DNA of 64,000 bases from Blastococcus capsensis (lineage in GTDB: Bacteria > Actinomycetota > Actinomycetes > Mycobacteriales > Geodermatophilaceae), in contig NZ_JASNNW010000001.1 in the NCBI RefSeq assembly GCF_030165005.1, forward strand, positions 434,001 to 498,000. The letters run 5' to 3'. The stretch's first letter is position 1. Every line of letters begins with the position of its first letter. Made by a program: the position numbers and the translations under genes. This document shows, in pieces, positions 1 to 64,000 of this stretch. The notes below the pieces were generated by a model. That model was not told the DNA's origin. It made no database searches and saw nothing but the letters and a program-made list of their open reading frames with translations.

Positions 1-186
1 GACATCCCCTCCAGAACCGAACAGTAGCCAGTTCCCGGACCCTTCCGTCTCGGAGTGGTTGGGACCAGCTGCGGCTCACCTACCGGACTCGGGACCCACG
101 GGTCCGGGTGAGCCTCGTATCCGTAGCGGCTCCCGACCCACGAGCCGCGCAGACACTAGGTTGGGCATCGTGGATCGGGTGGCCAG
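1..186. other. Leader region of the restriction-modification operon, no gene seen
   Basis: No convincing coding sequence or RNA gene is visible here. The stretch ends at the ATG of the methyltransferase, with a weak purine-rich GGTGG just before it as the only ribosome-binding candidate. It must hold the promoter of the operon, but I see no clear -35/-10 pair. The far end of the integrative element is not recognisable, so the element probably extends to the left of the window. Confidence 0.4.
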
Positions 187-1344
187 ATGAACGGGAAGAT
201 GGTCGGCCTTTTCGCCGGCATCGGCGGTCTTGAGCTGGGGTTGCACACCCACGGTTGGAGTACCGAGCTGCTATGCGAGATCGACTCTGGTGGTCAGGCC
301 GTGCTTGGTGAGCACTTCCCCGACGTCCCCCTAGTCCCGGACGTGACCCGTCTCGACGAGCTGCCCGGCGGCATCGAACTGGTGGCCGCCGGCTTCCCGT
401 GCCAGGACCTCTCGCAGGCTGGACGCACCGTCGGCATCACAGGGGCCCGCTCTGGCCTGGTGGACGAAGTTTTCCGCCTTGTCGAGCCCCAGAACGGTCC
501 AACATGGCTCCTGATGGAGAACGTGCCGTTCATGCTGTCGCTCGGCCGTGGCGCGGCCATGCGGCACATCACCGCTTCCCTTGAGCTGCTCGGCTATGCG
601 TGGGCCTACCGCGTCGTCGACGCACGCGCCTTCGGTCTGCCTCAGCGGCGCCTCCGAGTCATCATGTTGGCCTCGCGGACAGAGGACCCTCGTGCGATCT
701 TGTTCGCCGACGACGCTGGCCCCACGACCGAGGCGGATCCAGCGTCGGTCGCCTGTGGCTTCTACTGGACTGAAGGCACTCGGGGACTGGGATGGGCCGT
801 TGATGCCGTGCCGACACTCAAGGGCGGGTCAACGATCGGGATCGCATCCCCGCCAGCGGTACGGCGCCTGGACGGGTCACTCGTCACCCCGGGGCTCTCG
901 GACGCTGAGCGCCTTCAGGGCTTCCCGGTCGGTTGGACAGCGCCCTCTTCGGACGTTGCAGGCGTTCGTCCTGGTCATCGGTGGAAGCTCATCGGCAATG
1001 CCGTCAGTGTCCGGATGTCGGAATGGGTGGGCAGCCGCTTGTCGGCGCCGGTGACCTACGACGGCCGACTCGACCAGGCGCTGCAGCCAGGCGACACCTG
1101 GCCGATCGCGGCGTGGGGCCGTGATGGGGTGGCTCACCGAGCTTCAGTGAGCAGTTGGCCAGTCCGGGCGCCGTACGAGTCCGTGGCTGGCTTCCTGGAG
1201 GAGTCCAAGCCGCTGTCGGCCAGGGCGACCGCGGGATTTCTCAAGCGTGCGCGCGCGGGCAATCTGCGATTCGTTGACGGTTTCCTCGACGACGTCGCGC
1301 GGCACCTGGTGTCCGTGGGCGGAGATCCGGCTCGAGCCGCATGA
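187..1344 (+). CDS. DNA (cytosine-5) methyltransferase of a type II restriction-modification system
   Basis: This enzyme transfers a methyl group from S-adenosylmethionine to C5 of cytosine in a specific DNA site, protecting it from the partner nuclease. The canonical motifs are in order: FAGIGG (residues 9-14, AdoMet binding), PCQ (71-73, catalytic Cys72), ENV (111-113) and QRR (153-155). A target-recognition region and the closing IGNAV-type motif follow. About 90 residues beyond the catalytic core have no assigned role. The stop overlaps the start of the next gene by four bases (ATGA), so the two are translationally coupled. The 385-aa length is normal for the family. The recognition site cannot be read from the sequence. 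Confidence 0.93.
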   Translation: MNGKMVGLFAGIGGLELGLHTHGWSTELLCEIDSGGQAVLGEHFPDVPLVPDVTRLDELPGGIELVAAGFPCQDLSQAGRTVGITGARSGLVDEVFRLVEPQNGPTWLLMENVPFMLSLGRGAAMRHITASLELLGYAWAYRVVDARAFGLPQRRLRVIMLASRTEDPRAILFADDAGPTTEADPASVACGFYWTEGTRGLGWAVDAVPTLKGGSTIGIASPPAVRRLDGSLVTPGLSDAERLQGFPVGWTAPSSDVAGVRPGHRWKLIGNAVSVRMSEWVGSRLSAPVTYDGRLDQALQPGDTWPIAAWGRDGVAHRASVSSWPVRAPYESVAGFLEESKPLSARATAGFLKRARAGNLRFVDGFLDDVARHLVSVGGDPARAA

Positions 1345-2207
1345 GCGACTTTCCGCTGCGGGCGGCCCTGGACGCTGCCGAGCCCAAGCCTTCCCCCACT
1401 GGTGCTCAGGGCGAGAAAAAGAACTACGCCCAGCGGTTGTCCAACGCCCTTGCCCAGACGGTCGCCGACGCATTGCGCCCGGAGTTCCCGGCGGTGACGC
1501 CGGCCGCCGATGGCACCGGCCAGGAGTCTGCGGTGGGCGTGGCCCGGGGCACCAAGCGGCTGGACGTAAAGGTCACCGACCAGACCCTGGGTCTTTTGTT
1601 GTCAGTGTCTATCAAGACCTACAGCTTCCAGGACTACAGCCCTTCTAAGAACAGGCTGGGGCGCTGGACGAAGAACATCGTCCGCAACGACCACGAGCTG
1701 CGCGGTGAGGCCATGGTCCTGCACCAGCGCCAGCCCTACAGCGTGCTAATCGCGGTGATGTTCGAGCCCTCAGCCATCGCCGACGACGGCGATCCCGCCA
1801 ACCGTTCGGACAAGGGCAAATCCTCCTTCGCCCATCACGTCACCACTCTCGCCAAGCGGGTTGGACGCGGCAAACGCCCCGTTCTAGGCGGCGCGCCGGG
1901 CGCCTGGGTCGACCTGGGCGCCGAGGATTCGCGGTACGACCTGTTCGAGCGGGTGTTCATCGGTCTCTACGAACCCGATGGGGAGCAGCGGGGCGCGGTG
2001 CGCTTCTTCGATGTGGAGAACGCGCCCCCACGCAACGGCCCTCCGTCAGCGAACGCGACGATCTCCTTCGACGAGTTCGTGACGGCGATCAAGGACGAAG
2101 TCACGCGACGCAACCGTTCGGCACCCAGTTGGGCCGACCCCGACGCCGATGTCGACCCTGCCGCCGTGGACTCCGACGCCAGCGATACCGAGGACCTCGA
2201 GGGCTGA
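1341..2207 (+). CDS. Probable restriction endonuclease (PD-(D/E)XK-like)
   Basis: This 288-aa protein is not recognised by family. Its place between a 5mC methyltransferase and a Vsr nuclease, with an ATGA overlap, makes the cognate restriction enzyme the best guess. Residues 73-94 read like a nuclease core: Asp75 in a beta strand (KRLDVKV) followed by a second strand ending in S-x-K (SIK, Lys92), a variant of the PD-(D/E)XK site in which Ser replaces the usual acidic residue. The N-terminal 70 residues are charged and probably helical. The C-terminal 40 residues are rich in Asp and Pro and probably disordered. An accessory DNA-binding protein is the alternative. Confidence 0.55.
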   Translation: MSDFPLRAALDAAEPKPSPTGAQGEKKNYAQRLSNALAQTVADALRPEFPAVTPAADGTGQESAVGVARGTKRLDVKVTDQTLGLLLSVSIKTYSFQDYSPSKNRLGRWTKNIVRNDHELRGEAMVLHQRQPYSVLIAVMFEPSAIADDGDPANRSDKGKSSFAHHVTTLAKRVGRGKRPVLGGAPGAWVDLGAEDSRYDLFERVFIGLYEPDGEQRGAVRFFDVENAPPRNGPPSANATISFDEFVTAIKDEVTRRNRSAPSWADPDADVDPAAVDSDASDTEDLEG

Positions 2208-2628
2208 GGTCCTGACTAACCCCACCCCCAGAGACGCGCGGACCCGGCGGCGCATGCAAGGGCAACGACGCCGAGACACCACTCCCGAGCTTGCACTAAG
2301 ACGTGAGCTGCACCGTCGGGGTCGACGATTCTTCGTCGATCGCGCACCACTGCGGGGATTCCGGCGGCGAGCGGATCTGGTTTTTCCGCGCCTACGTGTC
2401 GCGGTCTACGTCGACGGCTGTTTCTGGCACTCCTGTCCGGTCCACGCAACGCATCCGAAGAACAACGCCGAATGGTGGGCTTCGAAGCTCGCCGACAACG
2501 TCTCCCGCGACCGGGACACTGATGCTCGCCTGCTTACAGCGGGATGGGTCGTCGTGCGGGTGTGGGAGCACGAGGACCCGGTGGCCGCAGCCAACCGAGT
2601 GGACCTGGCCCTTAAGGCTGCGACCTGA
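2149..2628 (+). CDS. vsr: Very short patch repair endonuclease (Vsr)
   Basis: Vsr nicks DNA 5' of the T in T:G mismatches that arise when 5-methylcytosine deaminates. It therefore protects the genome against mutation at the sites made by the neighbouring methyltransferase. Family hallmarks are visible: RRRDTTPELALRREL near the N terminus, the RRADLVF strand carrying the catalytic Asp, DGCFWHSCP with the Zn/active-site residues, and VRVWEHE near the C terminus. The start is uncertain. The ATG at 2149 overlaps the upstream gene by 59 bases, while the next ATG at 2254 would begin right at the conserved RRRDT segment and probably cuts off a few family residues. The gene closes the three-gene operon. 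Confidence 0.88.
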   Translation: MSTLPPWTPTPAIPRTSRAEVLTNPTPRDARTRRRMQGQRRRDTTPELALRRELHRRGRRFFVDRAPLRGFRRRADLVFPRLRVAVYVDGCFWHSCPVHATHPKNNAEWWASKLADNVSRDRDTDARLLTAGWVVVRVWEHEDPVAAANRVDLALKAAT

Positions 2629-2637
2629 TCCCGGGTG

Positions 2638-2649
2638 AACCCGCGGGTT
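2638..2649. terminator. Short palindrome between converging genes
   Basis: AACCCGCGGGTT is a perfect 12-base palindrome in the 19-base gap between vsr and the converging gene, just touching the latter's stop. It could end transcription from both sides. The stem is short and there is no T tract, so this is a weak call. Confidence 0.3.
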
Positions 2650-2995
2650 AGTCGCTCACAGCGGACCGCAAGACCGCATCGATGCATGCCCGCAGCGCCG
2701 TCAAACTGTTCTCTGGCGTACTGATCCAGGCCCGGCACTCACCGTCGAAGGCGTGTTGGGGAGCGTAGAGGCCGACCCCCCATCCCTGCTGCTCCGCCCG
2801 CGACCAAGACAGGCTGTCTTGAGCGTCGGTGAGCAACAGGCTCCACCCACCGTCGAGGGAAACCTGAAGGGCGGCATTCATGCCACCGGTCTGGGTGAAC
2901 GTCGTCGGCAAGTTCGCGGCGCACAACGCGTCAATCGCGTCTTGGTATTGCGCCTGACCCACAGCCATCGTCTGCTCATAGCTCAACACGTGCAC
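2648..2995 (-). CDS. Hypothetical protein, 115 aa
   Basis: I do not recognise this protein. It has no membrane segment or signal peptide and looks like a small soluble alpha/beta domain. It contains a WSLLLTDAQDSLSW strand-turn segment near the middle and a regular amphipathic C-terminal helix. It lies 37 bases downstream of the ParB-like gene on the same strand and probably shares its transcript, so an accessory role in the integrated element is likely. The listed start is a GTG. A second GTG at 2989 sits at better spacing from a GAGGGG ribosome-binding site and may be the true start, two codons shorter. Confidence 0.6.
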   Translation of the reverse strand: MHVLSYEQTMAVGQAQYQDAIDALCAANLPTTFTQTGGMNAALQVSLDGGWSLLLTDAQDSLSWSRAEQQGWGVGLYAPQHAFDGECRAWISTPENSLTALRACIDAVLRSAVSD

Positions 2996-3032
2996 CCCTC
3001 AGGCCGCCTTGGGTAGGTGGTCCTCACGCGGG

Positions 3033-4622
3033 TCAGCATGCCTCGGGGGCGCCGTTGTCGTCTGGGTCGGAGGCTGCGTCGTTGTCGTGGGGGGCGAAAT
3101 CGTCGCTGCTGGTGCGCTCGTCGATCCCGTCGACGATGCGCTGTTCGATCTCGGCGAGGGAGTAACCGTACCCGGCCAGGAAGCGCAGCCACCGGGCGTC
3201 CGTGGCTCTGGGATCCCGCCAGGTCCCCCGGTGCATCGCGGTCTCGATCGCTCCGGCGACGTGGGCCAGCAGGACGATGGGCAGCCGCCCGTCGGGCACG
3301 AGCTTGCCGCTGGTCAGGGTGAGTTCTCCCTTGGTCGTCCTCCACAATCCGGGGGCCTCGATGCCGAGGTCGGCGCTGGCGGCGTCCTGGGCGAGGTTGG
3401 ATTGCCCCGAAAGCCAGCGGGCGAGGACGCGCGGGTCACTCGCCATCGTCTCGACGGCGAACCGGAGCGCCGCCCTTGGCACACTCTTGCGCATCAGGAA
3501 CGCACGTACCCACTCGCGGCGGGTCTCGTTCGCTGCCGCCATCTCTCTGTTGTTGACGATCGTGATCCGCCGCTCGTCGGTAGCGTCCCGCTCCTCTTCG
3601 GCGAGTTGGGTGTTGGGTATCGGGTCGCCGCTGTAGCGGCCGGCGTGGCCGAACGCAGCGGGATTGGTGCAGACCTCCACCGCCTGGGGGCCGTTCCACG
3701 CGGTGGCGATGTACACCGCGGAACCGGGGCAGCTGGCGTGAACCTCGGCGGTAAGGAACTCCCCGTCGTGGGCGAGTTGGCTGATACGGGTCTGCCCGCG
3801 ACCTTCGGCTGCGTCAAGCAGCGTTCGCCCGGCGGCAGTCAGATCGGCGGACAGAACAGCGATCTTCTCGACCTCTTGACGAGCGCGCTTGGCGCGGGTG
3901 AGCGCGTGGGCGAATTGCCCCGCCCCCTCTCCAGCGGCGGCGATAAGTGCGGCGGTGGTCTCGGCATCGTCGGCGTAGACGGCGACGGCGGCCGCCTGGT
4001 CGAGGGTGAGTCCGGCTGCTGACACAGCGGCGGCGGTGTCGGCAGGCAGCCGGGCGACGCCGGCGGCCTTCGTGACGCGGTTTCGGCCGAGCCCGGTGGA
4101 GCGGGCAACCTCTGTGAGGCTGTCGCCGAGGTCAAGCATCGTCTGCACACCACGGGCCTCCTCGACCGCCGTCAGGGCGGCCCGATGCAGGTTCTCCGCG
4201 AGCATCGCTCCGACGTGCCGGGCCTGCCCGGCCAGGTCATCAGGCTCGGCTGCTAGGTCTGGCCGCACGACGCACGGCACGGAGGGGACGCCGGCGAGCA
4301 AAGCGGCTGCCGCCCGCCGATGTCCGGCGACCAACAGGTGCCCGATGGTGCCGTCCCCTTTGGCGTGCGGAACGACGGTCAGAGCCTCCAGAACGCCCTG
4401 AGCGGCGATGGAGGTCGCCAGGCCGGATAGGTCGCTCAGGTCGTCGCGGATGTTGCGCGGGTGAATGGTCAGGGTGGACGGGTCGAGCCAGACCAGCTGT
4501 TGCACGGGGTCTTCCGCGGGCGCCGGGTGCCCCGCCTTATCGTCCGCGCTCGGGGCGGAGGCGCCGCCGAATGGCAGCGACCCTGCATCGGCGTCGCCGC
4601 CGTAGGGGAGAGTTGATGTCAT
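3033..4622 (-). CDS. ParB/RepB-like DNA-binding protein
   Basis: The N-terminal half is a ParB/Srx-type domain. WLDPSTLTIHPRNIRDDL opens the fold, LLVAGHRRAAAALLAG is the nucleotide-binding GxRR box equivalent, and AENLHRAALTAVEEARG is the ENxxR box. An HTH follows (SLTEVARSTGLGRNRVTKAA). The remaining roughly 300 residues do not match anything I can name. Proteins of this type on mobile elements bind short palindromes and act in partition or as KorB-like regulators. No ParA partner is encoded next to it, so regulation or element maintenance is more likely than classical partition. The start chosen is the ATG of MTSTLPYG. An upstream ATG at 4667 would add 15 Arg/Ala-rich residues. Confidence 0.75.
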   Translation of the reverse strand: MTSTLPYGGDADAGSLPFGGASAPSADDKAGHPAPAEDPVQQLVWLDPSTLTIHPRNIRDDLSDLSGLATSIAAQGVLEALTVVPHAKGDGTIGHLLVAGHRRAAAALLAGVPSVPCVVRPDLAAEPDDLAGQARHVGAMLAENLHRAALTAVEEARGVQTMLDLGDSLTEVARSTGLGRNRVTKAAGVARLPADTAAAVSAAGLTLDQAAAVAVYADDAETTAALIAAAGEGAGQFAHALTRAKRARQEVEKIAVLSADLTAAGRTLLDAAEGRGQTRISQLAHDGEFLTAEVHASCPGSAVYIATAWNGPQAVEVCTNPAAFGHAGRYSGDPIPNTQLAEEERDATDERRITIVNNREMAAANETRREWVRAFLMRKSVPRAALRFAVETMASDPRVLARWLSGQSNLAQDAASADLGIEAPGLWRTTKGELTLTSGKLVPDGRLPIVLLAHVAGAIETAMHRGTWRDPRATDARWLRFLAGYGYSLAEIEQRIVDGIDERTSSDDFAPHDNDAASDPDDNGAPEAC

Positions 4623-5048
4623 GGCTCGAGCCTGGCGCGCAAACGCCCGATTCAGAGCCGCGAGCAATGACTCTGTGGACTGCCGAGGCGCCTGTGGATA
4701 GACGATCCGATCCTTGTCTAAGGGACGACTTCGGCGGCGACGTCACCCTGGCGCAGACGGACTCAGCTGATCCACGCAGCCGACGTGACCACCCCAGCGG
4801 CGACCACCCGAATCAGGGCCACAGACGGCTTGCACACCGGTCAAACGACCAGCCGTTTCCGAAGACGTCCAGTACGACGCTAAACGCGCGTCAACTAGCG
4901 CACTCCAGTTATCCATTATCGCGACGTTCTTCTGTCTTCATCTCCAACGGCACGAATGCTACCTTCGGAGGTAGCTCGGGCTCCGCTTAGCGGGGCCCAT
5001 CGCCGTTTCTGGGGGTGACTCGTTGGTCATTGTCGGGTGGCGTTGAGA
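4623..5048. other. Divergent intergenic region between parB-like gene and relaxase; oriT candidate
   Basis: About 425 bases separate two divergent genes of the element, the longest non-coding gap within it. A locally AT-richer stretch lies near 4880-4945 (it contains TTATCCATTATC). A strong inverted repeat lies at 4958-4975. Relaxase genes often sit beside their own origin of transfer, so this gap is the natural place for oriT as well as for both promoters. No nic-site consensus is recognisable by eye. Confidence 0.35.
4958..4975. repeat. Inverted repeat upstream of relaxase gene
   Basis: GCTACCT and AGGTAGC form a perfect 7-base stem around a TCGG loop. It lies 74 bases before the chosen relaxase start. 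It may be an operator for the ParB-like protein, part of an oriT, or a transcription attenuator. Confidence 0.45.
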
Positions 5049-8000
5049 ATGCACGGCGGAATGAAGATATACGCTGGCGCGCCCGCGGCTGCCCGGCACT
5101 ACGTGGAGGCCGACCGCGGCCGCGCGGACGACTACTACCTCACCGAAGGCACCGGGGTGGCTCGCCGCTACGCCGCAGCGGCCGGTCGCGTGACCGAGCT
5201 GGCGCCGCTGACCGGCGACACCTACGAGACCTGGGTGGCCGGCCGCGACCCGGAGACGGGTGAGCCGAGGGGGCAGCTGCGCGGCGACGAGAACGCCGTG
5301 CGCTTCGTCGAGGTGGTGGTCAACGGCCCGAAGACGTGGTCCCTGGCCGCCGCGCTGCACCCGGACATCAGGACGGCGTACGAGGCGGCGCAGGACCGGG
5401 CCGCAGGGCAGATCATCACCTGGCTCTCGCAGCACGCCACGACGCGGGTCGGGCCGCGCGGCGGGCAGGTGCAGGTGCCTGTCGAGGCGCTGGAGGCGGC
5501 GACGGTGCGGCACTACACCTCCCGGGCGGAGGACCCGCACTGGCATCTGCACCTGCAGCTGCTGTCCCGGGTGTTCGCGGCCGGGAAGTGGCGCGGTTTG
5601 CACACCGTCGGGGTCCGCGACTTCCTGGGCGGGATCAACGGGATCGGGCACGCCGCGATGGCGTGCGACCCGGAATTGAACGCCGCCTTCGCCGCGCACG
5701 GCTACCGGAAGGGCGCTACGGGAGAAATACGGGAGCTCGCCGACTACGTGGGCCCGTTCAGCGCACGCCACGCGCAGATCGCCCGGAATGTGGACCGCTA
5801 CGAACGGGAATGGACCGCGGCGCACCCTGGCGAATCCCCCGGGCCGAGGCTGCGCCGATCCTGGGACGCTCGGGCGTGGGCCGACGGCCGCCCGGACAAG
5901 GTCACCGCCCAGTCCGGGGTCAGGCTGGAGGAGCGCTGGCGGGCCGAGCTGTCTGCCCTCGGCTACCGCGACCCGGCCGGCCCGGTCGACCTGGCCCCCA
6001 GCCTGATCGGCGCGCTCGACCGGGAGCAGGCGGTGGACCGGGTACTGGCCCGGCTCGCGGCCGGCCGGTCGGCGTGGAACGCCGCCGACATCCGGGGCGA
6101 GGCCGAGCGGCTGATCGCCGCCGAAGGCGTCGTCGCCGACGCCGCGGTGCGCATCGAGCTGGCCGAAGACCTCACCGCCCGCGCCCTGCAGCGCTGCGTG
6201 CCGTTGCTGGACCGCGACGGGGTACCGGAGCACATCCGCGCCTGGACCTCGCGAACGGTCCTCGACGTCGAGGCCGACCTGACCACCCGGCTCGCCGCCC
6301 GCGCCGCGCACGGCGTTCCGGACACCGACCTGACCCTTCCGGTCGGAGGCGCGGCTGCCGCCGGCCGGCTGGATGTCGGCCAAGCCGCGGCGGTCGCTGC
6401 GCTGGCCGGCGACCGGCCGCTGGTGGTGGTGGAGGGCGCCGCGGGGGCGGGCAAGACCACCACCCTGGCCGCCACCCGCGACCTGCTCGAGGCACAGGAC
6501 CGCCGGCTGGTGATGGTGACCCCCACGTGCAAGGCGGCCAAGGTGGCCGCCGGCGAGGTGGGTGCGGCCGCCGGGTCCGCGGCGTGGCTGGCCTTCCAGC
6601 ACGGCTGGCGCTGGCACGACGAGGGGTGTTGGACCCGGCTCACCGTCGGCGAGGTAGACCCGGCGACCGGCCGGGTCTACGCCGGGCCGAACGAGGCAGC
6701 CCAGCTGCGGCCCGGCGATCTGCTCCTGGTGGACGAGGCCGGGATGCTCGATCAGGACACCGCCCGCGCCCTGCTCACGGTCGCCGACGAGTGCCAGGTG
6801 CGGGTGGCGCTGCTCGGCGACCGGCACCAGCTGTCCGCGGTCGGCCGCGGCGGCGTCCTGGACCTCGCCATCGGCCAGGCCGACCCGGCGGCGCACCTGA
6901 CACTCGACGCGGTGCACCGCTTCACCCGAACCGACGAGCAGGGCCGCACAACACCCGACACCGGCTACGCCGAGCTGACCCTGGCCATGCGCACCGGCGA
7001 GGACCCCGGCGCCGTCTTCGACGCCCTGCTCGCCCGCGGCCAGATCCAGCTGTTCCCCGACCCCGCCGCGCTGCAGGACACGCTGGCCGCCACCGCCGCC
7101 TCGTCATATGCCGACGGCCGCCGGGTGGCCGTGGTGGTGGACACCCGCGACCAGGCCGCCGAACTCAACATTGCCATCCGCGAACGGCTGGTCGTCGCCG
7201 GCCGGGTCGATGACCGGACGGTGGCCGTCACCGGCGCCGGCGAGCGGATCGGCGCCGGGGACCGGATCGCCACCCGCCGCAACGACCGCCGCCTCGACGT
7301 CGCCAACCGCGACACCTGGATCGTCTCCGCGGTCGGCCGCCGCGGCGGGCTGCTCGTCACCCCCGCTGTCACCCCCACCGGACCCGTCCCCGGTGACGGG
7401 TCCGGCGGTGTCACCCCTGCCGGCCCAGGGACCCGGGTACTGCCCGCGGACTACGTCACCGAGCACGTCGAGCTCGCCTACGCCTCCACCGCGTACGGCG
7501 TGCAGGGCGACACGGTCACGGCGTCGCACGTGGTGGTCGGCGAGCACACCGGTGCCTCCTCCTGCTACGTCGGGATGACCCGCGGCCGAACGGCGAACAC
7601 TGCGTACCTCGTCGCCGCCGACGCCGACGAGGCGCGGCAGCAGTGGGTCGCGGTGTTCGCCCGCGACCGCGCCGACCTCGGCCCCGCCCACGCCGCCCAG
7701 CAAGCGGCCGCCGAGGCCGCCCGCTACGCCCCATCCCGCCCGCTGGAGGAGGTGCTGGCCGAGCTGCGCGCGGCGTGGACGGCCGAGCAGCGCTGCCTTC
7801 AGCAACTTGCCTACTGGGAACCACAGCGCGAGACGCTGCGCGAGGTGATCACGCTCGAAGCTCCCCACGCCGGCGAACTGGCCAACCTCCAGGCCGCCCG
7901 TGAGCAGACCGCGATCACCGCCGAACAGGCCAAGCAGCAGGCCGCAGCCAGCGGCGCGGCCGTCGCCAACCACGCGGAACAGGTCCGCGACACCCTCCTC

Positions 8001-8699
8001 GCTCGCTGGGACGGCGAACGCCCCGCTACACGCACGGCGGCAAGGACCGTGCTCGACGGCCCAGGCCGGCTCAGACTCCGGCGAGGCGCCGTGGCCCGCG
8101 CCGGCGAGCAGCTCACCGACTGGGCCGACCGGTGGCGCCCCCACCTGCCTTACCTGCCGACCGAAGCCGGTGAGCTCGCGCGGGTTGCCGGCTGGTTCGA
8201 CGACCGACCCGCCCTGTGGACGGCGTTCGACGCCTCCGCCCACCGGGCGGCCGAACAGGCCCACCCAGAACACGCCCAGCTCCACACCGCAGTCGACGCC
8301 ACCCGGCTCGCGGCAGAGCAGGCCCGGCGAGCACTGGCCGAAGCCCGCCGGGAGCGCGATCAGCGGCTCGACCCGTTCGAGCCGATGGCCTGGTCCCCCG
8401 ACCCGGTCGGGCGGCTTGGCGGCCTCCAGCGCGACATCGCCGCCACCCGCCAGGACCTGACCGAAGTACGGGTGCGCATCGCGAGTCTCACCGCCGAGCC
8501 GGTTCTCCTCGCACAACCGCCTGACCGGCTCACCCGCGAGCGCGAGGCCTGGATCACACGGCACACGGCCAGCCCCGACCAGCCCGGACCGACGACTATG
8601 CAGACGACCGTTCCGGTCCCGGTCGTCCCTCGGCCAGAGACCGAGCGCCTCGGCCCGTCGCTCAACCGACGTGGCACCACCCCAGGCATCGGCCGATGA
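5049..8699 (+). CDS. MobF/TraI-type relaxase fused to a superfamily 1 helicase
   Basis: This is a 1216-aa conjugative relaxase. The N-terminal TrwC/TraI relaxase domain nicks DNA at oriT through an active-site tyrosine; the Tyr29-Tyr30 pair in DDYYLTEG is the candidate. The metal-binding triad HWHLH is at residues 154-158. The central part is an SF1 DNA helicase with Walker A GAAGAGKTTT (about 463-472), Walker B LLLVDEAGM (about 558-566), a GDRHQLSAVGRGG motif and a late GVQGDTV motif. The C-terminal 350 residues are Ala/Glu-rich and coiled-coil-like. The start is the ATG of MHGGMKIY; a GTG four codons upstream is also possible. The helicase region seems intact. No coupling ATPase or type IV secretion genes are in view, so whether the element transfers itself or is mobilised is open. 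Confidence 0.92.
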   Translation: MHGGMKIYAGAPAAARHYVEADRGRADDYYLTEGTGVARRYAAAAGRVTELAPLTGDTYETWVAGRDPETGEPRGQLRGDENAVRFVEVVVNGPKTWSLAAALHPDIRTAYEAAQDRAAGQIITWLSQHATTRVGPRGGQVQVPVEALEAATVRHYTSRAEDPHWHLHLQLLSRVFAAGKWRGLHTVGVRDFLGGINGIGHAAMACDPELNAAFAAHGYRKGATGEIRELADYVGPFSARHAQIARNVDRYEREWTAAHPGESPGPRLRRSWDARAWADGRPDKVTAQSGVRLEERWRAELSALGYRDPAGPVDLAPSLIGALDREQAVDRVLARLAAGRSAWNAADIRGEAERLIAAEGVVADAAVRIELAEDLTARALQRCVPLLDRDGVPEHIRAWTSRTVLDVEADLTTRLAARAAHGVPDTDLTLPVGGAAAAGRLDVGQAAAVAALAGDRPLVVVEGAAGAGKTTTLAATRDLLEAQDRRLVMVTPTCKAAKVAAGEVGAAAGSAAWLAFQHGWRWHDEGCWTRLTVGEVDPATGRVYAGPNEAAQLRPGDLLLVDEAGMLDQDTARALLTVADECQVRVALLGDRHQLSAVGRGGVLDLAIGQADPAAHLTLDAVHRFTRTDEQGRTTPDTGYAELTLAMRTGEDPGAVFDALLARGQIQLFPDPAALQDTLAATAASSYADGRRVAVVVDTRDQAAELNIAIRERLVVAGRVDDRTVAVTGAGERIGAGDRIATRRNDRRLDVANRDTWIVSAVGRRGGLLVTPAVTPTGPVPGDGSGGVTPAGPGTRVLPADYVTEHVELAYASTAYGVQGDTVTASHVVVGEHTGASSCYVGMTRGRTANTAYLVAADADEARQQWVAVFARDRADLGPAHAAQQAAAEAARYAPSRPLEEVLAELRAAWTAEQRCLQQLAYWEPQRETLREVITLEAPHAGELANLQAAREQTAITAEQAKQQAAASGAAVANHAEQVRDTLLARWDGERPATRTAARTVLDGPGRLRLRRGAVARAGEQLTDWADRWRPHLPYLPTEAGELARVAGWFDDRPALWTAFDASAHRAAEQAHPEHAQLHTAVDATRLAAEQARRALAEARRERDQRLDPFEPMAWSPDPVGRLGGLQRDIAATRQDLTEVRVRIASLTAEPVLLAQPPDRLTREREAWITRHTASPDQPGPTTMQTTVPVPVVPRPETERLGPSLNRRGTTPGIGR

Positions 8700-8857
8700 A
8701 CGGCGTGGCTCCGCCGGCGACGGGGCTCGGATAGCCGGGGGCAGGAGAACGACTGGAGGTCTTCGGAAGCATCTGGCGGTCGGCTGTCAGTACGAGCTCC
8801 AGATCGGTGCCTTCTCAGGTGACGGAGCGCGTTCACCCGACTAGACCGGAGCCCACC

Positions 8858-9067
8858 ATGCCCGACCATCCCGCAAGCCGCGAGCCCGAACTGCTCACCA
8901 TCACCGAAGCCGCCGAGCTCCTCCGTGCCCCGGTCGCCACCCTGCGGTACTGGCGCCACCTCGGCACCGGCCCGCGCAGCTTCCGCCTCGGCCGCCGCGT
9001 CCTCTACCGCCACGACGACCTCAAGGCGTGGGTCGAGGCGCAATTGGGGCCAAGCGCCACCGGATAG
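8858..9067 (+). CDS. Excisionase-like MerR-type HTH protein
   Basis: This 69-aa protein has a single winged-HTH domain of the excisionase/HTH_17 type: LLTITEAAELLRAPVATLRYWRHLG, then GPRSFRLGRRVLYRHDDLKAWVEA. Such proteins bind near attachment sites and steer the integrase toward excision, or repress element genes. It lies about 150 bases before the integrase gene on the same strand, the usual xis-int order of actinobacterial integrative elements. The ATG at 8858 is chosen because a GGAG ribosome-binding site lies 8 bases before it. Confidence 0.85.
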   Translation: MPDHPASREPELLTITEAAELLRAPVATLRYWRHLGTGPRSFRLGRRVLYRHDDLKAWVEAQLGPSATG

Positions 9068-9213
9068 CTACCCGGCGAAGGGCGCAGCCTGTGGGTTGCT
9101 GCCCTCACCTCGTCAGATCTCTTCGGCATGCTGCGTGCCGATCCGTTCCTTCCCCCAGAAGCGAAGACGCAGACGACGAGCCCGGCCGCGTCTGAGATGT
9201 CGAGGAGTCAGCC

Positions 9214-10335
9214 ATGGCAAGCGTCGAGAAGCGGGTCCGCAACGGGCGGACGACCTACGAGGCGCGGTGGCGAGACGATCAGGGCAGACAGCGCAAGAAG
9301 TCCTTCAGCAAGAAGGGCGACGCCGATCGCCACGCGGCCACGGTCGAGGCGGACAAGGCGCGCGGCACGTACATCGAACCCTCGAAGACCACCGTCGCCG
9401 AATACGCCCGGAGGTGGGCGGATACCCGGCCGCACCGGCCGACCACGGCGCGGCGGACCGAGATGATGATCCGACTGCACATCGACGCGACGCGTCTCGG
9501 TGGCCGGAGGCTCGCGGACGTGCGCCCGTCCGAGGTCCAGGCGTGGGCCACCGACCGGTCGAGGGTGCTGGCCCCGACCACCCTGAGACAAGCCGTCGGG
9601 CTGCTGCGAAGCGTGTACGGGGCCGCGGTCCTCGACAGGCTGGTGGCCTCTTCACCTGTCGTCCGCATCCAACTTCCTCGGCACGAGAGGGAGCGGGTCG
9701 TGCCGCTGTCGGTTGAGCAGGTCGCCGCGCTCGCCCGGGCCATGCCAGGCCGCTACGGAGCCATGGTCCTCACCCAGGCCGGGCTCGGGCTGCGGATCGG
9801 CGAGCTGCTCGCGCTCCGTGTCCAGGATGTCGACTTCCTGCGCCGCACCGTGCGGATCGAGTGGCAATTCACCCAGGGGTCGAAGGGTGAGCGGAGCGAG
9901 CCGAAGACCCCCCGGTCGAAGCGGACGATCCCGCTGCCTCGGGTGGTCGCCGAGGCGCTCGCCTCCCACCTGACGGCGTCCCCGGCGGCCGAGGACGGAA
10001 CGATCTTCACGACCCGGAAGGGTGTCCCGCTCGGGCACGTCTACTACGGCCACAACCTTATGGGCCGCGCGGTGAGCGAGGCGGGGCTACCGCAGGGGAC
10101 GACGAGCCACGACCTGCGGCACCACTACGCCAGTGTCCTGCTGGCGGCCGGCGAGTCGGTCGTGGCCGTCGCCGAGCGGCTGGGACACGAAGATGCATCG
10201 CTGGTCCTGAGCACCTACGGGCACTTGATGCCGGACTCGGACGACCGGACGCGCAGCGCCGTCGACCCGGCGTGGGACACGGTCGGTGCCTCGTGTGCCC
10301 TAGATGTGCCCCAGGACGCCCCGTCGGTCCGCTAG
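9214..10335 (+). CDS. int: Tyrosine site-specific integrase
   Basis: This phage-type tyrosine recombinase (373 aa) integrates and excises the element. An N-terminal arm-binding segment (SVEKRVRNGRTTYEARWRDDQG) and a SAM-like core-binding domain (about 60-150) precede the catalytic domain. The catalytic residues are visible: the first Arg in GLRIGELLAL (about 193), HDLRHHY with the second Arg (about 302), GH in RLGHED (about 326) and the nucleophile Tyr in STYGHL (about 335). A GAGGAG ribosome-binding site precedes the ATG. The gene is the last of the element, and its stop overlaps the stop of xthA on the other strand. This suggests that the reading frame runs into or across the attachment site. 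Confidence 0.93.
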   Translation: MASVEKRVRNGRTTYEARWRDDQGRQRKKSFSKKGDADRHAATVEADKARGTYIEPSKTTVAEYARRWADTRPHRPTTARRTEMMIRLHIDATRLGGRRLADVRPSEVQAWATDRSRVLAPTTLRQAVGLLRSVYGAAVLDRLVASSPVVRIQLPRHERERVVPLSVEQVAALARAMPGRYGAMVLTQAGLGLRIGELLALRVQDVDFLRRTVRIEWQFTQGSKGERSEPKTPRSKRTIPLPRVVAEALASHLTASPAAEDGTIFTTRKGVPLGHVYYGHNLMGRAVSEAGLPQGTTSHDLRHHYASVLLAAGESVVAVAERLGHEDASLVLSTYGHLMPDSDDRTRSAVDPAWDTVGASCALDVPQDAPSVR

Positions 10336-11123
10336 TCGGCCAGCTCAACGACCACGGGCGCGTGGTCGCTGGCACCCTTGCCCTTGCGTTCCTCGCGATC
10401 TACCAGGGCGTTTGTCACCCGCGAGGCGAACGCGGGAGAGCCGAGCACGAAGTCGATCCGCATGCCCTCGCGGCGGGGGAAGCGCAGCTGGGTGTAGTCC
10501 CAGTACGTGTAGACGCCCGGCCCGGAGGCGTGCGGGCGGACCACGTCGGCGTACCCGGCGTCCACCACCGCCTGGAACGCCGCGCGCTCCGGCGCGGACA
10601 CGTGCGTGGAGGAGCTGAACACCGACATGTCCCACACGTCGTCGTCCTGCGGCGCGACGTTCCAGTCGCCGACCAGGGCCACCGGCGTGGCGGGGTCCTC
10701 CGCGAGCCAGCCCGCCGCGGAGTCCCGCAGGGCGGCGAGCCACTCCAGCTTGTAGGTGTAGTGCGGATCGGTGAGCGTGCGGCCGTTGGGCACGTACAGG
10801 CTCCACACCCGCACGCCGCCGCAGGTGGCCGCCAGCGCGCGGGCCTCGCAGCTGGTGTCGTCGGCCCAGCACGGCTGGCCGGGGAACCGGGCCGTGACGT
10901 CCTCCAGGCCCACCCGCGACAGGATCGCCACGCCGTTCCACTGCGAGTGGCCGACGTGCGCCACCTCGTACCCGAGGGCGGAGAACACCATCTCCGGGAA
11001 CTGGTCGTCCCTGCACTTCGTCTCCTGCAGCGCCAGCACGTCGACGTCGTGCCGCTGCAGGAAGGCCGCCACCCGGTCGGCGCGGGTACGGATCGAGTTC
11101 ACGTTCCAGGTCGCCAGGCGCAC
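10332..11123 (-). CDS. xthA: Exodeoxyribonuclease III
   Basis: This AP endonuclease/3'-5' exonuclease works in base excision repair (263 aa, normal length). Motifs are WNVNSIRTR at the N terminus, LQETKC (metal-binding Glu), the YVPNGR region, GDWNVAPQ (Asp/Asn catalytic pair) and the closing SDHAPVVVEL. The GTG at 11123 is chosen because it begins exactly at VRLATWNVNS; no ribosome-binding site is seen, so translation may be leaderless. Its stop codon overlaps the integrase stop on the opposite strand. If the element inserted here, the last codons of xthA may be supplied by the element end. Confidence 0.92.
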   Translation of the reverse strand: MRLATWNVNSIRTRADRVAAFLQRHDVDVLALQETKCRDDQFPEMVFSALGYEVAHVGHSQWNGVAILSRVGLEDVTARFPGQPCWADDTSCEARALAATCGGVRVWSLYVPNGRTLTDPHYTYKLEWLAALRDSAAGWLAEDPATPVALVGDWNVAPQDDDVWDMSVFSSSTHVSAPERAAFQAVVDAGYADVVRPHASGPGVYTYWDYTQLRFPRREGMRIDFVLGSPAFASRVTNALVDREERKGKGASDHAPVVVELAD

Positions 11124-11288
11124 GGGCGCCGAGCTTACGGAGGCTCGCGGGCGGCCCGCCTCACCCGCCCTGCGCGCCGGTGTCCCTGGATCGGGCGGTC
11201 CCGGTCGGAGGAACGGCCGCCCGCCCGCCGACCTGGCGAAACGATGGGAGCATGGCCTGATGACCAGGCCACGGCGGAGCGGAGCGGC

Positions 11289-12836
11289 ATGACCGCCGAG
11301 GCGACGCCCCCGGCCCCGGACGGCGGGGCGGCGGCTTCGGGCAAGGGCGGCCGGCGGTCCGCGCACAGCTTCCGCGCTGCGCTGGGGTGGACCGCCCTCG
11401 GTGCCCTGCTGCCCGGCACCGCTCTGCTGGCCGCCGGCCGGCGGCGGCTCGGCACCGCCGTGCTCACCGTCTTCCTGCTGCTCGTCGCCGCCGGCGTCTG
11501 GCTGGCCACCGGTGGACGCCGGTTCGCCGCCCGCACGGCCGTGGACACCGACGTCCTGCTCTGGGCCACGGTCGGCATGGGCGTGCTGGTGCTGCTGTGG
11601 CTCGTCGTCGTCGTGGCCGGCTACCGGATGCTGCTGCCGCCGCGCACCTCGCCCGGCCGGCACGCCGTCGGCGGGCTGGTCGTCGGCGTGCTGGTGGCGG
11701 CGATCGCCGCTCCGGCGGCGTTCGCGGGGCAGCTGGCCCTCACCTCGCGCGACCTCATCGACGGGGTCTTCGCCGACGGCCGCCGGTCGGCCACCGTGCC
11801 CGGGACCTCCGATCCCTTTCCCAGCAGAACGCGGGTGAACGTGCTCCTGCTCGGTGGGGACGGCGGAGAGGGGCGGGAGGGTGTCCGCACCGACACGGTG
11901 ATCGTGGCCAGCATCGACACCGACACCGGGGACACGGTGCTGTTCAGCCTGCCGCGCAACCTGCAGGACCTGCCCTTTCCCGAGGACAGCCCGCTGGCCG
12001 AGGTCTACCCCGACGGCTTCGACGCCGGGAGCGAGAGCGAGAGCCTGCTCAACGCCGTCTACCGCAACGGCCCGGCCTGGTACCCCGACGTCCTGGGGCC
12101 CACCGACAACCCGGGTGCGGATTTCCTGAAGCTCGGTGTGGGGGAGGCGCTGGGGCTGCGGATCGACTACTACGTGCTGGTGAACCTGGAGGGCTTCAGC
12201 CGGCTGGTCGACGCGCTCGGCGGCATCACGGTGAACGTCAACTACTACGTCCCGATCGGCGGTGAGCCGACGCTGGGCATCCTGCCCGACGACTACATCC
12301 CGCCGGGCCCGGACCGGCAGATGGACGGCGCCACTGCCCTGGACTTCGCCCGCGGCCGCTTCGGCCTGACCGACTACGACCGGATGGCCCGGCAGCGGTG
12401 CACCATCTCCGCGATCGTGGACGCCGCCGACCCGATGACGGTGCTGCAGCGCTACCAGGAACTGGCCGCCACGACCGAGGACATCGTCAGCACCGACATC
12501 CCCCGCTCGGCGCTCGACGACTTCGTCGACCTGGCGTTCCTGGTGCAGGACGCCGACATCCGCAGCGTCGTGTTCGACGACACCGTCATCGATCCGGCGT
12601 ATCCCGACTACGACCGGATCCGGGAACTCGTGGACGAGGCGCTCGAACCGTCGCCGGCGTCCCGGCCGTCCGCCCCGCCGTCGCCACCGGCATCCCCGCC
12701 GTCGCCGCCGTCCGGCGGTGCGGAAGCCGGGCCGCCGGCCGATCCGGTCATCGACATCGCCGACGCCTGCGCCTACGACCGGGTCCGCGCCGCCGAGGCC
12801 CGGACCGAGGGGGAGCCGCCGACCCGCGCGGGCTGA
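11289..12836 (+). CDS. LytR-CpsA-Psr (LCP) family cell-wall ligase
   Basis: LCP proteins transfer lipid-linked glycopolymers (teichoic-acid-like, arabinogalactan or capsule) onto peptidoglycan at the outer face of the membrane. The first roughly 155 residues hold about four hydrophobic segments (around 27-45, 48-68, 85-105 and 125-145). The LCP domain follows, with VNVLLLGGDG, RTDTVIVASIDTDT, LFSLPRNLQ and FARGRFGLTDYDRMARQ, which carry the conserved Arg/Asp residues. The C-terminal tail is Pro/Ser-rich and then runs into a short acidic segment. A GGAG ribosome-binding site precedes the ATG at 11289. The multi-span N terminus is longer than the usual single LCP anchor. Confidence 0.88.
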   Translation: MTAEATPPAPDGGAAASGKGGRRSAHSFRAALGWTALGALLPGTALLAAGRRRLGTAVLTVFLLLVAAGVWLATGGRRFAARTAVDTDVLLWATVGMGVLVLLWLVVVVAGYRMLLPPRTSPGRHAVGGLVVGVLVAAIAAPAAFAGQLALTSRDLIDGVFADGRRSATVPGTSDPFPSRTRVNVLLLGGDGGEGREGVRTDTVIVASIDTDTGDTVLFSLPRNLQDLPFPEDSPLAEVYPDGFDAGSESESLLNAVYRNGPAWYPDVLGPTDNPGADFLKLGVGEALGLRIDYYVLVNLEGFSRLVDALGGITVNVNYYVPIGGEPTLGILPDDYIPPGPDRQMDGATALDFARGRFGLTDYDRMARQRCTISAIVDAADPMTVLQRYQELAATTEDIVSTDIPRSALDDFVDLAFLVQDADIRSVVFDDTVIDPAYPDYDRIRELVDEALEPSPASRPSAPPSPPASPPSPPSGGAEAGPPADPVIDIADACAYDRVRAAEARTEGEPPTRAG

Positions 12837-12911
12837 GCGCCGGCCCGGCTGACATGCCCGCGGCCACGGCCCCCACGTCGGGGCGGAGGCGGGGGAGCGG
12901 AGAATGCCCGT

Positions 12912-13430
12912 GTGCCCGCCGCCGTCGTCCGCCCTGTCACCTCCGTCGACGTCGCGCTGCGGGCCGAGCTGCTCCGCTGCTGGACCGACGTCACCAACGC
13001 CGGGGGCGCCGTCGGATTCGTGCCGCCGGTCACCGAGGACGACGTCGTTCCGCTCCTGGACAAGCTGCTGGAGGGCGTCCACTCCGGCCGGGACGTGCTG
13101 GCCCTGCTCGTCGTGGACGGCGAGACGGCGGGGTTCGCCAGCGTCGTCGGCTCGCTGAGCCCGCTGCGCCGCCACTGGGGGACCGTGCTGCGGGTGCAGG
13201 TGCACCCTTCCCGGCAGGGCCAGGGGCTCGGCCGGGTGCTGATGGACGGCGTGCACCGGATCGCCCGCGAGCGGGGGTGGGAGTTCCTCCACCTGACCGC
13301 CCGAGGGGGAACGGGCGTCGACGCGTTCTACCGCGGCCTGGGTTACCAGGAGGTCGGCCGCCTGCCCGGAGCGATCCGGGTGGCTCCCGGCGACGACCGC
13401 GACGAGATCGTCATGGCCTGCCCGCTCTGA
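12912..13430 (+). CDS. GNAT family N-acetyltransferase
   Basis: This 172-aa single-domain acetyltransferase moves an acetyl group from acetyl-CoA to an unknown amine. The acetyl-CoA loop is clear: LRVQVHPSRQGQGLGRVLMDGVHRIARERG (motif A, RxGQGxG/A type), followed by LHLTARGG and FYRGLGYQEVGR (motif B). The GTG start has a GCGGAG site about 9 bases upstream. It lies alone between an LCP gene and a converging desaturase gene, and the substrate cannot be guessed from context. Confidence 0.88.
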   Translation: MPAAVVRPVTSVDVALRAELLRCWTDVTNAGGAVGFVPPVTEDDVVPLLDKLLEGVHSGRDVLALLVVDGETAGFASVVGSLSPLRRHWGTVLRVQVHPSRQGQGLGRVLMDGVHRIARERGWEFLHLTARGGTGVDAFYRGLGYQEVGRLPGAIRVAPGDDRDEIVMACPL

Positions 13431-13483
13431 TCGCAGCGCGGCCCGGTTCGGTCCGTCGCGCCCATGGGACAGGAGGCCCTCCG

Positions 13484-14434
13484 TCAGACGTGGACGGGGA
13501 CCTCGCCCTTGGCCGCCATGCGGGCCCGCATCCGCTCGCGGCTCTCCACGAACTTCGTGGCCTCGGCGTCGAGACCGGTCAGGAACGCGGCCAGCTGCTC
13601 GCGGGCCTGCTCGCCCTCGGGCCCGAAGTCGCTGCGCTCGAAGACCTTCCAGGTGCGCAGGATCGGGCTGACCACCTCGTCGTGGTGCAGGCGCAGGTCG
13701 TAGATGCCGGCCTTCGCGATGATCGTCGAGTTCTTCCGGAAATTGGCCATGTTCGCGCCGGGCATCTCGAAGTTCATGACCTCGTTGGTCACGGCCTTCA
13801 TCATCTCGTCGGGGTCGATGTCGAACGCCGCGGTCACGAGGTTTCGGTAGAAGACCATGTGCAGGTTCTCGTCGGTCGCGATGCGGGCCAGCAGCTTGTC
13901 CGCGATCGGGTCGCCGGTGGCCTTGCCGGTGTTGCGGTGCGAGACCCGCGTGGCCAGCTCCTGGAACGAGACGTAGGCGACGGTCTCGAGCGGGGTCTTG
14001 TCGCCGGAGTCGTAGCCGGTGGTCATGTAGTCCATCCGGGCTCGCTCGAGCTCGACCGGGTCGACCCCGCGGGTGACGACGAGGTAGTCGCGGAGCGCGA
14101 CGCCGTGCCGTCCCTCCTCCGCCGTCCAGCGGCCCACCCACTGGCCCCAGGCGCCGTCCCGGCCGAACCGGGTGGCGATCTCGCGGTGGTAGCTGGGCAG
14201 GTTGTCCTCGGTCAGCAGGTTCACGAACATCGCCGCCTTGGCCGTGGCGTCCAGCCGGGACTGCTCGGGCGACCAGTCCTCGCCACCGAGGAAAGCGAAG
14301 TTCCGCCCCTCGTCCCAGGGGACGTAGTCGTGCGGATGCCATTCCTTGGCCATCTTGACGTGGCGGTCGAGGTTCTCCGCGACCACCGGCTCGAGCTCGG
14401 TCAGCACGGCTGCCTGTGGGGACGTCTGGGGCAT
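13484..14434 (-). CDS. Acyl-[acyl-carrier-protein] desaturase
   Basis: This soluble di-iron stearoyl-ACP desaturase-type enzyme (DesA1/FAB2 family) puts a double bond into ACP-bound fatty acids. The two EExxH-type iron motifs are visible as AEEGRHG (residues about 105-111) and TDENLHM (about 192-198), with W and H residues typical of the family in between. At 316 aa it is full length. It is transcribed away from the following small membrane-protein gene. It may adapt membrane or lipid composition; redox partners are not encoded nearby. Confidence 0.9.
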   Translation of the reverse strand: MPQTSPQAAVLTELEPVVAENLDRHVKMAKEWHPHDYVPWDEGRNFAFLGGEDWSPEQSRLDATAKAAMFVNLLTEDNLPSYHREIATRFGRDGAWGQWVGRWTAEEGRHGVALRDYLVVTRGVDPVELERARMDYMTTGYDSGDKTPLETVAYVSFQELATRVSHRNTGKATGDPIADKLLARIATDENLHMVFYRNLVTAAFDIDPDEMMKAVTNEVMNFEMPGANMANFRKNSTIIAKAGIYDLRLHHDEVVSPILRTWKVFERSDFGPEGEQAREQLAAFLTGLDAEATKFVESRERMRARMAAKGEVPVHV

Positions 14435-14682
14435 GGGGACCTCCGGGTCGACTCGAGCTGCGTCGTCGGGACCTACGCCGACGTAATCTCCGGTCGTGCT
14501 CGTACGGGAGTTCCCCGTTCGGCCTGCCGCTATCCCTCCACCGGCGATCCGGGAGGAACCGTACGCCCGGGCGGCCCCCGCCCTGGGGACGCTCCGGCCA
14601 CGCTCGCGGTGCGATCACGGCGACCAGATCGACCTGGCCCGCCGTCTGATCGCCGCGCGGGCCGGTTCGGCAGGGTGGTGGC

Positions 14683-14900
14683 ATGGCCGACCCGCCCCCC
14701 CCGGCACTCCTGTCTCCCGCAACGCCCGCCGTGAGCGCCTGGTCGGACTGCTCGTCCTCGGCGTCGCCCTGGTGCTCCTCGTGTCGTCGCCGACCTGGTT
14801 CGCCAGCGACCGGGCGGCGGTGGGGATCGGCCAGCTGGTACTGGCCCTCCTGCTGGTGGCTGTGGGTGCCGTCCTCGTCCGGCGCGCCGGCCGGAGCTGA
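14683..14900 (+). pseudogene. Small two-TM membrane protein gene broken by an apparent frameshift at a C run
   Basis: A start ATG at 14683 reads MADPPPP, but the frame that encodes two good membrane segments (LVGLLVLGVALVLLV and VGIGQLVLALLLVAVGAVLV, ending RRAGRS) is a different one. The two frames would join perfectly if the run of eight C at 14695-14702 had nine. The product would then be a small basic-ended membrane protein of about 72 residues, beginning MADPPPPGTPVSRNARRE. Either the sequence has a homopolymer error or the gene is truly shifted. Function unknown. Confidence 0.55.
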
Positions 14901-15300
14901 GCGGCGGGATCGTCGCGGAACGACCGACCGGCGCCGACGGGCCTCCTCGGCGAGCTGCCGCATCGCGGTGGCCGACGCCGGCTCGCTCGATCGTCGGGCC
15001 TCGACAGCGGCGCCTCGACGACGATCCCGCGCGGGTGTCCAGGATCCGCACCCGGTCGGGCGCCGGTGGCCCGAGGGAGCCCACCCCGGCGCCGTCCATC
15101 AACCGATCTCCTGGGTGCTGCGCAACCGTCACCAGCTCGCGGCGCTGGTAACCAGCAGCCGGCGCGCGTACGGGAAGGGGTGGGGTCGCGCCGTCGTGAC
15201 CGGATCGTGACCTGACGGCGTCCGCAGGACCGCCGTTGCGACCTGCCGTGACGGCCACCACACTCGCGAGGACGCCCGACGGGCGGTGGACGGAGGACCG
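14901..15300. other. 400-base region without a convincing gene
   Basis: Both strands were read. Open frames exist but have shadow-like composition (Arg/Pro/Ser-rich, no domain). A minus-strand stretch around 15020-15110 (PDRVRILDTRAG) has a coding flavour but cannot be extended into an intact gene, so it may be a decayed remnant. The last bases contain the GGAGG ribosome-binding site for the next small gene. Confidence 0.35.
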
Positions 15301-15501
15301 GTGAAGCTCGACAAGGACGAACTGGTGCGGATGCTGCGCACCGAAGGGGACAACGGCACGGCCGACCAGGTGGAGGAGCGGTTCGCCGACCAGATCGACA
15401 CCGACCGGGACGGCGACGCGCTGGCCGCGGTGGGGCTGGACCGCACGCAGCTCATGAGCAAGCTGGCCGGCGGCGGGTTCGGGACGACGCTCACGCCCTG
15501 A
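15301..15501 (+). CDS. Small hypothetical protein, 66 aa
   Basis: This is a short acidic protein (KLDKDELVRMLRTEGDNG, then DTDRDGDALAAVGLDRTQLMSKLAGG). The start is decided by a strong GGAGG 6 bases before the GTG at 15301; an earlier in-frame GTG at 15286 has no such site. The DTDRDGD stretch resembles a calcium-binding loop, but one short motif is not enough to claim an EF-hand. Similar short proteins are common beside actinobacterial metabolic genes. Function unknown. Confidence 0.6.
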   Translation: MKLDKDELVRMLRTEGDNGTADQVEERFADQIDTDRDGDALAAVGLDRTQLMSKLAGGGFGTTLTP

Positions 15502-15629
15502 CGGCGGCCCCTGCAGGCAGGCGCAGACGGGCCGACCTCGCCGCACGGTCGCCGTCCTCGCGGTACAGCACGAGGACGGCGACGCGACGGTGAGGCCGGC
15601 GGACGGCGGCGGAGGAGCCGCCACATCGC

Positions 15630-16841
15630 TCAGCCGTTGAAGGGGCGCTCCCGGGCCAGCTCCTCCTTGGCCACGCCGCGGATGTGCACCGCGTCCGGGC
15701 CGTCGACGATCCGCAGCGTGCGGGCGCTGGCGTAGAAGCGGGCCAGCACCGTGTCGTTGCTGACACCCGCGCCGCCGTGCACCTGGATCGCGCGGTCGAT
15801 GACGGCCAGGGCCACCTTCGGCGCGGCCACCTTGATCGCCGAGATCTCGGTGCGGGCGCCCTTGGCCCCGTACTTGTCGATGAGGTCGGCGGTCTTCAGC
15901 ACGTAGAGCCGGGCCTGGTCGATCTCGATCCGGGAGAGCGCGATCGCCTCGCGCACCGTGCCCTGGTCGGCCAGCGGCCGGCCGAAGGCGACCCGGTTCT
16001 TGGTCCGCTCCACCATCAGCGCCAGCGCCCGCTCGGCCATGCCGATGGCCCGCATGCAGTGGTGGATCCGGCCCGGGCCCAGCCGCGCCTGGGCGATCAT
16101 GAAGCCGTCGCCCTCGCCGGAGAGGATGTTGCTGACCGGCACGCGGACGTCGGTGAACCGCAGCTCGGAGTGGCCGTGCTGGTCCTGGTACCCGAACACC
16201 GGCAGGTGTCGGATGATCTCCAGGCCCGGGGTGTCGCGGGGGACGAGAACCATGGACTGCTGCCGGTGCGGGGGGCCGTCCGGGTCGGTCTTGCCCATGA
16301 CGATGAAGATCTGGCAGCGCGGGTCGGCGGCACCGGAGGTCCACCACTTGCGGCCGTTGATCACGTACTCGTCGCCGTCGCGCACGATCGAGGTCTGGAT
16401 GTTGCGGGCGTCGGAGCTGGCGACGTCGGGCTCGGTCATGGCGAAGCCGGAGCGGATCTCACCTTCGAGCAGCGGGTTGAGCCAGCGCTCCTTGTGCTCG
16501 GGGGTGCCGAACAGCATGAGCGTCTCCATGTTGCCCGTGTCCGGGGCGCCGACGTTCATCGACTCCGGGGCGATCCCCGGGGACCAGCCGGTGATCTCGG
16601 CGACGCTGGCGTACTCGAGGTTCGAGAGGCCGCCGACCTCGTGGTGGAACAGGTTCCACAGCCCGCGCTTGCGGGCCTCGGCCTTGAGCTCGTCCACCAC
16701 GGGCGGGAGCTCGTGGTTGTCGTGACCGCGCTCCGCGCGCCACGCCTCGTACACCGGCTCCGCCGGGAACACGTGCTCGCGCATGAAGTCCCACGCGCGT
16801 GCGCAGACGTCCTCGGCCTTGGCGGAGAGAGCGAAGTCCAT
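15630..16841 (-). CDS. Acyl-CoA dehydrogenase
   Basis: This FAD enzyme (403 aa) oxidises acyl-CoA to 2-enoyl-CoA. The family landmarks are [19 protein letters not shown] (substrate/FAD loop), [19 protein letters not shown]-like [13 protein letters not shown], and the C-terminal [35 protein letters not shown]. The start is the ATG of [12 protein letters not shown]; the upstream extension (Arg/His-rich) is not conserved-looking. Long-chain or branched acyl-CoA use is suggested by resemblance to the FadE/ACAD10-11 type, but the substrate is not certain. A bidirectional hairpin separates it from the upstream gene. Confidence 0.9.
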
Positions 16842-16905
16842 ACCGGCAACGTAGCGCCGGGCGTGACTGCCGTCGCATCGGGGGTGTCCCTGGCCGTTCA
16901 TGACA

Positions 16906-16951
16906 GGAGCCGGGCCCCGCCGTCCCCGGGGGGACGACGGGACCCGGCTCC
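16906..16951. terminator. Stem-loop terminator
   Basis: GGAGCCGGG (16906-16914) pairs perfectly with CCCGGCTCC (16943-16951), and the loop contains further pairing (CCGTCCCC with GGGGACGACGG). It lies between two minus-strand genes and would end the transcript of the DUF4383 gene before the acyl-CoA dehydrogenase gene. Confidence 0.65.
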
Positions 16952-16988
16952 TCCGGGAGGCCGCGTCAGACGGCCGGTGCTGCGGTCG

Positions 16989-17435
16989 TCAGGCCCGCGT
17001 ACGGCCGGTCACGGCGTCGCGGACCGGGCCGAGAGCGATGACCAGGCCCGCCGCGGCGGAGAGGATGTGCAGCCAGTTGTCGGCGGCGTTGATGCTCAGG
17101 ATGTCCCACGTCTCCCCGATCGCGATCAGGCCGTAGACGAACGCGGCGCCGTAGCCGATCGCCAGCAGCCATCCGTACGCGCGCGCGCCGGACAGCGTGC
17201 GGGAGAGCGCGATCCCAGCCACACCGATGAGGATGTGCACGACGTTGTGGAAGCCGTTGATCTCGAACCAGAGCAACGTGTCGTCCGTGTCGTGGGCGAA
17301 GAAGTCGTCGAACCCGGTGATGAAGAAACCGACGATCCCGACGAGCAGGTAGATGACGCCGAAGGCGAGCGCCCCCATCTGCGGCCAGGTCATGCCCCGG
17401 CGGTCCGCACCGGTGTTGCCGGATGTTGCAGACAT
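16989..17435 (-). CDS. DUF4383 membrane protein
   Basis: This is a 148-aa integral membrane protein with four hydrophobic segments (about 17-38, 57-77, 88-108 and 118-136). It carries the family hallmark FNGFHNVVHILIGVAGIA-type segment, here GFHNVVHILIGVAGI, and a second WLHILSAAAGL. DUF4383 proteins are common in actinobacteria, and the role is unknown. The start is decided by GGGAGG seven bases before the ATG. The gene stands alone, with a stem-loop downstream. Confidence 0.85.
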   Translation of the reverse strand: MSATSGNTGADRRGMTWPQMGALAFGVIYLLVGIVGFFITGFDDFFAHDTDDTLLWFEINGFHNVVHILIGVAGIALSRTLSGARAYGWLLAIGYGAAFVYGLIAIGETWDILSINAADNWLHILSAAAGLVIALGPVRDAVTGRTRA

Positions 17436-17673
17436 CGTGTGTCCTCCCGTGGTGGTCGACCCGCCAGGTCCTGGCGGGAGCTGCACGAGAGCTACCCATG
17501 GCCGACCGCGAGTAACGGCCGTCCCCCGTCCGAGCGATGGACGTGACCGGAACGACACCGCGGTCCACCGGTCCGGGGAGCACTCGACCGGTGTTCGCCC
17601 ACGGCGGCCGGTGCGGTTCACCGTGCAGGGGGCCGCGCGGCGTCGTCGCCCCGGAAGGGTGAGCCGGACGGGG

Positions 17674-19329
17674 TCAGTCCGTGGCGGGGCGCGGCGTCCG
17701 CTTGGGCCGGCGGACGACGAACGGGCCGATCGCGAGCAGGTCGACCGGCGCGGAACCGAAGCACTCGAGGGCGTCCCGCGGGTCGTCGACCATCGGCCGT
17801 CCGGCGGTGTTCAGGCTGGTGTTGACCACGACGGGCAGCCCGGTGCGGCGCTCGAAGGCCGAGATCATCCGGTGCACCAGCGGCTGCACGTCCGGGTCGA
17901 TCGTCTGGATCCGCGCCGTCCCGTCGACGTGGGTGACCGTGGGGATGCGGTCCCTCCACTCCGGGGCCACGTCGTGCACGAAGAGCATGTACGGGGACGG
18001 GATGGGTCCGCGGCTGAAGATCTCCGGGGCCCGCTCCAGCAGGACCATGGGCGCCACCGGGCGGAACTGCTCGCGGCCCTTGACGTCGTTCATCCGCTCC
18101 AGGTTCGCCTCGTAGCCGGGGTGGGCCATGAGCGACCGGTGGCCCAGGGCCCGAGGGCCGTACTCGCTGCGGCCCTGGAACCACGCGACGATCCCGTTGT
18201 CGGCGAGCACCTCTGCCACCGCCTCCGCGACGTCGGCGGGGCGTTCGTAGTCGATCGCGGCGGTGACGAGCACCTGCTCGATGTCGTCGTCGCTCCAGCC
18301 GCGCCCCAGCGCCGCGCCGGGCATCGGCTGGGTGTCCTCGCCGAGCTCGCGGGCCACGTGCAGGGCGGCGCCCAGCGCCGTACCGGCGTCGCCGGCGGCC
18401 GGCTGGACCCAGACCTGCTCGAACGGGCTCTCGGCGAGGATGCGGGTGTTGGCCACGCAGTTCAGGGCAGTGCCGCCGGCGAGGGTGAGCGTGTGGTCGC
18501 CGGTCTGCTCGTGCACCCAGCGGGCCAGGCCGACCAGCACCTCCTCCAGGCGCTGCTGCACCGAGGCGGCCAGATCGGCGTGGTCCTCGGTCCACTGGTC
18601 GCCCTTGCCCAGGCGGGGGGCGAACTCGGTGAAGTCGATCCGCTCGGTGCGGAAGCCGCCGTCGTCGGTGGCGCGGATCAGCTCGGACAGCTCGCCGACG
18701 AATCGCGGCTTGCCGTAGGAGGCCATCGCCATGACCTTGAACTCGTCGGAGCTGCGCAGGAAGCCCAGGTGGTCGGTGAGCTCCTCGTACATCAGGCCGA
18801 GGGAGTGCGGCAGCGACTGCCCGGCGAGCACCTCGAGCTGGCCGTCGACGTAGCGGCCGGCCAGGTGGCTGTGCGCCTCGCCCCGGCCGTCGAGCACGAG
18901 CACGGAGTTGTTCCGTTGCGGCGCGGCCAGGCCGGCGGAGGCGGCGTGCGCCACGTGGTGCTTCACGAACCGGACCTTCGCGGGGTCCAGGCCGGGGAGC
19001 GCGTGGGCGAGGAAGTCCGGCGCCATCTCCGCGTACTTCTTGCGCATGACGTCGCCGTCGTCGAAGAGACCGCTCTCCTCCGGCGTCGTCATCAGGCCGG
19101 GGTCGAAGGAGTAGGCGACGGCGTCGAGCTCCTCGGGCCGTATGCCGGCTTCCCTCAGGCACCACGCCGCCGACAGCTCGGGCAGCTCCCAGGCGCTCCA
19201 GGGCAGGGGGCGCTTGCCGTGCTTGCGCCGGCTGAAGCGCTCCTCCTCCGCCGCCGCGACGACCTTCCCGTCGACGACGAGCGCGGCCGCGGGGTCGTGG
19301 TAGATCGCGTTGATGCCGAGGACCTTCAC
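17674..19329 (-). CDS. NodU/CmcH-family carbamoyltransferase
   Basis: This 551-aa O-carbamoyltransferase moves a carbamoyl group from carbamoyl phosphate, through carbamoyl-adenylate, to a sugar or secondary-metabolite hydroxyl. The N-terminal Kae1-like half begins VLGINAIYHDPAAALVVDG, with HHVAHAASA metal-binding histidines and GGTALNCVAN. The C-terminal half has the YGPRALGHRSLMAHP and VNTSLNTAGRPMVDDPRDAL motifs. The GTG at 19329 is chosen because it begins at KVLGIN. No biosynthetic cluster surrounds it, so the acceptor is unknown; standalone copies of this kind occur in many actinobacteria. Confidence 0.9.
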   Translation of the reverse strand: MKVLGINAIYHDPAAALVVDGKVVAAAEEERFSRRKHGKRPLPWSAWELPELSAAWCLREAGIRPEELDAVAYSFDPGLMTTPEESGLFDDGDVMRKKYAEMAPDFLAHALPGLDPAKVRFVKHHVAHAASAGLAAPQRNNSVLVLDGRGEAHSHLAGRYVDGQLEVLAGQSLPHSLGLMYEELTDHLGFLRSSDEFKVMAMASYGKPRFVGELSELIRATDDGGFRTERIDFTEFAPRLGKGDQWTEDHADLAASVQQRLEEVLVGLARWVHEQTGDHTLTLAGGTALNCVANTRILAESPFEQVWVQPAAGDAGTALGAALHVARELGEDTQPMPGAALGRGWSDDDIEQVLVTAAIDYERPADVAEAVAEVLADNGIVAWFQGRSEYGPRALGHRSLMAHPGYEANLERMNDVKGREQFRPVAPMVLLERAPEIFSRGPIPSPYMLFVHDVAPEWRDRIPTVTHVDGTARIQTIDPDVQPLVHRMISAFERRTGLPVVVNTSLNTAGRPMVDDPRDALECFGSAPVDLLAIGPFVVRRPKRTPRPATD

Positions 19330-19451
19330 GCATGCACTCCTTCTCCTGGGCTCGGTGCCCGTCTGCTCCAGGCGTCGACCCGCCGCCCTGCCGATGATCA
19401 TGAACCCGGTGGCGCCGTCCCGCAGGTCGAGCGGCCGCCCGTCACCCGGTG

Positions 19452-21161
19452 TCAGCCGCGCGTGTGCAGCAGGTCGTGCCCGAGGACGGCGGAGAGCGCG
19501 AGGGTCTTGTAGCCGACCTCCTCGAACAGCACGGTGATCCGGTCGTCCTCGACCCGCATCACGAGCCCGGGGCCCCACTCGCGGTGCTCCACCGGCGTCT
19601 CCACCGGGAACGGGGTGCCCTCGTCGGGGCCGGAGCGCTCGGAGGCGGTGCCGGCGGAGCAGTTGTCGCAGTTGTCGCAGGGCTCGTCCAGCTGCTCGCC
19701 GAAGTACCCGAGCAGGAACTGGCGCCGGCAGTCGGTGGTCTCCGCGTAGCCGCGCATCATCTCCACCCGGCTCTGGTCGACCTTCTCGTGGTGCTCGGCG
19801 AGCTCGCGGGCGGCGGCGGCCGCATCGCCAGGTGCCGGGGCGCCCTCGACCGGGTGGGCCGCGCCGTCCTCGTCCAGGACGACGGCGGATACCTGCTCCA
19901 GGAGGTTCAGGTCGCGGGCCAGGGGAGTGGCGGCGCGGCCGGTCTCCTTGCGCAGGGTCGGGACGTCGACGCCGTCCGCCAGGCCCGCGGCCGGGGCGGC
20001 GGCGACCAGACCGGCGACCTGCTGCAGCTCCTCCTCGGCGGGCGCGCCCGCGGCGAAGAACCGGCGCAGGCCGAGGTCCTCCTGGCGGTAGACCAGGACG
20101 GCGAGCGCCGGCTCGCCGTCGCGGCCGGCCCGGCCGATCTCCTGGTAGTAGCTGTCGACCGAGTCGGCCGGCTCGGCGTGGATCACGAAGCGGGTGTCGG
20201 GCTTGTCGATGCCCATGCCGAACGCGGTGGTGGCGACGACGACGTCGAGCTCGTCCGCCATCCAGGCCTGCTGGGTCTCCTCGCGGTCGGACTTCTTCAG
20301 CCCCGCGTGGTAGTGCCGGGCGCGCAGCCCGCGCCCGGCCAGCTGCCCGGCGATCTGCTCGGTGCCCTTGCGGGTGGCGCTGTAGACGATGCCCGGCCCC
20401 CGGTTCTCGCCGATCTCGGCCAGCACCCGGTCGAGCACGCCCTCCTCCTTGCCGTGCGCGTCGGCGTAGTGGTCCACCTCGAGGCGGATCTCCGGGCGGT
20501 CGAAGCCGGCGACGACGACCTCCGGCTCCCGCATGCCCAGCTGCTCGACGATCTCCGCGCGCACCGGCGGCGCGGCGGTGGCGGTGAGCGCCAGCACGGT
20601 GGGGTGGCCCAGCTGCTCGATCACGACGCCGAGCCGCAGGTAGTCGGGGCGGAAGTCGTGGCCCCAGGCGGAGACGCAGTGGGCCTCGTCGACGACGAAC
20701 AGCGCCGGCTTCGCCTCCGCGATCGTGTCGACGACCTCGGGCTTGGTCAGCTGCTCGGGAGCGAGGAAGAGGAAGCGGACCGTTCCGTCACGGAGGCCGT
20801 CCAGGGACTCCCGCTGGTCGCCGGCCGACAGGCTGGAGTTGAGCTGTGCGGCCCGGCCGGCCCGGTCCTCGAGCTCGGTCAGCCGCTCGACCTGGTCGCG
20901 CTGCAGCGCGATGAGCGGGGACACGACGAGCACCGGGCCGTCGAGCAGCTGCCCAGCGACCTGGTAGATCGCCGTCTTCCCCGCCCCCGACGGGAGGACG
21001 GCGAGCGTGTCACGTCCGCCGACGACGGCCTGCATCGCCCGCTCCTGGCCCGGGCGGAAGTCCTCGTGGCCGAGGACCTCGCGGGCGAACTCGCGGATGC
21101 GGCGGGTGCGGACGGAGGCGGAGCCGCCGGCGGGGTTGTCCTTCGTGGGGGAAGCCGTCAC
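19452..21161 (-). CDS. RecQ-family ATP-dependent DNA helicase
   Basis: This 3'-5' helicase (about 569 aa) has the ordered motifs GHEDFRPGQERAM (motif 0), LPSGAGKTAIYQ (Walker A; GAGKT replaces the common GGGKS), VDEAHCVSAWGHDFRPDY (Walker B and aromatic loop), LTATAAPP and GRAGRDGEPA (motif VI). A zinc-binding cysteine cluster (CRRQ, then EPCDNCDNC) follows, and then a shortened C-terminal domain. There is no canonical HRDC domain. The TTG further upstream is rejected in favour of the GTG at 21161, which has GGGGAG before it. Role in repair or recombination; not linked to neighbouring genes. Confidence 0.9.
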   Translation of the reverse strand: MTASPTKDNPAGGSASVRTRRIREFAREVLGHEDFRPGQERAMQAVVGGRDTLAVLPSGAGKTAIYQVAGQLLDGPVLVVSPLIALQRDQVERLTELEDRAGRAAQLNSSLSAGDQRESLDGLRDGTVRFLFLAPEQLTKPEVVDTIAEAKPALFVVDEAHCVSAWGHDFRPDYLRLGVVIEQLGHPTVLALTATAAPPVRAEIVEQLGMREPEVVVAGFDRPEIRLEVDHYADAHGKEEGVLDRVLAEIGENRGPGIVYSATRKGTEQIAGQLAGRGLRARHYHAGLKKSDREETQQAWMADELDVVVATTAFGMGIDKPDTRFVIHAEPADSVDSYYQEIGRAGRDGEPALAVLVYRQEDLGLRRFFAAGAPAEEELQQVAGLVAAAPAAGLADGVDVPTLRKETGRAATPLARDLNLLEQVSAVVLDEDGAAHPVEGAPAPGDAAAAARELAEHHEKVDQSRVEMMRGYAETTDCRRQFLLGYFGEQLDEPCDNCDNCSAGTASERSGPDEGTPFPVETPVEHREWGPGLVMRVEDDRITVLFEEVGYKTLALSAVLGHDLLHTRG

Positions 21162-21207
21162 CGGCTGCCTCTCCCCGGTGCGCCGGCACTGCAAACGCCG
21201 ACGCTGG

Positions 21208-21621
21208 TCACCCGGCGACGGTCACCCGAGCGCCGACCGCAACGTAGGTGGACCTGGCCCGGGCGTCACGCGTGGCGAGTTCGGCGCCGTGCTCGGCAGC
21301 TGCCAGGCCCACCATCGCGTCGTACACGGCACCGCCGGCGATGCCCAGCTCGCCCAGCACCTCGGGTAGCCGGGAACTCGCACCGGCGCTCAGCGTCAGA
21401 CGGGCTTCGAAGCGTGCGGCGAGCAGGTGAGCCGCATCCGCAGGCGTGAGACGGAGGTCGCCGGGGAGACGGGTGAGCACCGAGTACGTCTCGGCCACGG
21501 CGTGCCCGCTCAGCGCGAGCGCTCTCCCGTTCCACCAGCGCACGACGTCGTCATGCGCGGCATGCCTCCGGACCAGCAACGGGACGGCGACGCTCGTGTC
21601 GACCGCCACGACCGAGCTCAC
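21208..21621 (-). CDS. vapC: PIN-domain ribonuclease toxin (VapC type)
   Basis: This 137-aa PIN domain protein has the four acidic positions: [10 protein letters not shown] (Asp), [14 protein letters not shown] (Glu), [13 protein letters not shown] (Asp) and ELATRDARA (Asp). VapC toxins cleave tRNA or rRNA until the antitoxin binds. The GTG start overlaps the antitoxin stop by four bases (GTGA), typical of a coupled toxin-antitoxin pair. Function by family resemblance; toxicity is not shown by sequence. Confidence 0.87.
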
Positions 21622-21854
21622 CGCCGGCCGGAGTCGATCAGGTGGAAGACGTCGTCGTCGTCGATGGTGGTGTCGCCCGTGGCGACGAGCGCGCCCTCCT
21701 CCTCGACCAGGCGGGCGGTGCGTCCGGTCGGGACCAGCGTCAGGCCTGACCCGTAGCGCGAGATGTCGACGGTGGACCCAGCGCGCAATCCCAGCGCATC
21801 CCGGAGGGGCTTGGGGACGACGATGCGCCCGACCGAGTCGACCGTTGCCTCCAC
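21618..21854 (-). CDS. vapB: AbrB/SpoVT-type antitoxin (VapB type)
   Basis: This 78-aa protein has an N-terminal swapped-hairpin DNA-binding domain ([33 protein letters not shown]) and an acidic C-terminal tail ([13 protein letters not shown]) of the kind that wraps and neutralises a PIN toxin. The start is the GTG just before EATVDSVGR. It probably binds its own promoter. It is the first gene of the pair. Confidence 0.85.
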
Positions 21855-21907
21855 TGGGAAGACGCTACCAGTGAGATCCCCAGCGCGGGGTGGTCCGAAC
21901 ACAGCGC

Positions 21908-23272
21908 TCACTGCGGGACCGCATCCCGGCCGGATCCCAGATCCGCCGCGTCGGCGGCGAGCCTGCCGGCGTGCCAGCCGCGAGCGTTCCAGGCCCTGGT
22001 CGTGATGGCATAGGTGGTCGGGAACAACTCGTCGAAGACCTCGTCCACCGCCTCCCGTCGCTCCCGCATGATCGGCACGAGTGCCGCGCCTCGACTTGAC
22101 TCCGCCGCCTGGGTCGCCTCGTTCCGCGCCTCCTCCAGCCGCTCCCGGATCCGCGCCGCGTAGGAGATCAGGAACGAGCGCCGGAAGGACGGCGCGCGCG
22201 TGCCCGGGCCACCGGCCCTGCCGGCTGCGCCGAGTGCCCGGGTCGCCTGGACGAGCAGCGAGGTGAAGAGCACGTCGATGAGGTCGAGATCGACCGGCAG
22301 CCCGACCACCGTCGCGATGCCGAGCGACTCGAGGTAGATGACCCGCACGCCGTTCGCCGATCCGACCGCGTCCAGCAGCCGCAGCTTGGCCTCGGGATAG
22401 GGGTTCTCCAGGTGTACTCGCCGGGAGCTGACCTCGTCGGTCAGCGAACCGCCACGTTCGGCGTCCAGCACCGCCTCGTCCACCGCGTAGCGGGTCATCA
22501 GCTCCTGCGCCTTCGCGGTGAGCGCGTCCGCCTCTTCCGGGTAGTCGGTGCCCTCCGCCTTCGCCAGCAGCCCCCGGATCCGGCCGAGCACCCGCGGGTC
22601 GGCATGGTGCGCCCCGGACCGGACCCCGGGCGCCGTCCGCAGGCCGGCCACGTGCCGCCACTGCGACGGCGGTGGGCACAGCCGCGGCAGCTCCCCGCGC
22701 CCGGCCAGCAACCGCAGCATTCGTAGGGCCTCGGCCCAAGCGTCGGCAGCCGCAAGTCGCTCGCCTCTCCCCCAGGCGGATATCAGCGCCGCCGGAGGAT
22801 CGTCGGGGAGCTCGAGCCCGAGCAGTTGCGCCCGCCATTCCTCCGGGGCGAGCGAAGCCACGTCGGCGAGCTGTGCCTGGCGGGCGATCGCGGCCAGGGC
22901 AAGCCGGGTCATGCGGGGGCGGCCCTGCCGGCGCACGACGTGCGCGACGTCCGCCGGTTGCCAGCCGTGCTCCCACAGCGAGTCCAGCAGCGTCATGAGC
23001 AGGCGCGTCAGGTGACCATGGCTGTCCACCTCGGAATCGAGGGCGGCCAGGTCCGCACAGACCCGGGTGAGCCCTTCTTCGTCGGGCGCCTCCGCCCCCT
23101 GGGCGAGCAACCGGGCGACCCGGCGTTCCGTGTTCTGCGCCGCCGAGACGTGCTGCGTCCACAGCAGCTCCGGTTGATCCGCACCCTGCGCCGCCTGCGC
23201 GGGCCTCGGCCCGGCCCGCTCCTGTTCCTTGCGCTTGCGAGCCGCCCGTCGCTGCGCCGCCGTCTTGGCCAT
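21908..23272 (-). CDS. DUF2786 domain protein
   Basis: This 454-aa protein begins with a very basic stretch (KTAAQRRAARKRKEQERAG). The DUF2786 segment sits near residues 235-280 (VLGRIRGLLAKAEGTDYPEEADALTAKAQELMTRYAVDE, read in parts), followed by a domain with YLESLGIATVVGLPVDLDLIDVLFTSLLVQ. This family is found in actinobacteria and phages, and its function is unknown. It lies just upstream of the antitoxin gene on the same strand, but the 53-base gap suggests separate expression. Confidence 0.8.
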   Translation of the reverse strand: MAKTAAQRRAARKRKEQERAGPRPAQAAQGADQPELLWTQHVSAAQNTERRVARLLAQGAEAPDEEGLTRVCADLAALDSEVDSHGHLTRLLMTLLDSLWEHGWQPADVAHVVRRQGRPRMTRLALAAIARQAQLADVASLAPEEWRAQLLGLELPDDPPAALISAWGRGERLAAADAWAEALRMLRLLAGRGELPRLCPPPSQWRHVAGLRTAPGVRSGAHHADPRVLGRIRGLLAKAEGTDYPEEADALTAKAQELMTRYAVDEAVLDAERGGSLTDEVSSRRVHLENPYPEAKLRLLDAVGSANGVRVIYLESLGIATVVGLPVDLDLIDVLFTSLLVQATRALGAAGRAGGPGTRAPSFRRSFLISYAARIRERLEEARNEATQAAESSRGAALVPIMRERREAVDEVFDELFPTTYAITTRAWNARGWHAGRLAADAADLGSGRDAVPQ

Positions 23273-23385
23273 GCGGCCATGCTTCCCGACCGGCGAGGTG
23301 CCAGGCGAACCGTGGTGCGAACCTGTGGACGGAGTACGGCGACCCGTACGGGTCTGTCCACGCTGCCGAGGACGAGGAGGGGTCG

Positions 23386-24630
23386 GTGACCGGTCGCCGG
23401 CGGCTCCTCGTCCACGGGGGGCGCACCGATCAGGTGGTGGCGATGATCGTCGCGCTGCTCGTCCTGGCCGGCGGCTGGTGGGCGAGGGCCCGCTGCCTGC
23501 CCGGCGGCTGGGCCGACGGGGAGCAGTACTACGGATACTGCTACTCCGACGTCGCTCCGCTGTGGTTCGCCCGCGGGCTCGACGAGGGCGCGGGGCCCTA
23601 CGGGGCCGACCCGCTGGAGTACCCGCCGGTGCTCGCCGTCCGCATCTGGCTCGCCGCAGTCCTCGCGCGCGCCCTCCCGGGCGCCGCCACGGTCACCACG
23701 TTCTTCGCCGTGAACGGCCTGCTCGTGGTGGTCGAGGTGCTCGGGGCCCTGGCCCTGCTGCGGCGGCTGGGCCTGGCGCCGGCCCGGCTGCTGTGGTGGG
23801 CCGCCGCACCGGCGCTCTTCCTCTACGCCTTCTACAACTGGGACACCCTGCCGATCGTCCTGCTGCTCGGGGCGCTGCTGCTCCACCAGCGGGGTCACCA
23901 CACGGCCTCGGGCCTCCTCGCCGGCCTGGGCGCGGCGGCGAAGGTGTTCCCGGGCTTCCTCGTCCCGCTGGTCGTCCTGGCGCTCCTGGCCCGGCGCCGG
24001 CCGTGGGCCGCACTGCTGCACGGCGGCGCCGCGACGCTGGTCTTCGTGGCGGTGCACGTGCCCGGCTACCTGATGGCCCCCGGGGCCTGGGACCGCTTCT
24101 ACGAGCTGAGCCGCGGCCGGGCCGTGCACGTCGACAGCGTCTGGTACCTGGTCGGGCAGCTCGGTGGCCCGCAACCCCGCCCGGCGGCGCTCGGCGTCGT
24201 CAGCCTGCTGGTGTTCGCCTCGGGCGCCGTCGTGGTCGTCGCGCTCGGGGTGCGCCGCCGTCGTCCCGAGGACTGGTGGCAGCTGCTGCTGCCGGTGCTG
24301 GTCTGCTTCGTGCTGGCCAACAAGGTCTACTCCCCGCAGTACACCCTGTGGCTGGTGCCGCTCATGGCCCTGGTGCTGCCGCGGGTGGCTCCGTTCGTCG
24401 CCGTGGTGCTGAGCGACGTCCTGGTGCACGCGGTGGAGTTCCCCTTCCTCGCCGGCCGGGCCGGCTACGGCGACGGGCTGCCCTATCCGGTGATGGGTGC
24501 GGCCGTGGCCCTGCGCGCCGCCGCCCTGGTGTGGGTGGCCGTCGAGGTGCTGCGCCGCCCGGTGGGATCACCGCCAGGACGGCAGCCAGTACCGGAGGTC
24601 GAGCGAGTCCCGATCCAGCGGGATCCCTAA
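23386..24630 (+). CDS. GT87-type membrane glycosyltransferase (polyprenol-phosphomannose dependent)
   Basis: This 414-aa polytopic protein has about ten hydrophobic segments. Residues near SDVAPLWFARGLDEGAGPYGADPLEYPPVLA form the extracytoplasmic loop where GT-C enzymes keep their catalytic Asp/Glu. LGAAAKVFPGFLVPLVVL and LANKVYSPQYTLWLVPL match the GT87 family. It probably adds mannose to a lipoglycan or polysaccharide from polyprenyl-phosphate mannose on the outer face of the membrane. GAGGAGGGG precedes the GTG start. Its last 63 bases overlap the end of the converging PMT gene. Confidence 0.82.
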   Translation: MTGRRRLLVHGGRTDQVVAMIVALLVLAGGWWARARCLPGGWADGEQYYGYCYSDVAPLWFARGLDEGAGPYGADPLEYPPVLAVRIWLAAVLARALPGAATVTTFFAVNGLLVVVEVLGALALLRRLGLAPARLLWWAAAPALFLYAFYNWDTLPIVLLLGALLLHQRGHHTASGLLAGLGAAAKVFPGFLVPLVVLALLARRRPWAALLHGGAATLVFVAVHVPGYLMAPGAWDRFYELSRGRAVHVDSVWYLVGQLGGPQPRPAALGVVSLLVFASGAVVVVALGVRRRRPEDWWQLLLPVLVCFVLANKVYSPQYTLWLVPLMALVLPRVAPFVAVVLSDVLVHAVEFPFLAGRAGYGDGLPYPVMGAAVALRAAALVWVAVEVLRRPVGSPPGRQPVPEVERVPIQRDP

Positions 24631-26091
24631 CCAGATCGGTGCGAAGAACGCGAAGGCGGCCACCGCCAGCACGGCCAGCGCGCCCCCGACGAAGCGGGGT
24701 CGCGGCCCCACCTGGACGGCTCGCACGAGGCCCAGGGCGAGAAACGGCACCGCCGGGACCAGGTAGAAGAAGTAGCCGGGCTTGCCGGCGGCCAGCCAGG
24801 GCAGCCAGAGCAGGGCGAGGGGGACGAGGATCGTGGCCGCGACCCCGTCCCGGCGGACGGCGGCCCGCCACAGCAGGACGGGGTAGGCGATCAGGGCGGG
24901 CCACCAGAGCGCGGGGCTCCCGACCAGCGTGATCCGTGCGACCGTTCCAGGCGGGATCTCGCACTCCCCCGCGTCCTGCTGCGCCGACGTGCAGCTCTCG
25001 GCGTAGACCAGCACCGGCCGCTCCAGCCACGCCCAGCCGGCGGGGTCGGAGCGGTAGGGGTGGGTCGCCTCGAGCTCCTGGTGGTAGCGGACGAGGTCGA
25101 CCTGGTTCTCCCACCACGTCTCCAGCCGGTCCCCGGGGCCGGCCGCGCAGTCGCCGGCCTCGCAGGCGCGTGACCCGGCGTAGCTGTCCGCGTAGTTGGC
25201 GAACCAGCCGGCGTGGGCGGCCGCGTAGACGGCGGCGGGGAGGGCGACGAGGCTCAGCGCGCCCCCGGCGGCGACGACGGCCGCCCGGCGCGTGCCCCGC
25301 CGCAGGCCCTCGCCGCGGGCGGCCAGCTCCGTGCCCAGCACCAGCAGGCCCGCGGCGGCGATGGCCAGCAGCCCCGACCACTTGGTCGCGACCGCCAGCC
25401 CCAGTGCCAGCCCCGCCAGCCACCGGTACCGGGAGCCCAGGAGGGACCGGCTCAGCGGCTCGTCGGGCCCGCGCGCGTGCCGCCGGGCGTCCCGGTCGAG
25501 CAGGACGAGCCAGAACGCGAGGACGACGAACAGCCCCAGCGTGGCGTCCAGCATGGCCATGCGGCTGGTCGTCACCGCCAGCCCGTCCAGCGCCACCAGG
25601 AGCGCCGCGAGGGCGGCCGGCGCGGTGCGCCGGAACAGCCGCAGGCCGCACAGGTGGACCAGCAGGACGGTCAGCGACCCGGCCACGGCGACGCCGATCC
25701 GCCAGCCGAACGGCGTGTAGCCGAAGACCTGGATGCCGAGGGCGATGACCCACTTGCCCAGAGGCGGGTGGGCCGGTCGCTCCTCCTCCACGCCGCGCGT
25801 GACGTAGTCCAGCCCGTCGCGGGCGTAGTACTTCTCGTCGAAGAACAGCCGGTCGGGGTCGCCGAGATCCCACAGCCGCACGGCCGCGGCCACGCCCAGC
25901 AGGAGCAGCGGTACCACCTGAGCCGATCGCGGGCGGCGCCAGGAGGCGCCGCCCGCGATCCGCTGCACCGCCGGCGCGGCGGCCGTGCTCCCCCCCGCCG
26001 TCTCCGGGCCCCACCCCCCCCCCCGGGGGGCGCCCCCCGCGGCCCCCCCCCCCCCCCTCCGCTGCTCCGCCGTCGCGGCGGCCGTGCTCAC
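24568..26091 (-). CDS. Dolichyl-phosphate-mannose-type protein O-mannosyltransferase
   Basis: This polytopic GT39/PMT enzyme mannosylates secreted proteins. The catalytic loop is clear: LFFDEKYYARDGLDYVTRG (Asp-Glu pair) and EERPAHPPLGKWVIALG. Then come SRMAMLDATLGLFVVLAFWL, VATKWSGLLAIA and the C-terminal AAGKPGYFFYLVPAVPF. The first 40 residues include a Gly/Ala-rich segment (about 11-37) encoded by a suspect C/G homopolymer insertion. Without it the protein would start MSTAAAPAVQRIAGG and be a normal-length PMT. It overlaps the upstream GT87 gene tail to tail. Confidence 0.9.
   Translation of the reverse strand: MSTAAATAEQRRGGGGAAGGAPRGGGWGPETAGGSTAAAPAVQRIAGGASWRRPRSAQVVPLLLLGVAAAVRLWDLGDPDRLFFDEKYYARDGLDYVTRGVEEERPAHPPLGKWVIALGIQVFGYTPFGWRIGVAVAGSLTVLLVHLCGLRLFRRTAPAALAALLVALDGLAVTTSRMAMLDATLGLFVVLAFWLVLLDRDARRHARGPDEPLSRSLLGSRYRWLAGLALGLAVATKWSGLLAIAAAGLLVLGTELAARGEGLRRGTRRAAVVAAGGALSLVALPAAVYAAAHAGWFANYADSYAGSRACEAGDCAAGPGDRLETWWENQVDLVRYHQELEATHPYRSDPAGWAWLERPVLVYAESCTSAQQDAGECEIPPGTVARITLVGSPALWWPALIAYPVLLWRAAVRRDGVAATILVPLALLWLPWLAAGKPGYFFYLVPAVPFLALGLVRAVQVGPRPRFVGGALAVLAVAAFAFFAPIWLGIPLDRDSLDLRYWLPSWR
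25976..26089. repeat. C/G homopolymer insert flanked by a 15-base direct repeat
   Basis: GCGGCGGCCGTGCTC occurs at 25976-25990 and again at 26075-26089. Between them lie long runs of C with a few G. The repeat period is 99 bases, so removing one period keeps the mannosyltransferase frame intact. The base composition is unlike any neighbouring sequence and looks like a mis-assembled or low-quality patch. Confidence 0.75.
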
Positions 26092-26095
26092 CGAG

Positions 26096-26365
26096 TCAGT
26101 TGTTCGTCTCGGTCTCGGTGTCGAACTCGGTCTCGGTCTCGGTGTCGACCTCGGTCTCGGTCTCGACGACCTCCTCCTCGGTCTCGGTCTCGGTCTCGGT
26201 CGGCTCGAGGGTCTCGGTGACCTCGGTGTCGAGCTCCTCGGTCTCGGTGATCTCCTCGGTCTCGGTGACCTCGACCGTGCCCTCCTCCTCCCCGCAGGCC
26301 GCGAGGCCGAGGGCGAGGAAGCCGGAGAAGGAGGCTGCGGCGATGCCGCGGGTGAGCTTGTTCAT
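26096..26365 (-). CDS. Glu/Thr-repeat lipoprotein
   Basis: An 89-aa protein with a type II signal peptide: MNKLTRGIAAASFSGFLALGLAAC, lipobox LAAC with Cys24. The mature part is almost entirely Glu, Thr, Val and Asp in TETE-like repeats (EVTETEEITETEEL, TETETETEEEVVETETEV). It should be a very acidic, disordered, surface-anchored tail. The opposite strand is also open (Val/Ser repeat) but has no signal or start context. Thr-rich tails are possible O-mannosylation targets, and a protein O-mannosyltransferase gene lies next door. That link is inference. Confidence 0.75.
   Translation of the reverse strand: MNKLTRGIAAASFSGFLALGLAACGEEEGTVEVTETEEITETEELDTEVTETLEPTETETETEEEVVETETEVDTETETEFDTETETNN
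26100..26275. repeat. Hexanucleotide-based minisatellite
   Basis: Irregular tandem copies of CTCGGT, mixed with CTCCTCGGT and CTCGACC variants, fill this stretch and encode the Glu/Thr repeats of the lipoprotein on the minus strand. Because the unit is six bases, copy-number changes would keep the frame and only alter tail length. Confidence 0.8.
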
Positions 26366-26556
26366 GTCGTACCCCTGTCACGTTCGGTCGTCGGCGGAAC
26401 TCTTCCCATGTCCGCTGGGGGCCCGGCTACACGGCCCGGCCCTGTCACGAATTGGTCACGACGGTGTTGGGCAGCCGTCGGTCTGCCGACCGGCTGTCCC
26501 GCATCTGCGGATCGCCAGGGGCGACACAACCGCGCCTGCGGAACTACGGTGCATCC

Positions 26557-26949
26557 GTGCCTCCCGATTACCGGATCGCCGAAGCGGCCGCGCTGCTCGG
26601 CGTGAGCGACGACACGGTGCGCCGCTGGATCGACGCGGGGCGGCTGGCCGCCTCCCGCGAGAGCGGCGGGCCGGCGGTCGTCGACGGCGTCCAGCTGGCC
26701 CGGCTCGCGACGGAGCTGCGCGACCCTCCGGAGCCCGGGACGACGCCGTCGTCGGCCCGCAACCGGCTCACCGGGATCGTCACCCGCGTGGTCCGCGACA
26801 CCGTGATGGCCCAGGTGGAGCTGCAGGCCGGCCCGTTCCGGCTGGTCTCGCTGATGTCCCGCGAGGCCGCCGACGAGCTCGGGCTGGAGCCGGGGGTGCG
26901 GGCGGTGGCCACGGTCAAGGCCACCCAGGTCAGCGTGGACGTGCCGTGA
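26557..26949 (+). CDS. HTH-TOBE molybdate-binding protein
   Basis: A 130-aa protein with an N-terminal MerR/excisionase-like HTH (YRIAEAAALLGVSDDTVRRWIDAGRLAASRE) and a C-terminal TOBE/Mop domain (RNRLTGIVTRVVRDTVMAQVELQAG, then VATVKATQVSVDVP) of the kind that binds molybdate. Its stop overlaps the GTG of modA, so it heads the mod operon. A role as molybdate-sensing regulator or intracellular Mo store is likely. It differs from E. coli ModE, which has a LysR-like HTH and two TOBE domains. The GTG start at 26557 begins at PPDYRI. Confidence 0.85.
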   Translation: MPPDYRIAEAAALLGVSDDTVRRWIDAGRLAASRESGGPAVVDGVQLARLATELRDPPEPGTTPSSARNRLTGIVTRVVRDTVMAQVELQAGPFRLVSLMSREAADELGLEPGVRAVATVKATQVSVDVP

Positions 26950-27692
26950 GGCGGGCGCTCCCGGTGCTCGCCGTGCTGGCCCTCGTCGCCGGCTGCAGCG
27001 GAGAGGGCGCGGACGAGGACGGTGGCACGCTCACCGTCCTCGCCGCGGCCTCCCTGACCGACGTCTTCGACCGGCTGGCCGAGCGGTTCCGCGAGGAGCA
27101 CCCTGGCGTCGACCTCCGGATCAGCTATGGCGGCAGCGACGGCCTGGCGGTGGCGATCACCCAGGGCGCACCGGCCGACGTCTTCGCCTCCGCCGCCGAG
27201 GAGCAGATGGCCGTGGTCACCGGGGCGGGACTGGCCGCGGAGCCGGAGACCTTCGCCGGCAACGTCCTGACGATCGCGGTGCCCGAGGGCAACCCGGCGG
27301 GGATCACGGGGCTGGCAGATCTCGCCCGGGAGGAGCTGACCCTCGCCGTCTGCGCACCCGAGGTGCCCTGCGGCGCAGCGGCGGGGGAACTTCTCGAGGT
27401 GGCCGGCGTCCAGGCCCGGCCGGACACCTACGAGGAGGACGTGCGGGCGGCGCTGAACAAGGTGGGGCTGGGGGAGGTCGACGCGGCGCTGGTCTACGCC
27501 ACTGACGTCGCCGCCCGCCCGGACCGGGTCGACGGCGTCGAGGTGCCCGAGGCGGACTCGGTGGTCAACGACTACCCGGTCGCCGTCCTCGACGACGCCC
27601 CGAACCCCGCCGCGGCCCGGGCGTTCGTCGACCTGCTGCTGTCCGACGAGGGGCGGGAGGTCCTGGCCCGGGCGGGGTTCCGCGCCCCGTGA
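26946..27692 (+). CDS. modA: Molybdate ABC transporter, substrate-binding lipoprotein ModA
   Basis: A 248-aa lipoprotein: signal VLAVLALVAGC, lipid-modified Cys17. The mature part is a type 2 periplasmic-binding fold with LTVLAAASLTDVFDRLAERF, RISYGGSDGLAVAITQGAPADVFASA and the ligand-region NVLTIAVPEGNP, followed by EVDAALVYATDV and DYPVAVL. It captures molybdate (or tungstate) outside the membrane and hands it to ModB. The GTG start overlaps the upstream stop, and its own stop overlaps modB. Confidence 0.93.
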   Translation: MRRALPVLAVLALVAGCSGEGADEDGGTLTVLAAASLTDVFDRLAERFREEHPGVDLRISYGGSDGLAVAITQGAPADVFASAAEEQMAVVTGAGLAAEPETFAGNVLTIAVPEGNPAGITGLADLAREELTLAVCAPEVPCGAAAGELLEVAGVQARPDTYEEDVRAALNKVGLGEVDAALVYATDVAARPDRVDGVEVPEADSVVNDYPVAVLDDAPNPAAARAFVDLLLSDEGREVLARAGFRAP

Positions 27693-28486
27693 ACCGCGAG
27701 ACCAGCCGGGTGCCGGCGCCGCTCCTGCTGCCCGCCGCCCTCGGGGTGGCTTTCCTGCTGCTGCCGCTCGTCGGGCTGCTGGTGCGCACGCCGTGGTCGC
27801 AGCTGGGCAACCAGCTCGCCGCTCCCGGCGTCGGCGAGGCGCTCCGGCTATCGCTGCTGTCGGCCACGCTGGCCACCGCGCTGTCGCTGCTGCTCGGCGT
27901 CCCGCTGGCCTGGGTGCTGGCCCGGTCCCGTGCCCGCGGGGTGTCGGTGCTGCGGGCGCTGGTCACCGTGCCGCTGGTTCTTCCGCCGGTCGTGGGCGGC
28001 GTCGCGCTGTTCCTCGTGCTCGGGCGGCAGGGGATCGTCGGCTCCTGGCTGGACGACGCCTTCGGCATCACGATCCCGTTCACGACGGCGGCCGTGGTCA
28101 TCGCCGAGACGTTCGTGGCCATGCCGTTCCTGGTGATCAGCGTCGAGGGCGCCCTGCGCGCCGCCGACGCCCGTTTCGAGGACGTCGCCGCCACGCTGGG
28201 CGCCGGCCGCTGGACGACCTTCCGGCGGGTGACGCTCCCGCTCGTGGCTCCCGGCGTGGCGGCCGGTGCGGTGCTCTGCTGGGCGCGGGCGCTGGGTGAG
28301 TTCGGCGCCACCATCACCTTCGCCGGCAACTTCCCGGGCACCACCCAGACGATGCCGCTGGCGGTCTACCTGGCGCTGCAGCGCGATCCCGAGGCCGCGG
28401 TCGTGCTCTCCGTCGTCCTGCTGGCCGTATCGCTGGCCACCCTGCTGCTGCTCCGGGACCGCTGGCTCGGCCGGGGGGCGGCGTGA
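27689..28486 (+). CDS. modB: Molybdate ABC transporter permease ModB
   Basis: A 265-aa permease with about six hydrophobic segments. The cytoplasmic EAA loop that docks to the ATPase reads DARFEDVAATLGAGRWTTFRRVTLP. CWARALGEFGATITFAGNFPGTTQTMPLAVY is the conserved ModB signature near the C terminus. It is translationally coupled to modA by a four-base overlap. Between it and modC lies a short palindromic repeat element. Confidence 0.93.
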   Translation: MNRETSRVPAPLLLPAALGVAFLLLPLVGLLVRTPWSQLGNQLAAPGVGEALRLSLLSATLATALSLLLGVPLAWVLARSRARGVSVLRALVTVPLVLPPVVGGVALFLVLGRQGIVGSWLDDAFGITIPFTTAAVVIAETFVAMPFLVISVEGALRAADARFEDVAATLGAGRWTTFRRVTLPLVAPGVAAGAVLCWARALGEFGATITFAGNFPGTTQTMPLAVYLALQRDPEAAVVLSVVLLAVSLATLLLLRDRWLGRGAA

Positions 28487-28554
28487 GCGAGCTTGCGAGC
28501 TCACCAGTGGGCACAGCAGCGCCGCGAACGCGGCCGACGAGCGCCAGCGAGGAG
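28487..28554. repeat. Palindromic intergenic repeat between modB and modC
   Basis: Right after the modB stop, overlapping its last bases, the sequence reads GTGAGC, then GAGCTTGCGA, then GCTCAC, an inverted repeat. It goes on to GAGCGCCAGCGAGGAG at 28539-28554, which also supplies the GGAGGG ribosome-binding site of modC. A near copy of the latter motif, with four extra bases, lies inverted at 32824-32843 beside moaD. This looks like a dispersed genomic repeat placed inside an operon. Confidence 0.5.
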
Positions 28555-28559
28555 GGCCC

Positions 28560-29606
28560 GTGAGCGTCGCGGCGTCGGTCGACGCCGTCCGGGGCAGCCT
28601 CCGGCTCCAGGTCGAGGTGACCGTCGCCGACGGGGAGGTGCTGGCCCTCCTCGGCCCCAACGGGGCCGGGAAGTCGACGTTCGTCCGCATCCTGGCCGGA
28701 TTGCTGCGGCCCGACCGGGGCCGGGTCGTCGTGGACGGCGAGATCTGGGACGACGGCGCCACCTTCGTCCCCGCGCACCGCCGGGAGCTGGGCATGGTGT
28801 TCCAGGACGCGTTGCTGTTCCCGCACCTGAGCGTGGCCGACAACGTCGCCTTCGGGCTGCGCACCCGTGGCATGCGCCGGGGCGCCGCCCGGGAGAGAGC
28901 AGCCGGCTGGCTGGCGCGCGTCGGGCTGGAGGAGCTCGGGGACCGGCGCCCGGCGGAGCTCTCCGGCGGACAGGCGCAGCGTGCGGCCCTGGCCCGGGCG
29001 CTGGCCGGCGACCCGTCGCTGCTGCTGCTCGACGAGCCGCTCTCGGCACTGGACGCGCGCACCCGGCTGGCCGTGCGGGCCGAGCTGCGCCGGCACCTCG
29101 CCGGGTTCGCCGGGAGCACGGTCCTGGTCACGCACGACCCGGTGGACGCGCTGGCGCTGGCCGACCGCGTCGTCGTCGTGGAGGAGGGGCGCGTCGTGCA
29201 GACCGGCACGCCGGTCGAGGTGAGCCGCCGCCCCCGCACCGACTACGTGGCCCGGCTGGTCGGCCTGGCGCTGCTGCCCGGCACCGGCGCGGGCATGCTG
29301 GTGCGGCTCGACGGCGGTGGCACGGTGGCCGTGGCCGAGGAGACGTCCGGCCCGGTGTTCGCCGCCGTCCGGCCGGAGTCCGTGGCGCTCTACCCCACCC
29401 GGCCCGCGGGCAGCCCGCGCAACGTGTGGCCGGCCCGGGTGGTGGCGGCCACCCCGCACGGCGCCACGGTGCGCTGCGAGCTGGCCGGTCAGGTGCCGCT
29501 GGTCGCCGACGTCACCGCCGCCTCCTTCGCCGAGATGGGGCTGGCTCCAGGCGCCGAGGTGTGGGCGAGCGTCAAGGCCTCCGAGGTCGCCGTCTACGCC
29601 CGCTGA
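28560..29606 (+). CDS. modC: Molybdate ABC transporter ATPase ModC
   Basis: A 348-aa ATPase that powers ModAB uptake. It has Walker A LLGPNGAGKSTF, the Q-loop in LGMVFQDALLFPHLSV, signature LSGGQAQRAALARALA, Walker B LLLLDEPLSALD and switch histidine VTHDP. The C-terminal 100 residues form a TOBE-type regulatory domain, which may sense molybdate. The GTG at 28560 follows GGAGGG by four bases. Confidence 0.93.
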   Translation: MSVAASVDAVRGSLRLQVEVTVADGEVLALLGPNGAGKSTFVRILAGLLRPDRGRVVVDGEIWDDGATFVPAHRRELGMVFQDALLFPHLSVADNVAFGLRTRGMRRGAARERAAGWLARVGLEELGDRRPAELSGGQAQRAALARALAGDPSLLLLDEPLSALDARTRLAVRAELRRHLAGFAGSTVLVTHDPVDALALADRVVVVEEGRVVQTGTPVEVSRRPRTDYVARLVGLALLPGTGAGMLVRLDGGGTVAVAEETSGPVFAAVRPESVALYPTRPAGSPRNVWPARVVAATPHGATVRCELAGQVPLVADVTAASFAEMGLAPGAEVWASVKASEVAVYAR

Positions 29607-29671
29607 CGCCTCGGAGCCGCGAGGATCAGGGAAGCTGCTCATCGCGCGGCGGGGGCTGGGAGGGTGGGGGA

Positions 29672-30283
29672 GTGAGTTCACCGATCCTCGCCGCCGTCGT
29701 CCTCGCCGCCGGGGGCGGCCGCCGCTACGGGATGCCAAAGGCGCTGGTGCAGTACGAGGGCAGCCTGCTGGTCGAGCGGGCGGTGGCGACGGCGCACGAG
29801 GTGTGCGACCCGGTGCTCGTCGTCCTGGGCGCCCAGGCGGTGGACGTCTGGCGGGCGGCTGACCTCACCGGGGCCACCGTGCTGGCGAACAAGGACTGGG
29901 AGACCGGCATGGCCTCCTCGCTGCGCGCCGGGCTGGACGGGCTGCGCGGCTGGCCGTTGGCGGCGGGGCGGCGGGGTGGGGGAGCGATGGACGCCGCCCT
30001 GGTCACGCTGGTCGACATGCCCGGCATGACGGCCGGCGCGCTGCGGCGGATGGCCGAGCACGCATCCCCGGACGCGCTCGCCGTCGCCACCTACGACGGC
30101 GTCCGTGCGCATCCGGTGCTGCTGGGCCGCGAGCACTGGGCCGGGGTCATCGAGACGGCGACCGGCGACGAGGGCGCGCGCCGGTATCTCGCCGCGCACG
30201 ACGTCGTCGAGGTCGACTGCACCGGCCTGGCCGATCCGGCCGACCTCGACGTCCCGCCGCCCGGGGTACCTTCGGGCCCGTGA
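29672..30283 (+). CDS. MocA/MobA-like NTP transferase for molybdenum cofactor
   Basis: A 203-aa nucleotidyltransferase with the N-terminal LAAGGGRRYGMPKAL nucleotide-binding loop and a VDMPGMT metal-binding region. The family joins GTP (MobA) or CTP (MocA) to molybdopterin. The sequence (LAAGGGRRYG, GMASSLRAGL) looks closer to MocA, the cytidylyltransferase that serves xanthine and CO dehydrogenase-type enzymes. This fits with xdhC and coxD/coxE-like genes further along. It lies 65 bases after modC and overlaps moaE by four bases. Confidence 0.82.
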   Translation: MSSPILAAVVLAAGGGRRYGMPKALVQYEGSLLVERAVATAHEVCDPVLVVLGAQAVDVWRAADLTGATVLANKDWETGMASSLRAGLDGLRGWPLAAGRRGGGAMDAALVTLVDMPGMTAGALRRMAEHASPDALAVATYDGVRAHPVLLGREHWAGVIETATGDEGARRYLAAHDVVEVDCTGLADPADLDVPPPGVPSGP

Positions 30284-30690
30284 TCGCCCGGGTCGTCGAT
30301 GCGCCGCTGTCCGTCGCCGAGCACGAGGACGCGGTCGCCGACAAGGCGGCCGGCGCGGTCGTCTCCTTCGCCGGTGTCGTCCGCGACCACGACGGCGGCC
30401 GCTCGGTGACCGAGCTGGAGTACGTCGGGCACCCGAGCGCGGCCGACGTGATCACCGAGCTGGCCGAGGAGTTCGCGGCCCGTCCCGGCGTGCACGCCGT
30501 TGCCGTCAGCCACCGCATCGGCCTGCTCGGCATCGGCGACGTCGCCCTGGCCTGCGCGGTCAGCACCTCCCACCGCGGCGAGGCGTTCACCGCCTGCGCC
30601 GAGCTCGTCGACGAGGTGAAGAAGCGGCTGCCGATCTGGAAGCGGCAGGTGTTCACCGACGGCGAGGAGGAATGGGTCGCCTGCCCCTGA
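30280..30690 (+). CDS. moaE: Molybdopterin synthase catalytic subunit MoaE
   Basis: A 136-aa protein that carries out the dithiolene-forming step with MoaD as sulfur donor. Family signatures are GAVVSFAGVVRDHDGGRSVTELEYVGHPSA, HRIGLLGIGDVAL and the C-terminal VKKRLPIWKRQVFTDGEEEWV with the catalytic lysines. The GTG start overlaps the preceding transferase gene, so modC, mocA-like and moaE form one transcription unit. Its MoaD partner is encoded about 2.2 kb away on the other strand. Confidence 0.93.
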   Translation: MIARVVDAPLSVAEHEDAVADKAAGAVVSFAGVVRDHDGGRSVTELEYVGHPSAADVITELAEEFAARPGVHAVAVSHRIGLLGIGDVALACAVSTSHRGEAFTACAELVDEVKKRLPIWKRQVFTDGEEEWVACP

Positions 30691-30699
30691 GCTACCGGT

Positions 30700-31200
30700 T
30701 CACGGGCCCGCCGGCACGGGTGGGGGCCCCAGGATCTCCACGCCGTGGAGCTCGCCCGCGTGGGCCAGGGCCGCCGGGTCGACCGGCGCGGGGTCGGGCA
30801 GCCGCCGCTCGGTGGCCGGCGCGCCGACCGCGGCGGCGAACCGCTCGAACCCGGCCGGGGTGGTGATCTGCAGGGTCCGCAGCGGCCCGTCCGGCGCGAC
30901 GACGAACGTGTGCGGCACGCCCGCCGGCAGCAGCACGAAGTCCCCGGGGGTGGCGGTGAACGACTCGGTCCCGCAGGTGAAGGTGGCCGAGCCCTCGAGG
31001 ACCTGGAACATCTCCGTCTCGTCCAGGTGCCGGTGCAACGGCGGAGCGAAGCCGGGCGGGTTCAGGAACTCCACGACGGTGACCCCGCCGTCGGTCTGCG
31101 GCCCGCCCGCCTTGACGGTGACCAGGTTCCCCAGGAACCACAACGCTCTGCCCTCGCCGGCGCGCAGGAGCAGAGGGCTCGTAGGGAGCGGATCGGGCAT
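30700..31200 (-). CDS. Cupin-domain protein
   Basis: A 166-aa single cupin. The first metal-binding motif is PPLHRHLDETEMFQVLEG (His, His, Glu) and the second is PAGVPHTFVV (His). The fold is used by many dioxygenases, isomerases and sugar-binding proteins, and the substrate cannot be read. It is transcribed divergently from a TetR regulator across a short palindromic region, so it is the likely target of that regulator. Confidence 0.82.
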   Translation of the reverse strand: MPDPLPTSPLLLRAGEGRALWFLGNLVTVKAGGPQTDGGVTVVEFLNPPGFAPPLHRHLDETEMFQVLEGSATFTCGTESFTATPGDFVLLPAGVPHTFVVAPDGPLRTLQITTPAGFERFAAAVGAPATERRLPDPAPVDPAALAHAGELHGVEILGPPPVPAGP

Positions 31201-31221
31201 GACGGCTCCATTCGGGTGGAC

Positions 31222-31245
31222 ACTGTCTATCGAATAGATGGCAGT
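31222..31245. promoter_or_regulatory. Candidate TetR operator in the divergent cupin-tetR promoter region
   Basis: CTATCGAATAG (31227-31237) is a near-perfect palindrome, flanked by ACTGT on the left and GCAGT on the right, again inverted. It fills the 45-base gap between the two divergent genes and ends directly at the regulator's ATG. Binding here would block both promoters. Confidence 0.5.
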
Positions 31246-31905
31246 ATGGTCACTCGAGTGAGTGCAGTCAAGGGCCCCCGCGCCTACCGGTCCCCTGTCC
31301 GCGAGGAGAGCGCTCGGCGAACCCGTCGCGCGGTCACCGCGGCCGCTGCGGAGCTGTTCACGACGCGCGGCTACGCCGCCACGTCGCTGGCCGACGTCGC
31401 CCGGGCGGCCGGCGTGGCCCGCCCCACGGTGTTCGCGGCGTTCGGCTCCAAGCCCGCCCTGCTCCAGCGGGTCCTCGACGAGGCCTTGGCCGGCGACGAC
31501 GAGCCGGTCCCGGTGGCCGACCGCCCCTGGTTCCGCCCGGTCTGGGCGGCTCGTGAGCCGGCCGCCGTCCTGGACGCCTACGCCGGCGTGTGCACCCTCA
31601 TTGCCGAGCGTGCCGCGGCCGCGTTCGAGGCGGTACGGCGCGCCGCCGACACCGCGCCCGAGGTGGCCGAGCTCTGGCAGACCCTGCAGCACAACCGGGT
31701 GCGGGGGGCGCGAATGGTCCTGGAGCACCTGGTCACGACCGGCGCCCTGCGCGCGGGCCTGTCCTTCGAGCGCGCGGTGGATGTGCTCTGGCTGCTCAAC
31801 GACCCGGCGCACCACGCGGCGCTCGTCGGCTCCCGCGACTGGTCGCCCGACGACTACCGCGGCTGGCTCGCCGACCAGATGCAGCGCGCACTGCTCGACC
31901 GCTGA
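31246..31905 (+). CDS. TetR-family transcriptional regulator
   Basis: A 219-aa repressor: the N-terminal HTH (VTAAAAELFTTRGYAATSLADVARAAGVARPTVFAAFGSKPALLQRVLDEAL) is followed by an all-helical ligand-binding domain with DVLWLLNDPAHHAALVGSRDWSPDDYRGWLADQM near the end. The ATG at 31246 directly abuts the operator palindrome, so translation from it would be leaderless. A GTG at 31261 is an alternative. It probably represses itself and the cupin gene. Confidence 0.87.
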   Translation: MVTRVSAVKGPRAYRSPVREESARRTRRAVTAAAAELFTTRGYAATSLADVARAAGVARPTVFAAFGSKPALLQRVLDEALAGDDEPVPVADRPWFRPVWAAREPAAVLDAYAGVCTLIAERAAAAFEAVRRAADTAPEVAELWQTLQHNRVRGARMVLEHLVTTGALRAGLSFERAVDVLWLLNDPAHHAALVGSRDWSPDDYRGWLADQMQRALLDR

Positions 31906-31988
31906 CGCGGCCGGCTCAGCCGGCGCACTCCCGTACCGGAAGAGCCGGTACGTCGACGTCCACGCGGAACCGTGACCTGGTCACCTGC

Positions 31989-32480
31989 TCAGCTCGCACC
32001 GGTGCCCTGCTGCCGGTCGTCGGAGGTCGCGAGGAGGGTGCTCAGCATGCGCGCCGTCGTCTCCACCAGGGCGAGGTCACGGGCTGCACTGCGCGGCCTG
32101 GCACGGAAGGCCACGGCGCACAGCGTGCCGTGCAGCTGTCCGTCGCGGGTGACGAGCGGCACGCCGATGTAGGCGGCGACGTCCTGGATCAGCCCGGTGG
32201 TGCGGCTGGCGTACTCCGGGACGGCGGCAGTGACGGTGGCCACCCGCGGCGCCCGGCCCTCGATCATCTGCCGGCAGAAGCTGCGCTCCCACGCCAGCTC
32301 GGTACCCGGCCGCACCGCGCCGTCGGGGTGGGCGTGCACCACCCGTTGCACGTCACTCTCCACGTGGGTGACCAGCCACACGTCCCAGCCCAGGTAGTCG
32401 TGCAGGAAGCGGAGGGTGCCCCGGGCCGCGGCGTCCCAGTCGCTCCACGGTGCCACGTCGGCGATCCGTGCCGGAACCAT
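31989..32480 (-). CDS. Stand-alone GAF-domain protein
   Basis: A 163-aa protein that is essentially one GAF sensor domain: WDVWLVTHVESDVQRVVHAHPDG, FCRQMIEGRAPRVATVTAAVPEYASR and YIGVPLVTRDGQLHGTLCAVAFRARP. There is no output domain (no kinase, GGDEF or HTH). Such proteins are usually light, redox or small-molecule sensors that act through a partner. The gene stands alone, and neither ligand nor partner is evident. Confidence 0.8.
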   Translation of the reverse strand: MVPARIADVAPWSDWDAAARGTLRFLHDYLGWDVWLVTHVESDVQRVVHAHPDGAVRPGTELAWERSFCRQMIEGRAPRVATVTAAVPEYASRTTGLIQDVAAYIGVPLVTRDGQLHGTLCAVAFRARPRSAARDLALVETTARMLSTLLATSDDRQQGTGAS

Positions 32481-32528
32481 GCCGGTCGGTATTCCCTGCG
32501 CAGCTCCTGACCAATCGCCGTCGAGGCG

Positions 32529-32732
32529 TCAGCGGGCGCCGGCGAGCCCGTCGTCGTCCTGTTCCCCGGCGCGCTGGAGCTCCGCCTCATGGGCCTCGGC
32601 CTCCAGCCGGTGCGCCTCGCCGTCCACCTGGGCGGCCGCGTCGCCGTGCGACTCGCCGTACAGCTGTTCGGCGCGGCCGTACAGCTCCTCGGCCTTGGCC
32701 TTCGCCTTGTCGAAGATGCTCATGTCCCCCAT
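32529..32732 (-). CDS. Small Ala/Glu-rich hydrophilic protein
   Basis: A 64-67-aa, highly charged helical protein (SIFDKAKAKAEELYGRAEQLYGESHGD). The composition resembles CsbD-like or other small stress proteins, but the similarity is too weak to assign. Two ATGs (32732 and 32723) are possible starts; the second begins at MSIFDKAK. Confidence 0.55.
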   Translation of the reverse strand: MGDMSIFDKAKAKAEELYGRAEQLYGESHGDAAAQVDGEAHRLEAEAHEAELQRAGEQDDDGLAGAR

Positions 32733-32769
32733 TCTCGCGGGCGGATCGATCCCCGGCCAGACGGTTCGG

Positions 32770-32875
32770 CTCCCGGGCCTGTCAGCCTCCGGGCACTCGG
32801 GTCGGCTTCCGCGGCCCGGTCCGCTCCTCGCTCGCTGGCGCTCGCTGCGATGCTCCCGGGCCTGTCAGCCTCCGG
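32770..32875. repeat. 23-base direct repeat from the moaD 3' end
   Basis: CTCCCGGGCCTGTCAGCCTC, continuing CGG, occurs at 32770-32792 and at 32853-32875. The second copy contains the moaD stop codon and its last codons, so the first is a partial duplicate of the gene's 3' end. Between the copies lies CTCCTCGCTCGCTGGCGCTC (32824-32843), the inverse near copy of the repeat found before modC. Confidence 0.65.
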
Positions 32876-33113
32876 CGAACGGCGGCAGCACGTCCACCAC
32901 CGAACCCGGTGCCAGCGCCGTCGCCCGGTCGCGGGTCTGGGTGCCGTCGACCAGGAACGAGCAGGCGGTGAGCACCCGCTCGAGCCGTTCGCCGTGGTCG
33001 GCGACGATCTGCCCGACCAGCTGGTCGAGGGACGTCGCGTCGCGGGTCTCGGTGTCCACGCCGGAAGCGGCGCGGGCCCCGGCGAAGTAGCGCACGGTGA
33101 CCGGCACGCTCAC
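32865..33113 (-). CDS. moaD: Molybdopterin synthase sulfur carrier MoaD
   Basis: An 82-aa ubiquitin-fold protein ending in the diagnostic Gly-Gly (VVDVLPPFAGG), which carries the thiocarboxylate used by MoaE. Other family features are VTVRYFAGARAASG at the N terminus and LVDGTQTRDRATALAPGSVVDVLPP. The GTG start overlaps the moaA stop (GTGA), so moaA-moaD are one operon. Confidence 0.93.
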   Translation of the reverse strand: MSVPVTVRYFAGARAASGVDTETRDATSLDQLVGQIVADHGERLERVLTACSFLVDGTQTRDRATALAPGSVVDVLPPFAGG

Positions 33114-34165
33114 CCCCCGATCGCCGACATCGGCCGGTTCGGCTGCAGGAAACTCGGGTCGTCGATCCCGTGGCCCGGCAGCTTGCCGAGGGTGGCGATC
33201 CGCCAGCGGTCGGCCAGCTCGGCGTCGGTGGCGCCCTCGCGCATCGCCGTCCGCAGGTCCGACTCCTCGCGGGCGAACAGGCAGTTGCGGATCTGCCCGT
33301 CGGCGGTGAGCCGGGTCCGGTCGCAGGTGCCGCAGAACGAGCGGGTGACCGAGGCGATGACGCCCACGGTGGCCGGGCCGCCGTCGACCAGCCAGCGCTC
33401 GGCCGGCGCGGAGCCCCGCTCCTCGGTGTCCGGGGTGAGCGTGTGCGCCGCCGACAGCCGCGCCAGGATGTCCTCCGCGGTGACCATCTCGCCGCGGGTC
33501 CACGCGTGGTGGGCGTCCAGCGGCATCTGCTCGATGAACCGCAGCTGGTAACCCTGCTCGAGGCAGTAGTCCAGCAGCGGGACCGCGTCCTGCTCGTTCA
33601 GGCCGCGCATCAGGACGGCGTTGACCTTGACCGGGGTGAGCCCGGCGCCGCGGGCCGCGGCCAGGCCGGCGAGGACGTCGTCCAGCCGGTCGCGGTGGGT
33701 GAGCTGCTTGAACCGGTTCCGGTCGACGGTGTCGAGGCTGACGTTGATCCGGTCCAGCCCCGACGCGGCCAGCGCCGGCGCCACCCGGGCCAGGCCGATG
33801 GCGTTGGTGGTGAGGCTGACCTCCGGGCGGGGGTGCAGCGCCGTCACCGCGGCGACGATGCCCACCAGACCCGGGCGCAGCAGCGGCTCGCCGCCGGTGA
33901 AGCGGACCTCGCGGATGCCCAGCTGCTCGACGCCGATGCGCACCAGCCGGACGATCTCCTCGTCGGTGAGCACCTCGACCTTGGGCAACCAGTCCAGCCC
34001 CTCGGGCGGCATGCAGTACGTGCAGCGGAGGTTGCAGCGGTCGGTCAGCGAGACCCGCAGGTCGGTGGCGGTGCGGCCGTACCGGTCGACCAGGCCGCCG
34101 CTGCCCGGGGCGGGCGCGGCCGGGTCGCTCCGGACCGTGGGCTCGGGGAGCGAGGCGCTGGTCAT
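33110..34165 (-). CDS. moaA: GTP 3',8-cyclase MoaA
   Basis: A 351-aa radical SAM enzyme that starts molybdenum cofactor synthesis by cyclising GTP. The N-terminal cluster motif CNLRCTYC has Cys44, Cys48 and Cys51. The second cluster is in FCGTCDRTRLTADGQIRNCLF. The C terminus ends in Gly-Gly (MSAIGG), the known MoaA tail. It is followed directly by moaD. MoaC is not encoded in this window. Confidence 0.95.
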   Translation of the reverse strand: MTSASLPEPTVRSDPAAPAPGSGGLVDRYGRTATDLRVSLTDRCNLRCTYCMPPEGLDWLPKVEVLTDEEIVRLVRIGVEQLGIREVRFTGGEPLLRPGLVGIVAAVTALHPRPEVSLTTNAIGLARVAPALAASGLDRINVSLDTVDRNRFKQLTHRDRLDDVLAGLAAARGAGLTPVKVNAVLMRGLNEQDAVPLLDYCLEQGYQLRFIEQMPLDAHHAWTRGEMVTAEDILARLSAAHTLTPDTEERGSAPAERWLVDGGPATVGVIASVTRSFCGTCDRTRLTADGQIRNCLFAREESDLRTAMREGATDAELADRWRIATLGKLPGHGIDDPSFLQPNRPMSAIGG

Positions 34166-34301
34166 GGCCCGAATGTAGCCGCGCCCCGCGACAGGCGCGG
34201 GCCCGTGGAGCGCAGCGGCGTTGCTACCGTCGCGGTCGCCACCCGAGAGACCGGCGGAGGTCGTCCCGCACTCGCCCGTGGCCAGGAAGCGCGAGAGAGC
34301 C

Positions 34302-35552
34302 GTGTCCGCCGGAACCGTCTTCAGCCCCTACCGCCGCCTGTTCGCCGTCCCCGGCGCGGCCGCCTTCTCGCTGGCGGGCTGGGTCGGGCGGCTCCCGGCA
34401 CCCATGCTCGGCCTGGGTGCGGTGCTGCTGGTCGAGCAGGAGACCGGCAGCTACGGCCTCGCCGGCGCCGTCTCCGGCACGCTGGCGCTCAGCTACGGCC
34501 TGGCCGGGCCGCAGTGGGCCCGGGCCATGGACCGGCAGGGCCAGGGGCCGGTGCTGCGCGTGGCGATGGCCGCGTTCCTGGTCACCGGCGTGGCCTTCGT
34601 CGCGGCGGTCGTCGCCGGCGGGCCGCGCTGGAGCTGGTTCCTGCTCGCCGCCGCCGTCGGGGGCAGCAGCCCGAACATCGGTTCGCTGGTACGGGCCCGC
34701 TGGTCGGCGGTGCTGGACCCCGCCGGCCGGCAGACCGCCTTCGCCTTCGAGGCGGTCGCCGACGAGGTGGTGTTCGTCGTCGGCCCGGTGCTGGTGACCC
34801 TGCTCGCGACCCTGGTCGCACCCCCGGTCGGCTTCCTCACCGGCGTGGTCCTCGGCGCGGTCGGAGGCCTGTGGCTGGCGGCGCTGCGCGACACCGATCC
34901 GCCGGGGCACCCGCTGCGGGCCGACACGCCCGTCCGGTGGTGGGCGGCGCTCACGCCCACGCTGCTGGTCGTCGTCGTCACGTACCTGGGCGTGGGCACG
35001 GTGTTCGGTGCGATCGACGTCGTGGTGGTGGGCTTCGCCGAGGCGGAGGGCGCCCAGGCGCTCTCCGGCGCGGTGCTGGCCGTCTTCGCCGGCGGGAGCC
35101 TGGTCGCCGGGCTGGTCTACGGGCTGGTCCGGCTGCCCGGCACGCTGGCCGCCCGGTTCGTGGGAACGACGGTGGCCTTCGGGCTGGCCGCGCAGCTGCT
35201 GTGGGGCGTCGGTTCGCTGCCGGCGCTCATCGGCTGCGGGTTCCTCGCCGGGCTGACGATCGCGCCGGTGCTGGTCTCGGGCACCTCGCTCGTGGAGTCC
35301 CGCGTCGCCCCCGGGATGCTCACCGAGTCGCTGGCCTGGACCATCTCGGGCCTGACGCTGGGCGTCACGGTGGGGTCGGCGCTGGCGGGCGCCGCCGTGG
35401 ACGCCTGGGGCGCCGAGGCGGCGTTCGCCGTGCCCGCCGGGGCCGCGGCCGCCGCGGCCCTGCTGGCCCTCGTCGGGAGCCGGGCGCTCCGACCGCGGCC
35501 GGACACCGGCGCCCTGGGCGTCGTCCGGGTTGAGCGACCGATCGACGGGTAG
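34302..35552 (+). CDS. MFS transporter
   Basis: A polytopic major facilitator protein with about twelve hydrophobic segments, of the type with ESRVAPGMLTESLAWTISGLTLGVTVGSALAGAAVD in the second half. Substrate unknown; small-molecule efflux is most likely. The GTG at 34302 is chosen because GAGAG lies 4-5 bases upstream and the protein then starts right before the first segment. A GTG at 34278 and an ATG at 34221 are alternatives adding basic residues. It is transcribed divergently from moaA. Confidence 0.82.
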   Translation: MSAGTVFSPYRRLFAVPGAAAFSLAGWVGRLPAPMLGLGAVLLVEQETGSYGLAGAVSGTLALSYGLAGPQWARAMDRQGQGPVLRVAMAAFLVTGVAFVAAVVAGGPRWSWFLLAAAVGGSSPNIGSLVRARWSAVLDPAGRQTAFAFEAVADEVVFVVGPVLVTLLATLVAPPVGFLTGVVLGAVGGLWLAALRDTDPPGHPLRADTPVRWWAALTPTLLVVVVTYLGVGTVFGAIDVVVVGFAEAEGAQALSGAVLAVFAGGSLVAGLVYGLVRLPGTLAARFVGTTVAFGLAAQLLWGVGSLPALIGCGFLAGLTIAPVLVSGTSLVESRVAPGMLTESLAWTISGLTLGVTVGSALAGAAVDAWGAEAAFAVPAGAAAAAALLALVGSRALRPRPDTGALGVVRVERPIDG

Positions 35553-35615
35553 GCGGACGGGAGGCCGGTCGCGCGCAACCGATCGCGCGGCGCCCCCCGA
35601 GCGGAAGGAATGCCC

Positions 35616-36467
35616 GTGGCTGCAACGCCCGCCCCCGGAGTGCCCACCATCGCCCTGAACAACGGTGTCGAGATCCCCCAGCTGGGCTTCGGCGTCTTCC
35701 AGATCCCGCCGGACCAGACGGTCGAGGCAACCCGGACGGCCCTGGAGATCGGGTACCGGCACATCGACACCGCCCAGATGTACGGCAACGAGGCCGAGGT
35801 CGGGCAGGCGGTGCGGGAGTCGGGCCTGGACCGCGGCGAGGTATTCGTCACGAGCAAGCTCAACAACAACCGGCTCGAGCGTGACGACATCCTGCGCTCG
35901 TTCGACCAGAGCCTGAAGGCCTCGGGCTTCGACTACCTGGACCTCTTCCTCGTCCACTGGCCGCTGCCGGCCGCCAGCGACTACGTGGCGCGGTGGAAGG
36001 TGCTCGAGGAGATCTACGCGAGCGGCCGGGCCAAGGCCATCGGCGTCTCCAACTTCAACCCGCACCACCTGCGGAACCTGTTCGCGTCTTCGGAGACGAG
36101 GCCGGCGGTCAACCAGATCGAGGTCCACCCCTACCTGACCCAGGAGGACGTGCGGGCTTTCGGCGCCGACCACGAGATCGTGACCGAGGCCTGGGCGCCG
36201 ATCGCCAAGGGCAAGGTCACCGAGGACGCGGTGATCGCCGGGATCGCCGAGCAGCTCGGGAAGACCGCCGCCCAGGTGACGCTGCGCTGGCACATCCAGC
36301 GCGGTGACGTCGTCTTCCCCAAGTCGGTCACCCGCAGCCGGGTCGAGGAGAACTTCGCGATCTTCGACTTCGAGCTCGACACGCAGCAGATGGGTGCGAT
36401 CACCGCGCTCGACCGCGGTGAGCGCACCGGCCCCGACCCGGACGACTTCAACTGGATCCCCCGCTGA
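35616..36467 (+). CDS. Aldo/keto reductase
   Basis: An NADPH-dependent reductase (about 283 aa) of the 2,5-diketogluconate reductase-like group. The catalytic tetrad is visible: Asp and Tyr in YRHIDTAQMYGNE, Lys in VTSKLNN and His in LFLVHWPLP. The cofactor-binding KSVTRSRVEEN is near the C terminus. The GTG at 35616 is preferred because GGAAGG is 7 bases before it; the ATG at 35610 lies almost on top of that site. Substrate not predictable. Confidence 0.9.
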   Translation: MAATPAPGVPTIALNNGVEIPQLGFGVFQIPPDQTVEATRTALEIGYRHIDTAQMYGNEAEVGQAVRESGLDRGEVFVTSKLNNNRLERDDILRSFDQSLKASGFDYLDLFLVHWPLPAASDYVARWKVLEEIYASGRAKAIGVSNFNPHHLRNLFASSETRPAVNQIEVHPYLTQEDVRAFGADHEIVTEAWAPIAKGKVTEDAVIAGIAEQLGKTAAQVTLRWHIQRGDVVFPKSVTRSRVEENFAIFDFELDTQQMGAITALDRGERTGPDPDDFNWIPR

Positions 36468-36606
36468 GCTGACGCCCCCGGCGTCGGCCGCATGGCGATC
36501 CTCTTACGGACTCCTTACGGCGGGCGCCGGATCGTTTCCCGGCGCCCCTGCCGGACACCTCATGCAGGGTCCGGCGCAACGCCGAAGCCTGCAGAGGAGA
36601 ACGACG

Positions 36607-37146
36607 ATGATCGACGCCGCCAGCATCGCGGAACTGGGCCATCGCGACGTCTACGACGCCACCGGCAGCCGGATCGGCGAGACCTCCGAGGTCTACCTGG
36701 ACGACCAGACCGGCCTGCCCGAATGGGTGACGATAAAGACCGGTCTCTTCGGCACCAAGGAGACCTTCGTCCCGCTGCGGGACGCCGAGCTCACCACCGA
36801 CGGGCTGCGGGTCCCGGTCGCCAAAGACGTCGTGAAGGACGCCCCGAAGATCGATCCGGACGGCCGGCTCTCGCCGGCCGAGGAGCGGGAGCTCTACCGG
36901 TACTACGGGTTGGAGCGGGACGACGAGGTCGAGGTGTCGGCCCCCCGCACGGTCACCGAGCCCGCGCACCCGGTCGACGCCGTGCGGCTGGACGTGACCG
37001 ACGACGTGGTGGTCAGGCGCGACGACGAGGTGGTCAGCCGCGACGACGACCAGGTGGCAGGTCCGCTGGACCCGCCGGAGGCTCAGCGCAACGTGGCTGC
37101 GCCGCAGACCGAGAAACCGCTGCTGCGCCGCTACGGCGAGCGCTGA
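36607..37146 (+). CDS. PRC-barrel domain protein
   Basis: A 179-aa protein with an N-terminal PRC-barrel (VYDATGSRIGETSEVYLDDQTG, then TGLFGTKETFVPL) and the KDAPKIDPDGRLSPAEERELYRYYGL segment. A charged Asp/Val/Arg-rich tail follows. It is a clear paralogue of the gene at 39516, which also has a DUF2382 domain; here that domain is replaced by a short tail ending LLRRYGER. AGGAG precedes the ATG. Proteins of this kind are usually stress-induced; no sequence evidence of regulation is clear. Confidence 0.88.
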   Translation: MIDAASIAELGHRDVYDATGSRIGETSEVYLDDQTGLPEWVTIKTGLFGTKETFVPLRDAELTTDGLRVPVAKDVVKDAPKIDPDGRLSPAEERELYRYYGLERDDEVEVSAPRTVTEPAHPVDAVRLDVTDDVVVRRDDEVVSRDDDQVAGPLDPPEAQRNVAAPQTEKPLLRRYGER

Positions 37147-37160
37147 CCACCCCGGTCTCC

Positions 37161-37196
37161 GGGCGGCGCGGGGTGTCGTCGGCCCCCGCGCCGCCC
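37161..37196 (+). terminator. Strong stem-loop terminator
   Basis: A 13-base arm at 37161-37173 (GGGCGGCGCGGGG) pairs perfectly with 37184-37196 across a 10-base loop, 14 bases after the stop of the PRC-barrel gene. No T tract follows, as is common in high-GC actinobacteria. Confidence 0.75.
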
Positions 37197-37279
37197 GCGG
37201 TCCTTGCCTCCCACGGCTAGCCAGGCACGGCGGGACTACCTGCCGCAGGCGCCGATGAAATCGGCGACCATCTCCATGT

Positions 37280-38080
37280 ACCAGAGCGGGCCGGCCGGCT
37301 GGGCCGCGGCGGAGCGGGTCGCGGGTGAGCAGCTGCCCGGGCGTCCGGTCGGCCCGGTGCAGACCGTCGCGTCGACCCCGGAGGAGCCGCGGTCGCTGGG
37401 AACCGTCCGGGCCGGCTGCACCGGCGAGCTTCCGGAGTGCGGTTGGTTCGCGGGTGACGTCGGCTCGGCTCAGCCCACCTACGGGAGTGAGGTCGTCGTG
37501 GCGGACATCGCGACGGCGGCCGCGGCCAGCGACGCCCGGTGGCGGGATCACGTGGGCGCCGCTCTGCGGGCGGGACGGGCGGTCGTCTTCGGCTCGGGAG
37601 CCGTCGACGACGCGGGGCAGGTGACGCTCGCCGGTTCCACGTGGAACGGGACGCGCGAAGTGGAGCTCGGCCGCGTGGCGCTGCCCGCCACCGAGATCGA
37701 CGTGTCCGCCACCGAGCTGCTCCGGGTGCCCGCGCTGCCGCGACCGGCTCGCGCTGGCCGACGCCCGGCCCGACCTGGCGACGCTCGCCGCGATCGGGGC
37801 GGCGCCGCGCGACCGACGGTTCATCGCCCATGGGGTCGGCCGCGGTGATCGGGATGGGGGGCGCCCTGTTCGGCCTGCTGGTCGGCTTCGCGCCGGGCGT
37901 CGCCGTGGCCTATCCGTTGACCAGCACCGACTACGGGGCGGGGGCGCGGCCGCTGATCGACGTCCCGTGGCCGCTGCTCGCCGGCATCGCGGTGGCCGTG
38001 CCCGTCCTGGCCGTGGCGGTCACCGGGATCACCGTCCGCTCCCGCCTGCCGATGGTGTCGCGCGTCGCCGACTGGGCCGA
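37280..38080 (+). pseudogene. Decayed 3' part of an FtsX-like ABC transporter permease
   Basis: Three reading frames in succession carry pieces of one permease. Frame 1 (to about 37745) gives an extracytoplasmic segment with AALRAGRAVVFGSGAVDDAG and VALPATEIDV. Frame 2 (about 37739-37830) gives LALADARPDLATLAAIGAAP and RDRRFIA. Frame 3 (about 37831-38070) gives SAAVIGMGGALFGLLVGFAP and PLLAGIAVAVPVLAVAVTGI, ending RSRLPM. The order and content match the C-terminal third of FtsX/MacB-type permeases. At least two frameshifts and loss of the 5' part make it a pseudogene. No partner ATPase is nearby. Confidence 0.65.
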
Positions 38081-38086
38081 CGCTCC

Positions 38087-38269
38087 CTACGTCGCCGGCT
38101 GCGCCGCCGTCGCAGGGGAGTCCTGCCGGTCCTGCGGTGCCTGCGAGACCTCCGGGGCGGGAGCAGCCTCCCGGGGGCCGGCGCCGGGAGCGGCGGGGAG
38201 GTCCGGCCACGGCGCGTCGGTGCCGTTGCGAGGGATGGCGTGGGGATCGTCGTGCGTCAGAGGCCGCAT
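38087..38269 (-). CDS. Small Pro/Ala-rich protein, 60 aa
   Basis: A possible small gene beginning MRPLTHDDPHAIPRNGTDAPW and continuing as a Pro/Ala/Gln-rich tail (PQDRQDSPATAAQPAT). AAGGGTGAG lies 9-17 bases before the ATG. A palindrome (ACTGTG...CACAGT) lies 33 bases further upstream in a position suited to an operator. No family recognised; the product would be disordered. It partly overlaps the end of the permease remnant on the other strand. Confidence 0.42.
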   Translation of the reverse strand: MRPLTHDDPHAIPRNGTDAPWPDLPAAPGAGPREAAPAPEVSQAPQDRQDSPATAAQPAT

Positions 38270-38301
38270 GGCCGTTCTCACCCTTCTCTTCCCCGTGCTG
38301 G

Positions 38302-38321
38302 ACTGTGTTCCAGAGCACAGT
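38302..38321. promoter_or_regulatory. Inverted repeat upstream of the small 38087-38269 gene
   Basis: ACTGTGTTCCAGAGCACAGT is a 20-base inverted repeat with perfect 6-base ends and 8 of 9 positions matching overall. It sits 33 bases upstream of the minus-strand ATG at 38269 and 35 bases from the end of DUF3097. It is a candidate operator. Confidence 0.4.
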
Positions 38322-38355
38322 GCCCGGGAGGCGGGCGAGTCATTCCCGGGAAGGC

Positions 38356-39165
38356 TCAGTCCGTCGTGACGAAGTCGATGAGCTCCTCGACCCGGCCGAT
38401 GAGCGCCGGCTCGAGGTCGGTCCAGGTGCGCACGCGGGCGAGGATGCGCTGGGCCCACACGTAGCCGGTGTCGTCCTCCCAGCCCAGCCGCTTGCAGACG
38501 CCGCCCTTCCAGTCCTCGCCCTTCGGCACGGTCGGCCAGGCCTTGATCCCGACCACCGAGGGCTTCACCGCCTGCCAGATGTCGATGAACGGGTGGCCGA
38601 CGACGAGGGCGTGCTCGCCGGTGACCTGCTGGGCGATCCGCGTCTCCTTGGACCCGGTCACCAGGTGGTCGACGAGCACGCCGAGGCGACGGCCCGACGA
38701 CGGCCGGAACTCGCGGACGATGCCCGGCAGGTCGTCGACGCCGTGCAGCGGCTCCACCACGACGCCCTCGATCCGCAGGTCGTGGCCCCACACCTTCTCG
38801 ACGAGCTCGGCGTCGTGCTTGCCCTCGACGTAGATGCGCCCTTCGCGCGCCACACGGGCGCGGGCGCCGGCCACGTAGGTCGAGCCGGACGCACTGCGGG
38901 CCGGGCCGGCGGGCGCGGCCGGCCTCGGCCGCACCAGGACCACCGGCCGGCCCTCCACCCAGAACCCGGGCCCGAGGGGGTAGGCGCGGACGCGGCCGCG
39001 GCGGTCCTCGAGGTGGACGACGTCCTTCTCGCAGCGCACCACGGCGCCGACGAACCCCGAGCTCGGGTCCTCCACCACCAGGTCGCGCTCCGCCTCCACC
39101 TGCGGGCTCGGCTTCTTGACGGTGCGGGGGTGGACCAGGTCGTCGTACGGCGAACGGGGTGGCAT
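38356..39165 (-). CDS. DUF3097 family protein
   Basis: A 269-aa protein of an actinobacteria-specific family of unknown function. It starts at MPPRSPYDDLVHP. Middle motifs are GRIYVEGKHDAELVEKVWG, which resembles a TOPRIM-like strand with an acidic residue, and PLHGVDDLPGIVREF. The end is VWAQRILARVRTWTDLEPALIGRVEELIDFV. The TOPRIM resemblance suggests a nucleic-acid role, but this is inference. It is monocistronic here. Confidence 0.85.
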   Translation of the reverse strand: MPPRSPYDDLVHPRTVKKPSPQVEAERDLVVEDPSSGFVGAVVRCEKDVVHLEDRRGRVRAYPLGPGFWVEGRPVVLVRPRPAAPAGPARSASGSTYVAGARARVAREGRIYVEGKHDAELVEKVWGHDLRIEGVVVEPLHGVDDLPGIVREFRPSSGRRLGVLVDHLVTGSKETRIAQQVTGEHALVVGHPFIDIWQAVKPSVVGIKAWPTVPKGEDWKGGVCKRLGWEDDTGYVWAQRILARVRTWTDLEPALIGRVEELIDFVTTD

Positions 39166-39515
39166 GCCTCCATGCTGAGCACGACGCACCCGCTGTTCCA
39201 GGACGACGCGCCGGGCCGCGCCCGGCGGCGGGCCGGCACGGGAGGCGCCGACACGCCCGGCCAGGGCGAAAATCCGCAGTGTGACGATCGGTACCGCCGC
39301 CGATCCTCTCGGCCGATGACCCGGTCGCTCGCCATCTACGCCGCCCTGACCTGCGGCTACACCGACCGCCCGGCGGCGAGGCGGGTCTGCGGGCGGTGGT
39401 CGGGCTCCGTTGCACCGACGTGACGATCGACGGCGTGTCGTTTGTCGTCGCCCATTGCGGTCACCCATCTCCGTGACGAACGCAACCCCGAGCGCAGATA
39501 GGAGCGACAACGACC
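39166..39515. other. 350-base gap with one doubtful short frame
   Basis: The gap lies between the divergent DUF3097 gene and the second PRC-barrel gene. A plus-strand frame of 35 codons (39316-39423, MTRSLAIYAALTCG...) starts well but has no ribosome-binding site and no family, so it is not called as a gene. The last part must contain the promoter of the PRC-barrel gene, whose AGGAG site is near 39502. Confidence 0.35.
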
Positions 39516-40337
39516 ATGATCGGCACCGAGACCATCAGCCGCGTGATCGGCCAGGACGTCTACGACACCGAGGGCCAGAAGATCGGGTCGGCCTCCGAGG
39601 TCTACCTGGACGACGAGACCGGCCAGCCCGAGTGGGTGACGGTTCGCACCGGCCTGTTCGGCACCAAGGAGTCCTTCGTCCCGATCCGGGACGCGGACCT
39701 GACCAACGACGGCGTCCGCGTCGCCGTGACCAAGGACCGGGTCAAGGACGCCCCGAAGATCGACACCGACGGTCACCTGTCCCCGGCGGAGGAGCAGGAG
39801 CTCTACCGCTACTACGGCCTGGGCACCGGCATGGCGACCGAGACGACCGCGGGCAGGACCGAGACCACCGACGCCGCCCGCATGACCGAGACCACCGACA
39901 CCGCGCGCATGACCGAGACCACCGGCACCGTCGGCCACGACACCTCCGGCCCGACCACCGACAACGCCATGACCCGCTCCGAGGAGCGGCTCAACGTCGG
40001 CACCCGGTCCGAGGAGACCGGCCGCGCCCGGCTGCGCAAGTACGTCGTGAGCGAGAACGTCACCGAGACCGTGCCCGTGACGCGGGAAGAGGTGCGTGTC
40101 GAGCGCGAGCCGATCACCGACGCCAACGTCGGCAACGCCCTCGACGGCCCGGCGATCAGCGAGGAGGAGCACGAGGTCACCCTCCACGCCGAGCGCCCCG
40201 TGGTGGAGAAGGAGGCCGTGCCGGTCGAGCGCGTCCGCCTCGACAAGACCACGGTCACCGACCAGGAGCAGGTCTCGGCCGATGTGCGCAAGGAAGAGAT
40301 CGAGACCGAGGGCGGCGACGACACCCGTCGCATGTGA
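39516..40337 (+). CDS. PRC-barrel and DUF2382 (YsnF-type) stress protein
   Basis: A 273-aa protein. The PRC-barrel domain (about 10-90: VYDTEGQKIGSASEVYLDDETG, TGLFGTKESFVP) is followed by a Thr-rich linker with tandem repeats (MTETTDTAR-like, about 115-140). The DUF2382 domain comes next (EERLNVGTRSEETGRARLRKYV, TETVPVTREEVRVEREPI, EEEHEVTLHAERPVVEKEAVPVERVRL). Such proteins are general-stress or envelope-associated and widespread in dry-soil actinobacteria; the exact role is unknown. It is a paralogue of the shorter gene at 36607. A long perfect hairpin follows the stop. Confidence 0.9.
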   Translation: MIGTETISRVIGQDVYDTEGQKIGSASEVYLDDETGQPEWVTVRTGLFGTKESFVPIRDADLTNDGVRVAVTKDRVKDAPKIDTDGHLSPAEEQELYRYYGLGTGMATETTAGRTETTDAARMTETTDTARMTETTGTVGHDTSGPTTDNAMTRSEERLNVGTRSEETGRARLRKYVVSENVTETVPVTREEVRVEREPITDANVGNALDGPAISEEEHEVTLHAERPVVEKEAVPVERVRLDKTTVTDQEQVSADVRKEEIETEGGDDTRRM

Positions 40338-40366
40338 TCGCCCCCGGCTCCGGCCGGAACTGACGA

Positions 40367-40404
40367 CGGCGGCCGCCCGAGGAGTACTCCTCGGGCGGCC
40401 GCCG
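40367..40404 (+). terminator. Perfect 19-base-arm hairpin
   Basis: A perfect inverted repeat with 19-base arms meets at 40385/40386 (centre GAGGAGTACTCCTC), 29 bases after the PRC-DUF2382 stop. It is the strongest hairpin in the window. A converging gene ends at 40529, so it may serve both directions. Such a stem also explains why the following bases sequenced or assembled badly. Confidence 0.85.
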
Positions 40405-40519
40405 CCGTCGTCCCCGGGGGGGGTGACACGCCCAGGCCGGCCCCGGGCCCGCCCCCCCCCCCCGCCCCGCCGCCCCCCCGGGGGGGGCGCCCCCCCCCCC
40501 CCCCCGCCGCCGTCGTCCC
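40401..40519. repeat. C/G homopolymer insert flanked by a 14-base direct repeat
   Basis: GCCGCCGTCGTCCC occurs at 40401-40414 and 40506-40519, 105 bases apart. Between them are runs of C and G up to 17 bases long. The arrangement is the same as at 25976-26089 and lies immediately after a very strong hairpin, pointing to an assembly artefact. Confidence 0.75.
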
Positions 40520-40528
40520 GGGGGTGGT

Positions 40529-41824
40529 TCAGTCGCCGAGGCAGGCCGCGAGCGCACCCACCATGAGCGGGACGTCGAGCGCGGAGGCGAGCTCCCGGCA
40601 GGAGTGCATGGCCAGCATGGGCGCCCCGATGTCGACCGTCGCGATCCCCAGCCGGGTCGCCGTCAGCGGGCCGATGGTGCTGCCGCACGGGAGATCGGCT
40701 CGGGTGACGAACGACTGCACCGGGACCGACGCCTCCGCGCACCGCTCGGTGAACCAGCCACCGGTGGCGGCGTCGGTCGCGTAGGCCTGGTTGGCGTTGA
40801 GCTTGAGCACGGGCCCGCCCCCGAGCTGGGGCTGGTGGGCCGGCTCGTGCCGGTCGGCGCGGGTCGGGTGCACGGCGTGCGCCATGTCGGCCGAGACGAG
40901 CACGGAGCGGGCGAGGGCCCGGTGCGCCGCCTGCGGGTCGGCCGGGTCGGTGGCCGCGGCCAGCCGCCGGACGACGTCCTCGAGGAAGCTGCCGCGCGCA
41001 CCGGCCATCGAGCCGCTGCCCACCTCCTCGTGGTCGTTGCAGACCAGCACCTGGGTCCGCTCGCCGGCGGGCGCCGCCAGCAGGGCGAGCAGCCCGGAGT
41101 GGCAGCAGGCCAGGTCGTCCAGCCGGGGCGCGGCCACCCAGGTGCCGTCGGCGCCGGTGCGCGCGGCCGGCTGGGTGTCGGCCAGCACCAGGTCGTGACC
41201 GACGACGTCGTCGGTGGCGACGTCGGCCGTGTCGGCCAGCGCGGCCATCAGCCCCGGCTCCTCGGCCAGGTCGTGTGACCAGACCGGCACCAGGTGCCGC
41301 TGCGGGTCCAGGGTCAGGCCCTCCCGCACCGAGCGGTCGAGGTGGATCGCCAGCGAGGGCAGCCGCAGCGGGGCGCCGGGCAGCCGCACGAGGGCGGTCG
41401 CGCCACCACGCAGCACCAGCCGCCCGGCCACGGTCAGCTCGCGGTCCAGCCAGGTGTGCCACAGGCCGCCGCCGTAGGGCTCGACGCCGACGAGGCGGTA
41501 CCCCGCCTGCCGGACGTCGGAGCGCGGCCGCACCTTGAACGTGGGGGAGTCGGTGTGCGCGCCCACCAGCCGCATCCCGGCCTCGGCCAGCGGGGCGCTG
41601 CCCATCCGGAAGGCGACCAGGCTGCCGTGCCGGACCACGAAGTGCCGCCCACCGGGGGACGGCGCCCAGGCGTCGCCCTCGGCCAGCTCGGTGAATCCGG
41701 CCGCGGTGAGCCGCCGGACCAGCTCGGCGACCGCGTGCGCGGGGGACGGGGAGGCGTCGACGAACGCCCGCAGGTCGTCGCCGAGGGCGAGCTCGTCGGT
41801 CGGGGCGGCATCCGGCTTCGGCAT
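40529..41824 (-). CDS. M18 family aminopeptidase
   Basis: A 431-aa di-zinc aminopeptidase (ApeB/aspartyl aminopeptidase family) that trims N-terminal residues of peptides in the cytoplasm. Metal and catalytic motifs are LVGAHTDSPTFKVRP (first His), RLDDLACCHSGLLAL (bridging Asp), VCNDHEEVGSGSMAGA (catalytic Glu pair), VSADMAHAVHP and, near the end, AMHSCRELAS (last His). Length and start (MPKPDAAP) are normal. It converges with the upstream PRC-DUF2382 gene. Confidence 0.92.
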   Translation of the reverse strand: MPKPDAAPTDELALGDDLRAFVDASPSPAHAVAELVRRLTAAGFTELAEGDAWAPSPGGRHFVVRHGSLVAFRMGSAPLAEAGMRLVGAHTDSPTFKVRPRSDVRQAGYRLVGVEPYGGGLWHTWLDRELTVAGRLVLRGGATALVRLPGAPLRLPSLAIHLDRSVREGLTLDPQRHLVPVWSHDLAEEPGLMAALADTADVATDDVVGHDLVLADTQPAARTGADGTWVAAPRLDDLACCHSGLLALLAAPAGERTQVLVCNDHEEVGSGSMAGARGSFLEDVVRRLAAATDPADPQAAHRALARSVLVSADMAHAVHPTRADRHEPAHQPQLGGGPVLKLNANQAYATDAATGGWFTERCAEASVPVQSFVTRADLPCGSTIGPLTATRLGIATVDIGAPMLAMHSCRELASALDVPLMVGALAACLGD

Positions 41825-41900
41825 GCGGCCATCGTGCCCGACGCGTCCGGCGGCGCGGGGGCGGGCGCGGGGGGAAGCCTGCAGGTGGGATGCTCGCGGT

Positions 41901-42788
41901 GTGAGCGAGCCCACGGTCCCCGGCAGCCCTGGCGAGCTGGCCGCCGCGCTCGACGCGACCGGGTACCTGCCCGACGAGGGCCTGGCCACCGCCGCCTACC
42001 TGGCCCTGGTCATGCACCGACCGCTGTTCCTGGAGGGCGAGGCCGGCGTCGGGAAGACGGCGCTGGCCCAGGCGCTGGCGCAGCTCACCGGCCGGCCGAT
42101 CTACCGGCTGCAGTGCTACGAGGGGCTGGAGGCCAGCCAGGCGCTCTACGACTGGGACTTCGGCCGCCAGCTGCTGCACCTGCGCGCCGCGGAGGCCGCG
42201 CACGCCGCCGACGACCCCGCGCGGCTGGAGGCCTCCCTCTACGACCGCCGGTTCCTGCTGGCCCGGCCGCTGCTGCAGGCGCTGGAGGATTCCCCGAGCG
42301 TGCTGCTGATCGACGAGGTCGACCGCGCCGACGACGAGTTCGAGGCGTTCCTGCTGGAGGTGCTGAGCGACTTCACCATCTCCATCCCCGAGCTCGGCAC
42401 GGTGCGGGCCCGGACGCCGCCGCTGGTGGTGCTCACCTCCAACCGCACCCGCGAGGTGCACGACGCGCTCAAGCGCCGCTGCCTCTACCACTGGCTGGCC
42501 CACCCGGACTTCGACCGCGAGGTGGCGATCCTGCGCCGCCGGCTGCCCGAGGTCACCGAGCAGCTCGCGCACCAGGTGGCCCGGGCGACCGCGACGCTGC
42601 GCACCCTCGACCTGCTCAAGCCGCCCGGGGTCGCCGAATCCATGGACTGGGCGACGGCGCTGCACACCCTGGGCGCCCGCGAGCTCGACCCGGACCTCGC
42701 GGCGCGCACGCTGGGCGCGGTGCTCAAGTACCGGGAGGACACCGAGCGGGTGCGCTCGCTGCGACCGGAGGCGCTTTTCGGTGGCTGA
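41901..42788 (+). CDS. MoxR-type AAA ATPase (CoxD-like)
   Basis: A 295-aa AAA+ ATPase: Walker A FLEGEAGVGKTALAQAL, Walker B VLLIDEVDRADDEFEAFLLEVLSD, sensor VLTSNRTREVHDALKRRCLYHWLAHPDF. The sequence matches CoxD, which works with a vWA protein to mature the Mo/Cu centre of CO dehydrogenase-type enzymes. The start is the GTG just before SEPTVPG. Its last eight bases overlap the vWA gene, which is translationally coupled. The structural Mo-hydroxylase genes are not in the window. Confidence 0.88.
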   Translation: MSEPTVPGSPGELAAALDATGYLPDEGLATAAYLALVMHRPLFLEGEAGVGKTALAQALAQLTGRPIYRLQCYEGLEASQALYDWDFGRQLLHLRAAEAAHAADDPARLEASLYDRRFLLARPLLQALEDSPSVLLIDEVDRADDEFEAFLLEVLSDFTISIPELGTVRARTPPLVVLTSNRTREVHDALKRRCLYHWLAHPDFDREVAILRRRLPEVTEQLAHQVARATATLRTLDLLKPPGVAESMDWATALHTLGARELDPDLAARTLGAVLKYREDTERVRSLRPEALFGG

Positions 42789-43977
42789 CCCCGGCACCGC
42801 CCCAGGCATAGGAAGCTTTACCCCCCACAACGGGGGTCCGGACGTAGGTAAAGCCTCCTATGCCCGGGTGCCAGGGAGGGACGTCGTCGACACCGTGCTG
42901 GGCTTCGCGCGCACGCTCCGGCACGCCGGCGTCGGCGCCTCTCCCGACCGGGTGTCGGCGATGCTCTCCGCCCTCGGGCACCTCGACGTGCTGGACCCGG
43001 CGGCGGTCTACTGGGCGGGCCGGCTGACCCTCTGCGCCGGGCCGGACGACCTGGACCGCTACGACGTCGCGTTCCTGGCGTGGTTCTCCGGGCAGCGCGC
43101 CCGGATACCCCGCACCGCCGCGCAGCCGGAGGTCCGGCTGGCCGCGAGCGCGCCGCTGGATGCCGGGACCGGCGAGGGCGACGACGACGGCGACGCCCCC
43201 GACCTGGCGGCGCAGGCCAGCGCCGACGAGGTGCTGCGCCACCGGGACGTCGCCGGGCTGACCGACGCCGAGCGTGCGCACCTGCGACAGCTGTTCGCGC
43301 TGCTCGTGCCGGCGTCGCCGATGCGCCCGGCCCGGCGCCGGCGGCCGGCCGTCCACGGCGCGATCCACCCGGGCCGCACGGTGCGGCGCGCGCTGCGGGA
43401 CGGCGGCGAGGTGAGCCGGCTGCTGCACCGCCGGGCGCGCCCCCGGCCCCGGCGGGTGGTGCTGCTGATCGACGTCTCGGGGTCGATGACGCCCTACGCC
43501 GATGCGCTGCTGCGGTTCGCGCACGCCGCGGTGCGGGCGCGTCCGGTGTCGACCGAGGTGTTCACCATCGGCACCCGGCTGACCCGCGTCACCCGCGAGC
43601 TGCGGCTGCGCGACCCCGACCGGGCGCTGGCCGCCGGGGGCCAGGCGATCCCGGACTGGTCCGGCGGCACCCGGCTCGGTGAGGTGCTCAAGGCCTTCCT
43701 CGACCGGTGGGGGCAGCGCGGCACGGCGCGGGGCGCGGTGGTCGTCGTCTGCAGCGACGGCTGGGAGCGCGGCGGCACCGACCTGCTGGCCGCGCAGATG
43801 GCGCGGCTGCGCCGGCTGGCGCACGCCGTCGTCTGGGTGAACCCGCACAAGGGCCGGAGCGGCTACGAGCCGCTCACCGGCGGGATGCAGGCGGCGCTGC
43901 CGTCGGTGGACCACTTCGTCGCCGGGCACAGCATGGCCGCCTTCGAGGAGCTGTCTGGAGTGATCTCGCGTGCCTGA
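42781..43977 (+). CDS. vWA-domain protein (CoxE-like) with an in-frame palindromic insert
   Basis: A 398-aa protein. The N-terminal half (VVDTVLGFARTLRHAGVGASPDRV...) and C-terminal vWA domain (VVLLIDVSGSMTPYADALLRFAHA, MIDAS DxSxS; WSGGTRLGEVL; VVVCSDGWERGG) match CoxE, the partner of the MoxR-like ATPase upstream. Residues about 9-30 are encoded by a 58-base hairpin-forming element, unlike the family and lower in GC. Without it the protein would start close to MADPGTAPG...RDVVDTVLG. The GTG start lies inside the end of the upstream gene. Expected role: maturation of a Mo hydroxylase. Confidence 0.87.
   Translation: MADPGTAPGIGSFTPHNGGPDVGKASYARVPGRDVVDTVLGFARTLRHAGVGASPDRVSAMLSALGHLDVLDPAAVYWAGRLTLCAGPDDLDRYDVAFLAWFSGQRARIPRTAAQPEVRLAASAPLDAGTGEGDDDGDAPDLAAQASADEVLRHRDVAGLTDAERAHLRQLFALLVPASPMRPARRRRPAVHGAIHPGRTVRRALRDGGEVSRLLHRRARPRPRRVVLLIDVSGSMTPYADALLRFAHAAVRARPVSTEVFTIGTRLTRVTRELRLRDPDRALAAGGQAIPDWSGGTRLGEVLKAFLDRWGQRGTARGAVVVVCSDGWERGGTDLLAAQMARLRRLAHAVVWVNPHKGRSGYEPLTGGMQAALPSVDHFVAGHSMAAFEELSGVISRA
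42806..42863. repeat. Palindromic element inside the coxE-like coding sequence
   Basis: GCATAGGAAGCTTTACC (42806-42822) and GGTAAAGCCTCCTATGC (42847-42863) are inverted with 16 of 17 matches. A smaller stem of five C/G pairs lies between them, and GGCACC/GGTGCC (42793-42798, 42867-42872) pair outside. The element keeps the reading frame open and encodes about 20 residues of the N-terminal tail. Confidence 0.8.
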
Positions 43978-44072
43978 AGGACCCCTCGAAGGCCCCCCCT
44001 GCCACCCACCGCTCGCATGCTCGCGCCGGGCCCCTGCAGGGAGGCCGCCGTGCCGACGGAAGGATCCTGACG

Positions 44073-45194
44073 ATGCGTGACGTGCTCGAGGATCTGGTCG
44101 GCTGGTGGCAGGCGGGGGAGACCGTCGGCATGGGCACGGTGGTGGGGACCTGGCGCTCGGCGCCCCGCCCTGCGGGTGCCTCGATGCTGGTCGGTCCGGA
44201 CGGCACCGCGGTGGGCAGCGTCTCCGGCGGCTGCGTGGAGGGCGCGGTCTACGAGGAGGCCAAGGACGTCGTCGAGACCGGCGAGCCCACGCTGCGGCGC
44301 TACGGCGTCAGCGACGACGACGCCCTCGCCGTCGGGCTGACCTGTGGCGGCATCCTCGACGTGTTCGTGGAGTCGGTCTCGCGCGAGTCGTTCCCGGAGC
44401 TCGGTGAGGTCGCTGCGTCGGTGGGCCGGCACGAGCCGGTCGCCGTCGTCACCGTGGTGGGCGGGCCCGACGACCGGCTGGGCCGGCGGCTGGTCCTGTG
44501 GCCCGACCGTGCGTCGGGGACGCTCGGCTCGCAGCGCCTGGACGACGCCGTCGCCGACGACGCCCGCGGCATGCTCGCCGCCGGCCGCACCGCCCTGCTG
44601 CACGTGGGCCACGACGGGGAGCGGCGGGGCGACGACCTGACCGTCTTCGTGAACTCCTTCGCCCCGGCGGCGCGGATGGTCGTGTTCGGTGCGATCGACT
44701 TCGCCGCCGCGGTCGCCCGGGTGGGGGCGTTCCTGGGCTACCGGGTGACCGTCTGCGACGCGCGCCCGGTGTTCGCGACCCCGAAGCGGTTCCCCGAGGC
44801 GCACGAGGTGGTGGTCGAGTGGCCGCACCGCTACCTGCGGGCCGAGCTCGACGGCGGGCGGATCGACGAGCGCACCGTGCTGTGCGTGCTCACCCACGAC
44901 CCGAAGTTCGACGTCCCGCTGCTGGAGATCGCGCTGCGGGCGCCGGTCGCCTACGTGGGTGCGATGGGCTCCCGCCGCACGCACGACGAGCGCCTGGACC
45001 GGCTGCGCGAGGCGGGGCTCACGGAAGAGGAGTTCGGCCGGCTCTCCTCGCCGATCGGGCTGGACCTGGGGGCGCGCACGCCGGAGGAGACGGCGGTCTC
45101 GATCGCGGCGGAGATCGTCCAGGGCCGGTGGGGCGGCACCGGCCGGCGCCTGGCCGCCGTCGACGGCCCCATCCATCGCACGGCCGACCGCTGA
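44073..45194 (+). CDS. XdhC/CoxI family Mo-hydroxylase maturation factor
   Basis: A 373-aa protein. The N-terminal XdhC/CoxI domain (GTVVGTWRSAPRPAGASMLV, GSVSGGCVEGAVYEEA, GLTCGGILDVFVE) is followed by a Rossmann C-terminal domain (YRVTVCDARPVFATPKRFPEA, YVGAMGSRRTHDERLDRLREAGL, IGLDLGARTPEETAVSIAAEI). XdhC proteins carry and sulfurate the Mo cofactor before inserting it into xanthine or CO dehydrogenase-type enzymes. GGAAGGA lies eight bases before the ATG. It follows the CoxD/CoxE-like pair on the same strand and fits them as a third maturation gene. Confidence 0.92.
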   Translation: MRDVLEDLVGWWQAGETVGMGTVVGTWRSAPRPAGASMLVGPDGTAVGSVSGGCVEGAVYEEAKDVVETGEPTLRRYGVSDDDALAVGLTCGGILDVFVESVSRESFPELGEVAASVGRHEPVAVVTVVGGPDDRLGRRLVLWPDRASGTLGSQRLDDAVADDARGMLAAGRTALLHVGHDGERRGDDLTVFVNSFAPAARMVVFGAIDFAAAVARVGAFLGYRVTVCDARPVFATPKRFPEAHEVVVEWPHRYLRAELDGGRIDERTVLCVLTHDPKFDVPLLEIALRAPVAYVGAMGSRRTHDERLDRLREAGLTEEEFGRLSSPIGLDLGARTPEETAVSIAAEIVQGRWGGTGRRLAAVDGPIHRTADR

Positions 45195-45260
45195 GGACCC
45201 CTCCTTGGTGATCATCGTCGAACGGCTGTCCCCGTCGGCGTGGCGGGCAGCCACCTGCCG

Positions 45261-45839
45261 ATGATCAACTCGGAGCTGCCGTACGTGTACGACGTCGAGA
45301 TCGTCGGGCTGCTGGCCTCCCCGGCGCACCGCTACGCCGGCCGCCCCGGGGCGACGGTGCCGGACCAGGCGGCCGATCGGCGGGACCGGCTGGAGATCCG
45401 GGCGGGGGTCGGCATCGTGGGCGACCGCTACGCCGGGAGGCCGGCGCACCGCGACGCCCAGGTGACGGTGCTGGCGGTGGAGTCGCTGGAGTCGCTCGCG
45501 ACGGAGCTGGGGACCGCGCCGTCCGACCCGCTGCTCGCCCGGCGGAACGTGGTGCTGCGCGGGGCCGAGGTGGAGGCGCTGCGCGGGCAGGAGTTCGTCC
45601 TCGACTCCGGCGCCGGGCCGGTCCTGCTGCGGGGCGGGCGACCGGCCAATCCATGCGCGTGGATGGACGCGGTGCTCGCGCCGGGCGCCCATCGAGGGCT
45701 CCGCGGGCGGGGCGGGGTCCGCTGCGCGGCGCTCTCCGACGGCGTGCTCCGGCTGGGCCCCGCCGTCCTGCGCAGCGCCCTGCCGCTGGACGCCACGGCG
45801 GCCGGTGCCGCCCGTCCCCTCGGCAGGCTCCGGCGGTGA
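45261..45839 (+). CDS. MOSC-domain protein
   Basis: A 192-aa single MOSC domain (VEIVGLLASPAHRYAGRPG; AGVGIVGDRYAGRPAHRDAQVTVLAVESLESL; LARRNVVLRGAEVEAL; RPANPCAWMDAVLAPGAHRGLRGRGGVRC). MOSC domains bind Mo cofactor or carry sulfur; the conserved Cys in NPCAWMD is present. It follows xdhC and fits the molybdenum context. The start is unsure: GTG 45240, ATG 45261 and GTG 45286 are in frame with no clear ribosome-binding site. Confidence 0.8.
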   Translation: MINSELPYVYDVEIVGLLASPAHRYAGRPGATVPDQAADRRDRLEIRAGVGIVGDRYAGRPAHRDAQVTVLAVESLESLATELGTAPSDPLLARRNVVLRGAEVEALRGQEFVLDSGAGPVLLRGGRPANPCAWMDAVLAPGAHRGLRGRGGVRCAALSDGVLRLGPAVLRSALPLDATAAGAARPLGRLRR

Positions 45840-46023
45840 ACCCGCGCGCCGGAACCGGTGGTGTTCCCGCCCCCCTCGGGGGACGCTGCGATCGGAGCAC
45901 GGTGTGCCACAGCTGGACGGGCCACGATCCGCATGCCGTACCCGGTGCGCGCTGAGCCACCGGCCGGCCTGCACCATGGTTCCGGGCGGGGCCACGGGGC
46001 TCTCGCGGATGACGAGGGGACAC

Positions 46024-46743
46024 ATGCGCATTCGGCGTCTCGCCGTGATGGGGACAGCGGGTCTGCTGCTCGCCGGCTGCGGCGGTTCCGAGGAGTCCGG
46101 CTCCGAGGCGGCGGCCAGCTCCGCCGGCGAGGAGAGCGGTAGCTCGCTGGCCGAGATGGAGGCGTCCGAGATCGTCGATGCCGCGTTCACCGCCCTGGAG
46201 GGGGCCGGGGCCGCGCACGTCGTCGGTTCGATCGAGGAGGCCGGCTCCACCCAGGAGCTCGACCTGCAGCTGCAGGGCGACGACGCCCAGGGCTCGATCG
46301 TCATGGACGGCGTGACCGTGGAGCTGATCTACGTCGACGGCAGCGCCTACCTGATGGCGCCGGCAGGCTTCTGGGCGTCGTTCGGGATGCCGGCGGAGTT
46401 CACCGGGCAGCTCGAGGCGCAGTGGGTGCTCATGCCGGCCGAGGCGGCGAGCTCCTTCACCGCTCTGACGTTGTCCGGCCTGGTCGACGAGCTGCGGGCC
46501 TCCGGTGGCGACCAGATCACCGGCGAGGTCACCACCGACGAGCTCGACGGTGAGCCGGTCGTCGTCGTCACCCAGGAGGACGGCAGCACGCTCACCGTCG
46601 CCGACGACGAGGAGAACCCGTACCCGCTGCTGATCGAGGACGAGGGCGAGGCCCCGGCCACCGTCGAGTTCCGCGACTTCGGCACCGAGGCGGCGATCAC
46701 CGCGCCGGCGAGCCCGGTGGACCTGGACGACCTCGGCGGCTGA
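46024..46743 (+). CDS. Lipoprotein, LppX/LprG-like fold candidate
   Basis: A 239-aa secreted lipoprotein: signal peptide with lipobox LLAGC (Cys19), then a Ser/Glu-rich linker and a globular domain with AHVVGSIEEAGSTQELDLQL, VELIYVDGSAYLMAP and FWASFGMPAEFTG. The antiparallel-strand pattern recalls mycobacterial LppX/LprG-type lipid-binding lipoproteins, but this is a fold guess. A paralogue lies 200 bases downstream, sharing FWASFGMP and the DGS/YL motif. Probably surface or envelope lipid transport or sensing. Confidence 0.75.
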   Translation: MRIRRLAVMGTAGLLLAGCGGSEESGSEAAASSAGEESGSSLAEMEASEIVDAAFTALEGAGAAHVVGSIEEAGSTQELDLQLQGDDAQGSIVMDGVTVELIYVDGSAYLMAPAGFWASFGMPAEFTGQLEAQWVLMPAEAASSFTALTLSGLVDELRASGGDQITGEVTTDELDGEPVVVVTQEDGSTLTVADDEENPYPLLIEDEGEAPATVEFRDFGTEAAITAPASPVDLDDLGG

Positions 46744-46943
46744 CCCGGCCGGTGCCGATGCGCGGTCCAGCGGTGCCGACGCCGTCCTGCGCTCGGTCGT
46801 GCCGCCGGACGCCGCCCGCGCCGGGGCCCTGACGGCACCGACACGCCGGGCGATACCGGCTGCTGGTCGTTCGGCCAGCCGACCCGCACGATCTCCCCGG
46901 CCGGACGTGCGGGTTCCGGGATCCAGCCCTCCGGAGGAACTCC

Positions 46944-47612
46944 ATGCGCATCCCCCAGCTCACCGTGGCCGCGGCCGCGGCACTCCTCCTTACCGCCTGC
47001 GGCAGCAGCGGCCCGCTCGACGGCAAGACCGGCCCCGAGGTCGCCGCTGCCGCTGCCGACGCCCTGGAGGAGGCCGGCTCCTTCCACGTCTCGGGCGAGG
47101 TGACGTCGGGCGGCGAGGAGGCCGAGGTCGACCTGCACGTGCAGGGGGAGGACCTGATCGGCTCCATCACCACCGAGGGCGTCGAGCTCCAGCTGCTGGG
47201 CCTCGACGGCTCGGTGTACCTGCAGGCGCCGCCGGACTTCTGGGCTTCCTTCGGCATGCCGGAGGAGATGGCCGCCGGGTTCGATGGCCAGTGGTTGGTC
47301 GTCCCGGGCGAGGCCATGGCCGAGTTCGACGACTTCTCCCTCGACGGGTTCGTGGAGCAGTTCCGCGACCCGGAGAGCCAGGTCCAGGAGGAGGTCACCG
47401 AGGACGAGGTCGACGGCCAGGAGGTCGTCGTCGTCGAGCAGGAGGACGGCAGCAAGCTGTTCGTCGCCAACGACGAGCCGTCGTACCCCGTCCGGATCAC
47501 CAACGAGGGCGACTCCTCCGGCACCGTCACCTTCAGCCGGTTCGGCGAGGAGGAGGACATCTCCGCCCCCTCCGACGCGATCGACCTCATGGAGATGATG
47601 GGCGGCGCCTGA
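46944..47612 (+). CDS. Lipoprotein paralogue of the preceding gene
   Basis: A 222-aa lipoprotein with lipobox LLTAC (Cys19), followed by the same domain: SFHVSGEVTSGGEEAEVDLHVQ, VELQLLGLDGSVYLQAPPDFWASFGMPEEMAAG and VEQEDGSKLFVANDEPSYPVRI. The mature part is strongly acidic. It is a tandem duplicate of the upstream gene with a shorter linker. A 13-base-arm hairpin ends the unit. Function unknown beyond an envelope location. Confidence 0.77.
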   Translation: MRIPQLTVAAAAALLLTACGSSGPLDGKTGPEVAAAAADALEEAGSFHVSGEVTSGGEEAEVDLHVQGEDLIGSITTEGVELQLLGLDGSVYLQAPPDFWASFGMPEEMAAGFDGQWLVVPGEAMAEFDDFSLDGFVEQFRDPESQVQEEVTEDEVDGQEVVVVEQEDGSKLFVANDEPSYPVRITNEGDSSGTVTFSRFGEEEDISAPSDAIDLMEMMGGA

Positions 47613-47637
47613 TCCGCGTCCGTCGGGCGCAGGACGA

Positions 47638-47669
47638 GCGTCCGGCCGGGGTCGCTCCCGGCCGGACGC
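47638..47669 (+). terminator. Stem-loop terminator after the lipoprotein pair
   Basis: GCGTCCGGCCGGG (47638-47650) and CCCGGCCGGACGC (47657-47669) form a perfect 13-base stem with a six-base loop, 26 bases after the stop. Confidence 0.8.
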
Positions 47670-47744
47670 ACCGCCCGGTGGCCCCGCAGCCGGCCGGGCC
47701 GGGCAGGGCAGACTGCGCGCGACACCTGCGACGAGAGGAACCCC

Positions 47745-49634
47745 GTGCGCGTGGACCCGACGGCCCCCGGCCCGGTGATCGGGCTGCAGCGCGAGCGGGA
47801 GGTGCTCACCGTCGCGCTCGAGACGAACCGGCACGTGGTCCTGGAAGGGCCCCCGGGCACCGGCAAGTCCACTCTGCTGCGTGCCGTCGCCGACGAGACC
47901 GGGCACGACGTCGTCTTCGTCGAGGGCAACGCGGAGCTGACCCCCGCCCGGCTGGTGGGCTCCTACGACCCGGCCGCGGTCATGGCCGAGGGCTACGTCC
48001 CTGGCAGCTTCACCGACGGGCCGCTGCTCACCGCGATGCGCGGCTCCGGGCTGCTCTACCTCGAGGAGCTCAACCGCATCCCCGAGGAGACGCTGAACGT
48101 CCTCATCACGGTGCTCACCGAGGGCGAGATCGCCGTTCCCCGCCTCGGCACCGTGCGGGCGACGGCGGGGTTCCGCCTGATCGCCGCGATGAACCCGTTC
48201 GACGCGATCGGCACCGCACGGGTCGGGCAGGCGATCGCCGACCGGATGTGCCGGGTGGTGCTCGGCTACCAGGACGAGGCCGCCGAGCAGGAGATCGTCG
48301 CGGCGGTGACCGGGGCCGAGCCTCGTCCCGTGACGCTGGCGGTCCGGCTCGTGCGGGCCACCCGCGACCACCGTGACCTGCGCACCGGGTCGTCGGTGCG
48401 CGGCGCCATCGACCTCGTGCTCCTGCTCGGCGGACTCGTGCGGCTGCGCGGCATGGCGGGACTGGACGACGACGGCGCACGGGCCGCGGCGCGGGACGCC
48501 CTGCACGCCGCTCTGTCGGGGCGGATCCGGGTGACCGAGGGCGTCGAGCGCACCGCGGAGAGCGTCCTGGACGAGATCCTCGACCAGGTGTGGCCGGCCG
48601 ACGCCGGGCCACCGGCCGACGGACCGCCCGACGCACCTCCGGCGCCCTCCGGGGACGGCCCGGGAAAAGCGGGGGGCCTGCCGCCTGAGGCGGCAGGCCC
48701 TGATGCCGGTGCGCAGCGGCGCGAGCGGCCTGGCCGGCGCGGCCCGCGGCAGACCGCCCGCCGGGAGCTGCAGCTGCGGCACGCCTCCTTCGACGAGGTC
48801 AGTCCCGAGGTCGGCGAGCTCGACGAGGAGGCGTTCGCCGCGCTGATGGGCGCGGATCCGGACGCGGCGGCGGCCCTGCTGGCCGACCTGGCGCTGGCCA
48901 CCGACCGGGAGCTGCGCGCGGCCGCTCGTCGCCTGGCGGCGCGGGTGTTCGTGCAGGTCGGCAGGGTGGGCAGCGCACGCGCGCGGGGCACCCGGCGGCT
49001 GGCCGCGGCCCGCGGCGGGGACGGCGAGCTGGACCTCGACCGGACGCTGGACCGCTGGACCGGGCCGTGGCCGCCGCTGCCCGAGGACGTGGTGACCCGG
49101 CGCTGGACCGGTTCCCGCCGGGCGGTCTGCCTCGTCGTGGACCGGTCGGGGTCGATGGGCGGGCTGGGCGTGGCGATCGCGGCGGTGGCCGCGGCCGGGG
49201 TGGTCCTGGCGGCGGGGGAGCGGCTGCAGACCAGCGTGCTCGCCTTCGCCGACCGGGTGGAGGTGCTGCAGCAGCACGGCCGGCACCGGTCACCGGAGGA
49301 CCTGGTGCTGGCGCTGGTGGGCCTGCGCGGCCACGGCACGACCGACCTGGCGGCGGCGCTCCGGGCGGCCGCGGCCCAGCTGCGGACGGCGGCGCACGCC
49401 GACGAGCGGGTCGTCGTCCTGCTGTCGGACTGCCTGGCGACCACCGGCGGCCCCGCGGGCTCGGCGCTGGCCGGCATCGACCGGCTCGACGTGCTGTGCC
49501 CGCTGCCCGACGGCGCCGCCGAGGCCGAGGCGCTGGCGGCGTCCCGGTCGCTGGCCGCCCGTGGGGGCGGATCGGTGGCCCCCGTGCGGTCGCTGACCGC
49601 TCTGGGCCCGGCGCTCACCAGGCTGCTGGCGTGA
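47745..49634 (+). CDS. Fused MoxR-type AAA ATPase and vWA protein (Mg-chelatase-like)
   Basis: A 629-aa fusion. The AAA+ half has LEGPPGTGKSTLLRAV (Walker A), LLYLEELNRIPEETLNVLITVLTEGEI (Walker B region) and AAMNPFDAIGTARV. A Pro/Gly-rich linker (about 285-345) leads to a helical region and a C-terminal vWA domain (VCLVVDRSGSMGGLG, MIDAS; GHGTTDLAAAL; VVVLLSDCLA). The arrangement resembles ChlI-ChlD chelatase subunits or MoxR-vWA metal-centre chaperones. It is a second such module, separate from the CoxD/CoxE-like pair. The linker is partly encoded by a 27-base hairpin. Partner unknown. Confidence 0.88.
   Translation: MRVDPTAPGPVIGLQREREVLTVALETNRHVVLEGPPGTGKSTLLRAVADETGHDVVFVEGNAELTPARLVGSYDPAAVMAEGYVPGSFTDGPLLTAMRGSGLLYLEELNRIPEETLNVLITVLTEGEIAVPRLGTVRATAGFRLIAAMNPFDAIGTARVGQAIADRMCRVVLGYQDEAAEQEIVAAVTGAEPRPVTLAVRLVRATRDHRDLRTGSSVRGAIDLVLLLGGLVRLRGMAGLDDDGARAAARDALHAALSGRIRVTEGVERTAESVLDEILDQVWPADAGPPADGPPDAPPAPSGDGPGKAGGLPPEAAGPDAGAQRRERPGRRGPRQTARRELQLRHASFDEVSPEVGELDEEAFAALMGADPDAAAALLADLALATDRELRAAARRLAARVFVQVGRVGSARARGTRRLAAARGGDGELDLDRTLDRWTGPWPPLPEDVVTRRWTGSRRAVCLVVDRSGSMGGLGVAIAAVAAAGVVLAAGERLQTSVLAFADRVEVLQQHGRHRSPEDLVLALVGLRGHGTTDLAAALRAAAAQLRTAAHADERVVVLLSDCLATTGGPAGSALAGIDRLDVLCPLPDGAAEAEALAASRSLAARGGGSVAPVRSLTALGPALTRLLA
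48674..48700. repeat. Hairpin inside the linker of the AAA-vWA gene
   Basis: GGGCCTGCCGCC (48674-48685) and GGCGGCAGGCCC (48689-48700) form a perfect 12-base stem around TGA. Preceded by GAAAAGC, it looks like an intergenic terminator-type palindrome, yet it is in frame and codes for part of the disordered linker. Confidence 0.75.
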
Positions 49635-49685
49635 CGGGGCTTCCCTGAGCTGGATGTCGCCCGCCGAGCGGGGGGCCGGAGGCCT

Positions 49686-49724
49686 CCCCGAGGTGGGTGG
49701 GCAACAGCTCCACGCACCTCGGGG
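49686..49724. terminator. Stem-loop between converging genes
   Basis: CCCCGAGGTG (49686-49695) pairs with CACCTCGGGG (49715-49724). It lies in the gap between the AAA-vWA gene and the converging alcohol dehydrogenase gene and can serve both. Confidence 0.7.
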
Positions 49725-49766
49725 ACGGCTCCCGGCTGCGGTGCCGTCCGGAGGACGACGGTGCTG

Positions 49767-50894
49767 TCAGCGATCCGCGTCGGTGTAGACGATCATCCCG
49801 CGGATGTTCTTGCCGTCGCGCATGTCCTGGTAGCCCTGGTTGATCTCCTCCAGGGAGTACCGGGTGGTCACCAGCTCGTCGAGCTTCAGCTGCCCCTCCT
49901 GGTAGAGCGAGAGCAGCTCGGGGATGGCGTTGCGCGGGGCCAGACCGCCGAAGATGGCGCCCTGGAGGTCCTTCTGCAGCAGGGTCAGCTCGAAGAGGCT
50001 GAGCTTGACGTCGATGTTCAGCGCGTTGCCCATGCCGGTGACGACGGCGCGACCGCCCTTGCCGGTGACGCTGAGCGCGGCGGCGACGTCCTCGCCCTGG
50101 ATGTCGCCGACGGTGATGATCGTCTTCTCCGCCATGCGGCCCCAGGTGAGCTCGTTGATCGCCGGGGTCGCCTCCTCGATGTCGGCGAAGGTGTGCGTGG
50201 CGCCCATGTCCATGGCCCACTCGCGCTTCTGGGCCACCGGCTCGATGACCATGACCCGCTTGGCGCCGGCCGCGGCCGCGCCCTGCACGGCGTTCATGCC
50301 GACACCGCCGACGCCCATGACCACGACGTTCTCGCCGGGGCGGACGTCGGCGACCTTCGTGGCCGAGCCCCAGCCGGTGGTGACGCCGCAGCCGACGAGC
50401 GCGGCGATGTCCAGCGGGATGTCCGGCTCGATCTTGACCACCGATGCCTGGTGCACGGTCATGTACGGGGAGAACGTGCCGAGCAGGCACATCGGGATGA
50501 CGTCCTTGCCGCGGGCCTGCACCCGGTAGGTGCCGTCGGAGATCGACGTGCCCGCCAGCAGGTTCGCGCCGAGGTCGCACAGGTTCTGCTGCCCGCGCGA
50601 GCACGGCGGGCAGACCCCGCACGCGGGGATGAACGCGGTGACGACGTGGTCGCCCTCCTTGAGCCCGGTCACCCCCGGCCCCACCTTGGTGACGATCCCG
50701 GCGCCCTCGTGGCCGCCGATCACCGGGTAGGAGGCGACCGGGGTCCCGCCGGTGACCAGGTGCTCGTCGCTGTGGCACAGCCCCGAGGCGGCGAGCTGCA
50801 CCTGGACCTCGCCCTCCCGCGGATCACCCAGCTCGATCTCCTCGACCGACCAGTCCTCGCCCACGCCCCACAGGATCGCGCCCTTGGTCTTCAC
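49767..50894 (-). CDS. Mycofactocin-dependent (NDMA-type) alcohol dehydrogenase
   Basis: A 375-aa zinc alcohol dehydrogenase of the class III-like family whose tightly held NAD(H) is recycled by mycofactocin (assayed with the artificial acceptor NDMA). Catalytic zinc ligands are Cys40 (SGLCHSDEH) and His62-Glu63 (GGHEGAG). The structural zinc site is CGVCPPCSRGQQNLC (Cys92, 95, 98, 106). The NAD loop is VVMGVGGVGMNAVQGA. It lies at the edge of the mycofactocin genes, which supports the assignment. GGAAGGA is 9 bases before the GTG. Confidence 0.9.
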   Translation of the reverse strand: MKTKGAILWGVGEDWSVEEIELGDPREGEVQVQLAASGLCHSDEHLVTGGTPVASYPVIGGHEGAGIVTKVGPGVTGLKEGDHVVTAFIPACGVCPPCSRGQQNLCDLGANLLAGTSISDGTYRVQARGKDVIPMCLLGTFSPYMTVHQASVVKIEPDIPLDIAALVGCGVTTGWGSATKVADVRPGENVVVMGVGGVGMNAVQGAAAAGAKRVMVIEPVAQKREWAMDMGATHTFADIEEATPAINELTWGRMAEKTIITVGDIQGEDVAAALSVTGKGGRAVVTGMGNALNIDVKLSLFELTLLQKDLQGAIFGGLAPRNAIPELLSLYQEGQLKLDELVTTRYSLEEINQGYQDMRDGKNIRGMIVYTDADR

Positions 50895-51065
50895 CCGGGA
50901 TGTTCCTTCCGTCGGCCCGCGTGCCCGCGGGTGCTCGAGCCACACGCCGCTGCGGCGTGTGCACCGCGGCACAGCCTGCGGAGCCAGGGCGGGCACGTCA
51001 AGGGAGGGCCGGGCCGGCTGCAACGTGCTGCACGGCGGCGCGGCCGCGTCGTGGAGACTCCGCGC

Positions 51066-52595
51066 ATGTCCGACGAGCCGGTGGTCGTGGTGGGCGCCGG
51101 CCCGGTGGGGCTGACCGCGGCGCTGCTGCTCGCCGGGCGGGGGTTGCGGGTCGTCGTGTTCGAGCGGCACCTGGTGCCCTACGGCCTGCCGCGGGCGGTG
51201 CACCTGGACGACGAGGTCTTCCGGGTGCTGCAGGCCGCCGGTGTCGCCGAAGGGCTGGCGGAAATGTGCCGCCCGATGGCGGGTCTCCGGCTCCTCGACG
51301 GTGCTCACCGGGTACTGGCCGAGTTCCGGCGGGCGCCCGGCGCCGGCACGAACGGCTGGCCGCAGGGCTCGTTCGTGCACCAGCCCGACCTGGAGGACGT
51401 GCTCGCCGGCGCGGTGGCGGCCACGCCGGGCATCGCGCTGCACCGGGGCGTCGAGGTGACCGGGCTGGAGCAGGACCGGGACGGGGTGGCCGTCGCGGCC
51501 GTCGACCGGGGCTCCGGTGCGGACCGGTCCGTCCGCGCGGCCGCCGTGCTCGGTTGCGACGGCGCCAACAGCACCGTCCGGGAGCTGATCGGGGCCCGCA
51601 TGCGCGTGCTCGGCCCGGCGGACCGCTGGCTGGTCGTGGACGCCCGGTCACCGGAGCCGCTGCCGGTCTGGCCGGGGGTGCACCAGGTCTGCGATCCCCG
51701 CCGTGCGGCGACGTTCATGCCGGTGACCGGCGACCGGTACCGCTGGGAGTTCCGGCTGGCGCCGGGGGAGCCGGCCGACCCGGAGCGGCTGGTGTCGCTG
51801 CTGGCGCCGGTCGCGCGCGCGGCCGACGTCGAGGTCGTGCGGACCGTGGAGTACACGTTCCGGGCGGAGGTGGCCGACCGGTGGCGGGACGGGCGGGTGC
51901 TGTTGGCCGGGGACGCGGCGCACCTCACACCGCCGTTCGTCGGTCAGGGGCTGGGGCTCGGACTGCGCGACGTGCACCAGCTGGTCTGGAAGCTGGCCGC
52001 CGTCCTCCGCGGGGAGGTGCCCGACGAGCTGCTGGACACCTACCAGGCCGAGCGGGAGCCGCACGCGCGGGCGCTGATCCGGGTGGCGCTGCTACTGGGC
52101 GCGCTCATGACCGGCGGTGGGCGCAGTGGTGCCGTCGCCCGCCGGGCCGTGCTGGCCGCGGTCCGCCGGGTACCGGCGGTGGCCCGGCTGGCCACCGGCA
52201 GCCGCACGCCGGCCCTGCGCCGCGGGCCGCTGGTGGACCGCCGCGGCCGGGCCGGGCGGCGGCTGGCCGGCACGCTGGTGCCGCAGCCGGAGGTGCTGGT
52301 CGACGGCCGGTGGTGCCGGCTGGACGAGGTGCTGGGCGAGGGGGAGGCGGAGCTGACCGCGGACCTGGTGGTGCGCCGCGCGGACGGCACGGCGGTCCGG
52401 GTCGAGGACGCGGGCGGCACGCTGCGCCGCTGGCTGGGCCCGGCCACGGCCGTGCGGATCCGCCCCGACCGCATCGTCCGGTCCGCCCGGGTGCGGGCGG
52501 CCGATCCCCGCCGCGGCCCGATCCGGTGCACCCGGACGGGTGCACCGGGGACGGAACGGGCCTCTCCGGCTGGCCCGGAGACGAGTCAGTGGTGA
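51066..52595 (+). CDS. FAD-dependent aromatic hydroxylase, MhpA-like
   Basis: A 509-aa group A flavoprotein monooxygenase related to 3-(3-hydroxyphenyl)propionate hydroxylase. It has VVVVGAGPVGLTAALLLAGRG (FAD GxGxxG), the mid DG motif VLGCDGANSTVREL and RVLLAGDAAHLTPPFVGQGLGLGLRDVHQL (second FAD motif). It uses NAD(P)H and O2 to hydroxylate an aromatic ring; the substrate is unknown. The last 25 residues are encoded by a hairpin region and look like read-through rather than fold. It is divergent from the alcohol dehydrogenase gene and not a GMC-type MftG. Confidence 0.88.
   Translation: MSDEPVVVVGAGPVGLTAALLLAGRGLRVVVFERHLVPYGLPRAVHLDDEVFRVLQAAGVAEGLAEMCRPMAGLRLLDGAHRVLAEFRRAPGAGTNGWPQGSFVHQPDLEDVLAGAVAATPGIALHRGVEVTGLEQDRDGVAVAAVDRGSGADRSVRAAAVLGCDGANSTVRELIGARMRVLGPADRWLVVDARSPEPLPVWPGVHQVCDPRRAATFMPVTGDRYRWEFRLAPGEPADPERLVSLLAPVARAADVEVVRTVEYTFRAEVADRWRDGRVLLAGDAAHLTPPFVGQGLGLGLRDVHQLVWKLAAVLRGEVPDELLDTYQAEREPHARALIRVALLLGALMTGGGRSGAVARRAVLAAVRRVPAVARLATGSRTPALRRGPLVDRRGRAGRRLAGTLVPQPEVLVDGRWCRLDEVLGEGEAELTADLVVRRADGTAVRVEDAGGTLRRWLGPATAVRIRPDRIVRSARVRAADPRRGPIRCTRTGAPGTERASPAGPETSQW
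52523..52548. terminator. Stem-loop in the 3' end of the MhpA-like gene
   Basis: CCGGTGCACCC (52523-52533) and GGGTGCACCGG (52538-52548) pair perfectly around GGAC. It lies 48 bases before the monooxygenase stop and 70 bases after the end of converging mftD, so it may be a shared bidirectional terminator over which the coding frame has been extended. Confidence 0.65.
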
Positions 52596-52617
52596 TCCTC
52601 GGGCCCTGCCCGCGGGG

Positions 52618-53850
52618 TCAGGCCTCGCGGCGCCGCCGGGCGGGGGAGGTGGCGAGGAGCGCGTTCTCCACGGCGGTGTCCCCGAGGGCCCGCTCGAAAC
52701 CCGGGGGGACGACGAGGTCGTCGCGGCACAGGTCGGCGACGTCCGGGCGGCCGAGGCCCACCATGGCCGAGCCCAGCCCGTCGCGGAGCAGGTCCAGCAC
52801 GTTCTCCACGCCGGCCTGGCCGTTGGCCGCGAGGCCCCACAGGTAGGCCCGGCCGATCAGCACGGCCTTGGCGCCCAGGGCGAGGGCCTTGGCGACGTCG
52901 CCGCCCCGGCGGACGCCGCCGTCCAGCAGCACCTCGATCTGGTCGCCCACCGCGTCGGCGACCGCCGGCAGGGCGCGGATCGAGGCGGGCGTGCCGTCGA
53001 GGTTGTTCCCGCCGTGGTTGGACACCGAGATCGCGGTGGCGCCCGCGTCGACGGCGCGCTTGGCGTCGTCGACCCGCATGACGCCCTTGAGCAGGAACGG
53101 TCCGTCCCACTGCGCGCGCAGCCAGGCGACGTCCTCCCAGGTGGGCATGGGCGACTGCATCCACATGCCGTAGGCGCCGAAGAACGTGGGCGCCGGGTCG
53201 CCCGGTGCGGCCACCATGTTGGGCACGGTGAGGTCGGGGATCTGACCGGTCCGCGCGAAGTCCAGCAGCCAGCGGGGCTTGACCAGCACCTGCGGCGCGT
53301 ACTTCCGGGCGGCCTGGAAGTCGATCTTCTCCGGGATGAACGGGCTGCCCCAGTCGCGGCCGTAGGCGAACGACCAGTCGAGCGTGGCGATCAGGCCGAC
53401 GGCGCCGGCCCGCTTCGCCCGCTCCATGCGGCCGAGCATCTCCTCGCGGGTGCCGACCCAGTACATCTGGAAGAACGTCTGCGGGTTGGCCGCGACGACC
53501 TCCTCGACGGGCTTGCTGGCGAACGACGACAGCCCCATCGCCACGCCGCGGGCGGCGGCCGCGCGGGCGACGGCGACCTCGCCGTCGGGGTGGACCGCCT
53601 GCACTCCGGTCGGGCTGATCAGGATCGGCATGGACATCGGCTGGCCCATGACGGTCACGGCCATGTTCCGCTCGTTGGCCAGGCCGGCGGTGTGCGGGGA
53701 GAAGCCGACCTCCGCGAAGGCGGCGAGGTTGTCCTCCAGGGTCAGGCCCCGCTCGGAGCCGGCGACCAGCGCCCCGTAGACGCCCTTGGGCAGCCGCTTC
53801 TTGGCCCGGCGCTGGGCCTCGGCGACGGACTCGAACCACGCGTTGGCCAT
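52618..53850 (-). CDS. mftD: Premycofactocin synthase MftD
   Basis: A 410-aa FMN enzyme of the lactate dehydrogenase/glycolate oxidase family. In mycofactocin synthesis it oxidatively deaminates the released Val-Tyr-derived intermediate AHDP to give redox-active premycofactocin. Family motifs are PILISPTGVQAVHPDGEVAVARAAAARG, YWVGTREEMLGRMERAKRAG, LLKGVMRVDDAKRAVDAGATAISVSNHGGNNLDG (catalytic His) and LLDGGVRRGGDVAKALALGAKAVLIGRAYLWG. GAGGAGG precedes the ATG. Here it sits beyond mftR on the minus strand instead of following mftC. Confidence 0.92.
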   Translation of the reverse strand: MANAWFESVAEAQRRAKKRLPKGVYGALVAGSERGLTLEDNLAAFAEVGFSPHTAGLANERNMAVTVMGQPMSMPILISPTGVQAVHPDGEVAVARAAAARGVAMGLSSFASKPVEEVVAANPQTFFQMYWVGTREEMLGRMERAKRAGAVGLIATLDWSFAYGRDWGSPFIPEKIDFQAARKYAPQVLVKPRWLLDFARTGQIPDLTVPNMVAAPGDPAPTFFGAYGMWMQSPMPTWEDVAWLRAQWDGPFLLKGVMRVDDAKRAVDAGATAISVSNHGGNNLDGTPASIRALPAVADAVGDQIEVLLDGGVRRGGDVAKALALGAKAVLIGRAYLWGLAANGQAGVENVLDLLRDGLGSAMVGLGRPDVADLCRDDLVVPPGFERALGDTAVENALLATSPARRRREA

Positions 53851-53981
53851 GCGGACCTCCTCGATGGCCCGGGCGTTCCCGGGCGCTGGACCGGTCCCGA
53901 CGACCGGTGGCACTCAGTGCCAGGCTAGCGGTCCGGATGGAGACCTCCGCCACAAGAGCGTCGCGCGAGCACCCGGACGGG

Positions 53982-54578
53982 TCAGCGCCGCAGGCTGGGA
54001 AACCCCCCGGACAGCTCGGCGAACGCCAGGTGCAGGTGCTCGGTGAGCGGTGTGCCCTCCTCGCCCAGCCAGGTCTCGAACGCGGTCGTGGCAGCGGCGC
54101 GCGTGCCGGCGGCGACGAGCCGGGGCAGCAGGCCGGTGGGGGAGCCGCCGGTCCGGGCCGCGACGTGCTCGGCGACCACCCGGTCGATCTCGGCGAAGCG
54201 CACCTGGCTGTGTGCCAGGAGCGCCGGCTCGGTGAGGATCAGCCGCATGCGCTCGCGCAGGAGCGGCAGCTCGCCGTCGGGGTAGTCGTTGACGTCCACG
54301 TAGGCGGCGCACACCGAGGTCAGCACCGGCTGGGCGGGGTCGGCGGCGGAGAGCAGCTCCTCGAGCCGGGCGACGTGCGTGGTGAAGTCGCCCCAGACGG
54401 CATCGGCCTTGGTGGGGAAGTAGCGGAAGAACGTCCGCCGGCTGATGCCCGCGGAGTCGGCGACCTCGTCGCTGGTGACGTTCACGAACCCGCGGGTCCG
54501 GAACAGGTCGAGCGCCGCCCGCTCCACCCGGGCCCGTCCGGGCGGACCGGCGGCCGGCGCCGTCCTCGTCTCGGTCAC
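53982..54578 (-). CDS. mftR: Mycofactocin-system TetR regulator MftR
   Basis: A 198-aa TetR repressor with HTH VERAALDLFRTRGFVNVTSDEVADSAGISRRTFFRYFPTKADAVWGDF and a helical sensor domain (ERMRLILTEPALLAHSQVRFAEIDRVVAEHVAARTGG). The RTFFRYFPTKADAVWGDF signature is typical of MftR. Known MftR represses the mft genes and is released by acyl-CoA; here it is divergent from mftA, with a 15-base palindrome between them. The GTG start is at VTETRTAP. Confidence 0.9.
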   Translation of the reverse strand: MTETRTAPAAGPPGRARVERAALDLFRTRGFVNVTSDEVADSAGISRRTFFRYFPTKADAVWGDFTTHVARLEELLSAADPAQPVLTSVCAAYVDVNDYPDGELPLLRERMRLILTEPALLAHSQVRFAEIDRVVAEHVAARTGGSPTGLLPRLVAAGTRAAATTAFETWLGEEGTPLTEHLHLAFAELSGGFPSLRR

Positions 54579-54636
54579 GGGCGCATTCTGCCCGGCGGCC
54601 CGTGCCTTCCGACTCGCCCGGACCCGGTGTTGCTCC

Positions 54637-54651
54637 TGACACCCGGTGTCA
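54637..54651. promoter_or_regulatory. Candidate MftR operator
   Basis: TGACACCCGGTGTCA is a 15-base palindrome with perfect 6-base ends around CCG. It lies in the 117-base gap between divergent mftR and mftA, 44 bases before the mftA ATG. Repression from here would reach both genes. Confidence 0.6.
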
Positions 54652-54695
54652 CTAACGTCCGGCTGGTCCATGTGACCGCGTTCACGGAGGCCTTC

Positions 54696-54827
54696 ATGCC
54701 CGAGCCCACCCAGACCGACAGCGCCGTCCTCCCGGTCGCCCCCGAGGCGCCCGCCACCGACGAGGCACTCGTCGAGGAGTCGCTCGTCGAGGAGGTCTCG
54801 ATCGACGGCATGTGCGGGGTGTACTGA
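54696..54827 (+). CDS. mftA: Mycofactocin precursor peptide MftA
   Basis: A 43-aa RiPP precursor with the invariant C terminus IDGMCGVY (residues 36-43). Val42 and Tyr43 are the residues cross-linked and decarboxylated by MftC to become the cofactor core. The leader is acidic and Ala/Pro/Glu-rich (DEALVEESLVEEVS), the part recognised by MftB. GGAGG lies six bases before the ATG. It heads the mftABC operon and stops eight bases before the mftB start chosen here. Confidence 0.96.
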   Translation: MPEPTQTDSAVLPVAPEAPATDEALVEESLVEEVSIDGMCGVY

Positions 54828-54835
54828 TCGACGCC

Positions 54836-55153
54836 GTGCCGTCGACGAACGGAGCCGGTCCGGCCGTCCAGGCGGCACCCGCGTTCGACGCCGAGCTCCG
54901 CTGGCGGCGGGCCCGTTCCGTCGCGCTGCGCCCGGAGCCGTTCGGCGCGCTCGTCTACCACTTCGGCAACCGGAAGCTGTCCTTCCTCAAGTCGAAGACG
55001 CTGGTCGCCGTCGTCGAGGCGCTGGGCGAGCACCCCAGCGCGGAGGCGACGCTGACCGCCTGCGGCGTCCCCGACGCCCAGCGCGGTGCCTACGTGAAGG
55101 CGCTGGCCGACCTCGCCCGCTCGCAGATGATCGAAAGGCGGGACACCCCGTGA
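54836..55153 (+). CDS. mftB: Mycofactocin peptide chaperone MftB
   Basis: A 105-aa RiPP recognition protein (PqqD-like) that binds the MftA leader and presents it to MftC. It has the family motif ALRPEPFGALVYHFGNRKLSFLKSKTLVAVVEALG and then a winged-helix tail (VPDAQRGAYVKALADLARSQMI). The GTG at 54836 is chosen because it follows the mftA stop; a GTG at 54812 inside mftA is in frame and possible. Its stop overlaps mftC by four bases. Confidence 0.92.
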   Translation: MPSTNGAGPAVQAAPAFDAELRWRRARSVALRPEPFGALVYHFGNRKLSFLKSKTLVAVVEALGEHPSAEATLTACGVPDAQRGAYVKALADLARSQMIERRDTP

Positions 55154-56376
55154 CAGCAGTCCTGCCCGAGCGACCCGCCCGTCCCACCGGCGGCCGGCTG
55201 ATCGACCAGTTCGAGTACGGCCTGGACGCCCCGATCTGCCTCACCTGGGAGCTCACCTACGCCTGCAACCTGGCGTGCGTGCACTGCCTGTCCTCCTCGG
55301 GACGGCGCGACCCGCGGGAGCTCTCCACCGCCGAGGCGGAGGCGGTGATCGACGAGCTGCAGCGGATGCAGGTCTTCTACGTCAACGTCGGCGGCGGCGA
55401 GCCCACCGTCCGGCCGGACTTCTGGCACCTGCTCGACTACGCCATCGGCCACGACGTCGGCGTCAAGTTCTCCACCAACGGCGTGAAGCTGGACAAGAGG
55501 CGGGCGGCGCAGCTGGCGGCCACCGACTACGTCGACGTGCAGATCTCCCTGGACGGCGCCACCGCGGAGGTCAACGACCGGGTCCGTGGCGCCGGCTCGT
55601 TCGCCACCGCTACCCGCGCGCTGGAGAACCTGGCCGAGGCCGGGATGGAGGACTTCAAGGTCTCCGTCGTCGTCACCCGGGAGAACGCCGGCCAGCTGGA
55701 CCAGTTCAAGGCGCTCACCGACTCCTTCGGCGCCCAGCTGCGCATCACCCGGCTGCGCCCGTCCGGCCGCGGGGCCGACGTCTGGGACCAGCTGCACCCG
55801 ACGCAGGCCCAGCAGCGCGAGCTCTACACCTGGCTGCTCGCCAACGGGGACGACGTCCTCACCGGCGACTCCTTCTTCCACCTCTCGGCGTTCGGCGAGG
55901 CGCTGCCGGGGCTGAACCTGTGCGGCGCCGGGCGGGTGGTCTGCCTGATCGACCCGGTGGGCGACGTCTACGCCTGCCCGTTCGCCATCCACGAGAACTT
56001 CCTGGCCGGCAACGTGCGCGACGAGGGCGGTTTCCAGCGGGTGTGGCAGTCCTCGGAGCTGTTCGCCGACCTGCGCAGCCCGCAGACCGGCGGCGCCTGC
56101 ACGAAGTGCGCGCACTTCGACGCCTGCCGGGGCGGGTGCATGGCGGCGAAGTTCTTCACCGGCCTGCCGCTGGACGGTCCGGACCCCGAGTGCGTGCAGG
56201 GCTACGGGGAGACGGCGCTCGCCGCCCGCGACCTCGAGCTGATCGCCCCGCGCAGCCACGTCGACCACTCGCACACCGGCCCGGTGCGCGGGCAGCCCAC
56301 GCTGCTGGGCATGCCGGCACTGCCGCCTGCGAAGGCCTGCGACGAGTCCCCGCTGGCCGGCCTCGACCTGCGCTGA
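55150..56376 (+). CDS. mftC: Mycofactocin radical SAM maturase MftC
   Basis: A 408-aa radical SAM/SPASM enzyme that decarboxylates Tyr of MftA and then forms a Val-Tyr carbon bond. The radical SAM cluster is CNLACVHC (Cys39, 43, 46). A GGEPT motif follows (VGGGEPTVRP). The SPASM auxiliary-cluster cysteines are in NLCGAGRVVCLIDPVGDVYACPF and CTKCAHFDACRGGCM. It uses a GTG start coupled to mftB. The iron-sulfur demand makes the iron box near mftF of interest. Confidence 0.96.
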   Translation: MTAVLPERPARPTGGRLIDQFEYGLDAPICLTWELTYACNLACVHCLSSSGRRDPRELSTAEAEAVIDELQRMQVFYVNVGGGEPTVRPDFWHLLDYAIGHDVGVKFSTNGVKLDKRRAAQLAATDYVDVQISLDGATAEVNDRVRGAGSFATATRALENLAEAGMEDFKVSVVVTRENAGQLDQFKALTDSFGAQLRITRLRPSGRGADVWDQLHPTQAQQRELYTWLLANGDDVLTGDSFFHLSAFGEALPGLNLCGAGRVVCLIDPVGDVYACPFAIHENFLAGNVRDEGGFQRVWQSSELFADLRSPQTGGACTKCAHFDACRGGCMAAKFFTGLPLDGPDPECVQGYGETALAARDLELIAPRSHVDHSHTGPVRGQPTLLGMPALPPAKACDESPLAGLDLR

Positions 56377-56385
56377 GCCGGCCGC

Positions 56386-56865
56386 CTACAGGTCGACCTT
56401 GGCGTTGTCGCCGGCGTCGATCCGCTCGCCGGTCGCCTTGGCCTTGACGAAGCTGAACGCGGTGGCCAGGCGGCCGCCGGGGCTGTCCCAGTACTCCGCT
56501 GAGTCGCCCTCCACCTTGATCAGCACGACGTCGGGGTCCTCGGCGCCGTTCGGGAACCACGCCTCGACGCCGCCGTTCCACAGCTCCTTCTTCTTCGCCA
56601 GGTCGTCGACCACGCGGGCCTGACCGGTCAGCGACACCCAGGTACCGCCCGAGCCGATGCCCACGTTGACCTGCGGGGTCGCCGTCACGTGCGTCACGGG
56701 GTGCGAGCCGCGCTCGGCGAAGAACCACAGGTCGCCGTCGAACTCGACCTCCTGCAGCGTCATCGGCCGGCTGGTCAGCTTCCCACCGGGGGCGATGGTG
56801 GTGAGGAAGCCGAAGCGTTCCCCCTCGATCAGCTCGGCGACCTTGCGGGTGTCCTCTGCGCTCAT
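56386..56865 (-). CDS. Pyridoxamine-oxidase-like FMN-binding split-barrel protein
   Basis: A 159-aa general-stress-protein-26 type flavin protein: RKVAELIEGERFGFLTTIAPGGKLTSRPMTLQ opens the barrel, DLWFFAERGSHPVTHVTATPQVNVGIG and TWVSLTGQARVVDDLAKKKELWNGGVEAWFPNG follow. It probably binds FMN or F420. It is on the minus strand and ends ten bases from mftC, converging with it. Its role in mycofactocin biology is not implied. Confidence 0.87.
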   Translation of the reverse strand: MSAEDTRKVAELIEGERFGFLTTIAPGGKLTSRPMTLQEVEFDGDLWFFAERGSHPVTHVTATPQVNVGIGSGGTWVSLTGQARVVDDLAKKKELWNGGVEAWFPNGAEDPDVVLIKVEGDSAEYWDSPGGRLATAFSFVKAKATGERIDAGDNAKVDL

Positions 56866-56903
56866 GGCCGTCCGGTGCCCGTCGCGGACGTTCCCGACAC
56901 ACC

Positions 56904-57293
56904 TCACCGCGCGTCGAGGTACCGCCAGGCGCCGTCCTCCCGGACGAACCGGCTGGCCTCGTGCTGGTCGCCGGACGTCCCGCCCGCCTGCCAGTGCGCC
57001 CGGAACTCCACCGTGCCCTCGCGGTCGAGCAAGCCGCCCCCGGCGGTGCGGAGCACGTCGAGTGCCGTCCAGCGCACCGCCGGATCGAGCTCCACGGACG
57101 GTGGCCGGGTGGTGGAGTGCCAGGTGGCCAGCAGGTAGCCGGCGTCGCCGGCGGCGAAGGCGCTGTAGCGCGACCGCATGAGCTGCTCGGCGGTCGCCGC
57201 CGGGGACGATCCGTCGTGCCGGGGTCGGCAGCACTCGTCGTAGGGGAGGCCGGTTCCGCAGGGGCAGCGACGCGGGGGAGTCGCAGGGGTCAT
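56904..57293 (-). CDS. YchJ/UPF0225 family SEC-C zinc protein
   Basis: A 129-aa protein with the SEC-C zinc motif CPCGTGLPYDECC at the N terminus, followed by the YchJ body (EQLMRSRYSAFAAGDAGYLLATWHSTTRP, EFRAHWQAGG, HEASRFVREDGAWRYLDA, an NTF2-like fold). The function is unknown. It lies on the minus strand between mftC and mftE, 38 bases upstream of the flavin gene. Confidence 0.87.
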   Translation of the reverse strand: MTPATPPRRCPCGTGLPYDECCRPRHDGSSPAATAEQLMRSRYSAFAAGDAGYLLATWHSTTRPPSVELDPAVRWTALDVLRTAGGGLLDREGTVEFRAHWQAGGTSGDQHEASRFVREDGAWRYLDAR

Positions 57294-57383
57294 GCCGCCG
57301 AGTCTGCCCGTGGCCCCCTGCAGGGTCCCGCCGCGAGCCTGCGAGTGGTGGGGGGCAGGCGGTCCTCTTACTACGCTGCGGCG

Positions 57384-58079
57384 ATGCCCTCCCTGGCCGG
57401 CGCCGCGTGGCCGGAGCTGCCCGACCGGCCGTTGCTCGTCGTCCCCCTGGGCGCGGTCGAGCAGCACGGTCCGCACCTGCCGCTCGGCACCGACACCGTG
57501 ATCGCCACGGCTTCCGCCGAGGCGGCGGTGGAGCTGGTGGACGACGCCGTGCTGGCTCCCGCGCTGGCGTACGGGGCCAGCGGTGAGCACGAGGACTTCC
57601 CCGGCACCGTGTCGCTCGGCACGGAGGCGCTGGCCGGCCTGCTCGTGGAGTACGGGCGCTCGGCCTGCCGCTGGGCGGGGCGGTTGCTGATCGTCAACGG
57701 CCACGGCGGCAACCTCGAGGCGCTCCGTGGGGCGGTGCCGCGGCTGCGGTCGGAGGGGCGTGATGTGGCCTGGTTCCCCTGCGGGTTCTCCGGCGCCGAC
57801 GCGCACGCCGGGCGCACGGAGACGTCGCTGATGTTGCACGTGGAACCGCGTGCGGTCCGCCGCGACCGGGCCGTGCCCGGCGAGACCGCGCCGATCGGGG
57901 AGCTGCTGCCGCGGCTGCGGGCCGACGGGGTGCGGGCGGTCAGCCCGAACGGGGTGCTCGGCGATCCGGCCGGCGCGAGCGCCGACGAGGGAGCCGGCCT
58001 GCTGGGGGCGCTGACCGCCCGGCTGGCCGCCGCCGTCCGCACCTGGGACGTCGACGGGGCCGGGCGGCTGCGCGGCTGA
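57384..58079 (+). CDS. mftE: Mycofactocin peptidase MftE (creatininase family)
   Basis: A 231-aa creatininase-fold metalloprotease that cuts the modified C-terminal Val-Tyr dipeptide from MftA. Metal-binding motifs are LGAVEQHGPHLPLGTDTVIA (Glu26, His28, Asp37), LIVNGHGGNLEALRG and SGADAHAGRTETSLMLH. The start is the ATG of MPSLAGAAW. No ribosome-binding site is seen, but a TACTAC -10-like box lies just upstream, so a leaderless mRNA is possible. It has its own promoter region because mftC is separated by two minus-strand genes. Confidence 0.93.
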   Translation: MPSLAGAAWPELPDRPLLVVPLGAVEQHGPHLPLGTDTVIATASAEAAVELVDDAVLAPALAYGASGEHEDFPGTVSLGTEALAGLLVEYGRSACRWAGRLLIVNGHGGNLEALRGAVPRLRSEGRDVAWFPCGFSGADAHAGRTETSLMLHVEPRAVRRDRAVPGETAPIGELLPRLRADGVRAVSPNGVLGDPAGASADEGAGLLGALTARLAAAVRTWDVDGAGRLRG

Positions 58080-59081
58080 TCAGCCGAGCGCGTCGGCGAA
58101 CTGCGGCACGGTCCGGTCGATGGCGTACAGCAGTCCGGGTGCCGAGGCGCTGGAGAAGGCGTTCAGCACCGTGAGGTCGTCGAGGACGACGGCGCGACCC
58201 TCCTGCACCGACGGGAGCGCCTGCCACAGCGGGTTGCCGGTGAACTCGGCGGCCTCCACGAAGATCGGGAAGACCACGGTCAGCTCGGCGTCGAGGAGGT
58301 CCAGCTGCTCCTCGCTCACCGGGATGAAGAAGTTCTCGGTGGCGAGGTCCTCGATGGCCTGCTTGTTCTCGAAGCCGAGCTGCTCCATGAACTGGACCCG
58401 TGAGTCCCCGCTGACGTAGGCGCCGAAGCCCTCGGAGGTGTAGGCGCCGACGGCGACCTCGGTGCCGTCGAACTCCGGGTGCTCGGCCGCGGCGTCGGCG
58501 AAGGCCTGCTCGACCTCGGCGGCCAGTTCGTCGGCCTCGTCGGTCTTGCCGAGCGCCTGGCCGACCATCTCCAGCTGCTGCTGCCAGGTCGTCTGGTACG
58601 GCCCGACGCCCTCGGGCTGGCCGATGGTCGGGGCGATCGCGCTGAGCAGCTCGTAGCGCTCCTCGGTGCCGGCCGAGCGGGTGTCGAGGATGAGGTCGGG
58701 CTCCAACGCGGCGATCGCCTCGTAGCTGGGCTCGAGGGTTTCGATGAGCTCCGGCGCCTCGTCGTACCCCTGCTCGACCCAGTCGCCGAGGCCGTCGTCG
58801 CCGCCGACGCCGAGCCAGTCGCTGGCGCCGACCGGCTCGACGCCGAGTGCGAGGGCGGTCTCGGCGTCGGACCAGCCGAGCGCCACGACCCGGGTCGGCT
58901 CCTCCTCGACGGTGACGTCGCCGAAGGCGGTCTCCACCGTCACCGGGAACGCCGAGGACCACGAGTTCCCGGTCGTCTCGCCACTGGAGTCGGCGGGTTC
59001 GTCGGCCGAGGCGCAGCCGGTGACGGCGAGGGCGGCGGCCGCGACGGTGGCGGCGCCGCGGAGGGCAGGACGGAACAGCAT
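58080..59081 (-). CDS. Iron-siderophore ABC transporter substrate-binding lipoprotein
   Basis: A 333-aa FecB/FepB-type binding protein: lipoprotein signal with Cys23 (AVTGC), then TRVVALGWSDAETALALGVEPVGAS, EAIAALEPDLILDTRS and a C-terminal lobe with DLLDAELTVVFPIFV. It captures a ferric siderophore for import. A DtxR/IdeR-like box lies 18 bases before its start, so iron repression is likely. No permease or ATPase genes are in the window. It converges on mftE with directly adjacent stops. Confidence 0.9.
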   Translation of the reverse strand: MLFRPALRGAATVAAAALAVTGCASADEPADSSGETTGNSWSSAFPVTVETAFGDVTVEEEPTRVVALGWSDAETALALGVEPVGASDWLGVGGDDGLGDWVEQGYDEAPELIETLEPSYEAIAALEPDLILDTRSAGTEERYELLSAIAPTIGQPEGVGPYQTTWQQQLEMVGQALGKTDEADELAAEVEQAFADAAAEHPEFDGTEVAVGAYTSEGFGAYVSGDSRVQFMEQLGFENKQAIEDLATENFFIPVSEEQLDLLDAELTVVFPIFVEAAEFTGNPLWQALPSVQEGRAVVLDDLTVLNAFSSASAPGLLYAIDRTVPQFADALG

Positions 59082-59098
59082 GGGAACTCCTCGGTAGA

Positions 59099-59117
59099 TC
59101 AGGTAAGGCTCACCTAA
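59099..59117. promoter_or_regulatory. DtxR/IdeR-like iron box
   Basis: TCAGGTAAGGCTCACCTAA (reverse TTAGGTGAGCCTTACCTGA) matches the DtxR/IdeR consensus TTAGGTTAGCCTAACCTAA at 16 of 19 positions. It lies directly upstream of the siderophore-binding gene and also faces the divergent isochorismatase-mftF pair about 100 bases away. Confidence 0.8.
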
Positions 59118-59217
59118 TCACAGAGGCGCACGGCGCGGGTCTGCCGGGCGTCGCCGCTAGGGTCTGCCGGGACCGGGGCCACCGGTCCGACCGCTACGGG
59201 AGCACGGGAGCGAGCCG

Positions 59218-59772
59218 ATGGGCGCTGGCGCCGCAGAGCAGGAGGGCTGGCTGGTCGTCGTCGACCTGCAGCAGATCTTCGGCGACGAGGACTCGCCCTG
59301 GACGGCGCCGCGGTTCGAGGAGGTCCGCCCGCGGATCCGCCGGCTGGTCGAGGCGTTCGGCGACCGGGTGGTGTGGACCCGCTTCCTGGCGCCCGCCGAG
59401 CCCGTCGGTGCGTGGAAGGAGTACTACGAGCAGTACGACTTCGCGCTGCAGCCCCCGGACGCGCGGTGCTACCAGCTGGTCGAGGACCCGCGCGAGCATC
59501 CTGTCGTGGACGCCACCACCTTCGGCAAGTGGGGTCCGCAGCTCGCCGGCCTCGTCGGCGAGGGACCGATCACCGTGGCCGGGGTGGCCACCGACTGCTG
59601 CGTCATCTCCACCGTGCTGCCGGCCGCGGACGCCGGCGTGCACGTGCGCGTGGTCACCGACGCCTGCGCGGGCGCCGGCGACGAGGAGCACGAGAGGGCG
59701 CTCCAGGTGATGGGCGGGTACGCCCCGCTGGTGACGTTTGCGACCACCGACGAGGTCCTGGCGGGCAGGTGA
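59218..59772 (+). CDS. Isochorismatase-family cysteine hydrolase
   Basis: A 184-aa hydrolase with the family catalytic triad: Asp in VVVDLQQIF, Lys in FGKWGPQ and Cys in VATDCCVISTVLPAADAG. Members cleave isochorismate, nicotinamide or other amides; the substrate is unknown. Its stop overlaps the mftF start (GTGA), so the two are one operon. The iron box upstream could tie it to siderophore metabolism, but no siderophore synthesis genes are present. Confidence 0.87.
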   Translation: MGAGAAEQEGWLVVVDLQQIFGDEDSPWTAPRFEEVRPRIRRLVEAFGDRVVWTRFLAPAEPVGAWKEYYEQYDFALQPPDARCYQLVEDPREHPVVDATTFGKWGPQLAGLVGEGPITVAGVATDCCVISTVLPAADAGVHVRVVTDACAGAGDEEHERALQVMGGYAPLVTFATTDEVLAGR

Positions 59773-61178
59773 TCCCGGCGGCGCCGGCCGGCCGGCTGCC
59801 CGACGGGTTCGCCGTCCGGCTGGACCCGCGCGTCCGTCGCCGCGACGCCGGCGCGACCCTGCTCGGGGGCTCACCGCTGCGGCTGCTGCGGCTTGCGCCG
59901 CGCGCGGCCGGCCTGTTGCGCGGGGAGCGGCTCGTGGCCCGCGACGCGACGAGCGCTGCGCTGGCCGGCCGGCTGCTGGACGCGGGGCTCGCGCACCCTG
60001 ATCTGCCGCCGGACCCGCGCACGGGCGACGTCACCGTCGTCGTCCCGGTCAAGGACCGCCCGGACGGGCTGGCCCGGCTGCTGGCGGCGCTGCGGGCCGA
60101 TCCGGGAACGGCCGCGTTGCCGGTCGTCGTGGTCGACGACGGCTCGGCCGAGCCGGTGACCGCCCCCGACGGCGTCCGGGTGCTGCGGCACGCGACCGCG
60201 CGCGGGCCCGCCGCCGCGCGCAACGCCGGTCTCGCCGCGGCCGGCACCGGACTCGTCGCCTTCCTCGACTCCGACTGCGTGCCGCTCCCCGGCTGGCTCG
60301 CCCGGCTGCGCCCGCACCTGGCCGATCCCCGCCTCGCCGCCGTCGGCCCGCGGATCGTGCCGCTGGCCGGCGCCGCCCGCGGCTGGACCAGCCCGTACGA
60401 GGACGTCGCAGGCGCCCTGGACATGGGCACCGCCCCGGCGGCGGTCCGTCCCCTGTCCCGGCTGTCCTACCTGCCCAGCGCGGCGCTGCTGGTGCGTCGC
60501 TCCGCCCTGGGGGCGGGGTTCGACGAGGACATGCGGGTGGCGGAGGACGTCGACCTCGTCTGGCGGCTCGCCGGCGCGGGTTGGCGGGTGCGGTACGAGC
60601 CGGCCGCCGCGGTGGCGCACGAGCACCCGGCGCGCACGGCCCGGTGGCTGGGCCGGCGCGCGTTCTACGGCACCGGGGCCGCGCTGCTGGCCACCCGGCA
60701 CGGGGCTGCGGTCTCCCCGCTGGTCATCGCACCGGAGGCCGCCGCGGCGTGGGCGCTGCTCCTGGCGGGCGGCCGCCGGGGGCGGTGGGCCGCGTGCGGC
60801 GTCGTCGTGGTCATCACCGGCCGCCTGGCGCGCCGGCTGGCCAGGCCGGGGGAGCGGACCCCGGTCGGCCTCGCCGCGGCGCTGGCGGTGCGCGGGATGG
60901 CGGCGGCGGGCCGGGGGCTGGCCCGGTCGGCGACCCGGCACCACTGGCCGGTGGCGGTCGCGGCGGCGGTCGTCTCCCGGCGGGCCCGTTCCCGGCTGCT
61001 CGCCGTGGCCCTGGCCGACGGGCTGCTGGCCTGGTGGCCGCACCGGGCAGTGGTCGGACCGGTCCGTTCCGTCCTCGCGCGGCGGCTGGACGACCTGGCG
61101 TACGGGGTCGGGTTGTGGGCCGGTGCGCTGCGCGCCCGCGACCTGCGGGCACTCCTGCCGGTCCGCCCACCGCGCTGA
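59769..61178 (+). CDS. mftF: Mycofactocin glycosyltransferase MftF
   Basis: A 469-aa GT2 enzyme that adds beta-1,4-glucose units to premycofactocin. After an MftF-specific N-terminal domain (about 1-95) the GT2 domain starts at VTVVVPVKDRPDGLARLLAAL. The DSDCVPLPGWLARLRPHL nucleotide-sugar site and the VAEDVDLVWRLAGAGWRVRYEP (EDVDL) catalytic motif follow. The C-terminal region has hydrophobic segments (about 310-350, 380-420). The GTG start is inside the end of the hydrolase gene. It is the last mft gene of the locus; an mftG (GMC oxidoreductase) is not visible. Confidence 0.93.
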   Translation: MIPAAPAGRLPDGFAVRLDPRVRRRDAGATLLGGSPLRLLRLAPRAAGLLRGERLVARDATSAALAGRLLDAGLAHPDLPPDPRTGDVTVVVPVKDRPDGLARLLAALRADPGTAALPVVVVDDGSAEPVTAPDGVRVLRHATARGPAAARNAGLAAAGTGLVAFLDSDCVPLPGWLARLRPHLADPRLAAVGPRIVPLAGAARGWTSPYEDVAGALDMGTAPAAVRPLSRLSYLPSAALLVRRSALGAGFDEDMRVAEDVDLVWRLAGAGWRVRYEPAAAVAHEHPARTARWLGRRAFYGTGAALLATRHGAAVSPLVIAPEAAAAWALLLAGGRRGRWAACGVVVVITGRLARRLARPGERTPVGLAAALAVRGMAAAGRGLARSATRHHWPVAVAAAVVSRRARSRLLAVALADGLLAWWPHRAVVGPVRSVLARRLDDLAYGVGLWAGALRARDLRALLPVRPPR

Positions 61179-61280
61179 GGCGCCGTCGTCCGGAATGCCC
61201 GGGGCGGCTGCGCGCTTGTCGCCTCCGTACTGCGGTCCCCACCGGTTCCGCTCCTTCCCCAGCTCGACGAGGACCAGCAC

Positions 61281-62546
61281 ATGACCGCCCTCCACGACCG
61301 CGCCGACGCGCCCGCGGTCGCTCCGGCCGCTGCCGTCGCGCGTCCCGGGGCCGCACGGATCGCGCTGACGCTGGGCGCCTTCGTCGCCCTCGGCCCGCTG
61401 ACGATCGACATGTACCTGCCGGCGCTGCCCCGCATCGCCGACGACCTGCTGACCACCTCGGCCACGGTGCAGCTCACGCTGACCGGCACCCTGATCGGGC
61501 TCGCGCTCGGCCAGCTGGTCATCGGCCCGCTGTCCGACGCGTTCGGCCGCCGGCGGCCGCTGCTGGCCGGCACCGCGCTGCACGTGCTGGCGTCCCTGCT
61601 CGTGCTGGTCGCGCCGAACATCGCCGTCCTCGGCTCGCTGCGCCTGCTGCAGGGGGTGGGCGCCGCCGCGGGGTCGGTGATCGCCCTCGCGGTCGTGCGC
61701 GACCTGTACGTCGGCCGGGCCGCGGCCACGATGCTCTCCCGGTTGTTCCTCGTGCTCGGCGCCGCGCCGGTGCTCGCGCCGACGATCGGTGGGGAGATCC
61801 TGCGGTTCACCGACTGGCGCGGCGTCTTCGTCCTGCTCGCCGCGTACGGCTCGGCAATGGTGGCCGTCGGGTGGCAGACGCTGCCGGAGACCCTTCCGCC
61901 GGAGCGGCGGGGGAGCAGCGGCGTGCGCGGCACGCTGCGCACCTACGGCCGGCTCCTGCACGACCGCACCTACGTGGGGCTGGTCCTGGTGGCGGGGCTG
62001 ACGATGGCCGGCCTGTTCAGCTACGTGTCGGGCTCCTCCTTCGTCTACCAGGGCCAGTTCGGGCTCGACGAGCAGCAGTTCGGGTTGCTGTTCGGTGCCG
62101 GCGCCTTCTGGCTGATCGCGGCCACCCAGCTCAACCCGCTGCTGCTCCGCCGCTGGTCACCCCAGCAGCTGCTCGTGGCGGGCACGGTGATCGGCGCGCT
62201 GGCCGGCGCCGCGCTCGTGGCGCTGGCGGGCACCGGCACCGGCGGCCTGGTCGCCGTCACCGGCGCGCTGTGGGCGGTGCTGTTCGCCTGCGGACTGGCC
62301 CTTCCCAACGCTCCCGCGCTGGCGCTCTCGCGGCACGGCGACGCCGCCGGCAGCGCCGCGGCGCTGCTGGGCGCCATCCAGTTCGGCGTCGGCGCCCTGG
62401 TCTCGCCGGTCGTCGGGCTGCTCGGCAACGACGCCGTCGCGATCGGCCTGGTGGTCGTCACCGCGCTGGCCCTGGCGATCGTCGTGCTGGTCACCGTCGT
62501 CCGGCCGTGGCAGCTGCCGGCCGCCGACGAGGTGCCGGCCGGCTGA
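61281..62546 (+). CDS. Bcr/CflA-family multidrug MFS exporter
   Basis: A 421-aa, twelve-segment MFS protein with the Bcr/CflA hallmarks TIDMYLPALPRIADDLLTTSATVQLTLTGTLIGLALGQLVIGPLSDAFGRRRPLL and LLQGVGAAAGSVIALAVVRDLY. Drug:H+ antiport is the expected activity. It lies about 100 bases after mftF on the same strand but has its own leader; export of a mycofactocin-related compound is not supported by sequence. Confidence 0.88.
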   Translation: MTALHDRADAPAVAPAAAVARPGAARIALTLGAFVALGPLTIDMYLPALPRIADDLLTTSATVQLTLTGTLIGLALGQLVIGPLSDAFGRRRPLLAGTALHVLASLLVLVAPNIAVLGSLRLLQGVGAAAGSVIALAVVRDLYVGRAAATMLSRLFLVLGAAPVLAPTIGGEILRFTDWRGVFVLLAAYGSAMVAVGWQTLPETLPPERRGSSGVRGTLRTYGRLLHDRTYVGLVLVAGLTMAGLFSYVSGSSFVYQGQFGLDEQQFGLLFGAGAFWLIAATQLNPLLLRRWSPQQLLVAGTVIGALAGAALVALAGTGTGGLVAVTGALWAVLFACGLALPNAPALALSRHGDAAGSAAALLGAIQFGVGALVSPVVGLLGNDAVAIGLVVVTALALAIVVLVTVVRPWQLPAADEVPAG

Positions 62547-62614
62547 TCTCTGGTGGAAAGCCGCGCCACCGGCCACGATGGCGGGGACATGAGCTCCCTT
62601 CCGCGGACCGGCCG

Positions 62615-63922
62615 GTGACCACCGCCGTCAACCCCTGGCTGGCGCTGCCGGACGGCGCGCCCACCGCCGCGCGCACCCGACGGCTGCGCGCGGCGCACGA
62701 GCGCCTGGTCACCACCAGCGACCTGCCCGCCGACGGCGCCGTCCGCAGCGTGGTCGTGGAGTCCTGGCGCCGCTCCCTGGGCAGCGGGGTGGACCCCGAG
62801 GGCGGGCTGCCGCCGGTGGAGCTGCTCGACGCAGATCTGCTCGCCTACCGCGCGGCGCACCCGCTGGCCCCGGTGCTGCCGGTGATCCGCCGGCTGCTGG
62901 TCCAGGACGCCGAGGCGGGCCGGATGATCGTCGCCGTCACCGACGCCGGGGGGCGGATGCTGTGGGTGGAGGGTGACCGGCAGCTGCGCGCCCGCGCCGA
63001 GGGGATGAACTTCGTCGAGGGCGCCCGGTGGTCGGAGGACGTGGCGGGCACGAACGCGCCCGGCACCGCGCTGGCCGTCGACTCCGCGGTGCAGGTCTAC
63101 GGCAGCGAGCACTTCCGCCGCCAGGTGCAGCCCTGGAGCTGCTCGGCCGCGCCGGTGCACGACCCGGTCACCGGCGCGCTGCTCGGTGCGATCGACGTCA
63201 CCGGGGGCGACTCCGTGGCCGGCCCGCACGTCCTCACGCTGGTGCGGGCCACGGTCGCCGCCGTCGAGGCCGAGCTGCGCTGGCTGCACCGGGAGCGGCC
63301 GGCCGGCGCGTCGCCGGCCCGCGCTCTCGCGCGGCTGGACGTGCTGGGGCACGACCGGGCCCGGCTCTCCCTGCCCGGCGGCCCGCTGGAGCTCTCGGTG
63401 CGCCACTCGGAGCTGCTGTTCCTGCTCGCCGAGGCCGGCGCCACCGGGCGGGGCCGCACCGCGGCGGAGCTGGCCGCGGAGTGCCACGCCGGCGCGGCTG
63501 CGACGGTCACGGTGCGCGCGGAGCTCTCCCGGTTGCGCCGGCTGGTCGGGGCCGACCTGCTCGGTTCCCGCCCGTACCGGCTGGTCGGCCGGCTGGGCAC
63601 CGACGCCGAACTCGTCCGCCGGCTGGTCGCGCGCGGTGAGGTCGGACCGGCGCTGGAGCGCTACCGCGGGCCGGTCCTGCCCGGCTCGTTCGCGCCCGGG
63701 GTGGTGCTGGCACGCGACCGGCTCGCCGCGCAGCTGCGCCGCGCCGTGCTCTCCGGCCGCCGTCCCGAGCACCTGCTGCGCTACGCGCAGCTGCCGGGTG
63801 CGCAGGGGGACGCCGGGGTGTGGCACGCGCTGCTGGAGACGCTGCCGGTGGGCTCGACGCGCCGGGCGGCGGCCGCCGCGCACCTGCAGCGGCTGCGCGG
63901 AGGCGCCGGCCACCTCAGGTGA
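62615..63922 (+). CDS. AcoR-like GAF sensor-regulator without sigma54 domain
   Basis: A 435-aa protein. Its N-terminal region (VVVESWRRSLGSGVDPEGG) and GAF domain (LLWVEGDRQLRARAEGMNFVEGARWSEDVAGTNAPGTALA-like segment, GSEHFRRQVQPWSCSAAPVHDPVTGALLGAIDVTGG) are those of AcoR-type acetoin/alcohol regulators. Instead of a sigma54 AAA+ domain it has a winged-HTH-like segment (ELSVRHSELLFLLAEAG, then VRAELSRLRRLVGADLL) and a helical C terminus. Such actinobacterial proteins often control alcohol or aldehyde dehydrogenases, which would suit a mycofactocin locus, but the target gene is not in the window. Confidence 0.8.
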   Translation: MTTAVNPWLALPDGAPTAARTRRLRAAHERLVTTSDLPADGAVRSVVVESWRRSLGSGVDPEGGLPPVELLDADLLAYRAAHPLAPVLPVIRRLLVQDAEAGRMIVAVTDAGGRMLWVEGDRQLRARAEGMNFVEGARWSEDVAGTNAPGTALAVDSAVQVYGSEHFRRQVQPWSCSAAPVHDPVTGALLGAIDVTGGDSVAGPHVLTLVRATVAAVEAELRWLHRERPAGASPARALARLDVLGHDRARLSLPGGPLELSVRHSELLFLLAEAGATGRGRTAAELAAECHAGAAATVTVRAELSRLRRLVGADLLGSRPYRLVGRLGTDAELVRRLVARGEVGPALERYRGPVLPGSFAPGVVLARDRLAAQLRRAVLSGRRPEHLLRYAQLPGAQGDAGVWHALLETLPVGSTRRAAAAAHLQRLRGGAGHLR

Positions 63923-64000
63923 CCGGCTCCGCCGACCCCGCCGGTCGGTTGCCGCTCGCTGAACCGTCGATATGCGCATGGATGCGGTTGTCGCGGCCCG

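What the first reader, a model, noticed from the sequence alone, without database searches (positions are those of the whole stretch)
40401..40519. Second homopolymer patch after a strong hairpin, same architecture
A 14-base direct repeat 105 bases apart again brackets C/G runs, right after the strongest hairpin of the window. Two patches of identical design imply a systematic assembly problem at strong secondary structure, so other indels in this contig should be suspected.
Basis: seen in the sequence. Interest (0 to 1): 0.45.

Follow-up and report, generated by a model that had tools for sequence, protein, structure and literature searches.

The report
Sequencing artefact at a terminator-like hairpin
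A 105-base C/G-rich patch in this actinobacterium's draft genome is almost certainly a false insertion made when sequencing reads failed at a very stable hairpin between two ordinary genes; it matters only as a warning about this assembly.

Summary
A 16-base direct repeat (40399 and 40504, spacing 105) brackets an almost pure C/G patch directly after a 24+24 nt hairpin (40362-40409) between convergent genes for a PRC/DUF2382 protein and an M18 aminopeptidase. In 15 of 17 congener loci the same genes are 58-117 nt apart, without the patch; the window has 194, and 194-105=89. Beyond the exact repeat, the left part of the patch copies the downstream sequence with errors, 30 of 43 identical; 0 of 63,558 control positions reach that. 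The assembly has 62 C/G runs of 11 or more, in 22 clusters; 22 congeners have 0-5 each. Seven of the 22 clusters lie within 100 nt of a contig end, 0.05 expected. At the 4 of 22 sites compared with relatives, these have a strong hairpin and no such patch. Outer runs are mostly G on the left and C on the right (28 of 37), as if reads from both sides lost signal and were called G. The real anatomy is an ordinary conserved hairpin. No raw reads were available.

The parts
39516..40337 (+). gene for a PRC-barrel + DUF2382 protein (273 aa), upstream neighbour
   Evidence: ORF; Pfam PF05239 E 5.9e-14 and PF09557 E 2.4e-32
40362..40409 (.). hairpin between the convergent genes, arms 40362-40385 / 40386-40409; conserved terminator-like element
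   Evidence: MFE -49.6 kcal/mol for 40362-40412; consensus fold of the window and 16 congener loci, 6 of 16 pairs with changes on both sides
40399..40414 (+). left copy of the 16-base direct repeat (end of the hairpin's 3' arm and next bases)
40415..40457 (+). left part of patch: error-laden second copy of 40520-40562
   Evidence: 30 of 43 identical ungapped; 0 of 63,558 plus-strand control positions reach 30, maximum 27
40458..40503 (+). right part of patch: C/G runs, ending in a C16 run (40490-40505) that reaches the right repeat copy
   Evidence: no detectable similarity to the hairpin beyond the exact repeat
40504..40519 (+). right copy of the 16-base direct repeat, where reliable sequence resumes
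40529..41824 (-). M18 aminopeptidase gene (431 aa from the start chosen here; the frame is open to 41989)
   Evidence: ORF; Pfam PF02127 E 2.1e-121
25975..26089 (+). first patch of the same design (16-base repeat, spacing 99), after hairpin 25921-25964
   Evidence: absent in the three relatives that matched on both sides

Best explanation
The patch is not genomic DNA but a false insertion of about 105 bases made in sequencing and assembly. Inferred steps: reads crossing or entering the very stable GC hairpin lose signal or phase. Forward reads continue as an increasingly wrong, C/G-biased version of the true downstream sequence. Reverse reads, on meeting the hairpin, collapse into G, which reads as C on the plus strand. 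The assembler then joins the two low-quality tails by their C/G runs, so the end of the hairpin arm appears twice. Shown: the corrupted copy, the absence from relatives, the genome-wide repetition and the clustering at contig ends. Inferred: the platform (probably Illumina two-colour, where no signal is called G) and the joining step. The real feature is an ordinary conserved hairpin between convergent genes, probably acting as a two-way transcription terminator or barrier (inferred from position).
For: 15 of 17 congener loci have the same two genes 58-117 nt apart without the patch. Left part 30/43 identical to downstream sequence, 0 of 63,558 control positions as good. 62 C/G runs of 11 or more here against 0-5 in each of 22 congeners, 29 in all. 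7 of 22 clusters within 100 nt of contig ends against 0.05 expected, P about 6e-14. Outer-run polarity 28 of 37 boundaries G-left or C-right, one-sided P 0.0013. Patch 1: in G008 and G017 the two query flanks, 63-64 nt apart in the window, match relative segments that overlap by 33 and 35 nt; in G012 they are 28 nt apart and overlap by 66 nt; 4 of the 7 genomes searched had no match on both sides. At patch 1 (G008, G017), C6:74.1 kb (G005) and C40:30.8 kb (G008) the relative's site is more stable than every one of 232-262 sampled 60-nt windows of its locus. Loss of signal giving poly-G on two-colour machines is described in PMC13218037 (one passage seen).
Against: No reads, qualities or depth were available. 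The right part of the patch shows no similarity to the hairpin beyond the exact repeat (score 9.0 against a control mean of 8.4; purine/pyrimidine 18.0 against 17.8). A gapped local score for the left part was equalled or beaten at 18 of 2,954 random places, because the C/G composition inflates matches. Mismatches of the left part go to C or G in 12 of 13 cases, but the largest class is G to C (5), which simple loss of signal does not explain. A flanking exact stem above the control 99th percentile (10.4) is present at only 4 of 22 clusters, two of them the window's own. Nine of 37 outer runs have the opposite polarity, including the left boundary of both window patches by the automatic rule (by eye the first run of patch 2 is G8 at 40416). 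Only 4 of 22 clusters were compared with relatives. G002 has two similar patches, so the fault is not unique to this assembly.
Confidence: 0.95

Rival explanations
1. Real DNA: this strain truly carries expanded, variable C/G tracts at terminator hairpins, made by replication slippage.
For: The tracts sit at strong hairpins, which could stall polymerases in vivo (inference); congener G002 has two similar G-run/C-run patches, one directly after the stop of a gene similar to the one before patch C40:30.8 kb.
Against: 7 of 22 clusters lie at contig ends; 22 congeners, including single-contig G008 (96% identical in the M18 protein), have 0-5 runs each; the left part is a scattered-error copy of downstream sequence, not a simple tract; one of the two G002 patches also lies 70 nt from a contig end.
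Confidence: 0.03
2. A true tandem duplication of about 105 bp of which one copy later decayed toward C/G.
For: Exact 16-base repeat with 78% identity over 59 nt at spacing 105.
Against: Differences are nearly all toward C/G in the patch copy (12 of 13), and the match fades beyond about 40457 (by eye); the same design recurs with unrelated sequence at 25975-26089; no duplication is seen in the 15 congener loci with the same arrangement.
Confidence: 0.02

Closest known systems
Illumina two-colour poly-G artefact (PMC13218037, one passage seen)
   Same: [quoted passage not shown] the outer runs here are mostly G on the left and C on the right, as expected if reads from both sides did this.
   Different: There it is a read-level artefact; here it appears to have been assembled into the consensus. 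The platform of this genome is not known.
Illumina sequence-specific errors and coverage drops at GGC-type motifs (PMC4872057, passages seen)
   Same: GC motifs such as GGCNG are tied to drops of coverage and unaligned read ends; the hairpin arms here contain such GGC motifs.
   Different: The passages report coverage loss, not false C/G patches in an assembly, and predicted secondary structure did not explain that paper's GFP dip.
Hairpin between convergent genes (terminator-like)
   Same: Conserved GC stem between the same convergent genes in the genus, with paired changes on both sides.
   Different: No T-run follows the stem, so it is not a textbook intrinsic terminator.

Membership tests
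assembly artefact at secondary structure | absent from orthologous loci of close relatives | tested here: met
   15 of 17 congener loci with the same arrangement lack it. L023 has 492 nt between the genes, without C/G runs of 6 or more; for L032 the rule examined only 13 nt and says nothing
assembly artefact at secondary structure | recurs at unrelated sites of the same assembly and at contig ends | tested here: met
   22 clusters, 7 within 100 nt of contig ends
assembly artefact at secondary structure | strong hairpin at the site | tested here: met
   4 of 4 sites compared with relatives, of 22 in all. By exact flanking stem alone only 4 of 22 clusters exceed the control's 99th percentile; at two others the patch lies where the relative has the stem
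assembly artefact at secondary structure | low quality, low depth or conflicting reads | not testable with these tools
   no reads available
two-colour poly-G artefact | G runs in the direction of reading from both sides | tested here: inconclusive
   28 of 37 boundaries agree, P 0.0013 one-sided; the left boundaries of the window's two patches do not by the automatic rule
two-colour poly-G artefact | genome sequenced on a two-colour instrument | not testable with these tools
   genome unnamed, no run metadata
intrinsic (Rho-independent) terminator | GC-rich stem-loop conserved after the stop codons | tested here: met
intrinsic (Rho-independent) terminator | run of T after the stem | tested here: not met
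   0 terminator-like sites found in 40200-40700

The most novel reading that the evidence does not exclude
The C/G patches are real, strain-specific expansions at terminator hairpins, a hypervariable tract system.
Probability: 0.03. Interest if true: 0.5.

Novelty: not a real feature. Interest (0 to 1): 0.07.

Why it matters
It suggests that this draft assembly contains about 20 false C/G patches (22 clusters, 4 of them checked against relatives). Homopolymer, repeat, intergenic-length or frameshift analyses of it should mask them. Searching for C/G runs of 11 or more and asking whether they sit at contig ends is a quick screen for the same fault in other GC-rich genomes.

Tried and rejected
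Right part of the patch as a corrupted copy of the hairpin read from the right: attractive, but not supported beyond the exact repeat. Purine/pyrimidine-only errors: not supported. Exact flanking stems at all clusters: only 4 of 22 above the control's 99th percentile, so I relied on relatives for two more sites. Rfam family at 40200-40700: none. Intrinsic terminator with T-run: none. Plasmid collection at DNA level, 39500-42000: no match. A third window stretch given to Pfam (36600-37143) had no match. The query at C6:74.1 kb matched over its whole length in 1 of 7 relatives; the other hits were short. The query at C40:30.8 kb matched over its whole length in 1 of 7, G008; the other six gave partial matches. 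Literature: searches were searched; I saw listings, and passages of two papers. One search, aimed at this fault in GC-rich actinobacteria, listed 3 papers, none of them opened; that does not show that none exists. The ORF lists around C14:188.5 kb and patch 1 were not taken further.

Full report
Observation. A 24+24 nt inverted repeat (40362-40409) is followed by a C/G-dominated stretch bracketed by a 16-base direct repeat at 40399 and 40504. The stretch 40413-40503 has 4 A/T in 91 bases. The hairpin's 60-nt fold (-50.7 kcal/mol) is second in the window to one at 60741 (-51.3). The other patch of the same design is at 25975-26089.

Setting. The hairpin lies between two convergent genes, a PRC/DUF2382 protein (39516-40337, +) and an M18 aminopeptidase (stop at 40529, -). 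The window lies in a 51-contig assembly of 4,392,919 bases. The closest named records found with the M18 protein are mostly Blastococcus, Modestobacter and Geodermatophilus. The genus is therefore probably Blastococcus (inference).

Relatives. The M18 search returned loci from 17 congeners besides the window's own genome. In 15 of 17 the DUF2382 gene lies in convergent orientation 58-117 nt away, counted in the same way as the window's 194. L023 has 492 nt, with further sequence between the genes; for L032 the automatic rule gave 13 nt, and I do not count it. In the 16 stretches other than L032 the longest C/G run was 7. 194 minus 105 is 89, inside the range. The window and 16 congener loci (L032 left out) align to a common stem of 16 pairs, 6 of which change on both sides in some sequence while staying paired; the covariation term is small, -1.03.

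Origin of the letters. At spacing 105 the left part of the patch follows the downstream sequence: 30 of 43 bases beyond the exact repeat, with a maximum of 27 among 63,558 other plus-strand positions. Twelve of 13 mismatches go to C or G. With gaps allowed the contrast is weaker: 18 of 2,954 random places were as good. The right part is mostly runs and shows no similarity to the hairpin beyond the exact repeat.

Genome-wide. The pattern for runs of 11 or more gave 62 in this assembly and 29 in all in 22 congeners, 0-5 each. By position I group the 62 into 22 clusters; all 22 were fetched and printed. Seven of the 22 lie within 100 nt of a contig end; 0.05 would be expected, P about 6e-14. By an automatic rule the first run on the left is G in 15 of 21 and the last on the right is C in 13 of 16, together 28 of 37, one-sided P 0.0013. 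Besides the two in the window, one more cluster is on the same contig, at C14:188.5 kb.

Other sites against relatives. For patch 1, 3 of 7 genomes searched matched on both sides. In G008 and G017 the matched segments overlap by 33 and 35 nt while the query has 63-64 nt between them; in G012 they overlap by 66 nt with 28 nt between. The stem itself is conserved in the two aligned (G008, G017). At C6:74.1 kb, G005 has a strong hairpin where this assembly has G and C runs; at C40:30.8 kb, G008 likewise. At these three sites the relative's site is more stable than all 232-262 sampled 60-nt windows of its locus. With patch 2 that is 4 of 4 sites compared, of 22, where relatives carry a strong hairpin and no such patch.

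Conclusion. The evidence points to reads failing at very stable hairpins and their tails being built into the consensus or ending contigs. PMC13218037 describes persistent signal loss read as poly-G on two-colour machines (one passage seen), and PMC4872057 coverage loss and unaligned read ends at GGC-type motifs (passages seen). That this genome came from a two-colour machine is inferred, and the polarity test supports it only moderately. The hairpin itself is ordinary; it lacks a T-run, so I call it terminator-like.

Noticed in passing
window 32769-32875: A 24-nt direct repeat with spacing 83 (32769 and 32852), without long C/G runs between the copies.
   Followed up: no
window 26106-26275: Tandem CTCGGT-type repeats next to patch 1, on the minus strand probably a low-complexity Glu/Thr-rich protein end.
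   Followed up: no
window 39857-39925: 27-nt tandem repeats inside the DUF2382 gene.
   Followed up: no
window 60741-60800: The most stable 60-nt fold of the window (-51.3 kcal/mol), without a C/G patch; so a strong fold does not always give a patch.
   Followed up: partly
L094 (G002 C3:529001-529036) and L095 (G002 C6:352980-353022): A congener's assembly shows two similar G-run/C-run patches, the second 70 nt from a contig end.
   Followed up: partly
L097 (G008 C1:3860890-3860914): A run of 25 C in a single-contig congener genome; real or artefact unknown.
   Followed up: no
L050 (G000 C14:188511-188677): A 167-base patch on the window's own contig that overlaps long open frames and may break a gene in the assembly.
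   Followed up: partly
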